Below, in pieces: positions 1 to 64,000 of a DNA stretch of 64,000 nucleotides. The number at the start of each line of letters is the position of its first letter. The stretch's first letter is position 1. Under the pieces are notes generated by a model that did not search any database, was not told where the DNA came from, and saw only the letters and a list, made by a program, of their open reading frames with translations. The DNA lies in contig NZ_CP064703.1 in NCBI RefSeq assembly GCF_023101085.1, positions 4,526,001 through 4,590,000 on the forward strand. The letters are read 5' to 3'. Made by a program: the position numbers and the translations under genes. This DNA comes from Bradyrhizobium sp. 170 (GTDB lineage: Bacteria > Pseudomonadota > Alphaproteobacteria > Rhizobiales > Xanthobacteraceae).

Positions 1-2
1 AG

Positions 3-290
3 GTCGGCAAGCTCTCGGCCGAAGCCGTGGTCCGCGAATACGACGCGGCAGTGAAAGAGATTGAAGCGCTCGGTGCCGAACTGACCGAGGCCGCCAAGAA
101 ATGTGAGGCGATGGTTGCGGGCGTTCACGCCACGGTGAGCGAGATCAAGGAGTTGGCGGCGAACTATCGCGAGGAAGGCAAACGCTACTTCCTGCAGATC
201 GAGGATTGTTCCCTGATGACATCCGAAGTCCGCAGCGTCTGCGAGATGCTCAAAAAGAAAATTGCCGCAGGTAGTAGTCTCGCCGCCTGA
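3..290 (+). CDS. Hypothetical helical protein, 5'-truncated by the window edge
   Basis: The reading frame is open to the left edge of the window, so the true start probably lies outside; a GTG at 27 is the first internal candidate. The visible part (about 95 residues) is rich in Ala, Glu and Lys with regular heptad-like spacing, which suggests a long alpha-helix or coiled coil. No signal peptide, membrane segment or catalytic motif is seen, and I do not recognise a family. Its TGA stop overlaps the ATG of the next small ORF (TGATG), which suggests translational coupling. Confidence 0.6.
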   Translation, partial: VGKLSAEAVVREYDAAVKEIEALGAELTEAAKKCEAMVAGVHATVSEIKELAANYREEGKRYFLQIEDCSLMTSEVRSVCEMLKKKIAAGSSLAA

Positions 291-361
291 TGTTCCGGCT
301 GTGGCCGGTCCTGCTGATGGCCGCGCCGTTCATCACCGCGGCCATCAGCTGGGTGTTCTAA
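290..361 (+). CDS. Very small single-pass membrane peptide (23 aa)
   Basis: The ATG at 290 overlaps the stop of the upstream helical protein (TGATG). The 23-residue product starts MFRLWPVLLM and is almost wholly hydrophobic, consistent with one membrane span. The coupled start and clean hydrophobic composition argue that it is translated. A related but degenerate stretch, 34 of 45 bases identical to the last 15 codons, lies at 1672-1716. Function unknown. Confidence 0.4.
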   Translation: MFRLWPVLLMAAPFITAAISWVF

Positions 362-595
362 TGGCGCACCGGGCATTTAGGCGAAGCGCAGTTCATCTTT
401 GGCGGCGTTGCTTGCTTAGCTGATGAGCGCTTTCGCTGCCCTAATACGCGTGAGCGGCCGCAATGGGCCGCGGTCCAGAGAGCAGCAGCGCGGTCAAAAT
501 TGGCTGGCCACGGCAGCCGCCGTGCCACACCTATGCCATTGTGGCGATATGTCGCCAACGCCGCCCCGCGAAACGGGGAGCCATTTGCAGGCTCA

Positions 596-1555
596 ATGAT
601 TATCTGCGCCAGTGCATCTGGCGTCGAGCGGCCGGGCGCGGCTCGTCTTCAACACTTCATACCTCTGCGCTCCCTCGGAAAGGATATTGGCGGTTTGTCG
701 TCTTCTATCACCTCGCATCTTCCTTTCGGTGGCGCCGAACTCAGCCTCCGGAAGAAATTCCGCTTGTTCTTCACGGTTGGCATCATCGTCCTGTTACTCG
801 GCGGCGCCAAGGCAATCGTTCACTATTTCGAATTCGAGTTCCTCGATCTCAACGGGCTGGTGACAAGCGGGATTGGTGGCGCCATCTTCATCATCGGCTT
901 CCTGCTGTCGAGCATTCTCAAGGACTACAAGGAAGCCGAACAAATTCCTACGGTGCTGCGCACCGCGATCGAAGCAATCGACGGCGATCTGGAATGCTTC
1001 GCGCGGACCAACGAGCGCTTCAATCTCAGGGAAGCGCGGCTGATCCTGATCGAGGTCATCGCAAAGCTGCGCGAAGGTCTGGGCCGTGCCTACCACCACA
1101 AGAATATTTCCCCCGTGCTCGACGAACTCGGCAAGCTGACGCCTATCCTTGGTCGACTGGAGAGCATGGGCATGGCTGCGAATTTCGTCGTACGTCTGCG
1201 CACCAGTCAGGATGCGATCCGCAGGGGGCTGCTTCGCATCTACACCATCCAGCGCGTCGAATTCGTCCCATCGGTGCATGTGCTCGTGCAAACGCTGGTA
1301 CTTTCGATCATCGTCCTGCTGCTCCTCCTGAAGACCGAGGGTGATCCGGCCGCGGCCCTGTTGTTTGGATTCATCACCTACATGTTCGTCTATGTCCTGT
1401 ATCTGATCCGGCTGCTTGAACAACCGTTCGCCAAAGGACACGGCTCCGTCGACGACGTCAGCTTCTTCCTGCTCGATGAACTGGAGGAGCAATTGCGGCG
1501 CTCGCTGGACCCCGCCGTTGGACGGCCGCGGCTTCAGGCAATGGAGGGGGTCTGA
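596..1555 (+). CDS. Four-span integral membrane protein of unknown function
   Basis: I placed the start at the ATG at 596, because the frame upstream of it reads like non-coding sequence; an even later start near 750, just before the first membrane segment, is possible. The protein shows two hydrophobic segments near the N-terminus (around KFRLFFTVGIIVLLLGG and GGAIFIIGFLLSSIL), then a charged helical cytoplasmic stretch of about 110 residues, then two more segments (LVLSIIVLLLLL and GFITYMFVYVLYLIRLL). This topology is reminiscent of bestrophin-like/DUF4239-type proteins. That is only a resemblance; no diagnostic motif was confirmed. Confidence 0.65.
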   Translation: MIICASASGVERPGAARLQHFIPLRSLGKDIGGLSSSITSHLPFGGAELSLRKKFRLFFTVGIIVLLLGGAKAIVHYFEFEFLDLNGLVTSGIGGAIFIIGFLLSSILKDYKEAEQIPTVLRTAIEAIDGDLECFARTNERFNLREARLILIEVIAKLREGLGRAYHHKNISPVLDELGKLTPILGRLESMGMAANFVVRLRTSQDAIRRGLLRIYTIQRVEFVPSVHVLVQTLVLSIIVLLLLLKTEGDPAAALLFGFITYMFVYVLYLIRLLEQPFAKGHGSVDDVSFFLLDELEEQLRRSLDPAVGRPRLQAMEGV

Positions 1556-1671
1556 GCGGTGCACGATGTCCGAACGGCGCGGCGAGGGTGGTGCGCCGTC
1601 CGCGTCCGCACCGTCTATTTGTTGAAGCGGGCCTGGCCGGATTTCCGGCGTCTTTCTTCAGTTGCAGGCTA

Positions 1672-1716
1672 ACGGCCGCGCCGTTCATCGTGGCGAAAAT
1701 TAGCTGGGTATTCCAG
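1672..1716 (+). pseudogene. Degenerate partial copy of the 23-aa membrane peptide
   Basis: The 45 bases match 317-361 (the second half of the small peptide gene) at 34 positions. They would encode TAAPFIVAKISWVF against MAAPFITAAISWVF, but without an ATG and with the stop codon changed to CAG. It sits between the four-span membrane gene and the palindromic repeat, so it looks like the leftover of a local duplication. Confidence 0.35.
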
Positions 1717-1820
1717 AGCATTTTCCAGCGAAGTGGCGACCGGTTCGCGTCAAGAAAACGCGTCAAATCAAAAATCTAGAGCCCCGTTCCGATTCCATCG
1801 GAACGGAAAAGGCTCCAGGC
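1713..1820. repeat. Rhizobiales-type palindromic dispersed repeat
   Basis: The segment contains a near-perfect hairpin: a 10-bp arm at 1784-1793, a 3-nt loop and the complementary arm at 1797-1806, enclosed by GAGCC (1779-1783) and GGCTC (1811-1815). The preceding motif around 1741-1768 (cggttcgcgtcaagaaaacg) is one I recall as recurrent in Bradyrhizobium and related genomes. No second copy is seen here. The rest of 1556-1948 holds nothing else I can support. Confidence 0.5.
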
Positions 1821-1948
1821 GGCAAGGCTGTCACCGAGATGTTGATGACGGCACGCGCCAGATGGCAGGTTGGATGTTGCGCCCACACGTTGCTCCGTTC
1901 CGTCTCCCGCACTATCACTGATGCGTCGGATGCAAGCGGAGCAACGGG

Positions 1949-2629
1949 ATGGAATTGGTTGCGCATTTGCGCCTGTCGAAACAGGCTTTGATCGATCTGG
2001 TTTTCTTCTGCGGCGTTCCGATCGTGCTGGCGGTGCTTTCGGCCATTCTCGGGCCGTATACGGCCATCATGGGCGCCGCCGGCGCGACCGTCTACGTCCT
2101 CTCGCTCGCCATTGTGCCCTGGTGGCTGACCGGCCTCGTCACCCAATTGGTGAGCCAGAGAGTCCGGGGCAAACTGCCGCTTTGGCTGATTGCGGCCATC
2201 GGTGCCATCGCCTCCGGCCCGTTCGTGTCGCTGTACGTATATGCCGTCAATTCGATCGCAGGAGACACCTGGCCTGCCCTGGGCACCTTGGTGCCGGCTA
2301 GTTTCAGCGCGGGACATATCAAATCCGCCGCCTTGTCCGAGGGGCGCGCCATCGTTCTCTGGATCGCCTTCGTTGTCATTTTCCATGAGACGCTGGGCTG
2401 GATGAGGTTTGCTCCGCCAACCAGGGAAGCGAGCCGCGAAGACCGCTTTCAACTGAACGGCGCTGAATGGACGGCGGAAGACGATGCCCTGCTGCGATCG
2501 TTGATTGGCAGCGGCAAGCCGCCGAGAGCCATCGCGCTGGAAATGAAGCGGACGGTCGGCGGCATCCGCGCAAGGACGGCCAAGCTCGGCCTTCGGAACA
2601 ACCGTCTCGGCGATACGTCCGTCAACTGA
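1949..2629 (+). CDS. Membrane protein with C-terminal Myb/SANT-like helix-turn-helix
   Basis: Starts at the ATG at 1949. Residues 1-155 contain about four hydrophobic segments (FFCGVPIVLAVLSAIL, ATVYVLSLAIVPWWL, LWLIAAIGAIASGPFVSLYV, AIVLWIAFVVIFHETLGW). The last 55 or so residues form a soluble domain beginning EWTAEDDALL, with an 'I..E......I..R...LGL' pattern typical of Myb/SANT-like or GcrA-like DNA-binding helices. A membrane-anchored DNA-binding regulator is the most natural reading, but the target and ligand are unknown. No operon partner is obvious; tRNA-Cys follows. Confidence 0.75.
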   Translation: MELVAHLRLSKQALIDLVFFCGVPIVLAVLSAILGPYTAIMGAAGATVYVLSLAIVPWWLTGLVTQLVSQRVRGKLPLWLIAAIGAIASGPFVSLYVYAVNSIAGDTWPALGTLVPASFSAGHIKSAALSEGRAIVLWIAFVVIFHETLGWMRFAPPTREASREDRFQLNGAEWTAEDDALLRSLIGSGKPPRAIALEMKRTVGGIRARTAKLGLRNNRLGDTSVN

Positions 2630-2744
2630 AGCGCCGGGCCGGGCGGCACGATCCGGACTGTTCCAGTTTGCTAACCAGCGCGTGACAGGACCAGCGCTGC
2701 TTGGTTGCCTATCCGGGGCAGGGCGTATATGAGTTCGCCGATGG

Positions 2745-2818
2745 GGCCACGTGGCGGAGTGGTTACGCAACGGTCTGCAAAACCGTGTACACCAGTTCAA
2801 TTCTGGTCGTGGCCTCCA
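2745..2818 (+). tRNA. tRNA-Cys (anticodon GCA)
   Basis: The cloverleaf can be folded by eye: the acceptor arms GGCCACG and CGTGGCC pair, the anticodon loop is CTGCAAA with GCA at 2777-2779, the T-loop is TTCAATT, and the CCA end is encoded. From the anticodon loop onward the sequence is exactly repeated at 4152-4195. Confidence 0.96.
2775..2818 (+). repeat. 44-bp direct repeat, left copy (3' half of tRNA-Cys; att-like)
   Basis: The last 44 bases of tRNA-Cys, from the anticodon loop through CCA, recur without mismatch at 4152-4195. Repeats of tRNA 3' ends are the usual footprint of tyrosine-recombinase integration, so this is a candidate attL. No integrase is encoded between the copies. Confidence 0.8.
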
Positions 2819-3074
2819 CTCTATCACTTTGAAATAACAAAGTATTTTTATTCGGCCTTTGTTCCGCCGATCCTGCCTGCTACCGGATTGCTACCATTCG
2901 TTTCGGACCGGTTCCGGAGAGCCGTTTTTAGGGCCGCATCCACCGTCGCCACAGCGTCCTCCTGCATGTCGTCTTCGTGATCAAGACCTTTCGGTCGCCA
3001 TCACAGTTGAGCCCCGATTTGCCGAATGCCAGGCGCAACCAGCGGGTGGAGGGCAAGGCAAGCCGAAACAAAAA

Positions 3075-3092
3075 GACCGCCCGAAGGCGGTC
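3075..3092 (-). terminator. Rho-independent terminator of the PEP-CTERM gene
   Basis: GACCGCC, loop CGAA, GGCGGTC, followed on the minus strand by a T-run (AAAAA at 3070-3074 on the plus strand). It lies 25 bp after the stop of the gene at 3118-3774. The same hairpin follows the CHRD/PEP-CTERM gene at 8159-8176. The remainder of 2819-3117 has no supported gene. Confidence 0.85.
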
Positions 3093-3117
3093 TCTGTATT
3101 CTCAAACTAGAATCTGA

Positions 3118-3774
3118 TCAGGCAGCGAGGGCTGCGAACTTGCGACGGCGATACGTCATGTAGCCAACACCGGCAAAGCCGATGATCATCATTGCCCAAG
3201 TGGAGGGCTCGGGAACGGGAGCAACACTAACAAACACGTTTATTCCATTGTGAGCTTGCAGCAACTCGGTGTGAGGACCGGCGTAATCTGCCTCTCCCCA
3301 GATGATCAGATGGTTGAAGATCCCGGCCCCGTGATCTCCTTGCAAACTAATCCAAGGATCTTCCGCAAGCCCATTTCTGGAAAGGACGTTTCCAATTGTG
3401 GTGGTTTCAGCACCGCCATTGATACTTGCTGTAAAGGTGATGTTTGGAGCGAAGTCCCCAGCCCGTGCATCAATCAACGAGCGAAGTGTCGAGTAGGACG
3501 TTGAACCCCATGTCGCCCCGTCGCCTGTAATGAAAAGAATTTGCATTCCGGTATACGTGTCGAAAGGGCGCGCGAAATCATTCGCCTGCAAAAGAGACGA
3601 ATAGGAACCGAAACTATAATCTGATTTCAGTTCGCCGTTGCCGTCAAACACACCAGAGTCGCCGTTGGCCATGCGAGCAATCTGATACCAGGTCCCGCTA
3701 TCGAGCGGCGAAGCTTGTGCAGCGGAAACTAAGCAGGCGGTAACGAGGCCAACTAGCAGGCTGAATTTTTTCAA
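3118..3774 (-). CDS. PEPxxWA-CTERM sorting-domain protein
   Basis: A 218-residue secreted protein. The N-terminus is a signal peptide ([21 protein letters not shown]). The C-terminus is a sorting signal: the motif VPEPSTWA, a hydrophobic span of about 14 residues, then the basic tail YRRRK. Such proteins are exported and processed by an exosortase, usually in strains that make an extracellular polysaccharide. The middle domain (about 160 residues) is not recognised. The gene is the only one between the two 44-bp tRNA-Cys repeats, so it may be mobile cargo. No exosortase gene is in the window. Confidence 0.9.
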
Positions 3775-3904
3775 GACGTCCCCCAGCGAATAATCAGCTA
3801 AAATAATGGAATCAATACAATTGAACCATGCCCTCGGAGCTTAAGTGATGTCAAAGGAGCAAATAGGTCGCCGCTCAGAGACAAGATTCCAGTGTCTGTT
3901 TGAC

Positions 3905-3922
3905 CTCACCCATTTGGGTGAG
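3905..3922. promoter_or_regulatory. Short perfect inverted repeat upstream of the PEP-CTERM gene
   Basis: CTCACCC-ATTT-GGGTGAG lies 131 bp upstream of the gene starting at 3774. It could be an operator or just a hairpin; there is no T-run. The rest of 3775-4100 shows no coding signal I trust. Confidence 0.3.
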
Positions 3923-4105
3923 TCATCCTCGACATTCGCGGGAGTACCGAACTATCCGGAAAGCAACACCTCGCGTCGATAGGATTGCGAAGTACAGGGC
4001 GATGCAGACCGGAGCTTGCCACCGTATTTGCTACCCAACTCATTATTGAGTGGGGACGGAAAGGCACCAAGCGTGACTCGGCCGCGGAAATAGACAATGA
4101 AAAAG

Positions 4106-4119
4106 GGGCCTTTCGGCCC
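4106..4119 (-). terminator. Probable rho-independent terminator
   Basis: GGGCC-TTTC-GGCCC with AAAAA on its plus-strand left side (4101-4105). It therefore reads as a hairpin plus T-run on the minus strand. It would end transcription coming from the small gene at 4254-4433. Confidence 0.6.
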
Positions 4120-4151
4120 TAGTGTCACGTAATGGGTTGATGGCGCTAGAA

Positions 4152-4195
4152 CTGCAAAACCGTGTACACCAGTTCAATTCTGGTCGTGGCCTCCA
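4152..4195 (+). repeat. 44-bp direct repeat, right copy (tRNA-Cys 3' fragment; att-like)
   Basis: Identical over 44 bases to the 3' part of tRNA-Cys at 2775-2818. The acceptor 5' strand and D-arm are absent, so it is not a functional tRNA. With the intact tRNA it bounds a 1.4-kb segment carrying one PEP-CTERM gene. Confidence 0.8.
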
Positions 4196-4253
4196 TCCAT
4201 ATAATCAATGGTTCAGGCCGGTTATATGAGAGGCCGCAGCAAGCCGGCCGCGG

Positions 4254-4433
4254 TCAGCAGGCGGCGTACCAGCCCTCAGGAAACGGAACCAGCGGCCAAG
4301 GGCCCCGGTTGTCGTTGGCGGCACGCGGCGACGGATAAGAGCGCTGGGTCTGGACCACGAAATCATCCTCCGGGGCTGGCGCAATCGCCGTCTGCACGGC
4401 TTCCAGCAGCAAATTGTATTCAACTTCGCTCAT
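4254..4433 (-). CDS. Small hypothetical protein (59 aa)
   Basis: The ATG at 4433 is preceded by a good ribosome-binding site (GGAGAG, about 5 bases upstream). The product begins MSEVEYNLLLEAVQ and ends with a Pro/Trp/aromatic-rich tail (WPLVPFPEGWYAAC). There is no signal peptide or membrane span. The combination of RBS, codon pattern and sensible composition supports a real gene. No family recognised. It lies just outside the right 44-bp repeat and is followed by a likely terminator at 4106-4119. Confidence 0.55.
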   Translation of the reverse strand: MSEVEYNLLLEAVQTAIAPAPEDDFVVQTQRSYPSPRAANDNRGPWPLVPFPEGWYAAC

Positions 4434-4687
4434 CGCGCTCTCCGGGTTCCAGAGGCGATGGTCGCAAAACTATTTTGTTTCCAGATTGAGCGGATCGCTC
4501 GAATTTTAACGATTCGGCGACCGCGGCAAAGCTGGTTACTGAAGTGTTGAGTTCCCCGCGCGATTAGTAACCCCGCGCAGGCGGGGCGAAGTGTGAGAAA
4601 AATCACTTTTTGCAAAATTTAGTTCGCGTATTCGGCCTGGATGACGCCTGCCTTTTCAAGGCGGGCACGATCCAGGGAGACGCGGTC

Positions 4688-4945
4688 ATGAAGGCAAGGT
4701 TTGCGCGAAGTGCGGCACTTCTCCGTCGTTCCCGCCGGGCTTCGACGCTCGGCTTTCTGCTCACACTGATGGCGAGTGGCACGGCCGGCGCCCAGCAAGG
4801 CACCCCTGAACAGCGCCGGGCCTGCACGCCCGACGTCTACCGCCTCTGCGCCGGCGAGATTCCGAACGCCCGGGCGATTACCACATGCCTGCGCCGGCAG
4901 AAGGCGAGCCTGAGCTCGGCCTGTGCTGCGGTGTTCGGGCAGTAA
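4688..4945 (+). CDS. Small secreted cysteine-containing protein
   Basis: Starts at the ATG at 4688. Residues 1-38 form a signal peptide (basic start MKARFARSAALLRRSRRAS, hydrophobic LGFLLTLMASGTAGA, cleavage after AQ). The mature part of about 50 residues has four cysteines arranged as C-x7-C-x12-C-x10-C (CTPDVYRLC, TTCLRRQ, SSAC). This recalls the cysteine-rich-repeat family of small periplasmic proteins common in Bradyrhizobium. Role unknown; it stands alone. Confidence 0.75.
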   Translation: MKARFARSAALLRRSRRASTLGFLLTLMASGTAGAQQGTPEQRRACTPDVYRLCAGEIPNARAITTCLRRQKASLSSACAAVFGQ

Positions 4946-4960
4946 GTCTCGGCCGCTTCC

Positions 4961-5626
4961 TTACATCTCCAGCGCGGCTAGATTCTTCGGCAGCATGCGC
5001 TTGAACAAAGTGAGAATGCGGGCAGCTTCCTTCGCGTCCTGCGTGATCGCGTGGCGGACTGTCGCGGCGATCAGCGTCATGATCAGTTGGGAAAACGAGG
5101 CGAGGGCGGTTGCGGGCGCGTCGGGTGCGATGCGCCGCAGCGCGTCGCCGAGCAGCCCGGCGAGATAGATACCGTCCTCCTCGTCGAGTTTTTGTAAGGA
5201 ACGGTCGGCCTGCGTCGCCTGCCAGATGTCGCGCATGACCGGCACGTCGATGAACATCTGATAATAGCTGTCGGTAATGCGACACAGGGCCGGATGAAGA
5301 TCCCGAGCCGTCTTGACCACGGCGAGGTCGCGCCGGACGCAGTCGCGCCCGATCGCGTTGTAGCGTTCCGCCAGCGTGCCGATGATCGCGGTCTTGTCCG
5401 GAAAGTATTGATAGAGCGAGCCGAACGGCACGCCGCTGCGCTCGACGACGTCGCTCATGCGGAAGGCTTCGCTGCCTTTTTCAGCCATCAGCTCGGCCGC
5501 GGTGCTGAGAATTTTCTCGAACCGCTCGCGGCTGCGCTGCTGGGTCGGGACGAGGCGCGCCAGTCCCGACGCGGCTGCTTCGGCTGTCTTCTGTCCGGCT
5601 TTTCCCCGCGGCATCGGTCCTCTCAC
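4961..5626 (-). CDS. TetR/AcrR family transcriptional regulator
   Basis: About 220 residues with an N-terminal TetR helix-turn-helix (ILSTAAELMAEKG ... SGVPFGSLYQYFPDK) at about residues 40-85, followed by an all-helical ligand-binding domain. The start could be 5626 or the second Met at 5614. It is transcribed divergently from the NmrA-like gene, and the 89-bp gap holds a perfect 21-bp palindrome (5675-5695). It is therefore very likely an autoregulator and repressor of the neighbouring pair. Confidence 0.9.
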   Translation of the reverse strand: MRGPMPRGKAGQKTAEAAASGLARLVPTQQRSRERFEKILSTAAELMAEKGSEAFRMSDVVERSGVPFGSLYQYFPDKTAIIGTLAERYNAIGRDCVRRDLAVVKTARDLHPALCRITDSYYQMFIDVPVMRDIWQATQADRSLQKLDEEDGIYLAGLLGDALRRIAPDAPATALASFSQLIMTLIAATVRHAITQDAKEAARILTLFKRMLPKNLAALEM

Positions 5627-5674
5627 ATAAAAGCGACTTGACGTTACTAATACGAGAGTTTATCGGGTTTAGCA

Positions 5675-5695
5675 AATACGAGAAATTCTCGTATT
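5675..5695. promoter_or_regulatory. TetR operator palindrome
   Basis: Two 10-bp arms (AATACGAGAA and TTCTCGTATT) around one central A. A further half-site (AATACGAGAG) lies at 5649-5658. It sits between the divergent TetR and NmrA-like genes, so it is the natural operator for both. Confidence 0.75.
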
Positions 5696-5715
5696 GCACC
5701 TGGAAAGGATGATCC

Positions 5716-7092
5716 ATGTCAGAACTCCCGATCCTGATTATCGGCGGCGCGGGCAAGACCGGTGCGCGCGTCAACGCGCTGCTAGGGGCGAGCGGCGTCC
5801 CGACGCGGCCGGTGTCGCGTTCGACGCCGACGCCGTTCGACTGGACCCGGCCCGAGACCTGGCCGGCCGCGCTTGCCGGCGTCTCGATGGCCTACGTCAC
5901 CTACCAGCCGGATCTTGCGGTCGAAGGCGCCAGTGATGCGATCGCCGAGGTGAGCCGGTTGGCGCGCGAGAACGGGCTGGAGCGCGTCGTATTGCTGTCG
6001 GGCCGCGGCGAGCCGGGGGCGCAACGGGCGGAGGCGGCGTTGCAGCATTCCGGCGTTCCCTGGACCATCGTGCGCGCAAGCTGGTTCGACCAGAATTTTT
6101 CCGAAGGCTATCTGCTCGACGGCGTGCTGGCCGGTGAGATCGCCTTGCCGGCCGGCGCCGTGCCCGAACCGTTCATCGACGTCGATGACATCGCCGAGGT
6201 CGTCGTCGCCGCGCTGACGGATCGGCGTCATGCCGGCAAGGTCTATGAGGTGACGGGGCCGCGCGCGCTGACGTTTGCGCAAGCGGTCGCCGAGATCGCC
6301 CGTGCCGCGGGGCGGCCGGTCGAGTACCGGCAGATCGGTTCGGAAGAATTTGCCGACGGCATGCGGCCCCATGTGCCCGGGGAACACATCGCGCTTCTGC
6401 TAGAGTTGTTCACCGTCGTGCTCGACGGGCGCAATTCCGATGTCGCGCACGGCGTCGAACAGGCGCTCGGCCGTCCCGCGCGGGACTTTGCCGACTACGC
6501 CCGCCGAACCGCTGCGACCGGTGTCTGGAGGCATGATCATGCAGACGTTGGTAACTGGCCTGCTGTGGTTTTCCGCGATTGGCTGCGGCTTGCTCGCCGG
6601 TCTCTATTTTGCGTTTTCGGCCTTCATCATGACGGCGCTGGGCCGCATCGGGCAGGCGGCAGGCATCGCGGCGATGAATGCGATCAACATCGCGATCGTC
6701 CAATCGCTGTTCCTGCCGATCTTCCTGGCAACGACGGCTGCGAGCACAGCACTTGCGGTGACTGCGCTGTTGCGCTGGGGCGAGCCCGGCGCGATGGCCA
6801 TGATGGCTGGCGGTGTGCTCTATGTGCTCGGCATGTTCGTCGTCACGATGATCTTCAACGTGCCCCTGAACAATGCGCTTGCCGCGGCCGATCCCGCAAG
6901 CCACGAGGCCACGTCGCTGTGGGCGCGCTATCTGACGGACTGGACGCTGTGGAACCACGTGCGGACGGCCTCGTCCACGGCGGCTTGCGCGCTGTTTATC
7001 GCGGCGATTGCGGCGAGGTAGGGTGCCACGGATGCCGACAAAAAAGCCGCCCGGATCCAGGGCGGCTTTCGAATTGCTTTAGTCGCTTGTGA
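5716..7092 (+). CDS. NmrA-like NAD(P)-binding protein with read-through tail
   Basis: Residues 1-275 form a complete NmrA/SDR-a7-like Rossmann protein: the nucleotide motif IIGGAGKTG at the N-terminus, VVLLSGRGEPG, the active-site region RASWFDQNF, and EVTGPRALTF. It probably acts as an NAD(P)H-dependent reductase or redox sensor. The natural end should be near TGVW at about 6528, but the frame has no stop there. It continues out of phase through the whole DUF1772 gene to 7092, adding about 180 residues of non-family, Arg/His/Gly-rich sequence. A TGA one frame away (6534-6536) overlaps the next ATG, so a one-base loss near the 3' end is likely. Confidence 0.8.
   Translation: MSELPILIIGGAGKTGARVNALLGASGVPTRPVSRSTPTPFDWTRPETWPAALAGVSMAYVTYQPDLAVEGASDAIAEVSRLARENGLERVVLLSGRGEPGAQRAEAALQHSGVPWTIVRASWFDQNFSEGYLLDGVLAGEIALPAGAVPEPFIDVDDIAEVVVAALTDRRHAGKVYEVTGPRALTFAQAVAEIARAAGRPVEYRQIGSEEFADGMRPHVPGEHIALLLELFTVVLDGRNSDVAHGVEQALGRPARDFADYARRTAATGVWRHDHADVGNWPAVVFRDWLRLARRSLFCVFGLHHDGAGPHRAGGRHRGDECDQHRDRPIAVPADLPGNDGCEHSTCGDCAVALGRARRDGHDGWRCALCARHVRRHDDLQRAPEQCACRGRSRKPRGHVAVGALSDGLDAVEPRADGLVHGGLRAVYRGDCGEVGCHGCRQKSRPDPGRLSNCFSRL
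6533..7021 (+). CDS. DUF1772 (anthrone oxygenase-like) membrane protein
   Basis: The ATG at 6533 is preceded by a strong ribosome-binding site (TGGAGG, 6525-6530). The 162-residue product has four hydrophobic segments (start LLWFSAIGCGLLAGLYFAF, then SLFLPIFLATTAAS, MAGGVLYVLGMFVVTMIF, and a C-terminal segment) and the N-P-L-N-N type motif VPLNNALAA typical of DUF1772. The role is unknown; members are found with NmrA-like proteins and TetR regulators. It is transcribed with the NmrA-like gene under the same TetR operator. Confidence 0.88.
   Translation: MIMQTLVTGLLWFSAIGCGLLAGLYFAFSAFIMTALGRIGQAAGIAAMNAINIAIVQSLFLPIFLATTAASTALAVTALLRWGEPGAMAMMAGGVLYVLGMFVVTMIFNVPLNNALAAADPASHEATSLWARYLTDWTLWNHVRTASSTAACALFIAAIAAR
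7046..7066. terminator. Bidirectional terminator between converging genes
   Basis: GCCGCCC (7046-7052), 7-nt loop, GGGCGGC (7060-7066), with AAAAAA on the left (a T-run for the minus strand) and TTTC on the right. It separates the DUF1772 gene (+) from the PEP-CTERM gene (-). Confidence 0.8.
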
Positions 7093-7818
7093 TCAGGCGG
7101 CCGCGAGAGCGTTTCCACCACGCTTGCGGCGATAGGCCATGAAGCCGACGCCGCCGAAGCCGAGGATCATCATCGCCCAGGTTGAAGGTTCCGGTACAGG
7201 CGGAGCATGAATATCGGCGGTGAAATCTGCCACTATCTTGAGAGTCGACGTCCCGCACTCCGGGTTCGTCCATTTGCTTCCATCGTACCATCCATCGCCA
7301 TATTCAACGAAATGAATGTCGGAAACCGTCACGCCGTTGAGAGTGAATGGACCCAGGTTGTTGAGCGTTACCTGGCTGATGTTGAACACGTTGTCCGGCG
7401 ACGGGTTGGTCGTCTGCCGGATGTTGAGGTTGAACACCTGAGAATCGGACGAACTGCCCGGCGAGGTGAAGTTCAGCGAAAAGGTGTAGTTGACGTTGAA
7501 GTTCTGGTCGGTGTGGTAGGTGGCCTGGTTCACCCAAGTGATCTTGCCGATGACGTAATCGTTCTTATTGGTCGGAACGTTGGTGCCGACGATGTCGGTG
7601 ATGGTCAGCGTGCTCGACTGATTTCCCGGCCACGTCGCTCCCGACATTTTGAGCACGTTGCCGTTGTTCGTAATGGAACAACCGGGGCTGCCGCCGTTGC
7701 AATTCGTGACGTTGGAAAAATTGCCGTCGCCGGTGAAGCTCACGAGCGCTGCACTGGCCGGTGAATGCACTGCAGCGGCGAGTAAACCTGCGGTTAGAAT
7801 TTTAAATATTTTGCCCAT
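7093..7818 (-). CDS. PEPxxWA-CTERM sorting-domain protein (choice-of-anchor type)
   Basis: A 241-residue exported protein: signal peptide [23 protein letters not shown], a beta-rich, Asn/Thr/Ser-rich middle domain, and the C-terminal sorting signal [10 protein letters not shown], hydrophobic span, YRRKR. The middle ([11 protein letters not shown] at the start, TADIHAP at the end) resembles 'choice-of-anchor K' domains. That assignment is tentative. Exported and probably anchored or released by an exosortase encoded elsewhere. Confidence 0.88.
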
Positions 7819-8158
7819 GGCGGGACACCCCCAGCTTTTTAACGATTTATTATAATTGAACCCTTTCAGGTATTATATAACTAGTCAAGGCGACATATTT
7901 AAATTTCCAGAATTAAATATCAATCCCCCGGTTGCATGGTGAATGATGTTCGCCTGCAGGGAAGTTCTGGTCGGCTGAACGGGCGGCTTTCAGGGCCGAC
8001 GATTGCCTCGGGCCGGAGGGCCGGCCGGCGCAGCCGTTTCGTGCGCGCAGGCGCGACAGCTCCCGAATTGCTGACCCACCCGGCGGCTGCAAGGAGGCGA
8101 TCGATGCGGGTCTGCGGGCTGCGCCGGTTGAGTCAATCCCTGGAGCCGCCACCGAAAA

Positions 8159-8176
8159 GACCGCCCGAAGGCGGTC
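8159..8176 (-). terminator. Rho-independent terminator of the CHRD/PEP-CTERM gene
   Basis: GACCGCC-CGAA-GGCGGTC, identical in stem and loop to the hairpin at 3075-3092, with AAAA on the plus-strand left side. It lies 31 bp after the CHRD gene stop. The rest of 7819-8158 holds the promoter side of the 7093-7818 gene and no other supported gene. Confidence 0.8.
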
Positions 8177-8206
8177 TCGCTGCAGATTCTGATCGGCGAT
8201 TGAAGA

Positions 8207-8878
8207 TTACGCTACTTGAAGCGCACTCTGGTTACGACGGCGGTAAGCCATGAAGCTGACGCCAGCGAAGCCCATGATCAGCATCGCGCAGGTGGACGGT
8301 TCCGGCACTGCGCCGATGTTGCCGCGAAGCTCGCCACCTGGGAACTGCATCGTGTGAAAATTGATATACGATTGGCCACCGAGGATGTTGGCCAATTGCG
8401 CAACAAGCGTCGTTCCGTTGCCTTCCGGCGCATCCCATTTTCCGCTGATTGAGCCGCCGACGCCGGTTGCGAATGGCGTAAATACCAAATCGTTCGGATT
8501 GTTGTCGTTGAAAGGCGCTCCGAAGAATCCCCACACGACGGGTCCGTTAGTCGCCGGTGTTACCAATGGACCGGCGTGAATGTGCGCCGCGATAAGGTTG
8601 TCGTTAATGTCCGCGGTTTGCGAGCCGGTGAAGTCAATATTGAAGATTGTCGCCGTGAAGCTGAGTGCCGTCTGGGCCGTGTTTAGAATGAAGTCCACCG
8701 TTCCGAACGAAGCAGGGCGCGGCGCCCCGATGGCTGTTGTCGGCACGGCCGCTGGGTTTTCAGCCGAATTAGTCAGGTTGGCGTGGAGAAAAATATCAGC
8801 GCGGGCGCTGGCGCTCGACAAAGTAAGGGCTGAGACAAGAACACCGGCAATACCAATAAAGGAACGGTACATATTCAA
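8207..8878 (-). CDS. CHRD-domain PEP-CTERM protein
   Basis: A 223-residue exported protein. The N-terminus is a signal peptide ending near ASARA. The body is a CHRD (chordin-type) domain: the motifs [22 protein letters not shown] and GGELRGNI are characteristic. The C-terminal sorting signal is [10 protein letters not shown], hydrophobic span, YRRRN. Note Cys in place of the Trp of the PEPxxWA form. CHRD domains are thought to be extracellular structural or binding modules. A second Met (8872) is an alternative start. Confidence 0.9.
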
Positions 8879-9032
8879 CCTCCAATCAATATTAAACTGC
8901 TTGGCCTCGCGACGGCCAAATGATTATAAATGATTATAGTGGAGAAGTTCAACTTTGGGGGCAATTAATCGAAGAAACGCCGGCTCAGTCACTCTTGAGC
9001 TTCTTTGCGCGTGTTCTAGTCACTCTAGAACT

Positions 9033-9263
9033 TCATATCGGAATGCAACGCCTTCCGGGTCGTTCTCCTGAAACCAGGCATCCGCTGTCGCGCACCGGGC
9101 CAGCGATCAGGCGAAATGTGGGGACCCAAGCAGTATTCCATGTCTCAAGCGTCGCGTCACAAACCGAGCACTCGAAACTGCTTATTTGTCTACTGCGTGC
9201 CATGGATTCGGTACGGCTATAAACCGCGCCGCACTTGCAGGATCGTTGATGCGATTCCTTCAT
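9033..9263 (-). CDS. Small zinc-ribbon-like protein (76 aa)
   Basis: Short product with CKCGAVY near the N-terminus and ECSVCDATLETW further on: two C-x-C/C-x2-C pairs about 22 residues apart, as in a zinc ribbon. The conserved-looking stretch AWVPTFRLIAGPV suggests a real family of small rhizobial proteins, though I cannot name it. The RBS is weak. It lies in an otherwise empty 735-bp gap (8879-9613). The last 18 or so residues look less conserved and may be read-through. Confidence 0.5.
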   Translation of the reverse strand: MKESHQRSCKCGAVYSRTESMARSRQISSFECSVCDATLETWNTAWVPTFRLIAGPVRDSGCLVSGERPGRRCIPI

Positions 9264-9440
9264 GCCGCATCATGCGCTTAACGGGCGAGGATTACTAGCG
9301 CTGCACCTGTGGGGCCGGGCCGCTATTAGGAACGAAGTTGGCTTGCGAGAGTCGAATCCGTGCTTCTGGTTTGTGTCGCCTTAAGGCTCCTGCCAGAAGT
9401 GGCTACGGCCATCTTGCGCAATCCGCCGGGCCTCGCAAGC

Positions 9441-9533
9441 TCATGTCTCAGGCGGGAAGTAGTGCCGCAATGCCAGCCGCACCGCGACGCAGAGGGCGAC
9501 AACGATCGCCACACCGATAATCCGACCATCCAA
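9441..9533 (-). CDS. Possible tiny membrane peptide after tRNA-Asn
   Basis: From a TTG at 9533 the frame encodes about 30 residues: a hydrophobic span (IIGVAIVVALCVAVRLAL) and the tail RHYFPPET. It lies downstream of tRNA-Asn on the same strand. There is no ATG and no clear RBS, so this rests on composition only. Confidence 0.25.
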   Translation of the reverse strand: MDGRIIGVAIVVALCVAVRLALRHYFPPET

Positions 9534-9613
9534 TGGTAGTCGCTGCGCAGCTGGTTTGCAGACACGAGGCTTGCGCGGCGTGGGGCGAAAATGGGGGAAG
9601 TGCTTGATTTGAT

Positions 9614-9688
9614 TGGCTCCCCGGGCTGGATTCGAACCAGCGACCATTCGATTAACAGTCGAATGCTCTACCGCTGAGCTACCGAGGA
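9614..9688 (-). tRNA. tRNA-Asn (anticodon GTT)
   Basis: On the minus strand, TCCTCGG pairs with CCGGGGA, the anticodon loop is CTGTTAA with GTT, the T-loop is TTCGAAT, and CCA is encoded at the 3' end. Confidence 0.96.
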
Positions 9689-9959
9689 ACAGGCGAAACA
9701 AAGGTTCGCGAGCGGGCAGCGTATAACAAAGCCTTTCGGGCTTGCAAAGGACCAAATCACCGGTTGTGTGCTCGGGTGAAGCGGGGCCGGAAAGCCCCTG
9801 CGCTACAACCATTTGTCGTCGTTTTCGGCCCCCGGACAGGCGGCGGCTGGAACCGGGCAGGCGCAATTGCGTCATACACAGGTGCGATCGACCGGGCCGC
9901 CAATTCGACTCAATCGCCCAAAAGGCTCGGTCGTGCCGGATTTCACGGGAGCTGATTCG

Positions 9960-10139
9960 ATGCCAGCCATTGCGACCGACCTGATCCGCGCGGTACCTTC
10001 GATCGTCCCAAGCGACATTCCCGCCATGAGTGACGACGAATGCCTGCTGCGGCTCGCGCAAGCCATTGAAGCGCATGATACCGAGCACCTGGATGAAGTC
10101 GCGCGGCTGATCGCCCGGCTCGCCGTGGCGATCGAATAG
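9960..10139 (+). CDS. Small hypothetical acidic protein (59 aa)
   Basis: The ATG at 9960 follows a usable ribosome-binding site (GGGAG about 9 bases upstream). The product starts MPAIATDLIRAVP and is predicted helical, with two amphipathic helices (DDECLLRLAQAIEAHD and LDEVARLIARLAVAI). No known motif. It precedes pcm but is separated by about 150 bp. Confidence 0.55.
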   Translation: MPAIATDLIRAVPSIVPSDIPAMSDDECLLRLAQAIEAHDTEHLDEVARLIARLAVAIE

Positions 10140-10296
10140 GCGGCTTTTAGGCGGCTTGCCCGCGCCCTCCGGGCAGCGCGGCAACGGGCGCGCGCATGTT
10201 GCGTTTTGCCGAAGCTTGTACCAAAGATGACGCGGTTTTCAGCTCTCGGTTCCAGTTCTCTTGCGGCCACGCCGCATGCTCTCAGGGTCTTAGCCT

Positions 10297-10962
10297 ATGT
10301 CCGGTTTTGCGACCGCGCGCCAGAAAATGGTCGATGGTCAGGTGCGTCCGAGCGACGTCACCGATATCCGAATCCTCGATGCCATGCTGGCGGTGCCGCG
10401 CGAGGCCTTCGTTCCCGAAAACAAGCGGGCTCTGGCCTATCTGGACCTCGATCTCGATGTGAGCGAAGGCGGCGCGGCCAAGCGGTTCCTGATCAAGCCG
10501 GTGGTGCTGGCGAAGATGCTGCAGGCGGCTGAGATCAAGGAAGCCGACCGCGTCCTGGTGGTCGGCTGCGCCACCGGATACGCCGCCGCCGTAATCGCCC
10601 GATTCGCTTCCCAGGTGACTGCGACGGAGAGCGATTCGGCGCTGGCGGCGAAGGCGCAGGCGATTCTGGCCAGCAATGGCTGTGGAAACGTAACCGTCCG
10701 CCCCGCGGCGCCGGCCGATGGAGACCCGGCAAGCGCGCCCTACGATGTCATCGTGCTGAACGGCGCGACCGAGGTCGTGCCGGAACAGCTCTACGCGCAA
10801 TTGCGCAGCGGCGGCCGGTTGGTGGGCGTTTTTGCGACGTCACGGCCGGCACGGGCTACCATCGTGACTGCTTCGCATGGCGATTTCGGTCACCGGACGC
10901 TGTTCGATGCCGCCGCCCCGGTGCTGCCCGGCATGGAACTTGTTCCGGCCTTCGTTTTCTAG
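10297..10962 (+). CDS. pcm: Protein-L-isoaspartate O-methyltransferase family protein
   Basis: A 221-residue SAM-dependent methyltransferase of the PCMT family, which repairs isoaspartyl residues in damaged proteins. Visible features: the N-terminal RQKMVDGQVRP and PREAFVP motifs typical of the alphaproteobacterial form, the SAM-binding motif I (VLVVGCATGYAAAV), acidic residues after strand 2 (TATESD), and PYDVIVLNGA as motif II. It lies upstream of tolC, an arrangement common in this group. Confidence 0.9.
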   Translation: MSGFATARQKMVDGQVRPSDVTDIRILDAMLAVPREAFVPENKRALAYLDLDLDVSEGGAAKRFLIKPVVLAKMLQAAEIKEADRVLVVGCATGYAAAVIARFASQVTATESDSALAAKAQAILASNGCGNVTVRPAAPADGDPASAPYDVIVLNGATEVVPEQLYAQLRSGGRLVGVFATSRPARATIVTASHGDFGHRTLFDAAAPVLPGMELVPAFVF

Positions 10963-11167
10963 CGTTTCAGCCGCTTCAACGCCCAATATTCGCCCTTCGT
11001 CACCAGCTAAATCCTGTTCGAAATCAGAAGTGTGGCCCGATTGCCCCACGTGAAGAGTTTCGACGGCGTTTGCTTGCGGGGGTGTTCCGTCTAGGCTACG
11101 TGCGGAATAAGGTGAGCCGGGACTCACTTCGAGTGAAGCGACGTTCGGTTAATGATCATGTGCGATC

Positions 11168-12616
11168 ATGATCAATGGCCGGGCGACCAAAAAGATCGGA
11201 TTGCTTGGGATGCGTGGGGTGAAGGAATTTGCCGGAGCTGCGGCTTCGGTCCTTCTATTAGTATGCTTGGGCTCGACGCCCGTCTTGGCCGACACCATTG
11301 AGGCGGCCTTGGTGCGCGCCTATCAGAATAATCCGCAGCTCAATGCGCAGCGCGCGCAGGTGCGCGTCACCGATGAGAACGTACCGCAGGCGCTGTCGGG
11401 CTACCGCCCGAGGGTCTCGGTCACGGCGAGTGCGGGCTACCAATATACGGATACGCTGAGCACGCAGGGCGGCGACGCAAACACGCTCGTTCGCACCAAT
11501 ATTCACGGCGCCAATCCGCCGCGCAGCGTCGGCGCGACCATTACGCAGACGCTCTTCAACGGCCAGCAGACCGCGAACAACACCAGAAGGGCGGAAAGCC
11601 AGGTTTCCGGCGCGCGCGAAGCCCTGCGGGCACTCGAGTCGACGGTGTTGCTCAGCGCCGCCACGATCTACATGGACTATCTGCAAAACTCCGCGATCGT
11701 CGAAGTGCAGAAGAGCAACGTTCGCGTGCTTGAGCAGACGCTGAAACAGACACGCGATCGCTTCAATGTCGGCGAAGTCACGCGCACCGACGTCGCGCAG
11801 TCGGAGGCGCAACTGGCCGCCGGCAAGACGCAGCTCCTGACCGCGGAAGCCAATCTGACGACGACGCGTTCGAACTTCCGCCGCATCATCGGCAATGAGC
11901 CGCAAGCGCTTGCGCCGGGCTCGCCGGTCGATCGCTTCCTGCCATCGACGCTGCCGGCCGCCGTCGAGCTCGGCCTGACGCAAAACCCGAACGTCACCGC
12001 GGCGATGTTCGGCATCGACGTCAGCTACCTTCAGGTCAAGGTGGCCGAAGGCGCGCTGTTGCCGACGGTCACGTTGCAGGCCTCTGTGCAGCAGTCCTAT
12101 GAGCAGAGCCTGATCCAATACAGGTCGTTCGGCGCGTCTGCGATCACGCAGCTTTCGGTGCCGATCTATCAGGGCGGCAGCGAATATTCGCTGATCCGGC
12201 AGTCCAAGGAAACGGTGGCGCAGCAGCGCCTCGTTCTCGACCAGACCCGCGACCAGACCCGTGCCAACGTGGTCACGGCATGGGGCCAGCTCGTTGCCGG
12301 CAAGGCGCAGGTGCAGTCCGCCCAGTCGCAGGTGGCGGCGTCCGAAATCGCGTTGAACGGCGTGCGCGAGGAAGCCAAGGCCGGACAGCGCACCACGCTC
12401 GACGTGCTGAACGCGCAGCAGGCGCTGGTGAATGCGCGCGTGGCGCTCGTCACCGCGCAGCATGACCGCGTGGTTGCATCGTACTCCGTGCTGAACACGA
12501 TCGGACGTCTGACGCCGCAGGTGCTCAACCTGTCGACCACGGTCTACGATCCGAGCGTGCACTATCACCAGGTGCGCGATAGCTGGGTCGGCGTTCGCAC
12601 ACCCGACGGCCGCTGA
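11168..12616 (+). CDS. tolC: TolC family outer-membrane efflux/secretion protein
   Basis: A 482-residue outer-membrane factor: a signal peptide (AAASVLLLVCLGSTPVLA) then the two OEP repeats, with TIEAALVRAYQNNPQLNAQRA at the start and a second long helical repeat (QVQSAQSQVAASEIALNGVR). It forms the trimeric outer-membrane tunnel for type I secretion and RND or ABC efflux. It is the only type I secretion component in the window and could serve the RTX protein at 21907-24213. A second in-frame ATG (11210) would also leave a full signal peptide. Confidence 0.92.
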   Translation: MINGRATKKIGLLGMRGVKEFAGAAASVLLLVCLGSTPVLADTIEAALVRAYQNNPQLNAQRAQVRVTDENVPQALSGYRPRVSVTASAGYQYTDTLSTQGGDANTLVRTNIHGANPPRSVGATITQTLFNGQQTANNTRRAESQVSGAREALRALESTVLLSAATIYMDYLQNSAIVEVQKSNVRVLEQTLKQTRDRFNVGEVTRTDVAQSEAQLAAGKTQLLTAEANLTTTRSNFRRIIGNEPQALAPGSPVDRFLPSTLPAAVELGLTQNPNVTAAMFGIDVSYLQVKVAEGALLPTVTLQASVQQSYEQSLIQYRSFGASAITQLSVPIYQGGSEYSLIRQSKETVAQQRLVLDQTRDQTRANVVTAWGQLVAGKAQVQSAQSQVAASEIALNGVREEAKAGQRTTLDVLNAQQALVNARVALVTAQHDRVVASYSVLNTIGRLTPQVLNLSTTVYDPSVHYHQVRDSWVGVRTPDGR

Positions 12617-12654
12617 TTTCCGAGTCGATTTCCGCACAGGCGGGATGAAATCGT

Positions 12655-12684
12655 CGCCCGGCGCCTGAAGCGCCGGGCGCTTTG
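12655..12684 (+). terminator. Terminator after tolC
   Basis: Perfect 10-bp stem (CGCCCGGCGC, 12655-12664; GCGCCGGGCG, 12670-12679) with loop CTGAA, followed by CTTTGCTT. It lies 38 bp past the tolC stop. The T-run is weak. Confidence 0.65.
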
Positions 12685-12932
12685 CTTGCAATCAATTGTG
12701 GCCATGACGTACCGTTTCCGGGGCGAGCTGAGCGATTCGTGGCCCGCGTCTTTGCATCTCACGGACGCGTGTCGGGGTCGTTTTGAGGGGAGCAGGACCT
12801 GCGCGCGATGCAGCGGGCGGGCTTGATCTGGGGACAAGTCGGGCTTGTGCGATGAAAATCCCGGCCTCGATATCCGGAACCGGCAATTCCTTCGTGGCTT
12901 TGATGTAAAATGGTTTCGATGTGGAGTCGGAG

Positions 12933-13652
12933 ATGACGCAACCTGCAAAGGTCCAAGAGCCCTCGATGGAGGAGATTCTGGCGTCGATCCGTCGCATCAT
13001 AGCCGACGACGAGGCAAAGCCTGCAGCTGCCGAAAAGCCTGCGAGCCCGCCGGCCGCCGCGAAGCCGGCCATGATGAAGGATATCCCGCCGTCGGCGATT
13101 GCTCCGGCGCCAAAGCCGGCTGCCGCACCGAAGCCGGCCCCGCCACCACCGCCGCCTGCGCCCGAACCGGTTGCCAGCAACAACCAGGATGACATCGATG
13201 CGATGCTGGCGAGCCTCGATGCGGCGACGCCCGAGGCCGACATAAGGCCGGCGCAGCCCGAGCCCGAAGCCGACGTGTTCGAACTCACCGACGAGATGGC
13301 ATTGCCGGAGCCGGCACCAGCCCCCGCCGCGGCAACATTCAGCAAGGTTGAACCGCAGGACGATATCGAATTCACCGAAGCCAAGGCGTCACGTCGCCAG
13401 CCGGCCTATGAGCCACCGATGGAAAGCCCACCAGCGCGACCGATTTTATCGCATTCGACCGTCTCCGCCGTGGAATCTGCTTTCAACTCGCTGGCCAATA
13501 CCGTGCTGAGCAACAACGCGCGGACGCTGGAGGATCTGGTCAAGGAGATGCTGCGGCCGATGCTGAAATCCTGGCTCGACGACAATTTGCCGGGATTGGT
13601 CGAGCGGATCGTCAAGGCCGAAATCGAGCGGGTTTCGCGCGGCGGGCGCTAG
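12933..13652 (+). CDS. popZ: PopZ-like polar organizing protein (DUF2497)
   Basis: About 239 residues in the PopZ layout: a short N-terminal helix (EPSMEEILASIRRIIADDE), a long Pro/Ala/Glu-rich disordered linker, and a conserved C-terminal oligomerisation region (TLEDLVKEMLRPMLKSWLDD, NLPGLVERIVKAEIERV). PopZ forms a polar scaffold that tethers chromosome origins and recruits cell-cycle regulators. I chose the ATG at 12933 because GGAG sits 6 bases before it; a GTG at 12921 is in frame. It stands immediately before valS, as in other Rhizobiales. Confidence 0.88.
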   Translation: MTQPAKVQEPSMEEILASIRRIIADDEAKPAAAEKPASPPAAAKPAMMKDIPPSAIAPAPKPAAAPKPAPPPPPPAPEPVASNNQDDIDAMLASLDAATPEADIRPAQPEPEADVFELTDEMALPEPAPAPAAATFSKVEPQDDIEFTEAKASRRQPAYEPPMESPPARPILSHSTVSAVESAFNSLANTVLSNNARTLEDLVKEMLRPMLKSWLDDNLPGLVERIVKAEIERVSRGGR

Positions 13653-13933
13653 TCCCAAGGGCCACGTTGAGGCTGGGTCGAGGCTGCATCAAGGCTGCCT
13701 CGGCGGGCGTCGATCGCGAACCCCATCCTTCAAACCGGCGTTACCCGCGGCTCCCCGCTGCCCTGAACCGGAGTTGTCAGGTTGACTTGAGGCGCCGTGG
13801 CGGCTTTCTAGGGGCGGCCCGGCGCCGATCACATCCAAACCGGGCGCTACCGCGTTGATTTGATTTACATTCTTTGAGCGAACCGGCGACGGTTTTGCTC
13901 AAGGGCGCCCCCACCATCTCCAATTGCAGTGCC

Positions 13934-16801
13934 ATGATCGAGAAAAACTACCAGCCCGCCGATATCGAGAGCCGCATGTCCCGGATCTGGGAGGAGAGCG
14001 GCGCGTTCAAGGCCGGCCGCCCGGAACGAAAAGACGCAGCACCTTTCACCATCGTGATCCCGCCGCCGAACGTGACGGGCTCGCTGCATATGGGCCACGC
14101 GCTCAACAACACGCTGCAGGACATTCTCTGCCGCTTCGAGCGGATGCGCGGCCGCGACGTGCTGTGGCAACCCGGCACCGATCATGCCGGTATCGCGACC
14201 CAGATGGTGGTCGAGCGGCAATTGATGGAACGGCAGGAGCCGGGCCGGCGCGACATGGGCCGCGCCAAATTCCTCGAACGCGTCTGGCAGTGGAAGGCGG
14301 AGAGCGGCGGCGTCATCGTCAATCAGTTGAAGCGCCTCGGCGCTTCCTGCGACTGGTCGCGCGAACGCTTCACGATGGACGAGGGGCTATCGCGCGCGGT
14401 CGTGAAGGTGTTCGTCGAACTGCACCGCGAAGGCTTGATCTACAAAGACAAGCGTCTGGTGAACTGGGACCCGAAACTGCTCACGGCAATTTCCGATCTC
14501 GAAGTGCAGCAGGTCGAGGTCAAGGGCAATCTCTGGTATCTTCGCTATCCGATCGAGGGCAAGACTTTCAATCCCGACGATCCCGCGACCTTCATTGCGG
14601 TGGCGACGGTGCGGCCCGAGACGATGCTCGGCGATACCGCCGTCGCGGTGCATCCGCAGAACGAGCGTCTCGGGCACCTGATCGGCCAGCACGTCATCCT
14701 GCCGCTGGTTGGCCGCCGCATCCCGATCATCGGCGACGACTACGCCGATCCCGAAAAGGGATCGGGCGCGGTCAAGATCACGCCGGCGCACGATTTCAAC
14801 GACTTCGAAATTGGCAAGCGTCACGGCCTGCCGCAGATCAACGTGTTCGATCGGGAGGGCTGTCTCGCTCTCGTCGACAACGAGGATTATCTGCGCGGCT
14901 TGCCGGAAGGCGCGAGCCAGCTTGCCGAAGAGTTGCACAATGTCGACCGCTTCGCCGCGCGCAAGAAGATCGTGGCCCGGCTGGAGGATTTCGGTTTCCT
15001 GGAAAAGGTCGAGCCGTACACGCACACGGTGCCGCATGGCGACCGCTCCAACGTGGTCATCGAGCCCTATCTGACTGACCAGTGGTATGTCGACGCCAAG
15101 ACCATGGCGCAGCCGGCGATCGCGGCCGTGCGTTCGGGCGCGACCACTTTCGTGCCGAAGAACTGGGAAAAGACCTATTTCGAATGGATGGAGAACATCC
15201 AGCCCTGGTGCATCTCGCGCCAGCTCTGGTGGGGCCATCAGATTCCCGCGTGGTACGGGCCTGACGGCAAGGTGTTCGTCGCCGAGACCGAAGAGGAAGC
15301 CGTCGGCAACGCGCTCGGTTACTACGTCGAGCAGGAAGTCATCACGGAAGAGCAGGGGCGCGAGATGGCGCTGGACCCTGCCAAGCGCGAGGGCTTCATC
15401 GTCAGAGATGAGGACGTGCTCGACACCTGGTTCTCTTCCGGGCTGTGGCCGTTCTCGACGCTTGGCTGGCCGGACGAAACGAGCGAAGTGAAGCGCTATT
15501 ACCCGACCAACGTGCTCGTCACGGGCTGGGACATCATCTTCTTCTGGGTCGCCCGGATGATGATGATGGGCCTTCATTTCATGAAGGACGCGCCGTTCTC
15601 GACCGTCTACATCCACCGCCTGGTTCGCGACGAGAAGGGCGCGAAGATGTCGAAGTCGAAAGGCAACGTCATCGATCCCTTGGGTGTCATCGACGACTTT
15701 GGCGCGGACGCGCTGCGCTTCGCGCTGGCGCGCGGCGCGGCCCACAACCACGACATCAAGCTCTCGCCGCAACTTGTCGAAACCAACCGCAATTTTGCGA
15801 CCAAGCTGTGGAACGCCTGCCGCTTTGCCGAGATGAACGGCTGTGAGCAACCCGCAGGCTTCGATCCGACGGCGGCAACGGAGACCCTGAACCGCTGGAT
15901 CGCGCATGAGACCTCGCGCGCCACGCGCGAGGTGACCGAGGCGATCGAGGGCTATCGCTTCAACGATGCGGCCAATGCGATCTACCGCTTCGTCTGGAAC
16001 GTCTATTGCGACTGGTATGTCGAACTCGCAAAGCCCGTGCTGATGGGCGAGGAGGGCGCGGCCAAGGCCGAGACCCGCGCCATGACCGCCTGGGCGCGGG
16101 ACGAGATCCTGAAACTGCTGCATCCGTTCATGCCGTTCATCACCGAAGAGCTCTGGGCGGTGACGGCCAAGCGCGACGGCCTGCTGGTGCTGGCCGAATG
16201 GCCGCGCAAGGCGAGTTCGGTGACCGCCGAGCAGATCGCTGCGATGGCGCTGGCAGGGCCGGGCGATCCGCTGATCGCGCCGGTCATGGCCGCGCTCGAC
16301 GCCGGCGATTTCAGCGATCCCGCTGCCGAAGCCGAAATCGGCTGGGTGGTCGATCTCGTCACCCCGATCCGCTCTTTGCGCTCGGAAATGAACATCCCGC
16401 CGGCAACGTTGATACCGCTGGTGCTGTCGGGAGCGTCAACGGAGACCAAGGAGCGCGCCCAGCGTTGGAACGACACCGTGAAACGTCTGGCGCGTTTGGC
16501 GGATATTTCCTTTGCCGATCGCCCACCGGAAGGCGCGGTGCAACTCCTGGTGCGCGGCGAAGCCGTGGCGCTGCCGCTCAAGGGCGTGATCGACCTCTCG
16601 GTCGAAAAGGCCCGGCTCGACAAGGAAATCGTCAAGGCCGACGCCGACATCAAGCGGGTCGACGCCAAGCTCGGCAACGAGAAATTCGTGGCCAACGCGC
16701 CCGAAGAGATCGTCGAAGAGGAAAAGGAAAAGCGGGAGGCGGCGGTTGCGCGAAAGGCGAAGCTGCAGGAAGCGCTGGAGCGTTTGAAGAAGGCGTCGTA
16801 G
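13934..16801 (+). CDS. valS: Valyl-tRNA synthetase
   Basis: A 955-residue class I aminoacyl-tRNA synthetase from the ATG at 13934 (typical start MIEKNYQPADIE). The HIGH-type motif is HMGH at residues 52-55 after PPPNVTGSL. The KMSKS motif is at residues 571-575. The CP1 editing domain lies between them (for example ATVRPETMLGDTAVAVHP). The C-terminus ends in a coiled-coil tRNA-binding arm (VEKARLDKEIVKADADIKRV). Full length for the family. Confidence 0.97.
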   Translation: MIEKNYQPADIESRMSRIWEESGAFKAGRPERKDAAPFTIVIPPPNVTGSLHMGHALNNTLQDILCRFERMRGRDVLWQPGTDHAGIATQMVVERQLMERQEPGRRDMGRAKFLERVWQWKAESGGVIVNQLKRLGASCDWSRERFTMDEGLSRAVVKVFVELHREGLIYKDKRLVNWDPKLLTAISDLEVQQVEVKGNLWYLRYPIEGKTFNPDDPATFIAVATVRPETMLGDTAVAVHPQNERLGHLIGQHVILPLVGRRIPIIGDDYADPEKGSGAVKITPAHDFNDFEIGKRHGLPQINVFDREGCLALVDNEDYLRGLPEGASQLAEELHNVDRFAARKKIVARLEDFGFLEKVEPYTHTVPHGDRSNVVIEPYLTDQWYVDAKTMAQPAIAAVRSGATTFVPKNWEKTYFEWMENIQPWCISRQLWWGHQIPAWYGPDGKVFVAETEEEAVGNALGYYVEQEVITEEQGREMALDPAKREGFIVRDEDVLDTWFSSGLWPFSTLGWPDETSEVKRYYPTNVLVTGWDIIFFWVARMMMMGLHFMKDAPFSTVYIHRLVRDEKGAKMSKSKGNVIDPLGVIDDFGADALRFALARGAAHNHDIKLSPQLVETNRNFATKLWNACRFAEMNGCEQPAGFDPTAATETLNRWIAHETSRATREVTEAIEGYRFNDAANAIYRFVWNVYCDWYVELAKPVLMGEEGAAKAETRAMTAWARDEILKLLHPFMPFITEELWAVTAKRDGLLVLAEWPRKASSVTAEQIAAMALAGPGDPLIAPVMAALDAGDFSDPAAEAEIGWVVDLVTPIRSLRSEMNIPPATLIPLVLSGASTETKERAQRWNDTVKRLARLADISFADRPPEGAVQLLVRGEAVALPLKGVIDLSVEKARLDKEIVKADADIKRVDAKLGNEKFVANAPEEIVEEEKEKREAAVARKAKLQEALERLKKAS

Positions 16802-16812
16802 CCAGGCCTCAT

Positions 16813-16921
16813 CATTGCGAGCGCAGCGAAGCAATCCATTGTCCCGCGGCGGAGGTATGGATTGCTTCGTCGCTTCGCTCCCTTGCGCAAACGCTTCGCG
16901 TTTGTCGCAGGCAATGACGGC
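16813..16921. repeat. Palindromic dispersed repeat after valS
   Basis: The element begins ATTGCGAGCG-AGCGAAGCAATCCAT and is answered by ATGGATTGCTTCGTCGCTTCG. An inner hairpin (CAAACGC-TTC-GCGTTTG) follows, then GCAATGACG, forming a long inverted repeat. A half copy occurs at 24607-24633. This is typical of REP/BIME-like elements of Bradyrhizobium. Confidence 0.7.
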
Positions 16922-16956
16922 TGAGGTAGCGTCAGTCACCATCGAGGGCCTGATCG

Positions 16957-17343
16957 ATGCTGGACCACGTCTCCATCACGGTTTCAGACTTTGCCGCGGC
17001 CGAGCGGTTCTACGACGCGATCATGAAGGCGCTCGAAATCGTCAAGGTCGGCCGCAGTGACCGCTGGCTCGGCTACGGCGAACGCGCTGACGCGCAGCAT
17101 CCGGATCGCGTCTACATCGCCATCTACAAGGGCGCGAGGCCGGACGAGGCCACCAGCCGGCATTGGTGCTTCAAGGCAAAATCGCGAAGCGAAGTGGACG
17201 CGTTCTGGCACGCCGGCATCGCCGCCGGCGGCACCGACGACGGGCCACCCGGCCTGCGCCACTATCATGCCGCCTACTACGGCGCATTCCTGCGCGATCC
17301 CGACGGCAACAAGGTCGAGGCGGTGTGTCACCGCGCGGTGTAG
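16957..17343 (+). CDS. VOC (glyoxalase/bleomycin-resistance) family protein
   Basis: A 128-residue protein with the paired beta-alpha-beta-beta-beta fold signature of the vicinal oxygen chelate superfamily: LDHVSITVSDFAAAERFYDA at the start and YYGAFLRDPDGNKVEAVCH at the end. The metal ligands are likely His4 and the C-terminal Glu. Substrate unknown. The last 48 codons and about 50 bp of downstream sequence are present again at 19725-19914. Confidence 0.88.
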   Translation: MLDHVSITVSDFAAAERFYDAIMKALEIVKVGRSDRWLGYGERADAQHPDRVYIAIYKGARPDEATSRHWCFKAKSRSEVDAFWHAGIAAGGTDDGPPGLRHYHAAYYGAFLRDPDGNKVEAVCHRAV

Positions 17344-17387
17344 CAGGCGCAAAGAAATCGTAGCCGGATGAGCGAAACGACATCCGG
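17200..17387 (+). repeat. Long direct repeat, copy 1 (3' part of VOC gene plus flank)
   Basis: About 190 bp, including the VOC C-terminus and the motif tagccggatgagcg, recur with scattered substitutions at 19725-19914 in the same orientation. The two copies bracket the region containing the M20 peptidase gene. Confidence 0.85.
17360..17387. repeat. Dispersed repeat unit (ggatgagcgaagcgacatccgg family)
   Basis: GTAGCCGGATGAGCGAAACGACATCCGG; CCGGAT pairs with ATCCGG. Relatives are at 19886-19915, 24503-24531 and 25514-25543. Confidence 0.7.
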
Positions 17388-17610
17388 TTTAGATTAGCTG
17401 TGGAGTTTGCATGGCGAACTGACCGCCCGAGAATCCGCCGGTTATGACCAGCGCGCTACGCTTGGCGACGAGCGCGTCGGCAACGTCGAAAGGGTGTCCT
17501 CGATCGGATTGATTTGTCCTGGTGTGAATCAGCTTACAGTTGAATCTTTAGAGATGTGCAATGTTGAAGTTAGGGGGCTTAGCAAAGAGGCGTCGGTGAC
17601 CTGACCGGCG

Positions 17611-17906
17611 ATGGTGATGGATATGCGTTACGTATTCTATGACAAGGAGAGCGGCCGCACACCCTTCGAGTTTACAACCTCGGTAGCGACGAGCCGCAGG
17701 AGCCCACCGAGGACGACATCCGCGCTGTGCTCCAACGCTTCCCCGATCCAGGCAAGATCGATCTCACGCGGACCGACGTGCCACGCGCATCAAGCCGGCT
17801 GTTGACGCGCGCGGTCGATCTGAAGACCGGCAAGGTAGTCTCGACCCCATTGGTTCGTGACAACCTGACGCAGAAATTCGAAAAGCTGACCCGCAGCAAG
17901 GAGTAG
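17611..17906 (+). pseudogene. Small frameshifted gene remnant
   Basis: One frame opens with an ATG at 17611 or 17623 (MRYVFYDKESGRTPFEF). The better-looking remainder (TEDDIRAVLQRFPDPGKIDL ... QKFEKLTRSKE) lies in another frame that is open from 17643 to the TAG at 17904-17906 but has no ATG. A single frameshift near 17650-17670 would join the two. Family unknown. It lies directly upstream of, and probably coupled to, the ORF at 17912. Confidence 0.35.
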
Positions 17907-17911
17907 CAATC

Positions 17912-18148
17912 ATGCCAGCTCAACGTGCCCACTTGTTCGCCCTGAAGAATGAGGGTGGATCGGACAGCGGAGCGCTAACGTCCTCCCAGGTGTCCGGCGG
18001 CGAACACTGGGGCTCTCCCGGCTCAGGTAATAATGTCTTTGAGGGCGCGGTGGTGCGCACCGGTCGTCGAATCGAGTGTTGGTTGCGCACAATTCACAGT
18101 CAGGACCTAGACACGTTCGGTGTCGCAGTTGCGATCACGCTCGACTGA
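17912..18148 (+). CDS. Small hypothetical protein (78 aa)
   Basis: The ATG at 17912 follows an RBS (AAGGAG) 8-10 bases upstream that lies inside the end of the preceding remnant, which suggests former translational coupling. The product is Gly/Ser-rich in the first half with a beta-like C-terminus (VAVAITLD). No motif recognised. Confidence 0.35.
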   Translation: MPAQRAHLFALKNEGGSDSGALTSSQVSGGEHWGSPGSGNNVFEGAVVRTGRRIECWLRTIHSQDLDTFGVAVAITLD

Positions 18149-18319
18149 TCGTCGAACGCGGCACGCTCGCATCGCTGAATCGAGTGACGGCGGCGTCGCG
18201 GCACCTGACCGCGGCACTACGGCATCACCGGCTCGGGCTGGCCCTCTCGCGCAAGCCCGAGCGTACGCGACGGAGGCAAGCGAACGCGGCAAAGGCTCGG
18301 TCTTGACCGTACACCGGCC

Positions 18320-19612
18320 TCATTTCACCTTGTCCTGCGACACATCCATGATCATGCGCGTGGACAAATAAAGGCGCGGCACGATCGTCTCCAGCTTCAC
18401 GTACTCCGCGTCGTTCGAGTGGGCGCCGTAGCCGCTCAGGCCGAAACCCTCGATCACGGCAGCCGTGGTCTTGAGGGCGGCGAACGCGGCGTCGGTGCCG
18501 CCGCCGCTGGCCACGTCGAACACCTTCAATGGCAACCCCAATTCCCCGTAGATAGCGGTGCCATGGGCGGCCAGGCGGCGCGAGGCCGGCGAGGCTTCCA
18601 GCGGCGGGCGGCGCATCTCGAACCGGAGCTGCACCTTGGCGTCGGGAATCCGTTGCGTCTTCACGCGTTGCTGCAGCGTGGCCTCCAGCTCGGTAAAATC
18701 AGACACCTTCAGCGCCCTTGCGTCGCCTTGCGCGGTAGCCTGTGCCGGGATCACGTTGCGATTGGTACCGGCCTGCGCGACCGTCCAGTTCAGGCTCAGG
18801 CCCTGGTCGCGCCGCGACAGGTCGCTCAATTGCAGCAACTGGTGGGACAGCTCGACCAGCGCGTTCACGCCCTTGTCCGGCGCCGAGCCGGCGTGCGAGG
18901 CCTTGCCGTCCACCGTCAGGTACGCCGCGCCGATGCCGCTGGTGGCCAGGCGCAGGCGGCCGTCCTCTCCGCCGCCTTCGTAAGAGAACACGGCGTCCTG
19001 TTCGCCCGCCATGCGAGTAATCGTGCTGCGCGAGCCCGGCGAGCTGATCTCCTCGTCGCCGTTGATCAGTACGGTCAGCGTGCCGTAATCATGGAATTTC
19101 AATGTTTGCAGCATCGCCACGGTGTGCAGGATGAGGGCGATTCCCTGCTTGTCGTCGAGGATGGCGAGCCCATAGGCGCGCTCGCCGTCGATGCGGAAGG
19201 GTTGGTCCTTCAGCATGCCGGGCAGGTAGACCGTGTCCATGTGGGCGATCAGCATGATCTTCCTGGCTCCAGTCCCCTTGAATTCGGCGTGCACCATCGC
19301 GCCCGGCTTGGGCGGCGTGTCGTCCATCCGGTAGATGTCGGTCGGCTCAACGATCTCGACCTTGCCGCCCAGCCGGGTCAGGCGTTCGCCGATCAACGCC
19401 GCCAGCCGGGCCAGGCCCTCGGCATCCTTGCTGCCGGACTCGATGTTCACGAGGTCACGCAGCGTGTCGAGCAGCGGGGCTTTTTCCTGCTGCGCCAGCT
19501 CGTGGATGCGACCCACCGGCTCAGCCCGCGCGGGCACGGCCGACAGAGCCAGCGCGCAAGCGGCGATGCAAGCCAGCGGGAAATGCAGAGCAAATCGGGC
19601 GGGACGCGACAT
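18320..19612 (-). CDS. M20 family carboxypeptidase (glutamate carboxypeptidase G2-like)
   Basis: About 430 residues from the ATG at 19612, which gives a clean signal peptide (SRPARFALHFPLACIAACAL ... ARA). Earlier in-frame starts lie in unrelated repeated DNA. The zinc-peptidase motifs are intact: AHMDTVY (His and Asp ligands), LDDKQG (bridging Asp), NGDEEISSPGSR (catalytic Glu pair), and the C-terminal zinc His in YGAHSNDAEYV. It likely acts in the periplasm on acyl-glutamate, folate-like or peptide substrates. It lies between the two VOC-derived direct repeats, which suggests acquisition as a block. Confidence 0.88.
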   Translation of the reverse strand: MSRPARFALHFPLACIAACALALSAVPARAEPVGRIHELAQQEKAPLLDTLRDLVNIESGSKDAEGLARLAALIGERLTRLGGKVEIVEPTDIYRMDDTPPKPGAMVHAEFKGTGARKIMLIAHMDTVYLPGMLKDQPFRIDGERAYGLAILDDKQGIALILHTVAMLQTLKFHDYGTLTVLINGDEEISSPGSRSTITRMAGEQDAVFSYEGGGEDGRLRLATSGIGAAYLTVDGKASHAGSAPDKGVNALVELSHQLLQLSDLSRRDQGLSLNWTVAQAGTNRNVIPAQATAQGDARALKVSDFTELEATLQQRVKTQRIPDAKVQLRFEMRRPPLEASPASRRLAAHGTAIYGELGLPLKVFDVASGGGTDAAFAALKTTAAVIEGFGLSGYGAHSNDAEYVKLETIVPRLYLSTRMIMDVSQDKVK

Positions 19613-19724
19613 GGTGGTCCTTTCAAATGACGGCCTGATGATTGATGGGGCTCGAACGGAAATTGAGACTGCGCCGGACCCTGTTGATAGTAACCGGAAG
19701 CTGGCGCCTGCTTCAAACGTTCGA

Positions 19725-19868
19725 GCGTTCTGGCACGCCGGCATAGCCGCCGGCGGCACCAATGACGGACCACCCGGCCTGCGCCACTACCGCGCCGCAT
19801 ACTACGGCGCGTTCCTGCGCGATCCCGACGGCAACAAGGTCGAGGCGGTTTGCCACCGGGGGCAGTAG
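19725..19868 (+). pseudogene. Truncated VOC gene copy (C-terminal third)
   Basis: Encodes 47 residues (AFWHAGIAAGGTNDGPPGLR, then HYRAAYYGAF and onward) nearly identical to the end of the VOC protein at 16957-17343, including the stop region, but with no N-terminal part. Only the 3' end survives. The downstream flank up to 19914 also matches the first copy. Confidence 0.8.
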
Positions 19869-19885
19869 CAAGCGCAAAGCAATCA

Positions 19886-19915
19886 TAGCCCTGGATGAGC
19901 GCAGCGACATCCGGG
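19886..19915. repeat. Dispersed repeat unit, second copy
   Basis: TAGCCCTGGATGAGCGCAGCGACATCCGG, the same family as 17360-17387. It forms the tail of the second long direct repeat. The following 200 bp up to 20128 hold nothing I can support. Confidence 0.65.
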
Positions 19916-20128
19916 GGTGTGGTGGGGCGCGAATTCATAAATTCGGAGCGGTCGGCGGACGTCCGCTTTGGTGCGCATCCCGGACGCAAGTCGGACATCG
20001 CCCGCGGGTCAGGACAGGTGGGACCGCGGCGGCGGGCGCCCCCCGGATTATCTCCCACGCCGCGGAACCTCGCGTGCTATCTTTCCAAGTATCGAAAATA
20101 TTGGACCTCAGCCCGGGACGGATTTGCC

Positions 20129-20262
20129 ATGAGTCGGCGCGAATTCATCGACGTTCTCGGGGGCGCCTCCATCGCGTGGTCGCTCGCCTTCCCTGCGGCG
20201 AGTGGGCAGGATGGAGAAAGGTCAATCGCGTGGGCTTTCTGACTCGGTCTCAACTCAAATAG
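20129..20262 (+). pseudogene. N-terminal remnant of a Tat-exported ABC substrate-binding protein
   Basis: Begins MSRREFIDVLGGASIAW, the twin-arginine-like leader (RREFI..LGGA) of a substrate-binding-protein family that is very common in Bradyrhizobium. After QDGERS the frame hits a stop at 20240-20242, whereas a neighbouring frame continues NRVGFLT, the expected start of the mature protein. A frameshift plus deletion of the rest, about 290 residues, is evident. The hybrid kinase gene starts 13 bp later. Confidence 0.65.
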
Positions 20263-20274
20263 GATATTCTGAAC

Positions 20275-21864
20275 ATGTCGACGCTCACCCCGCATGGCGC
20301 GTGCTTGATGTGGAAGCCGGAATTGATCTGGCTGAATGCGGTTTCCGACGCCATGCTCGCCGGCGCCTTCTTTGCTACCGCGTTCGTCGTCGGGCTCTTC
20401 GTGTGGCGGCGCCGCGATCTCATGTACCGCGGCGTGTTCGGGATATTCGCTATCTTCGTCACGGTCTGCGGGATGACCCGCCTGCTGGCGATCCTCACTT
20501 TGTGGGTGCCGGCCTACGACATCGAAGGCCTCACCAAAGGCTTCCTGGCGCTGATATCGGTCGGGATCACGGCGGCACTGCTGCTGTCGCTGCCGCGGAT
20601 CCTGGTGCAGCCGTCGCGCACGCAACTTGCGCAAGCCAATGCGGCGCTTGAGGAGGAAATCCGGCACCGGCGCAAGGCCGAGGCCATGGTTAAACGTTTT
20701 CAGGAGATAGAGGCCAACGAGGCCCAGGTCCGGCAGGCGCAGAAGATGGAAGCCGTCGGCCAACTCACCGGCGGTGTGGCGCACGACTTCAACAACATTC
20801 TGACGGTGATCACCGGAACCATCGAAATCCTCGGCGAGGCGGTCAAGGATCGTCCGCATCTCGTCCAGATCACCGATATGATCAGCTCCGCCGCGGCGAG
20901 GGGGGCCGACCTGACACGGCATCTGCTGGCCTTCGCCCGTCGACAGCCGCTGCAGCCGCGCAACACTGACGTCAACGCCCTGGTCGTCGATGCCGCGCGG
21001 TTGCTGCGACCGACCCTCGGCGAACAGATCGAAATCGAATCGATGCTGGCACACGATTCCGCGCCGGCCCTGATCGATCCCAGTCAGCTCTCGACGGCGA
21101 TCCTCAACCTCGCACTGAATGCGCGTGACGCCATGCCGAACGGCGGCAAGCTGACGCTCGAAACCAGGAATGTCGTGCTCGACGAGAACTACCCCGGCAT
21201 GACCAGCGAGCTCAAGCCGGGCAACTACGTCATGATCGCGGTGAGCGACACAGGGGAGGGAATCCCCGGCGGCCTGCTCGACAAGGTGTTTGAACCGTTC
21301 TTCACCACCAAGGAGGTCGGAAAGGGATCGGGGCTGGGTCTCAGCATGGTCTACGGCTTCGTCAAACAGTCGAACGGACATATCAAGATCTACAGTGAAG
21401 AGGGCCACGGCACCACCGTGAAGCTTTACCTGCCGGCGGCGGCGGGTGTCCCGGACGCGCTGGCCGCCGAAGCTGGCATCTCGGGGGGCGAACACGGCGA
21501 CGAATCCATCCTGATTGTCGAGGACGACCCGCTGGTCCGCGAATACGTCGTGACGCAGATCAGCCGTTTTGGGTACCACACGATGGCCGCCGGCAATGCC
21601 GCCGAGGCGCTTGCAATCATTGATGGTCCCGAACGCTTCGATCTGCTGTTCACTGACGTGATCATCCCCGGCGGACTAAACGGCCGTCAGCTCGCGACCG
21701 AGGCGCTGAAACGGCGCCCGGAACTCAAGGTGCTTTATACGTCTGGTTATACCGAGAACGCCATTGTACATCATGGCCGCCTCGACGCCGGCGTGCTGCT
21801 CCTGCCGAAGCCTTACCTCAGCTCCGATCTCGCGCGGATGATCCGGACCGCGCTGGCATCGTGA
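20275..21864 (+). CDS. Hybrid histidine kinase with ethylene-receptor-like N-terminus
   Basis: A 529-residue protein. Residues 10-110 comprise three membrane spans resembling the ETR1 ethylene-binding domain (PELIWLNAVSDAML, VTVCGMTRLLAILTLW, GFLALISVGITAALL). By my reading the ETR1 landmark positions D25 and C65 are conserved, Tyr32 is Phe, and His69 is Arg. Then come a short coiled coil, HisKA with H170 (GGVAHDFNNIL), HATPase (NLALNARDAMP, GEGIPGG, GSGLGLSMVYG) and a C-terminal receiver with D461 (LLFTDVIIPGG). It probably phosphorelays between His170 and Asp461. No cognate output gene is adjacent. Confidence 0.88.
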   Translation: MSTLTPHGACLMWKPELIWLNAVSDAMLAGAFFATAFVVGLFVWRRRDLMYRGVFGIFAIFVTVCGMTRLLAILTLWVPAYDIEGLTKGFLALISVGITAALLLSLPRILVQPSRTQLAQANAALEEEIRHRRKAEAMVKRFQEIEANEAQVRQAQKMEAVGQLTGGVAHDFNNILTVITGTIEILGEAVKDRPHLVQITDMISSAAARGADLTRHLLAFARRQPLQPRNTDVNALVVDAARLLRPTLGEQIEIESMLAHDSAPALIDPSQLSTAILNLALNARDAMPNGGKLTLETRNVVLDENYPGMTSELKPGNYVMIAVSDTGEGIPGGLLDKVFEPFFTTKEVGKGSGLGLSMVYGFVKQSNGHIKIYSEEGHGTTVKLYLPAAAGVPDALAAEAGISGGEHGDESILIVEDDPLVREYVVTQISRFGYHTMAAGNAAEALAIIDGPERFDLLFTDVIIPGGLNGRQLATEALKRRPELKVLYTSGYTENAIVHHGRLDAGVLLLPKPYLSSDLARMIRTALAS

Positions 21865-21906
21865 ATTCTTCAGGACGGGAAGGCGCTCCTGCGACCCTCG
21901 GCTGGC

Positions 21907-24213
21907 TCAGACGAACAGAAAATCGCTGGCGTGAAGCTGGCTCAATGTCGTGTTCCGAATCTCGATCGTGTTGTTGGCGTCGACCGTAATCACGACGCTC
22001 GTGCCAACCTCGGCCATGTGCGATTGAAGGGCGCTGAAGTCGGCAAACACCGTCTTGTCGAACTGAATGATGTCCTGCACACCATCGGTGTTCTGGAAGT
22101 CGGCAACCGTGTCCTTGCCGAAGCCGGCAGCGAAAACGAATGTATCATTGCCGGCCCCGCCGGCCAGATAATCGTTTCCACCGCTACCGATCAGCCGGTC
22201 GTTGCCGCTGCCTCCATACAGGAATTCGTTGCCGGTACCGCCCTGCAAGCTGTCGTTGCCATCGTCTCCGAACATTTGCGTTGCAGCCGTGCCACCTTTC
22301 AGCTGGTCGTCGCCGGCGCCACCGTGCATGGTATCCAGTCCGCCGCCGCCGGAGAGATAATCGTTGCCGTCACCGCCACTCATGACGTTCGCCGCTCCGC
22401 TGCCGTAGAGCTGGTCCTTGCCGGCGCCGCCGTCGAGCAGGGCACCGGTGTCGCCGGTGCTGGCCTTGATGATGTCGTTGCCGTCATCGCCATAGAGTTG
22501 ATCCGTCGCGGTAGCGATGCCGGCGCCGCTGTTGATCGTATCGTCGTCCGCTCCGCCGCGGATCGCATCCGCGCCGGGGCCGCCGTTGATGGTGTCGTTG
22601 CCCGCGCCGCCCTGGATCACGTCCGCCCCGGCGCCGCCGCTTATCACATCTTTGCCTGTACCTCCTTCAAGGCTGTCGTCATCGGTCGACGAACCGAAGA
22701 ACAGGTCCTGGCGACCGGTCATGTCATAGTGGATGGACCGGTTTTGATAGAGATTCCACGTTCCCGGCGAACTTGGATTGACCCCGTCGGAGACGGCAAG
22801 ATGCTCGCCGTTGACGGTGATGTCCTTGATGTAGAGGTTGCGGTCGCCATTGGCGTTGGCGACATCGTTGATGAAAGCGAGATCGAGGCTGGAGACCGTG
22901 GTCGGGTTGGCGAATGTGAAGGTGAAGGTCTGGAACCCCGAGGCGTCGGTCGCGCCGTGGAATTCGACGGTGTTGCCGACCTGCTGCCCGTTAATCAGGA
23001 GCTGCATTTTGGCACCGACGCCGTCGACGACGGAGCTGTAACCCGTCACCGTGACTGACGTCTCCGTGAGCTTCGGAATTGTATCGGGCCCGCCAGTAAT
23101 GGTGTCGTCGCCCCCATCTGACTTGATCGTGTCGTTGCCGACCCCGCCTGACAGAATATCATTGCCGCCGCCGACATCCATCAGATCGGCAGACGGAGAA
23201 CCCGTCAGCGTCTGGCCGGGCGGCTGGTGCTGACCTCCGTACCATTCGGTAATCAACTCCTGCGCAGGCTTGCCCTGGGGCGAGTAGCCGATAGGTGAGT
23301 ATTTGTTGTTCGTATCCCAGTTCCAGATCGACGCGCCCCTGAACCAGCTTCCGCCTTCCGATCCCCACACCTGAAAGAAGGCGTTGAAGGCGTCATATTG
23401 CTCCTGGACGTCCTGCGTCGTGCCTTCGGCCCAGCCGCCCGGCCTGATATTGGTTCCGTCGACGCTGCGATAGCCGGTTTCAGTGAAGAACACCTGCTTG
23501 TCGTACTGCAAGGCAAGGGAATGGAAGAAATCGACCGGCGACATGTGATTCATCACCTTCGCCCAGTAGTCGTCCGTGGACATGTTTTTCCACGCATTGA
23601 CCATCTCCTCGACGGTCGGCTCGGTTGTCGTCGTTAGCGGCGGATACGCATTGATTCCGATGACATCAACCTTGTCCCAAAAGCTGACATTGATGGCTTC
23701 GTCGGTTGCGGCTGCATAGGTGATCTCGCCGTGGAACACGGCGCGTATGGAATCGATGAGGTCAACCCAGTAGCTTCGATATTGGGGTCCGGAGAGCTTG
23801 CCGAGTTCGTTGCCGATCGAGAGCATGGTCACGCCGGCCTGCTCGGCGATTTCAGCCATGTGGACCATTTCGTTCTTGTAGGAAGCAAAGAAGGCGGCGG
23901 GATCGCTCGGAATGAGAGCGTATGCGAGCGTCCCATCGAGGGCTGAGACCATGGGCTTCAACGTAACCGAGAGCCCGAGCGCCTCCGCATTTGCCGCAGC
24001 CTGAAGAATATTGGCGTCGCTCTCGGTCTTGCCGGGATCGGCGAAGACATCATTCGACGTCCTGGTCTGCATAAACAGCCGCGGAGCGAGCTCGATCGAG
24101 TTTGCATTGGTGCTCGCGATCGCCTGCATGGCGGCGTACGCGGAACTGGTGACGAATGCACCATTGTAGTTGGAGAGGAACCCAAATCCCTGAACAGGAA
24201 ATACACCAGCCAT
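21907..24213 (-). CDS. Secreted glycoside hydrolase-CBM-RTX repeat protein
   Basis: A 768-residue protein. Residues 1-330 form a TIM-barrel glycoside hydrolase resembling GH113-type mannanases, with likely catalytic Glu136 (SIGNELG) and Glu245 (FFTETGY). A short RTX block follows, then about 100 residues like the Ca-dependent xylan-binding CBM36/60 fold (AFINDVANANGDRNLYIKDI). About ten or more GGxGNDxL-type RTX nonapeptide repeats come next, and a C-terminal tail (TVADFQNTDGVQDIIQFD ... SDFLFV) that resembles a type I secretion signal. There is no N-terminal signal peptide. It is probably exported by a type I system and folds on calcium outside the cell to bind and cut a beta-linked polysaccharide. 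Confidence 0.88.
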   Translation of the reverse strand: MAGVFPVQGFGFLSNYNGAFVTSSAYAAMQAIASTNANSIELAPRLFMQTRTSNDVFADPGKTESDANILQAAANAEALGLSVTLKPMVSALDGTLAYALIPSDPAAFFASYKNEMVHMAEIAEQAGVTMLSIGNELGKLSGPQYRSYWVDLIDSIRAVFHGEITYAAATDEAINVSFWDKVDVIGINAYPPLTTTTEPTVEEMVNAWKNMSTDDYWAKVMNHMSPVDFFHSLALQYDKQVFFTETGYRSVDGTNIRPGGWAEGTTQDVQEQYDAFNAFFQVWGSEGGSWFRGASIWNWDTNNKYSPIGYSPQGKPAQELITEWYGGQHQPPGQTLTGSPSADLMDVGGGNDILSGGVGNDTIKSDGGDDTITGGPDTIPKLTETSVTVTGYSSVVDGVGAKMQLLINGQQVGNTVEFHGATDASGFQTFTFTFANPTTVSSLDLAFINDVANANGDRNLYIKDITVNGEHLAVSDGVNPSSPGTWNLYQNRSIHYDMTGRQDLFFGSSTDDDSLEGGTGKDVISGGAGADVIQGGAGNDTINGGPGADAIRGGADDDTINSGAGIATATDQLYGDDGNDIIKASTGDTGALLDGGAGKDQLYGSGAANVMSGGDGNDYLSGGGGLDTMHGGAGDDQLKGGTAATQMFGDDGNDSLQGGTGNEFLYGGSGNDRLIGSGGNDYLAGGAGNDTFVFAAGFGKDTVADFQNTDGVQDIIQFDKTVFADFSALQSHMAEVGTSVVITVDANNTIEIRNTTLSQLHASDFLFV

Positions 24214-24502
24214 CGTACAGCTCCTTTTCTTTTGAAGTTTCTGTTGCTGTTTGGTGGCTCCGTGGTTTGCGCAAGCTCATCACGCTGCGTGTTCCACGTG
24301 TTCGACGCAGTACAATTTATGAGCACTTCACTTTTCGCAAAGCGAAACAGCAGACCACACTTACGTGTTCAACGTGGGCGTGTCGTGACGGGATTGAGTC
24401 GATGTTGCGATTGTAGAAAAAGCGATGCTCGTCGTTACCGCATCGTTACTGGTTCTGCTCAAACCGAAAAGGCTTGCAAGGGAACTTCGAGCGTAGCAAG
24501 CG

Positions 24503-24570
24503 CAGCTCGGATGAGCGAAGCGGCATCCGGGTCTGGTTAGCTCCGCATATCGCTGTGCCTATGCGAGCTG
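24503..24570. repeat. Composite dispersed repeat
   Basis: GCAGCTCGGATGAGCGAAGC and on to catccgg, followed by a second palindromic part (ccgcatatcgctgtgcctatgcg). It has the same order of parts as 25514-25582. The rest of 24214-24700 carries only this, the element at 24607 and the promoter side of the RTX gene. Confidence 0.65.
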
Positions 24571-24606
24571 CTTGCTGAAGATGGCGTCGTAGTCGCCCAG
24601 CTCCGT

Positions 24607-24633
24607 CATTGCGAGCGGAGCGAAGCAATCCAT
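24607..24633. repeat. Half copy of the post-valS palindromic repeat
   Basis: CATTGCGAGCGGAGCGAAGC continuing AATCCAT matches the left arm of the repeat at 16813-16921; the right arm is missing. Confidence 0.65.
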
Positions 24634-24700
24634 TTCTCAGCTTGCCGAGTGGCGATGGTGTCGAGGAAATCAATTGAGTGCTGTCACCGTAATTACTGGC

Positions 24701-25372
24701 TTAGTGGCGCTGGATAAATTCCTCCATCGCAGTCAATCCATTGGAAAGCAGTCTGGCAGCAGACTTCGCGCGCAACGCCGTCGTGTTCTTGTCGATCGGG
24801 ATGTCTAGTCGTGTCATGGCCGCAGGCGGTCCACCTCCGCCCAATCGGAAGGCGCGGGGCGGACTTGCGCGGTGAGTCAACATGTTACGAAGTGCATCGA
24901 GGTCCACGCGTTCGGCGTCCGCGGAAAACGTTGAAAAATACCCGACAATCGAATCTCCGCCGAATGCGTTGCTGTAGGCCGTTTGAGTGCTCCTAAAGCT
25001 AACTCTCCGCTCATCCTGTGCACTAGAAAGCGGAAAATTATTGGCATCGATAAATGACCCAATGGCAAATATTCCATAGTGAAGTGCATCAAACATCGAA
25101 TAAGCGCTGCTCGCAAATCCGAAAAGGTTGCGCTCCTGATCGAAGCGAGTTGGTTCGCCCGGAGCAGGCCCATCCTTTACAATCGAAGCTGTGAACCGTT
25201 CGTCATATTCCACCATTGCCTTGTAACAATACGCGACACCATTCCAAGCTCCTTGATACTGGGAATAATTTGGATGCTGCCGATATCGGTTCGCAACCGC
25301 TTGATAAATTCGATCGAACTGATCTGCAGGGAAGCTGTCCGGCATGAGCAGGTTATTCATCTTGAGCGGCAT
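24701..25372 (-). CDS. Hypothetical helical protein (about 220 aa)
   Basis: The product (MPLKMNNLLMPDSFPADQFD at the start) is soluble and largely helical, with no signal peptide, membrane span or catalytic motif that I recognise. The DNA is visibly more AT-rich than the flanking conserved genes, which suggests horizontal origin. It may be co-transcribed with the small membrane ORF upstream, whose end overlaps this start by 20 bases; the internal ATG at 25360 is an alternative start. Function unknown. Confidence 0.7.
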   Translation of the reverse strand: MPLKMNNLLMPDSFPADQFDRIYQAVANRYRQHPNYSQYQGAWNGVAYCYKAMVEYDERFTASIVKDGPAPGEPTRFDQERNLFGFASSAYSMFDALHYGIFAIGSFIDANNFPLSSAQDERRVSFRSTQTAYSNAFGGDSIVGYFSTFSADAERVDLDALRNMLTHRASPPRAFRLGGGGPPAAMTRLDIPIDKNTTALRAKSAARLLSNGLTAMEEFIQRH

Positions 25373-25538
25373 TCGAGAACTCCCATTTCGCTTTTGATTG
25401 CGCGGTTAGGTCGTTCTCAACGTTATCCAAACCGCGGATCATCACGTAAATGCCGGTGAGCACACCGACCACGCGAGGGAGCCAAGGCCAAGGTGACTTT
25501 TCGGCCAGCGCGCGTAGCCCGGATGAGCGAAGCGACAT
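25353..25538 (-). CDS. Possible small membrane protein whose start lies in a repeat
   Basis: About 61 residues: the first 10 or so (MSLRSSGLRA) are translated dispersed repeat, then a hydrophobic segment (PWPWLPRVVGVLTGIYVMI) and a polar tail (RGLDNVENDLTAQSKAKWEF). The second part has coding character and overlaps the next gene by 20 bases. The original start may have been lost when the repeat inserted. Confidence 0.35.
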   Translation of the reverse strand: MSLRSSGLRALAEKSPWPWLPRVVGVLTGIYVMIRGLDNVENDLTAQSKAKWEFSNAAQDE

Positions 25539-25582
25539 CCGGGGTTGGTCTATCCCGCGCATGTCGTTGTGCTGATGCGGGC
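25514..25582. repeat. Composite dispersed repeat
   Basis: TAGCCCGGATGAGCGAAGCG and on to catccgg, followed by cccgcgcatgtcgttgtgctgatgcgggc. The parts are in the same order as 24503-24570. A related second-half unit (cccgcatatcgctgcgctca and on) follows at about 25630-25660. These overlap the 3' end of the PEP-CTERM gene. Confidence 0.65.
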
Positions 25583-26347
25583 TATTTGCTGGCTTAGCAT
25601 GGATGCGCGAGGCGAAATCCCGGGTGGTTTGTCCCGCATATCGCTGCGCTCATGCGGCCTACTCGGTGGTCGACGATAGCTCGCGAAAGCCAGTCCCGCG
25701 AACCCGATCAGCAGCATCGCCCAAGTTGAAGCTTCAGGCACGCCGGAAACCTGCACCTGCAAGGTGAGAGGAGTTAAGTCGTAGATGACTTGGCCGCCGC
25801 CTAGAAATGTATTGCCGTACGCATAGGAGAAAGAGCCGTATCCAGTGAGACCATCTATGACTTCGAAGGAAGTGTAGATCGAATTGGGCATATTGGGGGA
25901 AAAGGCTGTCATATATAGACTTGGCGAAACGTAATAGCCGCCCTTGCCAAGCGCCAAATCTCCTACCGATTGGGTGGTAGATCCAGTGCCAGCGGTGTGC
26001 GATGCGAAGTAGTCGCCGCTAACGAATCCGCCAGCTGAAAAATTGCCGTGTCCAACACTGGGAAAAAGGTCTACGCCCTGAAAAGGTTCAAACGATGATA
26101 CTTGGGTTGAGCTTAAGTTGCCCGGCAAAGCGAGGGAGGTGTCGAAGACGAACTGCAGGTTGAATGACCCGCTGCCGAATTGTCCCGAGTACGGCGGCCC
26201 CAAAATGCCGGTAAATGGATCATAGTTTCCGCTCCAGCTCGCGGTGTAGGTGCCGGCGTAATTGATATTGATAATAGCCGCCACGCATGCATTCGAGCTG
26301 ACGAACAATAGAAAGGCGGCAAACGCAATGATGTTATTAATACGCAT
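25550..26347 (-). CDS. PEP-CTERM-like sorting-domain protein with repeat-derived tail
   Basis: A 265-residue exported protein: signal peptide MRINNIIAFAAFLLFVSS ... CVA, a beta-rich Gly/Ser/Tyr/Phe-rich body, and a sorting signal near residues 205-228 (VPEASTWAMLLIGFAGLAFA then SYRR). The motif reads PEAS instead of PEPS. Normally the protein should end a few residues after YRR. Here it continues about 37 more residues (PPSRPHERSDMRDKPPG and on) encoded by dispersed repeat DNA, which probably replaced the native stop. Whether the altered signal is still processed is unknown. Confidence 0.8.
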   Translation of the reverse strand: MRINNIIAFAAFLLFVSSNACVAAIININYAGTYTASWSGNYDPFTGILGPPYSGQFGSGSFNLQFVFDTSLALPGNLSSTQVSSFEPFQGVDLFPSVGHGNFSAGGFVSGDYFASHTAGTGSTTQSVGDLALGKGGYYVSPSLYMTAFSPNMPNSIYTSFEVIDGLTGYGSFSYAYGNTFLGGGQVIYDLTPLTLQVQVSGVPEASTWAMLLIGFAGLAFASYRRPPSRPHERSDMRDKPPGISPRASMLSQQIARISTTTCAG

Positions 26348-26409
26348 AACTCAACTCCCCAGCAAAGCTCCATTCCACCTTCCCGCGACGGTTGAGTCAA
26401 TGGGGCAAG

Positions 26410-27105
26410 TTAAGTGTCGCCTTTCGGATAAGTGACGGGTAGCAATCGATTGAGCAGCGTGTCGACGGCCGCACTCAAATCGTCTTTGCTGATAAGCGTC
26501 TTTGCCCCGGGCTTGTGAGTGATATTGTCGAAGATGTCCTTTTGTCCGTTCTGCTGAAAATTCCTGATCAGTTTTCTTTCAGCCTCAGGATACCAGTCTT
26601 CCTTTACCGCATAGTCTATTGCTTCCTTCGGAGCGAGGTCTTCCTGTTTCGAAAATTTGTGACCCGGGTTGGCTACCTTAGCCTGTTCTTGAACCAGATG
26701 AGAAAGAATTGTTCGAAATCCGATGGCCGCTAGATTGGGTGCACGATCTTTTATCGCGTTAAATTCTGAGAGTAGAGTTGCGACCTTAGTGTCTGTGACT
26801 CTTGGAATATACTGTTCAAGGATAGGTTGGACTGCCTGCTCACCGTCTACGGCGACGATCGCTTCGTCGACCATCCCAACGGTATCGAAGCGCACTGCGT
26901 TCAGAAGGTCGATGTCTTCGGCGTACTGATGCGCTGACATCATATTGGAGACACGATTGTAAACGCCTGAGCCCGCAAGTCCGCTCCGGTATTTAGGCAA
27001 GAGGTCATTGAGTTTTTTGAACGTTAGATCGCTCTTATTCATTCCAACGAGTTCTTCACGCATCTCGCGGAGTGACTTTAGGATGAATGGCTTCAGGTTT
27101 GACAT
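26410..27105 (-). CDS. Hypothetical helical protein (231 aa)
   Basis: The start is at the ATG at 27105 because a strong RBS (GGAGGGG) lies about 6 bases upstream; the frame extends further but without such support. The product (MSNLKPFILKSLREMREELV at the start) is predicted all-helical, with a central stretch RAPNLAAIGFRTILSHLVQE that faintly recalls DUF4145/HEPN-like proteins. The coding DNA is more AT-rich than the core genes. No family can be claimed; an accessory defence or stress role is only a guess. Confidence 0.7.
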   Translation of the reverse strand: MSNLKPFILKSLREMREELVGMNKSDLTFKKLNDLLPKYRSGLAGSGVYNRVSNMMSAHQYAEDIDLLNAVRFDTVGMVDEAIVAVDGEQAVQPILEQYIPRVTDTKVATLLSEFNAIKDRAPNLAAIGFRTILSHLVQEQAKVANPGHKFSKQEDLAPKEAIDYAVKEDWYPEAERKLIRNFQQNGQKDIFDNITHKPGAKTLISKDDLSAAVDTLLNRLLPVTYPKGDT

Positions 27106-27149
27106 TTGATCCCCCTCCGAAAAAGCCAATCCAACCGCAACCACAAGGC

Positions 27150-27260
27150 GAGGGCAAGTGGCCGAAACAAAACCCGCCCGACCGCGGTCTCGGCATTCCG
27201 ATTCGGGCAGCTGACTGGTCGACTAGGCCGCGGTAAGCAGCCTTTGCGGTGACCATGCAC
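27150..27260 (-). pseudogene. Decayed 3' end of a fifth PEP-CTERM gene with its terminator
   Basis: The sequence from 27151 (gagggcaag ... gccgaaacaaaa, then a damaged hairpin ccgcccgaccgcggtctc) parallels the 3' flank of the PEP-CTERM gene at 3050-3095. The following 27223-27260 resembles the end of such a gene read on the minus strand. No intact sorting motif remains. Confidence 0.35.
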
Positions 27261-27290
27261 TTAACTTTTGGACGCGTGACTTTAGGGCGC

Positions 27291-27401
27291 TTAGCGGCGT
27301 GCGTGGATGATGCCGGCATAGCGGCGGTGTGCCGGCGCCAGCGCGCGGCGCAACCCGTCGGCATCGGACGGCACAAGGACGAGATGAATGTGGTTAGGCA
27401 T
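27291..27401 (-). pseudogene. Fragment of a REP-associated tyrosine transposase (RAYT, Y1_Tnp)
   Basis: Encodes 36 residues beginning MPNHIHLVLVPSDADGLRRA and ending RRYAGIIHARR before a stop. This is the HUH-motif region (H-x-H) of the transposase family that mobilises REP palindromes. The N-terminal part, the catalytic Tyr region and the C-terminus are missing. It lies close to several dispersed palindromic repeats, consistent with their being old RAYT substrates. Confidence 0.75.
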
Positions 27402-27479
27402 CAGAATTACGACAGTGCTGTACTTAATTTTGGGCCCCTTTGTTCGGGGCCGCGCTTGGCAGGCTTGAGAACGCGCTGC

Positions 27480-28350
27480 GTCTTGCGCTCGATGTCGCTA
27501 TGCTCATGCGGGCGACTCACTCGCTAAAGGCGGTCGAAATCATAGGTCCCGTGTCGCTGCGCCAAAGCGCGATTTTCTCCAACAACTTCAAGCTGATTTG
27601 CCCGGTCCAGCCTCGCCCCCAAAAATATTCCGCTTCTCGGCTAACCCAAATCACTCCTACAACTCCCGCCATCCCGTCCCGAGAAGAGGGGCGTTGGCCA
27701 TCGTCACGAACGTTGGGACGGGTTGCGGTGGACGCGGCAGCGTCAGGCGCGAACGGTGTTTGCAGGGCGGTCCTCCGTGAGCGAGCACGACGCGCAGACG
27801 AACGGCGCTTAAACGCTTTCGCCAGACGTTTGGCCGGCGGCACTGGCTGGCTGAATGGTTTGGCGGAGGAAGCTGCGTACGGCAAAACCGTGTGGTCCCG
27901 GCACCCGTTGCTGGTGTCAAGCCGGCGGAGGATTGCAAAGCTCAACCGGGCAATGCAAGCCGCTAATTCGCTGGCGACGGAGGCAAGACGAATTCGTCTC
28001 CGGGGAGAGCTCGGCATAAGCCGTAAGACCATTGCGCAGGGAATGCCGGGATGCTCCGGCTGTACCTGTATGCTCGTGTGCGCATTCTTGAGTGCATCTT
28101 GCACACGAGATCGCGGGTGCAGCAAGCATCCGGCATTCCCTGCGCCCTCTGATTTCTGGAGGGACAAGGTTCATGCAAACCTCGGGCGCACTGCGCCGCG
28201 AGATCGTTGCGTCACATTCAGTTGTCATCGTCCGCCTTGTGCGCAATTGCGCACTGGGGCGGACGATCCAGTATTCCAGAGAAGTCAATGATTGAATCGA
28301 TAAGCCACGGCGTACTGGATCACCCGCCTTCGCGGGTGATGACAGTTATT
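27480..28350. repeat. Repeat-rich non-coding region
   Basis: Long frames on both strands here (up to 283 residues) have no domain and are Arg/Ser/Pro-rich. The minus-strand version (for example HPGIPCAMVLRLMPSSPRR) is of a kind I recall as spuriously annotated in many Bradyrhizobium and Rhodopseudomonas genomes. Inverted segments are visible (cacccgccttcgcgggtgat at 28321-28340), plus a half unit of the ggatgagcg-type repeat near 27483-27521. I see no real gene. Confidence 0.5.
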
Positions 28351-28371
28351 GATGTTGACACAGCTCAGCCC

Positions 28372-28977
28372 TCAAAACGGCTTGCTCAGAAACCTCGATC
28401 CCTTCAATCCGTAGCGCCACGGCAGATCGACCGCTTTTGTAATTCCGATCCGCACGCCCGCGGCGATGTCGGGTTTGCCGAGCCTCGCATGCAGCGCGAA
28501 CGGCGGGTGATCGAGCGGCAATTCGTTATGTTTGACCGAGATGCCGAGCGCCTCGCAGAGCTTGCCGGGCCCGGAACACAGCGCGCGCTCCTCCTGCAGG
28601 CCCCGGCGTCGGCGCATAGCCGATATGCCATGGGTCGGCTGCAGCGCGCGGATCAGCACGGCGCTGGCCGAGCCTTCCGCCTCGCAGACGAAATTGGCGC
28701 ACCAGTGGATGCCGTAGGAGCGGTAGACATAGGCAAAACCCGGCGGGCCGAACATCACCCGGTTACGCGGCGTCGGCCCATTGAAGGAATGCGCGGCCGG
28801 ATCGGTGTGATGATAGGCCTCGACCTCGGTGATGATGCCGCCGACGCCGTCGACCAAGAGCGTCGCCCCGATCAGGTCGGGCGCGACCTCGTGAACGCTG
28901 CGGCCAAAGAACGAGCGTTTCAGCGGCTTGCCGAGGCGGGGGGCGGCGGCATCGGCCGGCTTCGGATTTTGAGGCAT
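28372..28977 (-). CDS. DNA-3-methyladenine glycosylase (AAG/MPG family)
   Basis: About 201 residues from the ATG at 28977 (29019 is an alternative). Family motifs are present: [24 protein letters not shown] (catalytic Glu), [22 protein letters not shown], and [12 protein letters not shown]. It removes alkylated purines in base excision repair. It is transcribed divergently from lipA. Confidence 0.93.
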
Positions 28978-29132
28978 TTTCAAGTGAGAATCGTTCGCGG
29001 AACAGGTGAAATTAGTCATTATCTTGCACGTTCTGCTAGGTTTCGCGAGCCGGGCCAGCGGGCCTTGCGAGTCGGGTTGCAGGCGCGAGCAACACGGATT
29101 AGCTAGGTATTCTCGCCATTTCCGGACTTAAC

Positions 29133-30092
29133 ATGGTCGTTCTCGTCGATACCGTCTCCGCTACCCAGGTGCGCCCGCGTCACCCCGAAAAGGTGAACCG
29201 GCCGGATGCGCTGTCGCCGCCCAAACCTGACTGGATCAGGGTGCGCGCGCCGAATACCCGCGGCTACGCCGACACCCGCAAGATCGTCAAAGAGAACGGC
29301 CTCGTCACGGTGTGCGAGGAGGCCGGCTGCCCGAACATCGGCGAGTGCTGGGACAAGAAGCACGCCACCTTCATGATCATGGGGGACACCTGCACGCGGG
29401 CCTGCGCGTTCTGCAACGTCAAGACCGGCATGCCCGGCGCGCTCGACGCCGCCGAACCGGAACATGTGGCGGAGGCGACCTACAAGCTCGGGCTCGCACA
29501 TATCGTCATCACCTCGGTCGATCGCGACGATCTGGCCGACGGCGGCGCCGAGCATTTCGCGCAGACCATCCGCGCCATCCGCTCGCGCTGCCCGACCACG
29601 ACCATCGAAATTCTCACCCCGGACTTCCTGCGCAAGGAAGGCGCGCTCGAAGTGGTCGCGGCGGCCAGGCCCGACGTGTTCAACCACAATCTTGAAACCG
29701 TGCCGTCGCGTTATCTGACGGTGCGGCCGGGCGCGCGCTATTTCCATTCGATCCGGCTGCTGCAGCGGGTCAAGGAGATCGATCCGACGATCTTCACCAA
29801 GTCAGGCATCATGGTCGGCCTCGGCGAGGAGCGGCACGAGGTGCTGCAGGTGATGGACGATCTGCGCTCGGCCGAGGTCGATTTCCTGACCATCGGGCAA
29901 TATCTGCAGCCGACCCGCAAGCATCACGCCGTCATGCGCTACGTGACCCCGGATGAATTCGGAGGGTATGAGAAGGTCGCCTACACCAAGGGTTTTCTGA
30001 TGGTGTCGGCGAGCCCCTTGACCCGCTCGTCGCACCATGCGGGCGAAGATTTCGCCAAGCTGCAGGCGGCGCGCCTCGCGCGGACCCGCTAG
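29133..30092 (+). CDS. lipA: Lipoyl synthase
   Basis: A 319-residue radical-SAM enzyme inserting two sulfurs into protein-bound octanoate. Both iron-sulfur cluster motifs are seen: the auxiliary cluster Cys61, Cys66, Cys72 ([12 protein letters not shown]) and the radical-SAM cluster Cys87, Cys91, Cys94 (CTRACAFC). The C-terminal Ser ligand motif is [12 protein letters not shown]. It heads a run of three close genes (16-bp gap to the next). Confidence 0.97.
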
Positions 30093-30107
30093 CCCCGGAT
30101 TGAACCA

Positions 30108-30644
30108 ATGCAACGCGTTCTTGTCATGGGATCATCGGGGTCCGGCAAGTCGACATTTGCTCGACGGCTATCGGAGATGACGGGCGTTCCCTTCGTTTCG
30201 CTGGACGCGCTATACTGGAAACCCGGCTGGGTCAAATCCGACACGGCCGAGTTTCGCGGGCGGTTGACCGAGGTGGCGCTCCAGCCGCACTGGATCATGG
30301 ACGGGAATTTCCCCTCGCATCTTGTCGAACTGCGCCGCGACGCCTGCGACACCGTGATCTGGTTCGATCTGCCGCGCTGGAGCTGCATGCTCGGCATCAT
30401 GAAGCGGATCGCCGGCAGCTATGGCAGCGTTCGCCCGGAAATGGCTGAGGGTTGTCCGGAGAGAATCGACTTCGAGTTCTTTCGCTATGTCTGGACCTAT
30501 CGCCGGCAACAGCGGCCGAAACTCCTGGACTATTTTGGGGGGCTGCGGGCCGATCAATCGCTGGTCTGCTTCACCGACCGGGCGCAGGCGAGCGACTATC
30601 TGAAGGAAATCGCGCTCAAGCAGAACCGGGAGAGTGTCCACTGA
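30108..30644 (+). CDS. Small P-loop kinase-like protein (topology modulation/FlaR family)
   Basis: A 178-residue P-loop NTPase with Walker A GSSGSGKS at residues 8-15 and the family motif LDALYWKPGW, followed by WIMDGNF and a C-terminal RRQQRPKLLDYF. These are adenylate-kinase-like proteins historically named DNA topology modulation or FlaR. The substrate is not established. Its TGA overlaps the ATG of the next gene. Confidence 0.85.
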   Translation: MQRVLVMGSSGSGKSTFARRLSEMTGVPFVSLDALYWKPGWVKSDTAEFRGRLTEVALQPHWIMDGNFPSHLVELRRDACDTVIWFDLPRWSCMLGIMKRIAGSYGSVRPEMAEGCPERIDFEFFRYVWTYRRQQRPKLLDYFGGLRADQSLVCFTDRAQASDYLKEIALKQNRESVH

Positions 30645-31123
30645 TGCCGCGCTTTTCCAGCAAGCGCCGGGTTCATCACACCGCGCAGCAGATGTTCGAT
30701 CTGGTCGCCGATGTCGAGCGTTACCCGGAATTCGTGCCGCTGTGCCAGTCGCTGAAAATACGTCAGCGCACGTCGAGGGGAGACGGCACTGAAATCATCG
30801 TTGCCGACATGACCGTGTCGTTCAAGCTGGTGCGGGAATCCTTCACCAGCCGGGTGACGCTGGATCGGCCGAACCTGAAGATCATGGTCGAATATCTGAA
30901 GGGCCCGTTCAGCAACCTCGAAAACCGCTGGACGTTCGAGTCGAAGTCCGAAACCGACTGCGATGTCGGGTTCTTCCTGTCCTACGAGTTCAGAAGCCGG
31001 ATGCTGGCGATGCTGATGGGAACGATGTTCGACGCCGCGTTCCAGCGCTTCGCCGCCGCGTTCGAAAAGCGGGCGGATGCGGTTTACGGGAAGGGTGGGG
31101 CGCTATCAGGCAAGACTGGCTAG
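30644..31123 (+). CDS. RatA/Coq10-type START-domain protein
   Basis: A 159-residue polyketide-cyclase/START-like protein. The start MPRFSSKRRVHHTAQQMFDL and VERYPEFVPLC are hallmarks of the Coq10/RatA family, with FSNLENRWTF and DVGFFLSYEFRS in the middle. In alphaproteobacteria these probably bind ubiquinone or lipids for respiratory function; the 'RatA toxin' label applies to E. coli. Translationally coupled to the P-loop gene (TGATG). Confidence 0.9.
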   Translation: MPRFSSKRRVHHTAQQMFDLVADVERYPEFVPLCQSLKIRQRTSRGDGTEIIVADMTVSFKLVRESFTSRVTLDRPNLKIMVEYLKGPFSNLENRWTFESKSETDCDVGFFLSYEFRSRMLAMLMGTMFDAAFQRFAAAFEKRADAVYGKGGALSGKTG

Positions 31124-31902
31124 ACATCAGCGAAGTCAGCGCGATCGGCCAGGCGCTGCGCGGCGGCGTCATAGTGCTTGCGCGCTTTTTCCCGCGCCGC
31201 GACGGAGTCGCCGCGCTTGATGGCTTCGACCAGCCGCGCCTGCTCCTCGATGGCGACCGCGGCGAGTTCCGTTGCCTTGGTATTCTTGACAGCGACCGAT
31301 CGAAGTTTTTCGGCGATCTGGCTGTCGATCATCACGATGAAATTGAGCGCGTGTTCGTTGTCAGCCACCTTGGCGATGGCGTGGATGAGCTGACGCTCGG
31401 CCTCGAAATGACGCTCGGCGCCGTGATCGCTGTCGCCGATCGCGTCCCGCATCTCCTTGAGAATGGCTTCCATACGGGCGATGTCGCGGTTGGATCGCGC
31501 CTGCGCCGCATCCGCCGCGACCTCGATGACGACGCCGTTCCGCAAACGCAAGAGCTTCAACAGCTCCTTGCGCTTCTTGAAGCATTCCGGGCTGATCCGA
31601 AAAGCCGTACGCTCCTGCGGCTGGGCGATGAAGGCGCCAACGCCGACGCGGCTTTGAACGATGCCGTCATACTTGAGTTGCGAGATCGCTTCGCGCACGA
31701 CGGTTCGCGCAACACCGAATTCTGTCGCCAGCGCCTGTTCGGACGGCAGGCGATCACCAGGCCGAAGCTCGCCCGCGAGCAGGGCGCTGGTCAGGCTGGC
31801 GACAATTTCCTCTGGCAATGAAGGGCTGCGCTCGACGGATTTGAATTTCACCAGATGTCCTGTCCAGATGGCGTCGTCGTCTGGCCCGTCGTTGCAATCC
31901 AC
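31120..31902 (-). CDS. GntR/FadR-family transcriptional regulator
   Basis: About 260 residues: an N-terminal winged helix (LLAGELRPGDRLPSEQALAT and GVARTVVREAISQLKYDGIV) and a C-terminal FadR-type (FCD) all-helical effector domain. The first 17 residues may not be translated, since a GTG at 31851 is an alternative. It lies back-to-back with the dehydrogenase/TPP-enzyme pair (175-bp gap), so it likely controls them in response to an organic acid. Its stop overlaps the end of the RatA-like gene by four bases. Confidence 0.9.
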   Translation of the reverse strand: MDCNDGPDDDAIWTGHLVKFKSVERSPSLPEEIVASLTSALLAGELRPGDRLPSEQALATEFGVARTVVREAISQLKYDGIVQSRVGVGAFIAQPQERTAFRISPECFKKRKELLKLLRLRNGVVIEVAADAAQARSNRDIARMEAILKEMRDAIGDSDHGAERHFEAERQLIHAIAKVADNEHALNFIVMIDSQIAEKLRSVAVKNTKATELAAVAIEEQARLVEAIKRGDSVAAREKARKHYDAAAQRLADRADFADV

Positions 31903-32076
31903 GCCAGTCAGCAGGGAGGCATATCGAAATAAGGCTGGCGGCGCAATGGATTAATCCGGTTGTCAGACAGCCTGCGAGCATGGTAGCCGAGCAAAAATGG
32001 CTGGCGATGCAGCGAAGCTGCGACAAGCGAATGCCGGAAACCCAAGACACCATCAAACCATAACGGAAGGCTTGAG

Positions 32077-33006
32077 ATGACGACATTCGAACGCGTTGGC
32101 TTTATCGGCCTCGGCGGAATGGGACGAGGGTTGGTGAAGAATCTCGTCGCCAAGGGCGTGGAGGTCACCGCCTATGATCTCAACCCGGCCGCCGTGGCGG
32201 TCGCCAAATCGTTTGACGCGACCGTTGCCAAGAGCGTCCAGGAGATCCGCGACAATTGCCGCATCATCATGATTTGCGTCAATGAAGCCGAGGATGTCGA
32301 GGCGTTGATGATTTGCGGCGACGGGCTGCTCGCCGGCCCGGCATCAGGGTTCATCATCGTGGATCACACCACTGGCAGCCCGCAGATGGTCGCGAAGCTC
32401 GACCGCATGGTGCGTGCGGCCGGCGGGCGCTACGCCGAGGCACCGATGACGCGGACCCCGAAACATGCCGATATCGGCAAAGTCAACGTCCTGTTCGGCG
32501 GCGAACGCGACCTGCTCGACGACCTCAGGCCCTATTTCGAGCTCTATGCCGAAAACATTTTCCACATCGGCCCGCTGGGACACGCCATCCGCCTCAAACT
32601 CATTCACAACTACATCGCCTTCGCCAATGTGGCGGCATGGTGCGAGGGGTTTGCGCTCGCCGCAAAGGACGGGCTCGATCTCTCGCAGGTGATCGGCATC
32701 ATCTCGGCCGCCGGCGCCAAGAGCGGCATGCTCGATCTCTATGGCCAGGCCACGCTCGATGGCGACTTCACGCCGCTGATGTCGCTGGCGAACGCCCGCA
32801 AGGACGTTCGCTATTACGCACGCTGGCTGGAGGAAGCGGGCCTGCCGGGCTTTATGGCGGAGGCGGTGCACCAGACCTACCGGCAGGCGGCGCTGCTGGG
32901 GCACGACGGCGAGTCCTGCACCGCCGTCATCAAGGCCTATGAGGCCGTGACCGGGGTAGATGCGCGGATCGCACCGAAAGACCAACAACAAGAACAAGGA
33001 AAATGA
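32077..33006 (+). CDS. 3-hydroxyisobutyrate/beta-hydroxyacid dehydrogenase family protein
   Basis: A 309-residue NAD(P)-dependent oxidoreductase of the 6-phosphogluconate/tartronate-semialdehyde reductase type. The Rossmann motif is GFIGLGGMGRGLV. The substrate motif is DHTTGSPQM, and the catalytic Lys174 lies in IRLKLIHNYI. With the downstream carboligase-like TPP enzyme it could form a tartronate-semialdehyde or similar 2-oxoacid route (glyoxylate carboligase + reductase logic). The exact substrate is an inference. Confidence 0.9.
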   Translation: MTTFERVGFIGLGGMGRGLVKNLVAKGVEVTAYDLNPAAVAVAKSFDATVAKSVQEIRDNCRIIMICVNEAEDVEALMICGDGLLAGPASGFIIVDHTTGSPQMVAKLDRMVRAAGGRYAEAPMTRTPKHADIGKVNVLFGGERDLLDDLRPYFELYAENIFHIGPLGHAIRLKLIHNYIAFANVAAWCEGFALAAKDGLDLSQVIGIISAAGAKSGMLDLYGQATLDGDFTPLMSLANARKDVRYYARWLEEAGLPGFMAEAVHQTYRQAALLGHDGESCTAVIKAYEAVTGVDARIAPKDQQQEQGK

Positions 33007-33107
33007 CCGGCGGCATATCTGACCTTGCAGGAAAACCGGTTGCTGGCGCCGACGCCAGTCTTTAAGCCGGTCCCAAATCCGTAATCCCGTAACCGAAGGA
33101 TGAGGCG

Positions 33108-34781
33108 ATGGACGTGAATCTTCGAACCGGTGGCCATATTCTGATCGAGCAACTGGCCCTGCACGGCGCCGACACCGTGTTCGGGGTGCCCGGCGAGAGC
33201 TTCCTGGCCGCGCTCGACGGCATGTACCAGAGCCAGCGCGTGCGGTTCATCAACGCCCGGCATGAGGGCGGAGCCGCCATGATGGCGGACGCCTATGGCA
33301 AGCTGACGGGCCGCCCGGGCATCGCGTTTGCCACGCGCGGACCCGGCGCCACCAATGCGTCCGCCGGCGTCCATGTCGCATTTCAGGATTCGACGCCCAT
33401 GATCCTTTTGCTGGGCCAGGTCGGGCGCGACATGATGGAGCGCGAGGCGTTCCAGGAAATCGACTATCGGCTGATGTTCGGGCCGATGGCGAAATGGGTC
33501 GCCCAGATCGACGATGCGCGGCGGATTCCAGAGTTCATCTCGCGCGCCTTCTACACCGCGACCTCGGGCCGCCCCGGCCCAGTCGTGCTGGCGCTGCCCG
33601 AGGATATGCTGACCGACACAGCCGAGGTGCCGGATGCGCCGCCCTACACTCCGCTTCCCATCGCGCCTGATGACGGCGCCCTGCGGCAGTTCCATACGCT
33701 GCTTTCGGAAGCGAAGAAGCCGTTCCTGATTGTCGGCGGCGGCGGATGGAACGATCAGGCACGCCGCGATCTCGAGGCGTTTGCATCGGCGCATGAAGTG
33801 CCCGTCGGCGTTTCGTTCCGCTGCCAGGACTATTTCGATAATCTGCATCCCTGCTATGGCGGCCATGTCGGCATCGGCCTCGACGCAAAAATCGCCGACC
33901 GGATCCGCAACAGCGACCTAGTGATCGCGCTTGGCGCGAGGCTGGGGGAGGCCACCACATCCGGCTACACGATGTTCGATATTCCAAAACCGAGACAGCC
34001 GCTGGTACACGTCTATCCCGACCCCGAAGAGATCGGCCGCGTCTATTCGCCGACGCTCGGCGTTGTCGCGAGCAGCGCGGCCTTTGCGGCGGCGATCAAG
34101 CGGCTGGAGCCGAAGCATCGATCGCGCGCCGACTATGTCAAGGCGGCGCATGCCGACTATCTCGCCTTTGCCGAGCCGACGCGCTCGCCCGGCGACGTCC
34201 AGCTCTCGCAGATCGTGCGCGGTTTGAGCGATCGCTTGCCCCATGACACCATCATCTGCAACGGCGCCGGCAATTATGCGGTCTGGGTGCATCGGTTCTG
34301 GCGCTATCGGCAATATCGCACTGAACTCGCGCCGACGTCGGGTTCGATGGGTTATGGCTTGCCCGCGGCGGTCGCTGCCAAGCAGTTGCATCCGGAACGC
34401 ATGGTGATCGCATTTGCCGGCGACGGCTGCTTCCAGATGACCGGGATGGAGTTCATGACGGCGGTGGAGAACCGGCTGCCGCTGATTGTGATCGTCTGCA
34501 ACAACGGCATGTACGGCACCATCCGGATGCATCAGGAGCGGACCTATCCTGGCCGTGTTTCCGGCACCGATCTCGCCAACCCCGACTTCGCGGCGCTGGC
34601 GCGCGCCTGCGGCGGCTTTGGCGCCCATGTCGAGCGAACCGAAGACTTCGCGCGCGCGTTCGACGAAGCCGTGGCAAGCGGACTTCCGGCCATCATCGAG
34701 CTTTCGATCAGCCCGGAAGCATTGACGCCGGTGAGCTCGCTGAGCGAAACGCGCGCCAAGGCGCTGGCTGCGCAGGGTTGA
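33108..34781 (+). CDS. Thiamine-pyrophosphate enzyme, acetolactate-synthase-like
   Basis: A 557-residue TPP-dependent enzyme. The N-terminal domain is FGVPGESFLAALDGM with catalytic Glu53 in NARHEGGAAMMADAYGK. The middle domain follows, and the C-terminal TPP-binding motif is AGDGCFQMTGMEFMTAVENR. No regulatory small subunit is adjacent, so it is likely a catabolic carboligase or decarboxylase rather than biosynthetic IlvB. It follows the dehydrogenase by 101 bp under the FadR-type regulator. Confidence 0.9.
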   Translation: MDVNLRTGGHILIEQLALHGADTVFGVPGESFLAALDGMYQSQRVRFINARHEGGAAMMADAYGKLTGRPGIAFATRGPGATNASAGVHVAFQDSTPMILLLGQVGRDMMEREAFQEIDYRLMFGPMAKWVAQIDDARRIPEFISRAFYTATSGRPGPVVLALPEDMLTDTAEVPDAPPYTPLPIAPDDGALRQFHTLLSEAKKPFLIVGGGGWNDQARRDLEAFASAHEVPVGVSFRCQDYFDNLHPCYGGHVGIGLDAKIADRIRNSDLVIALGARLGEATTSGYTMFDIPKPRQPLVHVYPDPEEIGRVYSPTLGVVASSAAFAAAIKRLEPKHRSRADYVKAAHADYLAFAEPTRSPGDVQLSQIVRGLSDRLPHDTIICNGAGNYAVWVHRFWRYRQYRTELAPTSGSMGYGLPAAVAAKQLHPERMVIAFAGDGCFQMTGMEFMTAVENRLPLIVIVCNNGMYGTIRMHQERTYPGRVSGTDLANPDFAALARACGGFGAHVERTEDFARAFDEAVASGLPAIIELSISPEALTPVSSLSETRAKALAAQG

Positions 34782-34789
34782 TACCGGCT

Positions 34790-35392
34790 TTACGTCCGCG
34801 TCGGCCGGCGTCGCTTGACGGCGCTGCGCCGTGGCGTTCGCGCCACCCGTGGGCGCAGGCGGCTCATCGTTTCGCGTCGCGGCTTGACGGGCGGCTGCGG
34901 TCCGCGCGCCAGCTCCATCAGCATGCGCAGCGCTTCCACCACGGAGCGCTGGCGCACGGTGGTGCGGCCGATCGCGCCGAAACGGAATTCGCGGTGGAGT
35001 ATTTTTCCGTCGCGTGAGGCGACCGCGAAATGGACCAGGCCGACCGGCTTGCCCGGCGTGGCGCCGCCGGGACCGGCAATGCCGGTAATGGATACCGCGA
35101 GATCGACGCCGGCTTTTTCCAGGGCGCCGATTGCCATCGCGGTCGCGGTTTCCTTGCTGACCGCGCCGAAGGTCGCAAGCGTCGTCGCCTTGACGCCGAG
35201 CATCGCGCGCTTGGCATCGTTGGAATAGGTGACGAAACCGCGGTCGATCACGTCTGACGAGCCGGGAATGTCGGTGAGCGCGCCGGCGACCAGGCCGCCC
35301 GTGCAGGACTCTGCGGTGGCGATCGTCAGCTTGCGCATCCGGCACAAATCGAGCAGCGAGCGGGACAGGGCGCGCGCGTCGCTGCCGCTCAT
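34790..35392 (-). CDS. CinA-family nicotinamide-nucleotide amidohydrolase
   Basis: A 200-residue PncC/CinA C-terminal-type amidase: ATAESCTGGLVAGALTDIPG, AVSITGIAGPGGATPGKPVG and GLVHFA are the family motifs. It deamidates NMN to NaMN in pyridine-nucleotide recycling. The last 35 or so residues are an Arg/Lys-rich basic tail not typical of the family. Coupled to ispDF, whose stop precedes this ATG by a single base. Confidence 0.92.
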   Translation of the reverse strand: MSGSDARALSRSLLDLCRMRKLTIATAESCTGGLVAGALTDIPGSSDVIDRGFVTYSNDAKRAMLGVKATTLATFGAVSKETATAMAIGALEKAGVDLAVSITGIAGPGGATPGKPVGLVHFAVASRDGKILHREFRFGAIGRTTVRQRSVVEALRMLMELARGPQPPVKPRRETMSRLRPRVARTPRRSAVKRRRPTRT

Positions 35393-35393
35393 G

Positions 35394-36575
35394 TTACTCG
35401 CTCCAGGGCAGACGGATGGTGGCGCTCGCGGTCGCCGCGATGCCTTCCTCGCGGCCGGTAAAGCCGAGCCGTTCGCTGGTCGTTGCCTTGACGGCGACGC
35501 GCGAGATGTTCAGCCCGGTAATCTCGGCAATGCGGGCGCGCATGGTATCGCGCAGCGGGCCGATTTTCGGGCGCTCGCAGATCATCGTGACTTCGAGATT
35601 GGCGATCCTGCCGCCGCGCGCGGTGACGCGGTCGACGGCATATTTGAGGAACTTGTCGGACGCGGCGCCCTTCCACTGCGGATCGCTCGGCGGAAAGTGC
35701 GAACCGATATCGCCGTCCGCCAGCGCGCCAAGAATGGCGTCGACCAGGGCATGCAGGCCGACGTCGCCATCGGAATGGGCAAGAAAGCCGCGTGTATGCG
35801 GCACCCGTACGCCGCAGAGCATCAGATGATCGCCGTCGCCGAAAGCGTGCACGTCGTAACCGGTGCCGGTCCTGATGTCGCCGAGCTGGGCGGCGAGGCG
35901 GGCTTCCTCGCGGATGAAATCTTCAGGCGTTGTCAGTTTCATGTTTGCAGGATCGCCTTCAAAGGTCGCTACCGTCAATCCCGCCCATTCCGCGAGCGCC
36001 GCGTCGTCGGTGAAATCGCCGCGGCCGTCGCGCGCGGCGCGGCGATGGGCATCGAGAATCACATCGAAGCGAAACGCCTGTGGTGTCTGTGCGATTCGCA
36101 GCCGTGCGCGTTCGGGCGTGGCCTCGACATCGCCGGTATCGCTGATTTGCTTGATCGTGTCTGTGACCGGGATCGCAGGGACCGCCGCGCCGGTGCGGCC
36201 GGCGGCATCGATTGCTCGAGAAATCACCGCAGGGGTCACGAAGGGGCGCGCGGCGTCGTGGATCAGAACGATGTCGGGCTTCTCCGCCGCCAGCGCCTCG
36301 AGCCCGGCATGCACGGATGCCTGACGTGTCGCGCCGCCATTGGTGGGCGGCTGGTGGCGTAGTCCAGCGACGGCCGCATTGAAGATGGCGGCATCATCGG
36401 GATTCACCACCGGCTGCACGGCAAACACGTCCGGATGCCGGCAGAACGCCTCCATGGCGCGGAAAATTACCGTCTGTCCGCCGATCTCGCGATATTGCTT
36501 GGGTCCGCCGCTGCCGGCGCGAAGCCCGCGTCCGGCTGCGACGAGGATGGCTGCGGTACGCTCAGGTCTGGGCAT
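35394..36575 (-). CDS. ispDF: Bifunctional IspD/IspF (MEP pathway)
   Basis: A 393-residue fusion. Residues 1-230 are IspD (CDP-ME synthase; [20 protein letters not shown] nucleotide loop, [13 protein letters not shown]). Residues 235-393 are IspF (MECDP synthase; [16 protein letters not shown] and [20 protein letters not shown] with the metal-binding Asp/His). It makes isoprenoid precursors. The fused form is the normal one in alphaproteobacteria. Expressed with the cinA-like gene. Confidence 0.96.
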
Positions 36576-36828
36576 CTGGACTCAAATACGAACGAATCAG
36601 GGTTGGGGAGGGCGTTCAGGCCGCGCTGGCGCACAGCCCTTACCATGCCGAATACGGAAAACAGAGTGATTCCCATCACCTGTGGGAAAAGCGGTTTTTG
36701 TTGCAGTGCACTTGCACAAATGATAGATCTGTCTAAAGTGTAGGCAAGAAGCTTGACTGCCCAAGATTTGTGCTCACAATATGCCTCGACGGTTGCAATG
36801 AAGCCGCCGCCATAACCATGAGATCGAC

Positions 36829-37863
36829 GTGACCGGCCCGGAAAGTTCACGCTCTAAGCCGTTGAAAATAGGCGAGATTGCTGCCGCCAACCGGGTTCTC
36901 CTGGCGCCGATGTCCGGCGTCACCGATGCCCCCTTTCGACGTCTTGCCGCCACCCTCGGCGCCGGACTGGTCGTCTCAGAGATGACCGCCAGCGACGAAC
37001 TCGTGCACGGCAGGCCGATGTCGCTTCTGCGCTGCGAGACAGCCGGTGTCGGACCGCACGTCGTTCAGCTCGCGGGTTGCGAGGCGCATTGGATGGCGGA
37101 GGGCGCACGGGTTGCGGAAGCGGCCGGCGCCGACATCATCGATATCAACATGGGTTGTCCGGCACGTCATGTCACCGGCGGCCAGTCCGGCTCGGCGCTG
37201 ATGCGCGATCTCGATCATGCGCTCAAGCTGATCGAGGCGACGATCGCAGCGGTGAAAGTGCCGGTGACGCTGAAGATGCGGCTTGGCTGGGACGATCGCT
37301 CGCTCAACGCGCCCGAACTGGCGCGCCGCGCAGAGCAGGCTGGCGTGCAGATGATTACCGTGCACGGGCGCACGCGTTGCCAGTTCTACAAGGGCGCGGC
37401 CGATTGGGCTGCCGTGCGCGCGGTCAGGGACGCGGTCTCCGTGCCTCTCGTCGTCAACGGCGACATCACTTCATTCGAGAAGGCGGTCCAGGCGCTGGAA
37501 GTGTCGGGCGCGGACGCCGTGATGATCGGGCGCGGTGCGCAGGGCCAGCCCTGGTTGCCGGGGCAGATCGGCCGCCGGCTCGAAACCGGGAAGGCCGAGG
37601 TAACGCCGGCGCTTTCCGAGCAGCTCATCCACATTCGAGCGCTCTACGACGAAGTTTGCAGCCACTATGGGCTGCGCATCGGGCTCAAGCACGCGCGCAA
37701 GCATCTCGGCTGGGCCCTGGAGATCGCAGCTCAGTGCAGCCGCGCGCCGGCCGAGACGCTGAAGGGCTGGCGCCAAAGGATTCTGACGGCGGAGGATCCG
37801 CATCGCGTGCATCGCTCGCTGCAGGACGCGTTCGACGATTTTGCATGGAGGGCTGCTGCATGA
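36829..37863 (+). CDS. dusB: tRNA-dihydrouridine synthase B (NifR3)
   Basis: A 344-residue FMN enzyme: [40 protein letters not shown] (catalytic Cys), [23 protein letters not shown] and [16 protein letters not shown]. The start is GTG (36829); an ATG at 36818 gives an immediate stop. First gene of the dusB-ntrB-ntrC operon, as in other rhizobia; its TGA overlaps the ntrB ATG. Confidence 0.95.
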
Positions 37864-39035
37864 GTTCAGCCGCAGAACATCGCCGCCCCGTGCCCGCCGA
37901 CAGCGAGGCCATCCTCAACGCGCTGCCCAATCCGGTGCTGCTGGTGGCGCCCGATGGCCGCATCGTCGACGCCAATATCGCCGCCGAATCCTTCTTCGAG
38001 ATCTCGACGCAATTTTTGCGGCGGCAGTCGCTGAAGGAACTGGTGCCGTTCGGCAGTCCGCTGCTGGCGTTGATCGACCAGGTGCGCGCGAGCGCCTCGC
38101 CGGTCAACGAATACAAGGTCGATCTCGGTACGCCCCGCATCGGCGGCGATCGCCAGGTCGATCTTCACGTCGCCCCGCTCACCGAACGGCCCGGCCATAT
38201 CGTCGTGATGCTGCAGGAGCGCACCATCGCCGACAAGATGGACCGGCAACTGACACATCGAAGCGCGGCGCGCTCGGTGATCGCGCTGGCGGCGATGCTG
38301 GCGCATGAAATCAAGAATCCGCTGTCTGGCATCCGCGGCGCGGCGCAATTGCTGGAGCAGGCGGCCTCATCCGAAGACCGGATGCTGACACGGCTGATCT
38401 GCGACGAGGCGGACCGCATCGTCACGCTGGTCGACCGCATGGAAGTATTCGGCGACGACCGTCCGGTGGCGCGCGGACCGGTCAACATCCACTCCGTGCT
38501 CGACCACGTCAAACGGCTGGCGCAGTCCGGCTTCGCCCGCAACATCCGCTTCGTCGAGGAATACGATCCGTCATTGCCGCCGGTGCTGGCCAATCAGGAT
38601 CAGCTCATTCAGGTGTTCCTCAATCTAGTGAAGAATGCCGCGGAGGCCGTCGCCGATCTGGGCAGCGATGCTGAGATTCAACTCACCACCGCCTTCCGTC
38701 CCGGCGTTCGCCTGTCGGTGCCCGGCAAGAAATCGCGGGTGTCGCTGCCGCTCGAATTCTGCGTCAAGGACAACGGCTCCGGCGTGCCGGAAGACCTGCT
38801 GCCGAACCTGTTCGATCCCTTCGTGACGACGAAACAAACCGGCAGCGGGCTCGGCCTGGCGCTGGTTGCCAAGATCGTCGGCGATCACGGCGGCATCATC
38901 GAATGCGAATCCCAGCCGCGGAAGACCACGTTCCGCGTGCTGATGCCGATGTTCAATCCCACCAAACAGTTCGACCAAAGCAACCGCGACGGCGTTCCGG
39001 GTACGCTGCCGCCTGCCTCACAGGACGCAAGATGA
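37860..39035 (+). CDS. ntrB: Nitrogen regulation sensor kinase NtrB
   Basis: A 391-residue soluble kinase: an N-terminal PAS domain ([20 protein letters not shown]), HisKA with His149 ([20 protein letters not shown]), and HATPase ([34 protein letters not shown]). It phosphorylates and dephosphorylates NtrC under PII control. The start (ATGA overlap with dusB) is secure. Confidence 0.96.
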
Positions 39036-39044
39036 GGAGTACCA

Positions 39045-40487
39045 ATGCCCGCAGGTAGCATACTCGTTGCCGATGACGATACCGCCATCCGCACGGTTCT
39101 GAACCAGGCGCTTTCGCGCGCCGGATATGAAGTTCGTCTGACCGGCAACGCCGCGACGCTGTGGCGCTGGGTAAGCCAGGGCGAGGGCGATCTCGTCATC
39201 ACCGACGTGGTGATGCCCGACGAGAATGCGTTCGACCTCTTGCCGCGGATCAAGAAGATGCGGCCGAGCCTGCCCGTCATCGTCATGAGCGCGCAAAACA
39301 CCTTCATGACGGCGATCCGGGCCTCGGAACGCGGCGCCTATGAATATCTGCCGAAACCATTCGACCTGAAGGAGCTCATCACCATCGTCGGCCGCGCACT
39401 GGCCGAACCGAAGGAGCGGGTGGCAAGTTCGGCCGACGAGGGCGAATTCGATTCGATCCCCCTGGTCGGCCGCTCGCCGGCGATGCAGGAAATCTACCGG
39501 GTGCTGGCGCGGCTGATGCAGACCGACCTCACGGTGATGATCTCCGGCGAGTCCGGCACCGGCAAGGAACTGGTCGCCCGCGCACTGCATGACTACGGCA
39601 AGCGCCGCAATGGCCCGTTCGTCGCCGTCAACATGGCGGCGATCCCGCGCGACCTGATCGAATCCGAATTGTTCGGCCATGAGCGCGGCGCGTTCACCGG
39701 CGCCAACACCCGCGCGTCGGGCCGGTTTGAGCAGGCCGAAGGAGGCACGCTGTTTCTCGACGAAATTGGCGACATGCCGATGGAAGCGCAGACGCGGTTG
39801 CTGCGCGTGCTGCAACAGGGCGAATACACCACCGTCGGCGGCCGCACCCCGATCAAGACCGACGTTCGGATCGTGGCGGCGAGCAACAAGGATTTGCGCA
39901 TCCTGATCCAGCAGGGGCTGTTCCGGGAAGATTTGTTCTTCCGACTCAACGTCGTGCCGCTGCGCCTGCCTCCGTTGCGGGAGCGGATCGAGGATCTGCC
40001 TGATCTGATCCGGCATTTCTTCTCGCTCGCCGAAAAGGACGGCTTGCCGCCCAAAAAACTCGACACGCTGGCGCTGGAGCGGCTCAAGCAGCACCGCTGG
40101 CCCGGCAACGTGCGCGAACTCGAGAATCTCGCACGCCGGCTGGCGGCGCTTTACCCGCAGGACGTCATTACGGCCTCGGTGATCGATGGCGAGCTGGCGC
40201 CGCCGGCGGTCACCTCGGGCGGCAACGCCCCGATGGGCGTGGAGAACCTCGGTGGCGCGGTCGAGGCCTACCTGTCCTCGCACTTCTCCGGCTTCCCGAA
40301 CGGCGTGCCGCCGCCGGGCCTCTACCACCGCATCCTCAAGGAGATTGAGGTGCCGCTGCTCACCGCGGCGCTGGCGGCCACGCGCGGCAACCAGATCCGC
40401 GCGGCCGACCTGCTCGGCCTCAACCGCAACACGCTGCGGAAGAAGATCAGGGACCTCGACATTCAGGTCTACCGGAGCGGCGGCTAG
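39045..40487 (+). CDS. ntrC: Nitrogen regulator NtrC (sigma54 activator)
   Basis: A 480-residue response regulator: receiver with Asp54 ([11 protein letters not shown]), AAA+ domain with Walker A GESGTGKE (168-175), the sigma54-contact loop GAFTGA (215-220), and a C-terminal Fis-type HTH ([20 protein letters not shown]). It activates nitrogen-assimilation promoters. In related genomes ntrY follows closely; here 7.6 kb of other DNA intervenes. Confidence 0.97.
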
Positions 40488-40514
40488 CGATTGCATCCGC
40501 CGTCCTTCGGTTGA

Positions 40515-40735
40515 TCATTGCGCGGTCCAGCCACCATCGATGGCAATGGCGGTGCCCGTGATTTGATCTGCGGCAGCCGAGCACAGGTGCCACCGAGCTG
40601 CGCCGGCGAGACGAAATCCAGCGATGGCTGCTTTTCCGTCAATAGCGTTCGTCGCTTCCTTCTGGCTGACGTGTCTCTGCGGAGACGTCGCTGATCTGTT
40701 TTTCGACCAGCGGCATCCGCACCCAGCCGGAAGGG
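40515..40735 (-). pseudogene. Frameshifted C-terminal remnant of a 3-hydroxybutyrate dehydrogenase
   Basis: The minus strand retains, in successive frames, GWVRMPLVEKQISDVSAE, VSQKEATNAIDGK, QPSLDFVSPAQLGGTC and CSAAADQITGTAIAIDGGWT. This is the usual C-terminal third of a short-chain 3-hydroxybutyrate dehydrogenase. At least two frameshifts and loss of the N-terminal two thirds show it is dead. It begins 28 bp after ntrC and marks the left edge of the accessory block. Confidence 0.7.
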
Positions 40736-40791
40736 CGCGCACTCATTACGATATGAGTAGCGCGCCCTGTTCGGCCCTGATCAACAAGCGG

Positions 40792-41724
40792 TCAGTAGTC
40801 CCAGAAGACCGGTACCCAACGAAAGGCGTCGCCGTCGACCGCCACATGGCCGACGGATGGGAACGGCAGGTGAGTGGCCACCAGCAGCCCGCCGGTCTCA
40901 GCCAGTTCCCGCAAAAGACGGACCCGGACGCGGGCCGCCTCCTCGGGGTCGTGTTCGAAGCCGTTGAACCACTCGGGGTGTTCGAACCCGACCGCGAACA
41001 CGGCGTCGCCGGCGAACGTCAGCCGGTCGCCGCCGGACGCTAGGCGGACCACGCTGTGCCCGGGGGTGTGGCCGCCGGTGCGATGGACGATCACCCCCGG
41101 CGCCACCTCGTACTCCTCCTCGAACGGCCGCAGATGGCTGCGGTACTCTTTCATGAACCGCTTGGCGGTCGACCGAAGCGCGTCCGGGAAACCCGGCGGC
41201 ATGGAGACGCGGGAGAAATCGGGCGCCTCCCAGAACTTGACCTCAGCGGCCGCCACGTGGATCCGCAGGTCCGGACGCAGCCGCTCCTTCACCCCGTCGA
41301 CGAGCAGCCCGCCAACGTGGTCCATGTGCATGTGGGTAAGCACCACGTCGGTCACGGACGCGAGATCGATGCCGGCGGCCTCCAGTCGCTTGATCAACTG
41401 CCCGGCCCGCGGCAAATGCAAGTCCGGGTCCAACCCTAGCCCAGCGTCGATTAGGATGGTCCGGCCGCCGCTACGCACCACGACCACGTTCAACGCCCAG
41501 TCGAAAGCGTCCGGCGGCAGGAACATGTCGTTCAGCCAAGCTGCCCGGACGGCCGGAGCGGCGTTGTGTCCCAACATTGCGGTTGGGAGCGGTAGCACGC
41601 CGTCGCTGACCACCAGCACGTCAATGTCGCCGATGCGCAGCGCGTAGCGCGACGGGACCAACTCTTCAGGCTCCCGTCTGCCGGGGCGTGAGGTGTTGTT
41701 GAGGCTCATGTCTGTTAGGCTCAT
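40792..41724 (-). CDS. MBL-fold metallo-hydrolase
   Basis: About 310 residues, start taken at MSLTDMSLNN (41724); the frame extends to 41742. The metal-binding motif HMHMDH and the later HTPGHS and FAGDAVFAVG mark a metallo-beta-lactamase-fold hydrolase, close to the lactonase-like group. The substrate is unknown; lactone, quorum-signal or ester hydrolysis are possible. It is followed upstream on the same strand by a flavoprotein and an alpha/beta hydrolase, probably one transcription unit. Confidence 0.88.
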   Translation of the reverse strand: MSLTDMSLNNTSRPGRREPEELVPSRYALRIGDIDVLVVSDGVLPLPTAMLGHNAAPAVRAAWLNDMFLPPDAFDWALNVVVVRSGGRTILIDAGLGLDPDLHLPRAGQLIKRLEAAGIDLASVTDVVLTHMHMDHVGGLLVDGVKERLRPDLRIHVAAAEVKFWEAPDFSRVSMPPGFPDALRSTAKRFMKEYRSHLRPFEEEYEVAPGVIVHRTGGHTPGHSVVRLASGGDRLTFAGDAVFAVGFEHPEWFNGFEHDPEEAARVRVRLLRELAETGGLLVATHLPFPSVGHVAVDGDAFRWVPVFWDY

Positions 41725-41818
41725 GTTTGTCTCCTGTTTCATGGTAAAGGCTGCTGGCTGGTCTCGGTTGAGCAGGCCGCGCAGCCAGCGGGAAGCGCGG
41801 CCGTCATCGCTTGGGCGT

Positions 41819-43024
41819 CTAGAGGTCAGTCACGCGTTCCGGATCGGCCGAGGCGAGCGCAGCGGCGCGCTCGGCCTTTGGCGGATAGATCCAGACCGTG
41901 TTGATCTCCTGCTTGGTCTTCTTGGCGACATCGCCGACCATCTCGACCTTGCGCTCCCAGCCGCGCGTGAACAGCGCGCCGGCTTCGCCGAGATCGAGAC
42001 AAGTGACGTAGGCCTTCTGGTGATACGGCTTGGTCAGCACGCCCAGCAGTTCGGCCGCGGCATTGTTGCCGGCAAAGGCGCCCATCCGCGTGGCGTGCTG
42101 GCACGACATCAGCGCGTAGTTGCCGACATCGTCGCAGGCGGCGCGCGCGGCATCGCCGGTGGCGAACACGCCGGCGACCCCCGGCACGCGCAGCTCGCGG
42201 TCGACGAGCAGGCGGCCGAAATTGTCGCGCTCGGCGGGGATCTGCTGCGTCAACGGCGCGGCGCGAATGCCGGCCGCCCAGATCACCGTCTCGGTTTCGA
42301 TGCGTTCGCCGTTGGAAAGCGTGACGCCGGATTCGTCCAGCGAGGCGACGCCGGCGCCGAGCCGGGTCTCCACACCGAGCTTGCTCAGGGCGTCCTCGAT
42401 GACGGGACGGGGGCCTTCGCCCATATCGGGAGCGATCGCACTGTTGCGGTCGACGATGATGACGCGCGGCTTGGCGTCCTTGCCGAGGATTTTGCGAAGC
42501 CGCGCCGGCATCTCCGTGGCCGCTTCGATGCCGGTGAACCCGCCACCAGCAACGACGATGGTGTCGCGCCCGTTCATTGCCGGCCGATCGGCAAGGCGAT
42601 GCAGATGCTTGTCGAGGGCGACCGCGTCCTCGAGCTGATCGACGCTGAAGCCGTGCTCGGCAAGGCCGGGAATGTTGGGGCGGAACAGCCGGCTGCCGGT
42701 GGCGACGACCAGCCGGTCGTAGGACAGCGTCTTCCGCGTGCCCTTGGCGGTCGCGATCTGCACCACGCGGGCCTTGGCGTCGATCGTCTCGGCGCTGCCT
42801 TGCACATAGTCGACATCGATGGCCTTGAGGACATCCAGCAGCGGTGCCGACAGGGTCTCGGGCTTCTGTTCATAGAGCCGCGGACGGACCACCAGCGTCG
42901 GCTCGGGAGCTACCAGCGCGATCTCGAGCTGTTCGGGCGAGACGCCCTGGATGTCGCGCAGGCGGGCGGCAGAAAGTGCGGCGTACATGCCGGCGAAGCC
43001 GGCGCCAATGATGATAAGTCGCAT
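41819..43024 (-). CDS. FAD-dependent NADH dehydrogenase-like oxidoreductase (NDH-2 type)
   Basis: About 401 residues from the ATG at 43024 (a longer start at 43057 is possible). The FAD-binding dinucleotide fold is MRLIIIGAGFAGMYAALSAA, the second, NAD(P)-binding fold is TIVVAGGGFTGIEAATEMP, and the FAD motif is GVFATGDAA. Resembles type II NADH:quinone oxidoreductase/carotenoid-type flavoproteins, but lacks a clear C-terminal membrane anchor. Probably co-transcribed with the hydrolase genes. Confidence 0.88.
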   Translation of the reverse strand: MRLIIIGAGFAGMYAALSAARLRDIQGVSPEQLEIALVAPEPTLVVRPRLYEQKPETLSAPLLDVLKAIDVDYVQGSAETIDAKARVVQIATAKGTRKTLSYDRLVVATGSRLFRPNIPGLAEHGFSVDQLEDAVALDKHLHRLADRPAMNGRDTIVVAGGGFTGIEAATEMPARLRKILGKDAKPRVIIVDRNSAIAPDMGEGPRPVIEDALSKLGVETRLGAGVASLDESGVTLSNGERIETETVIWAAGIRAAPLTQQIPAERDNFGRLLVDRELRVPGVAGVFATGDAARAACDDVGNYALMSCQHATRMGAFAGNNAAAELLGVLTKPYHQKAYVTCLDLGEAGALFTRGWERKVEMVGDVAKKTKQEINTVWIYPPKAERAAALASADPERVTDL

Positions 43025-43072
43025 GTGATTTACTCCTGTGGTTGGGTTTCGATTCAAAGACGTGAAGGAGAA

Positions 43073-43903
43073 CTAGGTCGCCATGAACGCGAGCAGTTCA
43101 GCGTTGACGAGGTCGGCATGGGTCGTGCACATGCCGTGCGGCAGCTTCTCGTGGATTTTGAGTTTGCCGTTCTTCAGCAATTTCGCTGAAAGGGGGGCAG
43201 AGTCGGCGACAGGCACGATCTGATCGTCATCACCGTGCAGGACGAACGTCGGCACCGTGATGCTCTTCAGGTCTTCGCTGAAGTCGGTCTCCGAAAATGC
43301 TTTTATGCCCTCGTGGTGCGCCTTGGCGCTGCCCATCATGGCTTGGCGCCACCAGTTCCAGACAACCGCCTGCGATACCTTGCTGCCCGGGCGATTGTAT
43401 CCGTAGAATGGACCGCTTGCGAAATCGAGATAGAACTGTGACCTGTTGGCGGCAAGCTGGCTGCGCAAACCGTCGAACACTTCAATAGGCAAGCCGCCGG
43501 GATTGGTATCTACCTTCAGCATTAGCGGCGGCACGGCAGCAATCAGTACCAGCTTGGCCACGCGATCCTTGCCGTAACGCGCGACGTAGCGCGTGGCCTC
43601 GCCGCCGCCGGTGGAATGGCCGACGTGAACGGCATTGCGAAGATCGAGATGTTCAACGACAGCCGCGACATCGGATGCGTAGTGATCCATGTCGTGCCCG
43701 TCGCTCACCTGGCTCGAACGACCATGACCGCGGCGATCATGCGCGATGACGCGATAACCCTTGCCAACGAAGAAGAGCATCTGCGCATCCCAGTCGTCGG
43801 AACTAAGTGGCCAGCCGTGATGAAAGACGATCGGCTGAGCGGTCTTCGGGCCCCAATCCTTGTAGAAGATTTGGACGCCATCTTTAGTCGTAACGGTGGT
43901 CAT
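43073..43903 (-). CDS. Alpha/beta hydrolase (non-haem chloroperoxidase-like)
   Basis: A 276-residue hydrolase: [17 protein letters not shown] (oxyanion region), nucleophile Ser97 in VGHSTGG, acid Asp in [10 protein letters not shown], and catalytic His in [14 protein letters not shown]. This group acts as esterases, and as perhydrolases in vitro. First gene of the three-gene minus-strand unit. A collapsed copy lies just upstream at 44040-44207. Confidence 0.9.
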
Positions 43904-44039
43904 GGGTCGTTCCTTTCAGGAAAGCACTTCGTATGTGGTTTGATTCTCTCGAAGATCCGCGCGCTACCGGCCGCTGCTCCTCATGGAGGCAGCGATCGAC
44001 GACGACGCGAAGACGTGAAACGAAGGCGCCAGGCTGTTA

Positions 44040-44207
44040 TGGAGGCGCGCAATCCAGCATGAGCGGCATCGGCATGGGACGTTCACATGCCGTGCGGCAG
44101 CTTCTGGAACTGAGTGGCAAGCCGCGTTGAAAGACGACCGAATGAGCGGGCCTCGGACGCCAATCCCCAGGGATCGGGACGCCGTCCTTGATCATGATGG
44201 AAAGCAT
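44040..44207 (-). pseudogene. Internally deleted alpha/beta hydrolase remnant
   Basis: Starts MLSIMIKDGVPIPGDWRPRP then VVFQRGLPLSS, matching residues 1-35 of the hydrolase at 43073-43903. It then jumps directly to its last 25 residues in another frame (QKLPHGM, stop, TSHADAAHAG). About 200 codons are missing, so this is a dead duplicate. Confidence 0.65.
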
Positions 44208-44467
44208 CGGACTGGTGGTTCGAGCGGCTTGCGCCGGATTTTCCGTCTCTTCGCCAGTCGGCGATGTGAAGCGAACCGTCAATGAAAGCCCGTACATGAG
44301 GGCGCTTGCGACGACCCTCCGTCGTGATGTGACGGCATATGGGCCGATCAAATTCTTCCAGGCCATTGCTTGTCTCCTGTAGGCGTGAGCACCGCGATGG
44401 TCCTTATCTAGCGGACCAAACCTGTGACTGCCCCAGAGCGATTGCCGGACCTGTCGAGAGATTGCTG

Positions 44468-45424
44468 TTAACGCCTGCGCCTCCGCCAATCGCTCGGGGT
44501 TTCTCCGGTCAGCTTCCGGAACGCCGCGGCAAAGGCGGTTTGCGAGGCATAGCCGAGCTCCTCTGCGACCGAGACGACCGAGGCGTCGGTGTCGCGCAGC
44601 ATGTTCATGGCTTGCTCGAGCCGGTACTGACGCAGCCAGGCATGCGGCGAAAGGCCGGTGCTCTCCTTGAAGGCGCGGCAGAAGTGGAAGCGCGACAGGC
44701 CGGCATCCGAAGCCAGCGCCGCGAGAGAGACGTCCGCATCGCTGTCCGAGCGCAAGCGTTGGGTGGCACGGAGCAGGACCTTCGGCGACAGCCCACCCAT
44801 GGTCGGCTGGATCGTGGTTGGCGAGCCGGTATGCGCAACCAGCACGCGCGTGGCCAGGAGGTCTGTCAGCTGATGCCTAAACAGCGTATCCAGGGCCCCA
44901 TTGCCCTCCAGGGAATCGGCCGCGCTCAACAGCAATCGGGATGTGATGGGGTCAGGATGCCCCGTTCGTTCCAGGAGATTGATCGGTGTAGCGGTGTCGG
45001 CTTCGTCGGCAACGCGCTTGAGCGTGGTGTGAGGAAGATAGAGCTGAACGACATCAACGGGTTTCGGAATATCCCATCGGGAGCTTGATCCTTCCGGAAT
45101 GATGATCACAACCCCGGGACGAAACGTTCCAATCGCAACCGATCTTCCTGACCGCCGCTCCACGCGCTGCATCGAGCCGTTGTAAGCCATGATGACGTGA
45201 TCGGTCATGGGCTCGACGACGTCGTGCAATGGTTCATGTTTCCAGTGGGCGATCGTGCCGCTGGATGGGTCTGAAGCCATGCGGAGCGGTTGGGTGTGAA
45301 GCACGCGTGCCATCTCCGCATCGGCAGAACGGCGCTGGGCGTTCAGCAAATCGCGCTGGTGCGCCTCGGAAGTGTCTGGCTGATTTTGGTGCGAAAGATT
45401 GCGCGGGATTGACTGGCTGCTCAT
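44468..45424 (-). CDS. AraC-family transcriptional regulator
   Basis: About 318 residues from the ATG at 45424, which has a good RBS (GAGGAAAGG). The C-terminal HTH pair is seen in LAALASDAGLSRFHFCRAFK and VVSVAEELGYASQTAFAAAFRKLTGETP. The N-terminal domain is AraC-binding-type and cupin-like. A 41-bp element at 45496-45536 lies 72 bp upstream and is shared with the catalase-like gene. Likely controls the hydrolase/flavoprotein genes beside it. Confidence 0.9.
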   Translation of the reverse strand: MSSQSIPRNLSHQNQPDTSEAHQRDLLNAQRRSADAEMARVLHTQPLRMASDPSSGTIAHWKHEPLHDVVEPMTDHVIMAYNGSMQRVERRSGRSVAIGTFRPGVVIIIPEGSSSRWDIPKPVDVVQLYLPHTTLKRVADEADTATPINLLERTGHPDPITSRLLLSAADSLEGNGALDTLFRHQLTDLLATRVLVAHTGSPTTIQPTMGGLSPKVLLRATQRLRSDSDADVSLAALASDAGLSRFHFCRAFKESTGLSPHAWLRQYRLEQAMNMLRDTDASVVSVAEELGYASQTAFAAAFRKLTGETPSDWRRRRR

Positions 45425-45495
45425 GAACCTTTCCTCGCCGTTGAGAAGCATCGTTGAGCGTTCGGTGCGCGTTCTAGGCGCGTAGAACTACGGGG

Positions 45496-45536
45496 TCTTT
45501 CCCAAAGCCACCATGCTTTGCCCGATTCTGCTCCAA
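45496..45536. promoter_or_regulatory. Conserved upstream element, copy 1
   Basis: The stretch starting TCTTTCCCAAAGCCACCATG matches 33 of 41 positions with 47809-47849 in the same orientation. Each lies upstream of a minus-strand gene. Candidate binding site for one of the two AraC regulators. The rest of 45452-45877 contains no supported gene. Confidence 0.5.
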
Positions 45537-45877
45537 GCCGCCTTCAGGCGCCTCGCATGCAACCAAAGTCGAAAATCAGGCGCGGCGAACCGCGTCGCTT
45601 GCTGCTGTCGAACTGGGCAGTCGACCGAAAACGCTCTCATCTTGAGCGCTGTTGCAAATGGTCAACAGCGCTGACGGCGCGGACGAAGCTATCAAGCTTT
45701 GTGTCACGAAACTGACACGGTGCAGCCTCGGTGAAACGGGCAATGGGACCTCGCCGCAAGTCTCGAAAACTTGTTCCGCGGGGAATCTAGACGGTCTCTT
45801 GCTGATCCCCGATAATAGTGGCGCGCGAAGCGACGATGACCGGCTCCGGTCGAACTCCACTTATGAGACTGACGCAT

Positions 45878-46810
45878 ATGACACAAGCGAGCACCTTCGG
45901 CCGGAGGCTCGGGCAGTTCTTGCACCTGAAGGATGCGCCACCGTCGCTGATCACGCGTTCGCTGCGCGGCATGGAGCTCGCGGTCACCGAAACCCGGGAT
46001 GACAACCCGGTGCCGGGTCTTTCCGGCTCGTTCACCCTTGAGGATGCCTTTGTCGTCAGCCTGAAACTTCACAATTTCCCGGACTGCGAACTCTGGGAGA
46101 ACGGCAAGTGCATGATGAAGGCGGATGTCCCGGCGGGCGCAACATATCTGTACGATCTCAAGCACGATCCGCGCTATGTGATCGACAAGCCGTTCCACTC
46201 CCTGTTTTTCTATTTGCCGCGCTCGGCGCTCGACGGCCTCACTGAGCAGTCCCGCACGTCGCGCGTCGGTCAGCTCGCCTGTGAACTCGGCGTCGGCCAT
46301 GACGACGCGATCGTCCGTCATATCGGCGCGTCACTGCAGCAAGGGCTGCGTCGGCCGGACGAGACCAACCAGCTTTTCATCGATCACATGATGCTCGCGC
46401 TCACCGCGCACGTCGCCCAGACCTATGGCGGACTGCGACACAGCGCCGAACTGGCGCGCGGCGGACTTGCGCCGTGGCAGGCAAAGCGCGCCTGCGAAAG
46501 GCTCGAGTCCGACCTCGGCGGAAAGCTTTCATTGCACCAAATCGCGGCAGAGTTTGATCTCTCGGTCAGCCATTTTTCGCGCGCATTTCGCATCTCCACC
46601 GGCCAGCCGCCGCACCAATGGCTGCTTCGTCAGCGCGTGAATACAGCCAAGCAATTGATGACGATTCGCGACCTTTCGCTTTCAGAAATTGCAATATCGG
46701 CCGGGTTCGCTAATCAAAGCCACTTCACGCGGGTGTTTACTTCCGTGGTCGGCGTCAGCCCCGGAGTGTGGCGTCGCGAAATGCAGGGCGGGCCGGAAAG
46801 CGAAACGTGA
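45878..46810 (+). CDS. AraC-family transcriptional regulator
   Basis: About 310 residues; I prefer the ATG at 45878, since earlier in-frame starts are a GTG at 45818 and ATGs at 45836 and 45863. The C-terminal AraC HTH is clear (LSLHQIAAEFDLSVSHFSRA and LSLSEIAISAGFANQSHFTR, VVGVSPGVWRRE). The N-terminal domain is of the type found in regulators of stress and hydrolase genes. It is transcribed divergently from the other AraC gene and converges on the catalase-like gene. Confidence 0.9.
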   Translation: MTQASTFGRRLGQFLHLKDAPPSLITRSLRGMELAVTETRDDNPVPGLSGSFTLEDAFVVSLKLHNFPDCELWENGKCMMKADVPAGATYLYDLKHDPRYVIDKPFHSLFFYLPRSALDGLTEQSRTSRVGQLACELGVGHDDAIVRHIGASLQQGLRRPDETNQLFIDHMMLALTAHVAQTYGGLRHSAELARGGLAPWQAKRACERLESDLGGKLSLHQIAAEFDLSVSHFSRAFRISTGQPPHQWLLRQRVNTAKQLMTIRDLSLSEIAISAGFANQSHFTRVFTSVVGVSPGVWRREMQGGPESET

Positions 46811-46838
46811 TCGGAGCCGCGGCTGAAGTTTCGTCCGC

Positions 46839-47699
46839 TCAGCGACGCCTTGTCTGATGCGAGATAGGGTAGGCGACGCGGCGGGCCGCAAACATCTCGT
46901 CCGGCGGATGACCGATGCCTTCGGCCAGAGTTGCCGGATTGAAGACGGGCTCGTCGCACGCATCGTTTGCTTCAATGCCGGTGATCACGATCGTTCCCAG
47001 CCGAACCGCTTCGCGTCCGTCCTCATCGGGCCATCGGATGGTCACGTCCGTGACGGGGTCGCCGGCACGGTCCAGCAGCGCCATCACGCTGAACCTCATA
47101 TCGCGAGCCGCGATCCGGGATTCGAGGTCGTGCAGCAAGTCGGTGGCTTTTGCCCTGGCCGCGGCCCCGGGCTGCGTCGCCCGTTCGCCGACTGGCGAGA
47201 CCTTGAACTTGATGAACCGTGTCTCGCCTTTTGAATTCGTCGCGGGAAACGCATGCACGCCCCAATAGGTTGTGGAGGCAAAGCTTGCGGGCGGCGGATG
47301 CGCGGCGATGTAGCTCGCCTGATGCAGCGTCTCGGGATTGGCGGCTGAGAATGCTTCGACCTTTTCCACATCCGGCCTGCCGTCGGGTCCTGGAATGCGC
47401 GCTCGGAGGAAAGCCAACATCTGGTCACGCGTTCTCGCGAGATGAACCGGGGCGCTCTGTGTGAAAATTTCCGAGCGCTGGCCATCGCTGCCAAGCCGGA
47501 AGCTGAAGCCGCGCAGCAACGTGTCGTTGGTGTCGAGGCCTCCTTCCACCGAGAAACGCGCCAGCACGCGCGATGGTTTGGTGAAGCTACAGGATTTGGT
47601 GATCTCCTTGGCCTGATCGGATGGGGCATAGGTGCCGCGAACGCATCGCCCCCTGGCAAAGCTGGCACGTGCCGCCGGAAGGCCGGCTACCCCCTTCAT
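46839..47699 (-). CDS. Catalase-like haem peroxidase lacking the distal histidine
   Basis: From the ATG at 47699 about 286 residues match the catalase-related peroxidase family: RGRCVRGTYAPS, VLARFSVEGG, LRGFSFRLGS, and near the C-terminus AARRVAYPISHQ, which keeps the proximal haem-ligand Tyr. The frame is open to 47918, but that extension has no family sequence and contains the upstream element at 47809-47849. The expected distal motif HA(K/R)G reads FARG, so the catalytic His is absent. Either a decaying gene or a haem protein with another role. Confidence 0.7.
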   Translation of the reverse strand: MKGVAGLPAARASFARGRCVRGTYAPSDQAKEITKSCSFTKPSRVLARFSVEGGLDTNDTLLRGFSFRLGSDGQRSEIFTQSAPVHLARTRDQMLAFLRARIPGPDGRPDVEKVEAFSAANPETLHQASYIAAHPPPASFASTTYWGVHAFPATNSKGETRFIKFKVSPVGERATQPGAAARAKATDLLHDLESRIAARDMRFSVMALLDRAGDPVTDVTIRWPDEDGREAVRLGTIVITGIEANDACDEPVFNPATLAEGIGHPPDEMFAARRVAYPISHQTRRR

Positions 47700-47808
47700 A
47701 GCGGCGACGATGGATGTGGAACTGGCAGGGCCGCGCGGGAACTTGGGCAGGATGGGACCTCGGGTTCGAAACGTTGCTGCACGTTTCTGGCGCAGGACAG
47801 CTTGAGCG

Positions 47809-47849
47809 TCTTTCCTGAACCCCCCATGCCTTGTCCGATTATGCGACAA
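47809..47849. promoter_or_regulatory. Conserved upstream element, copy 2
   Basis: Related to 45496-45536 (33 of 41 identical). It contains TTGTC-CGATTATGC-GACAA, an inverted repeat of five-base arms, as expected for a regulator site. It lies 110 bp upstream of the preferred start of the catalase-like gene. Confidence 0.5.
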
Positions 47850-48084
47850 AGCTTGCCGATGACAGCTTGCCCATTGGGTTGCCGTTACGTTGCGGCTAAT
47901 GGTCGGTGAGGCCTGCATTCGTGATTCGGCGTTTTGGTAATTTTATCACTTGCATGAAAAGAATGCCTGTAAACGCTTGATAATACGATCATCTTACTGA
48001 TGCCGCATTTCGGCAACATTGTGATATGAATGCATCAGTCCGCGACAGGCGGGCCCAAGCCCTTTCAAATCACCGATTGCCGGA

Positions 48085-50436
48085 ATGACCACCGCAGAGA
48101 CGACCTCGGCACAACCACTCGACCCGTCGCTAGCCGAATCCGGAGGAGGGATCCTGCGGAAGTGGGTGGCGCCGTTTGCGGTCGCGATCGCGCTGCTGTC
48201 GGCATTTCTGACCTTCATGGTCCTGAGCGGCCTGACACCGATCGAGCCGACCCGCCACGTCGTCTATTCGTTCCTGCTGATCAATGCGGCGACCATCCTG
48301 CTGCTGGTCGGCATCATCGTCCGCGAAGTCTGGCTGGTGATTCAGGCCCGGCGGCGTGGACGGGCGGCGGCGCGGCTGCACGTCCAGATCGTCAGCCTGT
48401 TCTCGATCATTGCCGTGCTGCCGGCGGTGCTGGTCGCCGTCGTCGCCAACGTGACTATCGACCGCGGCCTGGACCGGCTGTTCTCCGGCCCGACACGCGA
48501 GGTGATGCAGAACTCGCTGATCGTCGCCCGGGCCTACACCTACGAACATGCGCAGCTGATCCGCGGCGACATCCTGGGGATGGCCAACGACATTGCCCGT
48601 GCAAGGCCTCTGTTCGACCAGGACCGCCGGTCGTTTCGCGAATTGCTGACGATGAGCGCCACCTCCCGGAATTTGCCGGGAGCCATGCTGATCGACAAGG
48701 ATCGCACCGTCCTGGAGACGGCGCAAACCGGCATCAAGCAGGAATTCACGACGCCGCCACAGGACTTTCTCAGCAACGTCAATGAAGAAGAGCCGCAGAT
48801 CGCGGTCTTCCCCGACGCGAACTACGTGGCGGCGGTGATCCGGTTGCGCGCCTTCGACGATACCTTCCTGTACGTAGCCCGGCTGCTCGATCCCCGCGTG
48901 GTCGCGCAGCTCAAGCAGACCGAGGCCAGCGTCGCCGAATACGCCCAGATCGAATCCCGCCGGCTCGGCATTCAGGTCGCCTTCGCGCTGATGTTTGCGG
49001 TGATCGCGCTGACCATTCTGATGGCGTCGGTGCTGATCGGGTTGAATTTTGCCAACTGGCTGGTGGCGCCGATCCGAAATTTGATGAGCGCCGCCAATAT
49101 CGTTTCGACCGGCGATCTGCATGTCCAGGTGCCGGTCCACAAATCCGAAGGCGACCTCGCGCAACTCGGCGAGACCTTCAACAAGATGACGGCCGAACTG
49201 CGCACCCAGCGCGACGAGCTGGTCAGCGCTTCGGACCTGATCGACAGCCGCCGCCGCTTCATCGAGGCGGTATTGTCCTCGGCCAGCGCCGGCATCATCG
49301 GCGTCGACGCCTCGGGCAGCGTCGGCATCCTGAACCGCTCGGCCGAGAAACTGATCGGCCATGCCGAATCCGAGACGCTGGATCATCCGCTTTCGGATGT
49401 GTTGCCCGAGCTCGACGACATGATGAAGACCGCGCGCGAGGGCACGCAGCGCTTGGTGCAGGGCCAGATCACGATTACGCGCGACGGCCATGAGCGCAAT
49501 TTGTCGGTCCGCGTCAGCGCCGAGCAAACCAGCCAGTCGCGCGACAGCTACATCATCACGCTCGACGACATCACGGAGCTCGTCTCCGCGCAGCGGACAT
49601 CGGCATGGGGCGACGTTGCGCGCCGCATCGCCCACGAAATCAAGAACCCGCTGACGCCGATCCAGCTTTCGGCCGAACGCATTCGCCGTAAATTCGGCAA
49701 GGTCATCACCGAAGACAAGGGCATCTTCGAGCAGTGTACCGACACCATCGTGCGGCAGGTCGACGACATCAGGCGGATGGTTGATGAATTCTCTCGCTTC
49801 GCGCGGATGCCAAAGCCGGTCATGGAGGGCGAGGACGTCGCCGACACCGTGCGGCAGGCGGTATTCCTGATGAAGGTTGGGCATCCCGATCTCGATATCG
49901 AGGCCGATATCAAGCAGGATCCGATGCGCGCGCAGTTCGACCGCCGGCTGATTTCGCAGGCGCTGACCAACATCATCAAGAACGCGACGGAGGCGATCGA
50001 GCAGGTGCCGCCGGAAGAACTCGGCAAGGGACGCATCGACGTCATTGCCGCGCGCGAAAACGACGACATCGTGATCGACGTGATCGACAATGGTATAGGC
50101 CTGCCGAAGGTGAGCCGTGCGCGGCTGCTGGAGCCCTATGTGACGACGCGCCAGAAGGGCACCGGGCTCGGGCTCGCCATCGTCGGCCGCGTGCTGGAAG
50201 ACCATGGCGGCCGCATCGAACTCAAGGATGCCTCCGATTTCAGGGCAGGGCAGCGCGGCGCCTGGATGCGGCTGCGGTTCGCCGTGTCCGGTCATGCGCC
50301 GAAGGCGGAAGCAAAGCAGCCGGATTCGGGCACGAAACCGCAGGTTGACCAAACAAAAGCGCCGTCAGGCGAAACCAATGAGGCGGCATCCGCGACCAAT
50401 GATGAAGCAAAAACCGAAGCCGCGACAGGCAACTGA
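48085..50436 (+). CDS. ntrY: Membrane nitrogen/redox sensor kinase NtrY
   Basis: A 783-residue kinase: three or four membrane spans (FAVAIALLSAFLTFMVLSGL and others) around a periplasmic sensor region, HAMP (WLVAPIRNLMSAANIVSTGD), PAS, HisKA with His517 ([20 protein letters not shown]), HATPase (NIIKNATEAI, DNGIGLP, KGTGLGLAIVGRV), and a charged C-terminal tail. Partner of NtrX; senses nitrogen or oxygen/redox status. It starts 166 bp after the accessory block. Confidence 0.96.
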   Translation: MTTAETTSAQPLDPSLAESGGGILRKWVAPFAVAIALLSAFLTFMVLSGLTPIEPTRHVVYSFLLINAATILLLVGIIVREVWLVIQARRRGRAAARLHVQIVSLFSIIAVLPAVLVAVVANVTIDRGLDRLFSGPTREVMQNSLIVARAYTYEHAQLIRGDILGMANDIARARPLFDQDRRSFRELLTMSATSRNLPGAMLIDKDRTVLETAQTGIKQEFTTPPQDFLSNVNEEEPQIAVFPDANYVAAVIRLRAFDDTFLYVARLLDPRVVAQLKQTEASVAEYAQIESRRLGIQVAFALMFAVIALTILMASVLIGLNFANWLVAPIRNLMSAANIVSTGDLHVQVPVHKSEGDLAQLGETFNKMTAELRTQRDELVSASDLIDSRRRFIEAVLSSASAGIIGVDASGSVGILNRSAEKLIGHAESETLDHPLSDVLPELDDMMKTAREGTQRLVQGQITITRDGHERNLSVRVSAEQTSQSRDSYIITLDDITELVSAQRTSAWGDVARRIAHEIKNPLTPIQLSAERIRRKFGKVITEDKGIFEQCTDTIVRQVDDIRRMVDEFSRFARMPKPVMEGEDVADTVRQAVFLMKVGHPDLDIEADIKQDPMRAQFDRRLISQALTNIIKNATEAIEQVPPEELGKGRIDVIAARENDDIVIDVIDNGIGLPKVSRARLLEPYVTTRQKGTGLGLAIVGRVLEDHGGRIELKDASDFRAGQRGAWMRLRFAVSGHAPKAEAKQPDSGTKPQVDQTKAPSGETNEAASATNDEAKTEAATGN

Positions 50437-50453
50437 CAAGACAGGTGTAACCC

Positions 50454-51824
50454 ATGGCCAGTGACATTCTGATTGTCGATGACGAAGCCGATATTCGTGA
50501 CCTCGTTGCGGGCATCCTGGACGACGAAGGTTTCAGTACCCGGACCGCGCGCGACAGCGATTCCGCCCTTGGCGAGATTGCCAACCGCCGTCCGCATCTG
50601 GTGTTTCTCGACATCTGGCTGCAGGGCTCCAAGCTCGACGGCCTGCAACTGCTCGAGCAGATCAAGAAGGATCACGCCGACGTTCCTGTGGTGATGATCT
50701 CCGGCCACGGCAACATCGAGACCGCGGTGGCTGCGATCAAGCGCGGCGCCTATGACTTCATCGAAAAGCCGTTCAAGTCGGACCGGTTGATCCTGGTGGC
50801 GACACGGGCGCTGGAAACCTCGCGGCTCAAGCGCGAGGTGAAGGAACTCAAGCAACTGGCTCCCACCGCGAGCGTTCTCACCGGCCGCTCCGCCTGCATG
50901 AACCAGTTGCGCCAAACCATCGATCGGGCGGCCAAGGCCAACAGCCGCATCCTGATCGTCGGCCCCTCCGGTTCGGGCAAGGAACTGGCCGCGCGCACGC
51001 TGCACAATGCATCGAGCCGCTCTGAAGGACCGTTCGCGGTGATCAACGCCGCGGCGATCACGCCGGAGCGGATGGAAGTCGAGTTGTTCGGTATCGAGCA
51101 GTCGAACGGCGAGCAGGCGCGCAAGCCGGGCGCGCTGGAAGAGGCCCACGGCGGTACGCTGTTCATCGACGAAATCGCCGACATGCCGCGCGAGACCCAG
51201 AACAAGATCCTGCGCGTGCTGGTCGATCAGACCTTTCAGCGCTCGGGCGGCACCGCCAAGATTCATGTCGATGTTCGCATCATCTCCTCGACGGCGCGCA
51301 ACCTGGAGGAAGAGATCGCAGAAGGGCGCTTCCGCGAGGATCTCTACCATCGGCTGTCGGTGGTGCCGATCCGCGTCCCCCCGCTGTCGGAACGCCGCGA
51401 GGACATCCCCGAACTGATCGACTATTTCATGGACCAGATATCGGCGGCGACGGGCTTGCCGAAGCGGCAGATCGGCCAGGACGCCATGGCGGTGTTGCAG
51501 TCGCATGTCTGGCCCGGCAACGTCCGCCAGCTCCGCAATAATGTCGAGCGCGTCATGATTCTGGCCGGCGGCGGCCCTGAAGTGATCATCACCGCCGACA
51601 TGCTGCCTCAGGATGTGGGTTCGATGGTGCCGGCGATGCCGACCAGCAACAATGGCGAGCACATCATGGGGCTGCCGCTACGTGAGGCGCGGGAGGTGTT
51701 CGAGCGTGACTACCTGATCGCGCAGATCAGCCGGTTCTCGGGCAACATTTCGCGCACCGCCGAATTCGTCGGCATGGAGCGTTCGGCGCTACACCGCAAG
51801 CTCAAGGCGCTTGGGGTTGGCTGA
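50454..51824 (+). CDS. ntrX: Response regulator NtrX
   Basis: A 456-residue NtrC-type protein: receiver with Asp53 (LVFLDIWLQGS), AAA+ with Walker A GPSGSGKE (170-177), and a Fis-like HTH at the C-terminus (FSGNISRTAEFVGMERSALH). The sigma54-contact GAFTGA loop is absent: after ELFG the sequence reads IEQSNGEQARKPGALEEAHG. It therefore probably does not act through sigma54, as reported for other alphaproteobacterial NtrX proteins. Confidence 0.96.
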   Translation: MASDILIVDDEADIRDLVAGILDDEGFSTRTARDSDSALGEIANRRPHLVFLDIWLQGSKLDGLQLLEQIKKDHADVPVVMISGHGNIETAVAAIKRGAYDFIEKPFKSDRLILVATRALETSRLKREVKELKQLAPTASVLTGRSACMNQLRQTIDRAAKANSRILIVGPSGSGKELAARTLHNASSRSEGPFAVINAAAITPERMEVELFGIEQSNGEQARKPGALEEAHGGTLFIDEIADMPRETQNKILRVLVDQTFQRSGGTAKIHVDVRIISSTARNLEEEIAEGRFREDLYHRLSVVPIRVPPLSERREDIPELIDYFMDQISAATGLPKRQIGQDAMAVLQSHVWPGNVRQLRNNVERVMILAGGGPEVIITADMLPQDVGSMVPAMPTSNNGEHIMGLPLREAREVFERDYLIAQISRFSGNISRTAEFVGMERSALHRKLKALGVG

Positions 51825-52125
51825 GACTTGAGTGAATCGCGCGTTCGCTGCCTGCCGGAATCTGCGGCTCATCTCGCTCGCTTTGAGCCGATCCATGCAC
51901 TTGCTTTGGAATATTTATCTCTTTCCGCGCTTTTATGGAGAATGGCCACTGGGTTCCGGCTAGGCAGGGTCCGAACCGGCTTGCCTTAAAAGCGCGCGTA
52001 CCCTCTAATCGTATTGCCGAGCCGACCGGAGGGGGATCTCAGGGGACGCCGGCAAGTCGGGGGCAGGCTCCATGAGAGAGCAACAGCCGGCTTAATAAAA
52101 AGAAACACACTGCGGGACAAAAACA

Positions 52126-52374
52126 ATGGCGGCAGACCGCGCACAAAATCTACAAGACACCTTCCTGAATCACGTTCGTAAGACAAAAACGCCACTAACG
52201 ATCTTTCTGGTCAATGGAGTGAAGCTGCAGGGGATTGTTACCTGGTTTGACAACTTCTGCTTGCTGCTTCGGCGCGACGGTCATTCGCAGCTTGTCTACA
52301 AGCATGCGATCTCGACCATCATGCCGGGGGCCCCGATTCAGTTGTTCGAAGGCGGCGAGGATGCTCCGGCTTGA
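52126..52374 (+). CDS. hfq: RNA chaperone Hfq
   Basis: An 82-residue Sm-like protein: Sm1 region [20 protein letters not shown] and Sm2 motif [10 protein letters not shown]. It mediates sRNA-mRNA pairing; in rhizobia it affects nif regulation and stress. The 301-bp gap upstream (51825-52125) has no gene I can support and probably contains its promoter. hflX follows by 11 bp. Confidence 0.97.
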
Positions 52375-52385
52375 GAGTGAACTGA

Positions 52386-53762
52386 TTGGAACCCCTCAAC
52401 CGTGAAGGGAACGCCGATCGTCCGCGGTCGGCGGAGGGTAAGCAAAGCGGGCGGGTGATCGTCATCGGCCCTTATTTGCGAATGCGCCGCGGCGATGCCG
52501 ATGCGCAGGCGAACGACGTCGTGCGCGATTCCGAGGCCCGGCTCGAGGAAGCGACGGGTCTGGCGCGCGCCATCGACCTCACGATCGCAGACGCGCTGAT
52601 TGCGCCGGTCAGCCAGATCAGGCCTGCGACCTATCTCGGCAAGGGCAAGGTCGAGGAGATCACCGGCCTGATCGCGGGCCACGACATCGAACTTGTGGTG
52701 TTGGATTGCGCGCTGTCGCCGATCCAGCAGCGCAATCTCGAGAAGGCCTGGAACACCAAGGTTCTCGACCGCACCGGACTGATCCTGGAAATCTTCGGCC
52801 GCCGCGCCAAGACCAAGGAAGGTTCGCTGCAGGTCGAACTGGCGCATCTCAATTATCAGCGAAGCCGGCTGGTGCGCTCCTGGACCCATCTGGAGCGCCA
52901 GCGCGGCGGATTCGGATTCATGGGCGGCCCCGGCGAGACCCAGATCGAGGCCGACCGCCGCCTGATCGGCGATCGCATCACGCGGCTGGAGAACGAACTG
53001 AAGAAGGTGCAGGCGACGCGGCGGCTGCATCGCGCCGGCCGGCAGCGTGTGCCGTATCGCGTGGTAGCGCTGGTCGGCTACACCAACGCCGGCAAGTCGA
53101 CGCTGTTCAACCGGCTCACGCGCGCCGATGTGCAGGCGGCCGACATGCTGTTTGCGACGCTCGACCCGACCCTGCGCGCGCTGAGCCTGCCGCATGGCGG
53201 CAAGGCGATGTTGTCCGATACCGTCGGATTCATTTCCAACCTGCCGACCCAGCTCGTCGCCGCGTTTCGCGCCACGCTGGAAGAGGTGCTTGAGGCCGAT
53301 ATCATTCTCCATGTTCGCGACATCTCGCATGAAGACGCGGAGGCGCAGGAGCGCGACGTCGACACCGTGCTGCGTCAGCTCGGCATCGATCCCGACTCTG
53401 GCGCACGCATCCTCGAAGTCTGGAACAAGATCGATCGCTTCGATCCCGACGAACGCGAAAATTTGCGCAACATCGCCGCGCGCCGTCCGCCGGAGCGGCC
53501 GTGTTTCCTGGTGTCCGCCGTATCAGGCGAGGGCGTGAATGAGCTGTTGACCGCGATCGAGGATCGGCTGGCGGCAACACGCACGACACTCGTTCTGTCG
53601 ATCGATGCTTCCGACGGCGCCGGCATCAGCTGGCTGCATCGCAATGCCGAAGTGCTCAACAAGGAACTCCACGACGGACGCTTCGACATGACCGTGCGCG
53701 TCGACGAGACCAAGCGCGACATCGTGGTATCGCGCTTCGATGCGGTGCCGCACGTGGCGTGA
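52386..53762 (+). CDS. hflX: GTPase HflX
   Basis: A 458-residue ribosome-associated GTPase. The HflX N-terminal domain (TYLGKGKVEEI, VVLDCALSPIQQRNLEKAWN) comes first, followed by a helical linker with the GGxGETQIE motif (GGPGETQIEADRR). The G domain has G1 GYTNAGKST, G3 DTVGFISNLP and G4 NKID. The start is the TTG at 52386; a GTG at 52455 is possible. Follows hfq as in many proteobacteria. Confidence 0.95.
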   Translation: MEPLNREGNADRPRSAEGKQSGRVIVIGPYLRMRRGDADAQANDVVRDSEARLEEATGLARAIDLTIADALIAPVSQIRPATYLGKGKVEEITGLIAGHDIELVVLDCALSPIQQRNLEKAWNTKVLDRTGLILEIFGRRAKTKEGSLQVELAHLNYQRSRLVRSWTHLERQRGGFGFMGGPGETQIEADRRLIGDRITRLENELKKVQATRRLHRAGRQRVPYRVVALVGYTNAGKSTLFNRLTRADVQAADMLFATLDPTLRALSLPHGGKAMLSDTVGFISNLPTQLVAAFRATLEEVLEADIILHVRDISHEDAEAQERDVDTVLRQLGIDPDSGARILEVWNKIDRFDPDERENLRNIAARRPPERPCFLVSAVSGEGVNELLTAIEDRLAATRTTLVLSIDASDGAGISWLHRNAEVLNKELHDGRFDMTVRVDETKRDIVVSRFDAVPHVA

Positions 53763-53860
53763 CGGGGATACGATCCCTTGTCAGGACGCCATTCCAGCGC
53801 CTAATGGTTTGCAGCCGGGGGTGACGTCCGGCTTGAGCCGCAAATGAGAGAGGTGCTGCG

Positions 53861-55027
53861 ATGATCAACCGGGCCGGGTCCGGCGCCGAGACTTGGCGGG
53901 TTGGGGTTCTGTTTTCCCGGTCGGGGGTGATGGAGGTTACCGAGACCGAGCACTTCTTTGGCACCGCCCTGGCAATCCAGGAAATCAACCAGAGTGGCGG
54001 TATCCGCGGCCGTGAGATCGAAGTGGTCGCTTACGATCCGGGATCGAATCCCGAAACCTACCGAAAGCTCGCGGACAGGCTGCTCACCGAGGATGGAATC
54101 TCGGTCATTTTCGGCTGCAGCACTTCGGCTGCGCGCAAGGCCATCCTGCCGGCCATCGAGCGTCGTAACGGCCTGCTCTGGTATCCATCGCTCTACGAGG
54201 GATTCGAATACTCGCCCAACGTGATCTATACCGGCGCTTCTCCCAACCAGAACAGTTTTCCGCTTGCGGAGTATCTGGTCCGGAACTACGGCAGGCGGGT
54301 GTTTCTCGTCGGTTCGGACTACGTCTATCCGCGCGAATCCAATCGGATCATGCGCGATCTCATCGTCGCCCATGGCGGCGAAATCGCCGGCGAACTCTAC
54401 GTGCCGATGGAGGCGTCGCCGTCACAGTTGCAAGCCGTCTTGAATGAAGTGAGGGAGCAGCAGCCGGACGTATTATTCTCGACGGTCGTCGGACGACCGG
54501 CACGGGACTTCTATCGGCTCTATCACGATGCCGGGTTCGACGCGGCGCAAATGCCGATTGCGAGCTTGACGATTGCGGAGGGAGAGATACGGGAAATCGG
54601 CGCCGAGTTTTGTACGGGCCACATCACCGCCGCCACCTATTTCGGATCGCTCGATAGCGACAGCAACAGAACGTTTGTCGCCAATTTTCATCGCCTTTTC
54701 GGCGCAGCGAAGCCGATCAGCATGTGGAGCGCCGGCGCCTATGCGCAGGTTCGCCTTTTCGCCCTCGCACTGGAAATCGCCGGGACGCTGGATACGCAAC
54801 GTCTCGTCGACGCGGCGCTCGGTCTTTCATTTGAAGCCCCGGAAGGTTCGATCCGGATCGATCCCGAAAACAATCATACCTGGCTGACGCCACGGATCGG
54901 CAAGGTTCGCCGTGACGGTGGTTTCGACATCGTGTGGGAAGCGAAGTCAGCGGTGAAGCCGGATCCCTACCTTGCGGTCACGCCACTCGGCAGCCGCTGG
55001 ATCAGCGACGGGACGCTCGCATCATGA
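53861..55027 (+). CDS. amiC: AmiC-type amide-binding sensor protein
   Basis: A 388-residue type I periplasmic-binding-protein fold without a signal peptide, as in Pseudomonas AmiC, which is cytoplasmic. Characteristic stretches are VGVLFSRSGVMEVTETEHFF, FGCSTSAARKAILPAIERR, WYPSLYEGFEYSPNVIYTGA and DYVYPRESNRIMRDL. AmiC senses short amides and holds AmiR inactive. Its TGA overlaps the amiR ATG (ATGA), fitting a sensor-antiterminator pair. Confidence 0.93.
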   Translation: MINRAGSGAETWRVGVLFSRSGVMEVTETEHFFGTALAIQEINQSGGIRGREIEVVAYDPGSNPETYRKLADRLLTEDGISVIFGCSTSAARKAILPAIERRNGLLWYPSLYEGFEYSPNVIYTGASPNQNSFPLAEYLVRNYGRRVFLVGSDYVYPRESNRIMRDLIVAHGGEIAGELYVPMEASPSQLQAVLNEVREQQPDVLFSTVVGRPARDFYRLYHDAGFDAAQMPIASLTIAEGEIREIGAEFCTGHITAATYFGSLDSDSNRTFVANFHRLFGAAKPISMWSAGAYAQVRLFALALEIAGTLDTQRLVDAALGLSFEAPEGSIRIDPENNHTWLTPRIGKVRRDGGFDIVWEAKSAVKPDPYLAVTPLGSRWISDGTLAS

Positions 55028-55641
55028 AGCCCGGTATCCGCCGCCTGATGGAGGATTTGCGGGGCGCCCGAGTCCTGGTGGTGCATCCGCGCGACGCCGA
55101 GGGAGATGCATTGATCGATCAGTTGAAGCGGATAGGGTGCAACGTCCGTGGCCTCTGGCCGCCGCCGGCAGAAATTCCCCGCGACGTCGACACCGTCTTC
55201 CATCTTGTCGAAGCCGCCGAGACACCAGACTTCACGGCATCGGCAACAGACGACGGCCCGACTTTTGTGGCGATCATCGACTATGAAAACCCAACTGTGC
55301 TGAAGCGGCTGCTCGATAGCAACGCGCATGGCGTTGTGAACAAGCCGATCCGGTCGTTCGGTATCCTTTCATCTCTCGTACTTGCCCGCTCGGCCCACGG
55401 TTATGCGCGGCGTCTCCAAGGGAAAGTCCAGAAACTCGAGGAAACGCTGAAGGCGCGCCGCGACGTCGATAAGGCCGTCAAGATTCTTGTCAGCCTCAAG
55501 AAGATTGGCGAGACGGAGGCCTATGAGCTCATCCGCCAGCAGGCGACGCAGAAGCGGCTGTCGATGGCCCAGGTCGCAGCGACGATCATCGGCGCGCAGG
55601 AAGTTCTTGGCGGCCTCGGTCTGATGGATGGCAGCGACTGA
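55024..55641 (+). CDS. amiR: AmiR-type ANTAR transcription antiterminator
   Basis: A 205-residue protein: a degenerate receiver-like N-terminal domain (ARVLVVHPRDAEGDALIDQL), a coiled-coil linker (LQGKVQKLEETLKARRDVDK), and a C-terminal ANTAR RNA-binding domain (AVKILVSLKKIGETEAYELI, RQQATQKRLSMAQVA). ANTAR proteins bind paired stem-loops in leader RNA and prevent formation of a terminator. The likely target is the leader 55761-55841 just downstream. Confidence 0.93.
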   Translation: MKPGIRRLMEDLRGARVLVVHPRDAEGDALIDQLKRIGCNVRGLWPPPAEIPRDVDTVFHLVEAAETPDFTASATDDGPTFVAIIDYENPTVLKRLLDSNAHGVVNKPIRSFGILSSLVLARSAHGYARRLQGKVQKLEETLKARRDVDKAVKILVSLKKIGETEAYELIRQQATQKRLSMAQVAATIIGAQEVLGGLGLMDGSD

Positions 55642-55760
55642 CCCGACTGCGCGTTGCATGACCAATCGTGCCGATTATTTCGCCGTCCGGAAACATTGAC
55701 TCTCCGTCGAAGGTAGGCAATCATCTCGGCAGATGTCTTGAAGTTTGATCTTCGAGAACA

Positions 55761-55803
55761 TCGCAGCGGCCGGTAGGCTGCTTTCATAATCGGCTATGTA
55801 GCC
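55761..55803 (+). promoter_or_regulatory. Candidate ANTAR two-hairpin target in the nitrilase leader
   Basis: Two short inverted repeats in tandem: GCAGC (55763-55767)/GCTGC (55777-55781), and GGC-TATGTA-GCC (55792-55803), the latter with a six-base loop. The 3' strand of the second overlaps the first bases of the terminator stem, so the two structures would compete. That is how ANTAR antitermination works. The exact loop consensus was not verified. Confidence 0.45.
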
Positions 55804-55841
55804 CTCGATTGGAGCCTGTCTGGCACCATCGGGGGTTTTTT
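55802..55841 (+). terminator. Intrinsic leader terminator upstream of the nitrilase gene
   Basis: A long hairpin: CCCTCGATTGGAGCC, loop TGTCT, GGCACCATCGGGGG, then TTTTTT. It has 13 pairs with one A-A mismatch and one bulged T. It sits between amiR and the hydrolase, 30 bp before its ATG, so it should block expression unless AmiR acts. Confidence 0.8.
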
Positions 55842-55870
55842 GTTTTGCGCGCTCGAAGGAGCCTCGATCG

Positions 55871-56761
55871 ATGACGTCGGACGTTTTCATGGATGCCAAA
55901 GGCGGGCTGTTTACAGTTGCTTGTATTCAGATGCAGCCAAGCTTCGGCAACGTGACCCTGAACGTGGAGCGTAGCCTGCACTTGATCGACAAGGCCGTCG
56001 AGAAGGGCGCAAATCTCGTTGTCCTCCCGGAGCTCTGCAATACGGGCTACATGTTTGCTTGCCGAGAGGAAGCATTTGCGATTGCGGAAGAGATCCCCGC
56101 GGGGCCGACGGTCGCGGCATGGATCGCGCGTGCGGCGCGCCATCGGCTCCATCTCGTTGCCGGCATTTGCGAGCGGGCAGGGGCCAGCCTCTATAACAGC
56201 GCGGTCGTGATCGGCCCGGACGGCTTTGTTGGTACGTTTCGCAAGATGCATTTGTGGAACGAGGAGGCGCTCTACTTCGAACCCGGCGATCTCGGATTCC
56301 CCGTGTTCCAAACGCCGATCGGCCGCATCGGCGTAGCGATTTGCTACGACGGCTGGTTTCCCGAGACGTTCAGGCTTTGCGCATTGCAGGGCGCCGACAT
56401 CGTCTGCGTGCCCACCAATTGGGTACCGATTCCGGGACAGGCGGAAGGTCGCCAGGCCATGGCCAACATCCTCGCGATGGGGGCGGCGCATAGCAACTCG
56501 ATGTTCATCGCCTGCGCCGATCGCGTCGGGATCGAGCGAGGCCAAGCCTTTGAGGGACAGAGCCTCATCGTCAGCTACACCGGGTGGCCTGTTGCCGGGC
56601 CCGCCAGCCGGGACTCTGAAGAGATCGTTCTTGCCGAGGTCAATCTCAGTGAGGCCCGGCGCAAGCGAAACTGGAATGCCTTCAACCAGGTGCTGCGGGA
56701 CCGTCGAACCGACGTCTACGACGAGATGCTCGGAAGCAGCGCAAAGTCTGGTTGGTACTGA
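55871..56761 (+). CDS. Nitrilase-superfamily C-N hydrolase
   Basis: A 296-residue hydrolase with the Glu-Lys-Cys triad visible: Glu54 (VVLPELCNTGY), Lys125 (FRKMHLWNE) and Cys158 (VAICYDGWFPE). RBS GAAGGAG precedes the ATG by about 9 bases. It is in the branch with carbamoylputrescine-amidase/aliphatic-amidase-like enzymes; the exact substrate (amide, nitrile, carbamoyl) cannot be told. Being controlled by AmiC/AmiR and followed by an importer, it probably releases ammonia from an imported amide. Confidence 0.9.
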   Translation: MTSDVFMDAKGGLFTVACIQMQPSFGNVTLNVERSLHLIDKAVEKGANLVVLPELCNTGYMFACREEAFAIAEEIPAGPTVAAWIARAARHRLHLVAGICERAGASLYNSAVVIGPDGFVGTFRKMHLWNEEALYFEPGDLGFPVFQTPIGRIGVAICYDGWFPETFRLCALQGADIVCVPTNWVPIPGQAEGRQAMANILAMGAAHSNSMFIACADRVGIERGQAFEGQSLIVSYTGWPVAGPASRDSEEIVLAEVNLSEARRKRNWNAFNQVLRDRRTDVYDEMLGSSAKSGWY

Positions 56762-56812
56762 TCGATGATCCCTCCATCCACCGAAATTGTCACCAACAGG
56801 AGAAGAGAAGTC

Positions 56813-57982
56813 ATGAATCCAATTCGCTCGCTTTCTGCAGCACTGCTCTTGACCGTGTCTACGGCAGCACTGCCGAGCTTCGCGTTCGCCGCCGATCCCA
56901 TCAAGATCGGCGTTCCCGTGGGCCTGTCCGGCGCCAACAGCGTCGTTGCGCCGTCTGTCGTGCAATCCGCTCAGCTTGCCGTCGACGAGATCAACGCCAA
57001 AGGCGGCGTGCTCGGCCGGCAACTCGTGCTTGAAGTCGCCGACGATGCATCCGGCGCCGCCGGCGCGCAGAAGGCCTTCGACGCCTTGATCTCGCAGAAA
57101 AAGGTCGACGTACTGATCTCCATGGAGACAAGCGCTGCCCGCAACGCCGCTTTGCCGATCGTCGCAAGAAGCAAGACGCCCTACATCTACACCTCGTTCT
57201 ACGAGGGCAAGTCCTGCAGTCCATTCATGTTCGTCAACGCCTGGGTCCCCGAACAGCAGGTGCCGCCGATCGTGGATTATTTCAGCAAGGAGAGCGGCGC
57301 GAAGGCATACTTCCTGATCGGCTCCGACTATGCTTTTGGCCGCGGAATGCTCGCGTTCACCAGAAAGTACATCGAAAAGATCGGCGGCAAGGTGGTAGGC
57401 GAGGAGTATCTGCCAATGGACGGCAGCGACTGGACTTCGATCATATCCAAGTTGAAAAGCGCCGCGCCGGATGCGCTTATCACCTCAACGGCAGGCGGCG
57501 CGCCAAACGTGACGTTGACCAAGCAGCTTCGCGCCGCGGGCGTCAAACTGCCGTATGGAAATCTCGCGGTCGACGAAGGAACGGCGAAGGCAATGGGAAC
57601 GGATGCGGAGGGCATCTTCCTGTCGGCCTCCTATATCACGGGAATTGAAACCGCTGCGAACAAGACCTTTCTGGCTGACATAGCCAGGAAGTTCGGCAAG
57701 GACGCGAAAACGCCGAATGATCTTTCGGTTCCGCAGTATGAAGCGGTCTATGCGTACAAGGCGGCGGTCGAAAATGCCGGCGGCACAGAAAGCGCGGCCG
57801 TGCTGAAGGCGCTCGCCGAGGTCAGCGTCACCGGGCCGCGCGGAACGATCGTCATGTCCAAGCAGCATCACGCACCCCTGAACATGTATCTGGGGCAGGT
57901 CCAGGGTGATGGCAGGGTAAAGGTCATCAAGAGTTTTCCGAGCGTTGATCCCGGCGATCAATGCCCGAACCTGAAATCCTGA
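56813..57982 (+). CDS. Branched-chain-type ABC transporter substrate-binding protein
   Basis: About 389 residues from the ATG at 56813, which has a strong RBS (AGGAG) and begins a signal peptide (MNPIRSLSAALLLTVSTAAL ... FAFA). The fold is the LivK/AmiC-like type I (ADPIKIGVPVGLSG, GSDYAFGRGMLAFTRKYIEK). It captures the substrate in the periplasm. Its resemblance to the sensor AmiC is expected because both must recognise the same ligand class. Confidence 0.93.
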   Translation: MNPIRSLSAALLLTVSTAALPSFAFAADPIKIGVPVGLSGANSVVAPSVVQSAQLAVDEINAKGGVLGRQLVLEVADDASGAAGAQKAFDALISQKKVDVLISMETSAARNAALPIVARSKTPYIYTSFYEGKSCSPFMFVNAWVPEQQVPPIVDYFSKESGAKAYFLIGSDYAFGRGMLAFTRKYIEKIGGKVVGEEYLPMDGSDWTSIISKLKSAAPDALITSTAGGAPNVTLTKQLRAAGVKLPYGNLAVDEGTAKAMGTDAEGIFLSASYITGIETAANKTFLADIARKFGKDAKTPNDLSVPQYEAVYAYKAAVENAGGTESAAVLKALAEVSVTGPRGTIVMSKQHHAPLNMYLGQVQGDGRVKVIKSFPSVDPGDQCPNLKS

Positions 57983-57994
57983 GTTCTTGTTAGA

Positions 57995-58027
57995 GCCGCC
58001 TGCGGCCACGTCGCTGCCGCAGGCGGC
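57995..58027 (+). promoter_or_regulatory. Intercistronic hairpin between binding protein and permease
   Basis: Perfect 12-bp stem GCCGCCTGCGGC/GCCGCAGGCGGC with a 9-nt loop. It lies just after the binding-protein stop. There is no T-run, so it is likely an mRNA-stability or attenuating element that keeps binding-protein levels above permease levels. Confidence 0.6.
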
Positions 58028-58049
58028 ATAATCTCCGGAGCGGAACTTC

Positions 58050-58886
58050 ATGATCGCACTGACGCTGGATATCCTCACCACCGCAGCGATCCTGTTTATC
58101 GTCGCCAGCGGTCTGTTGATCGTGTTCGGCGTGATGAAGATCATCAATTTTGCCCATGGAGCGTTCATGACCGTCGGCGCCTATGCCGCGCTGATCACGT
58201 CCAATCTTGCGTTACCAGCAATCATGGCTCCGTTTCTTGCCTTCGTTCTCGGTGGGGTTCTTGGCGCCGCCGCGGAATACGTGATCGTGAGGCGGCTATA
58301 TCATCGCCCCCTCGATGCGATCCTTGCGACCTGGGGGCTGGCCATTGTCGTAGGGCAGGTCGTAACGCTCATTTTCGGGCGAGGGGTGCAATTCGTCCCG
58401 GCGCCTATCTCCGGCACGACGGCCGTGTTCGGTGAAAATTATTCCGGGTATCGCCTCCTTCTCATCCCGGTCGCCATCCTGATCGGCGCTCTGTTTACTG
58501 CGCTTCTTACCGGCACCAGGCTCGGTCTCAACACGCGCGCCGTCATCATGAACGAAACGCTGGCACAGGGGCTCGGCATCGACAGCGGCCGGGTGCGCCT
58601 TTTGACCTTCGGAATCGGCAGCGGGTTGGCGGCCGTCGCGGGGGCCGCGGTCACTCCGCTCACCAGCGTCGATCCCAACATGGGGCTGCCATGGCTGATC
58701 GGCGCATTCATGCTGGTCATGGTTTCCGGCGGTTCGATGTTGACGCTGGCGCTCGCGTGTTTCGCGCTCGGCGGGCTGCAGGTGCTGGTGAGCACCTTCG
58801 TCAGCCCGATCCTCGGAGGCTTGACCATTGCGGTGCTCGCCGCGGTGGCGTTACGGCTCCGGCCGGAAGGATTCGCCGGTGCCTGA
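58050..58886 (+). CDS. ABC transporter permease, LivH type
   Basis: A 278-residue inner-membrane protein with about eight hydrophobic spans. The LivH-type features are VFGVMKIINFAHGAFMTVGA at the N-terminus and the cytoplasmic loop LGLNTRAVIMNETLAQGLGI. Its TGA overlaps the GTG start of the next gene. Confidence 0.93.
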   Translation: MIALTLDILTTAAILFIVASGLLIVFGVMKIINFAHGAFMTVGAYAALITSNLALPAIMAPFLAFVLGGVLGAAAEYVIVRRLYHRPLDAILATWGLAIVVGQVVTLIFGRGVQFVPAPISGTTAVFGENYSGYRLLLIPVAILIGALFTALLTGTRLGLNTRAVIMNETLAQGLGIDSGRVRLLTFGIGSGLAAVAGAAVTPLTSVDPNMGLPWLIGAFMLVMVSGGSMLTLALACFALGGLQVLVSTFVSPILGGLTIAVLAAVALRLRPEGFAGA

Positions 58887-60708
58887 TCTGACTTCCACCT
58901 TGCCGGCCGGCGCCAGCCAACGAAGAAGTGCGTCACAGGCCGCAGGGTTGCTTGCGTTGCCGTGGCTCTTTGCCATCGCGCTGGTCGTTGCAGGCCCCTG
59001 GATCCTCGACGCCTACACCGTCAATATTCTGATCCGTGCGTTCTTCGTCGCGACGGTGGCCCTGACGGTCGATGCTCTCTGGGGGCATAGCGGCTATCTC
59101 ACATTTGGCCAATCCGCCTTCTTCGGGCTCGGCGCCTATGTTCTGGCGATCGTCTTCATGCGCCTTGGCTTCGGACCGGCGCAGGTATTGACGGCTGTTG
59201 CGATCACCATTGGCGGTGCTGCGGCACTTGCCGCCTTTGTCGGCTGGTTATCTTTCTATTCCGGGTCCACACCGCTCTACGCATCGGTGATCTCCCTCGT
59301 GCTGCCGATCGTCATGGTGCAGCTCCTGTACTCCGGAGGCGAGTTTACCGGGTCCTCCAGCGGACTGGTCGGCTTCGAGAGCTTCGAGCTGTCCACCGAG
59401 GCCTGGTTTCGAATTGCCGGGCTGTTCGCGCTGACGGCGACGTTGATAGCGAAGATCGGAATTTCCAGCGACGCCGGCCGTCTGCTGGGCGCTATCAGGG
59501 ACAACGAGATGCGTTGCGCATATCTCGGTCTGGACACGGCGCGTATTCGGATCGCGCTTCTCGTTCTGTGCGCCATTGTCGCCGCGCTGGCGGGATCAGG
59601 CTATGCCGGCTTCGGAGGCATTGCCGCGCCGGAAAATGCGAGCTTCACGTTTGGAACGCAGCTCGTCATCATGGTCGCTCTCGGCGGACGAGGGACGCTG
59701 GTTGGCGCCATAGCAGGGGCGCTCCTTATCGAAACCGCGAGCGCTTATCTCTCCGGCAGCCTGCCGTTTGTCTGGGAGCTCATTATCGGGGTTTCGTTCA
59801 TCGTCGTTATCGTTGTACTGCCGCGGGGTCTCTTCGGCGGTTTGCGTGACGTGCTGGGCTCCACCGCTCGGGCGAAATTGTCGGAACCTTCTGCAATCAG
59901 GCTTGAAACGGCGGGTCGAACGACTCCGATCTCTTCGGCGGAGGACGTGGTCGTTGAAGTCGCCGGGCTGTCCAGGAGCTTCGGTAGTCTGTCGGTTCTT
60001 TCCGATGTGTCGTTCTCCGCGCGTCGGGGTGAACTAGTCAGCCTCGTTGGTCCCAACGGAGCGGGCAAGACGACGTTGATCCGGTGTCTTGCCGACGGCG
60101 GCGAGCGCTCGGACGGATCGGTCAAGATCATGGGGCGGTCGATCAACCGTCTGCCCCCGCATCGCATCGTCGCCCTCGGACTTGGCCGCAAATTCCAGGC
60201 AGCTTCGGTGTTCGAGACCTTGAGCGTGGCGGATTGCCTCCGGGTCGCGCGCACAAGGCACGAGCGTCCTTCCTTTCTCTTCGCGTCGAATACGCTGGCG
60301 CTGCCGACCGCTGCACGTGCCGTGCTGGAAACCTCCGGTCTTGCCGAGCGGCTGCATGAGGAGGCCCGCTTCCTGAGCCACGGATTGAAGCAGGCGCTGG
60401 AGCTGGCGATGGTGCTGGCGCTCGAACCGGAGGTCGTGCTGCTCGACGAGCCCACGGCCGGACTCACGCGCGCCGAGCGCCACCGGTTTGCAGAACTCCT
60501 GACCGCCCTCGCAAGCGTCGACCGGTTGTGCGTTCTGATCGTTGAACACGACCTCGATTTCGTGCGCGAGATTTCGTCGCGCATCATCGTCCTCCATCAA
60601 GGCCGGATCGCGCTGGATGGTACGGTCGAGGAAGTCGTCGATTCCCCGCTGGTGCAGGAAATCTACAGCGGGCATCGTTCCAAAGCGGCTGGGGAGGTCA
60701 ACCGTTGA
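58879..60708 (+). CDS. Fused ABC transporter permease-ATPase (LivM-LivG type)
   Basis: About 610 residues from the GTG at 58879. Residues 1-330 are a LivM-type permease (LWGHSGYLTFGQSAFFGLGA, AIRDNEMRCAYLGLDTARIR). Residues 360-600 are a LivG-type ATPase with Walker A VGPNGAGKTT, Walker B VVLLDEPTAG, a weak signature region (SHGLKQALELAMVLA) and the switch His in VEHDLDFV. LivM and LivG are usually separate proteins but fusions are known. Overlaps the LivH end and the LivF start. Confidence 0.92.
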   Translation: MPDLTSTLPAGASQRRSASQAAGLLALPWLFAIALVVAGPWILDAYTVNILIRAFFVATVALTVDALWGHSGYLTFGQSAFFGLGAYVLAIVFMRLGFGPAQVLTAVAITIGGAAALAAFVGWLSFYSGSTPLYASVISLVLPIVMVQLLYSGGEFTGSSSGLVGFESFELSTEAWFRIAGLFALTATLIAKIGISSDAGRLLGAIRDNEMRCAYLGLDTARIRIALLVLCAIVAALAGSGYAGFGGIAAPENASFTFGTQLVIMVALGGRGTLVGAIAGALLIETASAYLSGSLPFVWELIIGVSFIVVIVVLPRGLFGGLRDVLGSTARAKLSEPSAIRLETAGRTTPISSAEDVVVEVAGLSRSFGSLSVLSDVSFSARRGELVSLVGPNGAGKTTLIRCLADGGERSDGSVKIMGRSINRLPPHRIVALGLGRKFQAASVFETLSVADCLRVARTRHERPSFLFASNTLALPTAARAVLETSGLAERLHEEARFLSHGLKQALELAMVLALEPEVVLLDEPTAGLTRAERHRFAELLTALASVDRLCVLIVEHDLDFVREISSRIIVLHQGRIALDGTVEEVVDSPLVQEIYSGHRSKAAGEVNR

Positions 60709-61406
60709 ACGCCATTTTGGAGGTTGCAAATGTGTCGAGCGGCTACGGTAGCTCGATGGTCGTACGCGGTGCGTCTCTTCAGGTCGCGCCGGGAGAGATC
60801 GTTGCCGTCGTTGGCAAGAACGGCATGGGCAAGACCTCGCTGCTCAAGACCATTTTGGGATTTCTCCCGGCGAGGAGCGGCGCGGTGATGCTCGACGGCA
60901 GGGATGTCACGCGATTGTCTTCGCATCTGAAGCGCAGGCTGGCGCTCGCTTACGCGCCCCAGGAACAATCCCTGTTCCAGGATCTTACGGTTCGCGAGAA
61001 CCTCCGGCTCGGGCTCATGAGCGATGCCGGTTTCGATCAGTGTCTTGCGAAAGTCGCCACCTGGTTTCCCATTCTGACTTCAAGACTTCGTCAGCGCGCC
61101 GGAACGCTTTCCGGAGGTGAGCAGAAGATGCTCGTCGTCGCACGAGGTTTGATCGCCCAACCCCGCATTTTCCTGCTCGACGAAGTGACCGAGGGCTTGC
61201 AGCCAACCATCGTTGACCGGGTTGCCGAGGTGCTGGACCTGACGCGGCGCGAGCAGGGGACCGCTATGCTCGTGGTGGAACAGCATATCCCGTTCGTGCT
61301 CGATCTCGCGGATCGTTTCGCGGTGTTCAAGCGAGGCGAAGTCGTCGATGCCGGCGCGATCGATGCCGGGTCTGCGGCGCGCATTGAAGAGCACATGCGG
61401 CTGTAG
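60705..61406 (+). CDS. ABC transporter ATP-binding protein, LivF type
   Basis: A 233-residue ATPase: Walker A VGKNGMGKTS, signature LSGGEQKMLVVARGLI, Walker B IFLLDEVTEGLQP and the switch His in VVEQHIPF. The start is a TTG that overlaps the previous stop. Last gene of the amide operon. Confidence 0.93.
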   Translation: MNAILEVANVSSGYGSSMVVRGASLQVAPGEIVAVVGKNGMGKTSLLKTILGFLPARSGAVMLDGRDVTRLSSHLKRRLALAYAPQEQSLFQDLTVRENLRLGLMSDAGFDQCLAKVATWFPILTSRLRQRAGTLSGGEQKMLVVARGLIAQPRIFLLDEVTEGLQPTIVDRVAEVLDLTRREQGTAMLVVEQHIPFVLDLADRFAVFKRGEVVDAGAIDAGSAARIEEHMRL

Positions 61407-61441
61407 CCGTCCGCGGCTCGGAATTGTGCCGCATCGGCCGA

Positions 61442-62299
61442 TCACCGGTGGCCGTTGGCTTTCGCGGTGGCCGGCGCGGTCGGCTGCTCCGCGCCCTTGG
61501 CCTCGTCCCACAGGGCGTCCATCTCTTCGAGCGACGCGCCCTCGAGCGAATGGCCCTTTGCCGCGAGCGCCTGCTCGATATAGGCGAAGCGGCGCTCGAA
61601 CTTGGCGTTGGTGCTACGCAGCGCGGTTTCGGGATCAGCGCCGACGTGGCGGGCCAGGTTGACCAGCGCGAACAGGAGATCGCCGGTTTCGGCCGCGAGC
61701 TCTTCAGGTTTGCCGTCGTCGAGCGCAGCTTCGATCTCGTCGGCCTCCTCACGGATCTTGTGCAGCACCGCGCGGGGATCGTTCCAGTCGAAGCCGACGG
61801 TGGAGGCCTTGCGCTGTAATTCCATCGCGCGCGTCAAGGCGGGCTGGCCGGCCTTGACGGTTGCGAGCAGGGATTTGTGCGTCGTCTCTTCCGGCGCTCG
61901 CCGCGCCGCACGCTCGGCCTTTTCTTCGGCCTTGATGCGTTCCCAGGCGCTCTTGACGCCGGCGGGGGCGATATTGCCGTCCTTGTCGACGAACACATGC
62001 GGATGACGGCGTATCATCTTCCTTGTGATCGCTTCGACCACGTCGCCGAAAGCAAAGGCGTTTTGCTCTTCCGCCATGCGTGCGTGATAGACGACCTGCA
62101 ACAGGAGATCGCCCAGTTCCTCGCGGAGGTCATCGAAATCGCCGCGTGTAATTGCGTCGGCTACCTCATAGGCCTCCTCGATGGTGTAGGGCGCAATCGT
62201 CGCAAAGTTCTGTTCGAGGTCCCACGGGCAACCGGTGACAGGCGTGCGCAGCGCCGCCATGATTTCGAGCAGCCGTGAAATATCGCGGGAAGGGGTCAT
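61442..62299 (-). CDS. mazG: Nucleoside triphosphate pyrophosphohydrolase MazG
   Basis: About 285 residues from the ATG at 62299 (a longer frame to 62374 lacks family sequence). Two MazG domains: MTPSRDISRLLEIMAALRTP, EEAYEVADAITRGDFDDLRE, ELGDLLLQVVYHARMAEE and then EADEIEAALDDGKPEELAAE, ETGDLLFALVNLARH. The Glu/Asp metal ligands of both are present. It hydrolyses abnormal or excess NTPs. Confidence 0.94.
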   Translation of the reverse strand: MTPSRDISRLLEIMAALRTPVTGCPWDLEQNFATIAPYTIEEAYEVADAITRGDFDDLREELGDLLLQVVYHARMAEEQNAFAFGDVVEAITRKMIRRHPHVFVDKDGNIAPAGVKSAWERIKAEEKAERAARRAPEETTHKSLLATVKAGQPALTRAMELQRKASTVGFDWNDPRAVLHKIREEADEIEAALDDGKPEELAAETGDLLFALVNLARHVGADPETALRSTNAKFERRFAYIEQALAAKGHSLEGASLEEMDALWDEAKGAEQPTAPATAKANGHR

Positions 62300-62504
62300 G
62301 GGAATTCCGTTACCGGGGAGGACGAGAGCTTTATGCCGCAAGCGGCGGGCTGATCCCAGTGAAAGGAATGGCACGATCAGCTATTTCCACCGACGGGACA
62401 GCAGCCGACCGGATCCGCCGCTGCATGGGTTCCATGCGATTTAGCGCGGTAACGATGGGAAAATTCCGGAACGGCTCAGGTAGCCCCAACCGAACAGTGT
62501 CGAA

Positions 62505-63500
62505 CTAGTCAGACCCGCTTTCGACTTTTTCGAGGGATGGCACCAGCGACGGCCCCGGAAGCGGAGATTGCGGCTCGTGCGCCACGCAGTTGCGCCCTTT
62601 TTGTTTAGCGCGATAAAGCGCGGCGTCGGCCTCATTCAGCCAGGCCTGGATCGACTTCGGTTCGGCCCCCTGGAAAGGCGCCACGCCGGCGCTGATGGTC
62701 ACGACCCCGTTTCTGGGATTTCCATCGTGCGGGATCGCCATTACTTCGACCGCCTGACGAAAGCGGTCGGCCGCGGCAACTCCTGCCGTGAGATCCTGTT
62801 CGGGCAGCAGAATCAGGAATTCCTCGCCACCGTAGCGATAGATCTGGTCGCCGACCCGGCTCGCGCTCACCAATGCGCGCGCCACGAGCTGGAGCACCTT
62901 GTCGCCGGCAGGATGGCCCTCGTCATCGTTGTAAGCCTTGAAGTAGTCGACGTCGCACATGATGGCGCAGTAGCTGCGGTCATAACGGTCTGCCTGCGCG
63001 CCAATCGTGTCGAGATCCTCGCTCAGCTTGAGGCGGTTGCCCAGCCTGGTCAGCGAATCCGTCCGCGACTGGTCGAAAAGCTGGCGATTGAGCTGCGCGA
63101 GTTCTTCGGACTGGCGGAATAGTCGCCGGTGGAGAGCGGTCACCCGCGAGGCGACAAGCATGCGCAGCTTCAGCTCCACGGCATCGAGGGGTTTGACGAG
63201 GTAATCGTCCGCACCGGCTTCCATGCCGCTGACGACGTCCGGCCTTTCGTCGAGGATCGTCAGAAAGATGAAATAGGTGTAGGTGTCCTTGTTACTCGCC
63301 CGGACCCGGCGACACAGTTCGAGACCGTCCATTCCCGGCATCATCCGGTCGCTGATGATGACCTCCACATCGATCGTCTCAAACAGACGCCATGCTTCCT
63401 CGCCGCTCGTCGCCACGATGCATTCATGGCCCAGCGAGGTTACGGCAGCCTCGATGATCAGCCGTGACGTCTTGTCATCTTCAGCAACGAGAATGCGCAT
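62505..63500 (-). CDS. Response regulator diguanylate cyclase (REC-GGDEF)
   Basis: A 331-residue protein: receiver with Asp51 (VEVIISDRMMPGMDG) and a GGDEF domain with GGEEF at 224-228, an active-site variant compatible with activity. The inhibitory I-site RVGD (215-218) lies five residues before it. It probably makes c-di-GMP when phosphorylated and is product-inhibited. Its start is 3 bases from the end of the hybrid-kinase gene, so the two are one phosphorelay. Confidence 0.92.
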   Translation of the reverse strand: MRILVAEDDKTSRLIIEAAVTSLGHECIVATSGEEAWRLFETIDVEVIISDRMMPGMDGLELCRRVRASNKDTYTYFIFLTILDERPDVVSGMEAGADDYLVKPLDAVELKLRMLVASRVTALHRRLFRQSEELAQLNRQLFDQSRTDSLTRLGNRLKLSEDLDTIGAQADRYDRSYCAIMCDVDYFKAYNDDEGHPAGDKVLQLVARALVSASRVGDQIYRYGGEEFLILLPEQDLTAGVAAADRFRQAVEVMAIPHDGNPRNGVVTISAGVAPFQGAEPKSIQAWLNEADAALYRAKQKGRNCVAHEPQSPLPGPSLVPSLEKVESGSD

Positions 63501-63503
63501 AAC

Positions 63504-64000
63504 TCATACCTTCGCAATTTCAGACCGCAGCACAGTGCGGGCCAGATCGAATTGTCGATCGAGATCGGCGAGCAGTTGCGGTGCGATACCCACATCGCCA
63601 TTTTTTCCGAGCGTTTCCAGTTCGGTGCAGACCCGGACCATGCGGCTGGCGCCGAAATTGGAAACGCTTCCCTTCAGCTTGTGGGCCAGCCTGGTCAGAC
63701 GCACCGCATCGCCTACCTGTGCTGCGTGCCGCAGATCAGCCAATTGATGCGGGGTGTCCTCAAGGAAACTGTCCAGCAGCTTTTCGAGCAGACCGGGCGC
63801 CCCGGCGCTCTGCAGCGCGCGCAGTCCGTCCAGCGCGGTGCGATCGACCACGTCATCGGATTGCAGCTGCGCCGCGAGAGACGGTGATTCGACCATGACA
63901 AGTCTTGGCAGCGATCGCTCGAGCGCGGCGGCGAGTTCGGCACGTTTCAGCGGCTTGGTGATGTAGTCGTCCATCCCCGCGGACAGGCTCTTGGCGCGCG
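63504..64000 (-). CDS. Hybrid sensor kinase C-terminus (receiver end + HPt), truncated at window edge
   Basis: The frame is open to the right edge, so only the C-terminal 165 or so residues are seen: the end of a receiver (SAGMDDYITKPLKRAELAAA), a linker, and an HPt domain with the phospho-His in LAHKLKGSVSNFGA. The N-terminal kinase part lies outside. The HPt likely passes phosphate to the neighbouring diguanylate cyclase. Confidence 0.85.
   Translation of the reverse strand, partial: RAKSLSAGMDDYITKPLKRAELAAALERSLPRLVMVESPSLAAQLQSDDVVDRTALDGLRALQSAGAPGLLEKLLDSFLEDTPHQLADLRHAAQVGDAVRLTRLAHKLKGSVSNFGASRMVRVCTELETLGKNGDVGIAPQLLADLDRQFDLARTVLRSEIAKV

Follow-up and report, generated by a model that had tools for sequence, protein, structure and literature searches.

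In the ethylene receptor ETR1 the Cu(I) ion is held by Cys65 and His69, and a change of His69 in AtETR1 leads to loss of ethylene binding; Tyr32 is reportedly the seventh of the ethylene-binding residues. Passages of two articles on AtETR1 place Cys65, His69, Asp25, Ile35, Pro36 and Ile62 among the essential ethylene-binding residues (PMC6586836, PMC11819568). The text excerpted from the second of these further describes loss of ethylene binding in C65 or D25 mutants, and models Asp25 as positioning His69 and bonding to Lys91, a residue involved in output (PMC11819568). We describe here a protein encoded in the window, i.e. the whole stretch of 64,000 nucleotides of Bradyrhizobium DNA that was analyzed, which shares with AtETR1, SynEtr1/Slr1212 and AzoEtr1 (PF25487) a homologous three-helix N-terminal domain, Asp25, Cys65, the counterpart of Lys91 and an N-terminal Cys, but in which Tyr32, Ile35, Pro36, Ile62 and His69 have been exchanged (Table 1). 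The numbering of its residues matches that of ETR1.

A preliminary description of this gene had recognized an ETR1 ethylene-binding-type domain at matching numbering, and this is borne out by a Pfam scan, in which ETR1_N (PF25487) matches at 75.4 bits (E 4.5e-21; gathering cut-off 27). Three hydrophobic stretches are present in the sensor, with Kyte-Doolittle 19-residue windows above 1.5 starting at 21-27, 48-50, 53-62 and 85-94, and the sensor aligns with the typed Bradyrhizobium domains bearing His69 (H69 domains) without a gap in residues 17-43 and 50-79, except for a few copies that are partial or short. The Pfam score and the gap-free alignment rule out a chance resemblance or misalignment to ETR1_N. 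The listed relatives also carry ETR1_N, and the concern that close homologues might reveal an unrelated membrane domain did not materialize. Neither single-sequence nor profile searches of structures retrieved a solved structure matching the sensor domain; the sole single-sequence match, an anion transporter (E 0.72), was taken as chance. The designation as a hybrid kinase also held, with HisKA, HATPase_c and receiver domains found by Pfam and the HisKA His, the N, G1, F and G2 boxes and the receiver Asp and Lys all in place. Models of the PRK13557/CckA-type alphaproteobacterial HisKA-receiver hybrid kinases match residues about 143-527, but with scores far below their curated cut-offs (408 of 631; 338 of 1000), and those kinases have another input domain; identification of the protein as CckA was rejected (NCBIfam CckA 337.9 against a cut-off of 1000).

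Table 1. Features of the hybrid kinase gene and its adjoining gene, in positions of the window
Feature	Position	Strand	Remarks
Hybrid sensor histidine kinase ORF (P0001)	20275..21864	+	529 aa, ATG to TGA
ETR1_N-type three-helix transmembrane domain, residues 16-110	20320..20604	+	Pfam PF25487, 75.4 bits; three hydrophobic stretches
Asp25, retained	20347..20349	+	codon GAC
Residues 32-36: Phe32, Thr35, Ala36 replacing Tyr, Ile, Pro	20368..20382	+	alignment; Phe32 = TTC, 20368-20370
Val62 replacing Ile	20458..20460	+	alignment
Cys65, retained copper ligand position	20467..20469	+	codon TGC
Arg69 replacing copper ligand His69	20479..20481	+	codon CGC
Lys88, counterpart of ETR1 Lys91	20536..20538	+	alignment by eye
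HisKA, residues 162-224	20758..20946	+	phospho-acceptor His170 in VAHDFNN
HATPase_c, residues 268-389	21076..21441	+	Pfam match
Receiver (Response_reg), residues 412-523	21508..21843	+	Asp461 in LLFTDV
GH113 glycoside hydrolase with CBM60 module and RTX repeats	21907-24213	-	adjoins kinase

A functional receptor is expected to have all seven ethylene-binding residues, whereas the window protein has two, D25 and C65, with Phe32, Thr35, Ala36, Val62 and Arg69 at the other five positions; of the Cu(I) ligand pair it has Cys65, and Arg instead of His at 69. The four residues named in the preliminary description (Asp25, Phe32, Cys65 and Arg69) are indeed encoded as it had read them. The domain is indeed of the ETR1_N type, but the view that the sensor merely lacks one ligand falls short, since five of the seven binding residues differ rather than two positions. 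To that account we add the changes to Thr35, Ala36 and Val62, the retention of Lys88 and the conservation of Arg69 across a whole clade. Judged by these residues, there seems to be no reason to expect Cu(I)-ethylene chemistry in this protein.

A homologue search with residues 1-125 recovered 445 matches, the best 120 of which, together with the query, make up the 121 sequences on which the following residue counts are based. Position 69 is Arg in 119 of the 120 listed homologues (120/121 with the query), the exception being a His in P0115; F32 and D25 are found in all 121, K88 in 120, the N-terminal Cys10 in 118 and C65 in 111, with nine Ser and one Gly in the remainder. Across 35 chosen clade loci (a codon count made without the Cys69-bearing L089, the frameshifted L054 and near-copies), position 69 is invariably Arg, by the three codons CGC, CGG and CGT; Cys65 is replaced in five of these (two Ser and one each of Ala, Gly and Phe), all five of which keep Arg69. 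The survey of position 69 that had been called for thus showed Arg to be conserved across the clade, and these two counts rule out a lone mutation or a sequencing error. The exchange of Tyr32, Pro36 and His69 is clade-wide, and that of Ile35 and Ile62 extends to most members.

The retention of Asp25, Cys65 and Lys88 might be taken to mean that the protein is still an ethylene receptor, with Cys65 and other groups (possibly Met67 in this strain) holding the Cu(I). We regard this as very improbable: five of the seven binding residues differ, Met67 is present in only 18 of the 121 sequences, Cys65 is dispensable in some relatives, and the AtETR1 mutants of C65 or D25 described in the excerpted article lose ethylene binding (PMC11819568).

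ETR1_N matches were found in 101 of 146 Bradyrhizobium genomes. Among the matches below 98 bits in these genomes, which were typed by sequence, we found 32 domains of the Arg69 clade in 28 genomes, with R69 in 31 of them and Cys69 in the decayed L089; in the stronger-scoring H69 group, of which about 30 best matches and a few more were typed, His is present wherever position 69 was covered. Of the 28 Arg69-clade genomes, ten additionally encode a complete H69 domain and one a fragment, and the other 17 lack one, which indicates that the clade is independent of an H69 partner. In a quick tree of 117 rows, computed without the five trait columns and with many forks unresolved, the Arg69 clade falls on one branch (SH-aLRT 100). 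This tree was built without duplicates (L001, L011, L012), near-copies (L042, L046-L048, L050-L053), broken copies (L054, L080, L087, L088), very divergent rows (L127, L142-L147), and four listed homologues and the paralogue copy that were used as profile seeds. As P0115 and L089 lie inside the clade, their His69 and Cys69 are probably later changes. All 13 named loci encoding a relative of the window sensor domain are Bradyrhizobium records, and no clade members were recognized outside the genus in 248 family, 347 order, 385 class and 398 phylum genomes (overlapping draws, with matches partly typed); plasmids gave no match of at least 60% identity. The Arg69 kinase gene is seemingly split by a frameshift in L054, the second copy of B. 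erythrophlei GAS478, and in L050 of BRP22.

Selection was assessed on 29 clade genes, a set that also excludes L060, L066, L074 and the divergent L084-L086 and L089. The catalytic His is present in all 29, as are the invariant letters of boxes N, G1, F and G2, and the receiver Asp is kept in 28 of the 28 that extend to the receiver. On a kinase-core tree of these genes, codon 69 underwent at least six changes, all of them between Arg codons; if the site were neutral, with one-third of CGN changes silent, the chance of six silent changes in six would be about 0.0014. His lies a single transition away from Arg. Over the 95 domain sites there is a mean of 2.5 amino-acid changes per site, and 29 sites, including R69 and likewise D25, F32, A36 and K88, are without any amino-acid change; C65 changes twice and site 62 five times. 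Arg69 is under purifying selection. In the divergent sub-branch of L084, L085 and L086, which is not among the 29 genes, Asp25 and Cys65 are gone and Arg69 stays. Given that Cys65 has been lost repeatedly with Arg69 kept, Arg69 is more tightly constrained than the copper ligand that remains. The median pairwise dN/dS of the sensor in the 29 genes is 0.31, as against 0.115 for the kinase, 0.119 for the receiver and 0.17 for the H69 sensor (36 genes), and this faster evolution relative to both the H69 sensor and its own kinase core fits a partial relaxation.

The weaker constraint relative to the H69 sensor would also be expected of a relic, in which ethylene sensing was lost, the domain only anchors and dimerizes a kinase that is constitutive or driven by cytoplasmic partners, and Arg69 is kept for folding as a packing or charge residue. 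Consistent with this are the broken copies with split reading frames (L050 and L054), the loss of Asp25 and Cys65 in a few relatives, and the frequency with which weaker matches, fetched from the family and order, lack part of the seven-residue set. We nevertheless consider a relic rather unlikely, as the sites without amino-acid change make up 29 of the 95 and include R69, the invariant residues comprise the charged D25, R69 and K88 inside a hydrophobic bundle, and R69 alongside Cys65 was gained in a second lineage.

To judge from the sequences of this second lineage, Arg69 arose again, separately, in a family of PAS-HWE kinases. The loci L139, L203 and L204, from another family of the order, combine C65 and R69 with E25 and E88, and the L139 gene product is a PAS-HWE kinase. 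Nine proteins were listed in a search with L139: three have ordinary seven-residue domains, and six are close (P0122-P0127), two of them from MAGs named Ancalomicrobiaceae. C65, R69 and E88 are common to the six, whose residue 25 is E, G or A; as P0122, P0123 and P0126 repeat the domains of L139, L203 and L204, these amount to six distinct sequences and not nine. Five of the six have the PAS and HWE kinase domains, the sixth being a 282-aa piece. Like the window protein, these ETR1_N-PAS-HWE kinases have Arg69, keep Cys65 and have lost Tyr32 and Pro36; they differ from it in having Glu88 for Lys and a variable residue 25.

The recurrence of this pair bears on yet another reading, that of a thiol/redox sensor in which the pKa of Cys65 is lowered by Arg69, a helical turn away, and the resulting thiolate reacts with an oxidant or electrophile. 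The spacing of the two residues and the presence of Cys65 in 111 of the 121 sequences and in all six listed members of the second lineage agree with it. Such a sensor is improbable in light of the replacement of Cys65 in 10 of the 121 sequences and in five of the 35 loci, where Arg69 was kept all the same, and of the fact that only one of the 121 lacks Arg69.

The charges that accompany Arg69 were counted on residues 20-103 of 172 distinct complete rows (after removal of 27 repeats and 16 partial rows), a non-random sample in which divergent and clade members had been fetched on purpose; the fetched loci L128-L130 were not picked up by the profile, and L201 and L210 are absent from the list in which L139, L203 and L204 were typed. 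An acid at 25 or 88 is present in 42 of the 44 distinct R69 rows. Of the seven R69 rows without an acid at 25, five have an acid at position 88, which is normally Lys, compared with 6/163 rows with an acid at 25. This pattern represents two lineages rather than seven events. In the Bradyrhizobium branch, an acid at 88 is seen in two of the four rows without one at 25, but not in L085 (N25/Y88) and P0133 (N25/N88); moreover, the two closest listed relatives of L086 have annotated starts downstream of most of helix 1, and residue 25 of L086 may therefore not be translated. In the second lineage, Glu88 is present in all six members whatever the residue at 25, and hence there is no clear compensation. 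L126 and L147 also have R69, each as a single divergent sequence.

We posit, with slightly more confidence than doubt, that the window gene encodes a functional hybrid kinase with a rebuilt ethylene-type input domain that is copper-free and ethylene-blind, and in which an Arg69 ion network replaces Cu(I)-His. The input domain would have descended from a bacterial ethylene-binding domain and then been rebuilt; it would form a dimeric, ETR1-like bundle of three helices within the membrane, hold no Cu(I) between residues 65 and 69, and thus be blind to ethylene in the ETR1 manner. The guanidinium of Arg69 would substitute for the copper cation within a buried ion network, and because a buried Arg69 needs an anion, its simplest partner would be Asp25 of helix 1 or an acid at position 88 of helix 3. 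Output coupling between helix 1 and helix 3 via Asp25-Lys88 would be kept in most members. A different stimulus, such as a small molecule or the bilayer or redox state, or else a fixed tone, would set autophosphorylation at His170, from which a phosphoryl relay might run to Asp461 and on to a further partner. That five of the seven residues differ together, and that Arg69 has outlived Cys65 and Asp25 in some relatives, points to a copper site that was exchanged rather than damaged. What can be read from sequence is the domain, the motifs of kinase and receiver, the exchange throughout the clade, the selection on Arg69 and the second lineage, and on these grounds the clade is a genuine branch of the ethylene-receptor input domain, non-canonical and under selection. 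A wider generalization, which we offer tentatively and think doubtful, is that the ethylene-binding fold serves as a reusable membrane sensor, in which at least two lineages swapped Cu(I) for an Arg at the copper-His position, matched by an acid on helix 1 or helix 3, and changed from ethylene receptors into copper-free sensors of another stimulus, in some Bradyrhizobium beside a true receptor.

The genome carrying the window is 9.2 Mb in a single contig, and its two nodA and two nifH matches above the curated cut-offs make it very likely that the host is a legume symbiont, in line with the plant association initially supposed. It has two ETR1_N matches, the window gene (79 bits) and an H69 paralogue (136 bits; L005, G000:C1:7552475-7554058). 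The latter likewise has ETR1_N followed by a kinase and a receiver and is 49% identical to the window protein over residues 3-527, but has all seven binding residues, as opposed to two of seven, with the motif CGVGH. The same motif, with Gly for Thr68, is seen in the H69 paralogue of eight of the ten genomes having both types (L005, L017, L018, L020, L022, L024, L027 and L030), and the other typed Bradyrhizobium H69 genes mostly have CG[LFVT]TH. The Arg69 clade suggests that, within one rhizobium, a single sensor fold could have been divided between an ethylene and a non-ethylene channel.

Over the kinase and receiver, the window protein shows identities of 69, 67 and 62% to three kinases that are encoded in the same genome and lack an ETR1_N match, as against 48% to the H69 paralogue, and the two sensors are 44% identical. 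With the sensor and the kinase having different nearest kin in the same genome, a domain exchange is suggested. No response regulator was found among the ten neighboring ORFs scanned, and no conserved operon partner across the 13 named loci. Thirteen window ORFs were tested, the kinase and 12 others; those recognized in the named loci occur in L042-L044 only, the GH113 neighbor being recognized only in L043, and crude clustering yielded no neighbor family common to all 13 loci besides the kinase. Upstream of the kinase, at 19780-20262, are short fragments resembling gene debris by eye, one of them a VOC-like C-terminus that ends near 19868 and another a Tat-leader-like piece (20129-20242), neither of which has a Pfam match.

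The titles, abstract starts and some passages of the open-licence literature yielded no description of an Arg at this position in bacterial ETR1_N domains. Bacterial ETR1_N proteins tend to be read as putative ethylene receptors, and for the Arg69 clade this domain label is insufficient: this branch is under selection, its copper site is altered, and in some genomes it is found beside an intact receptor. With its natural variants one can ask which residues serve copper binding and which, like Asp25/Lys91, signal transmission. Beyond the clade, we observed many weaker ETR1_N matches in which part or most of the seven ethylene residues are lost in different ways (L109, L112, L121-L126, L137-L148, L171, L178 and L200), with Gln, Asp, Glu, Ser or Phe at position 69 and Cys65 absent, the alignment of the most divergent being unsure; non-ethylene ETR1_N domains thus seem common. 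Finally, L058, L111 and L114-L119 are short H69 ETR1_N proteins (213-303 aa open frame) that have all seven ethylene residues and, in the alignment, a gap of three residues behind helix 2 and no Lys opposite position 88; hence, Lys91 may not be universal even in canonical-looking sites.
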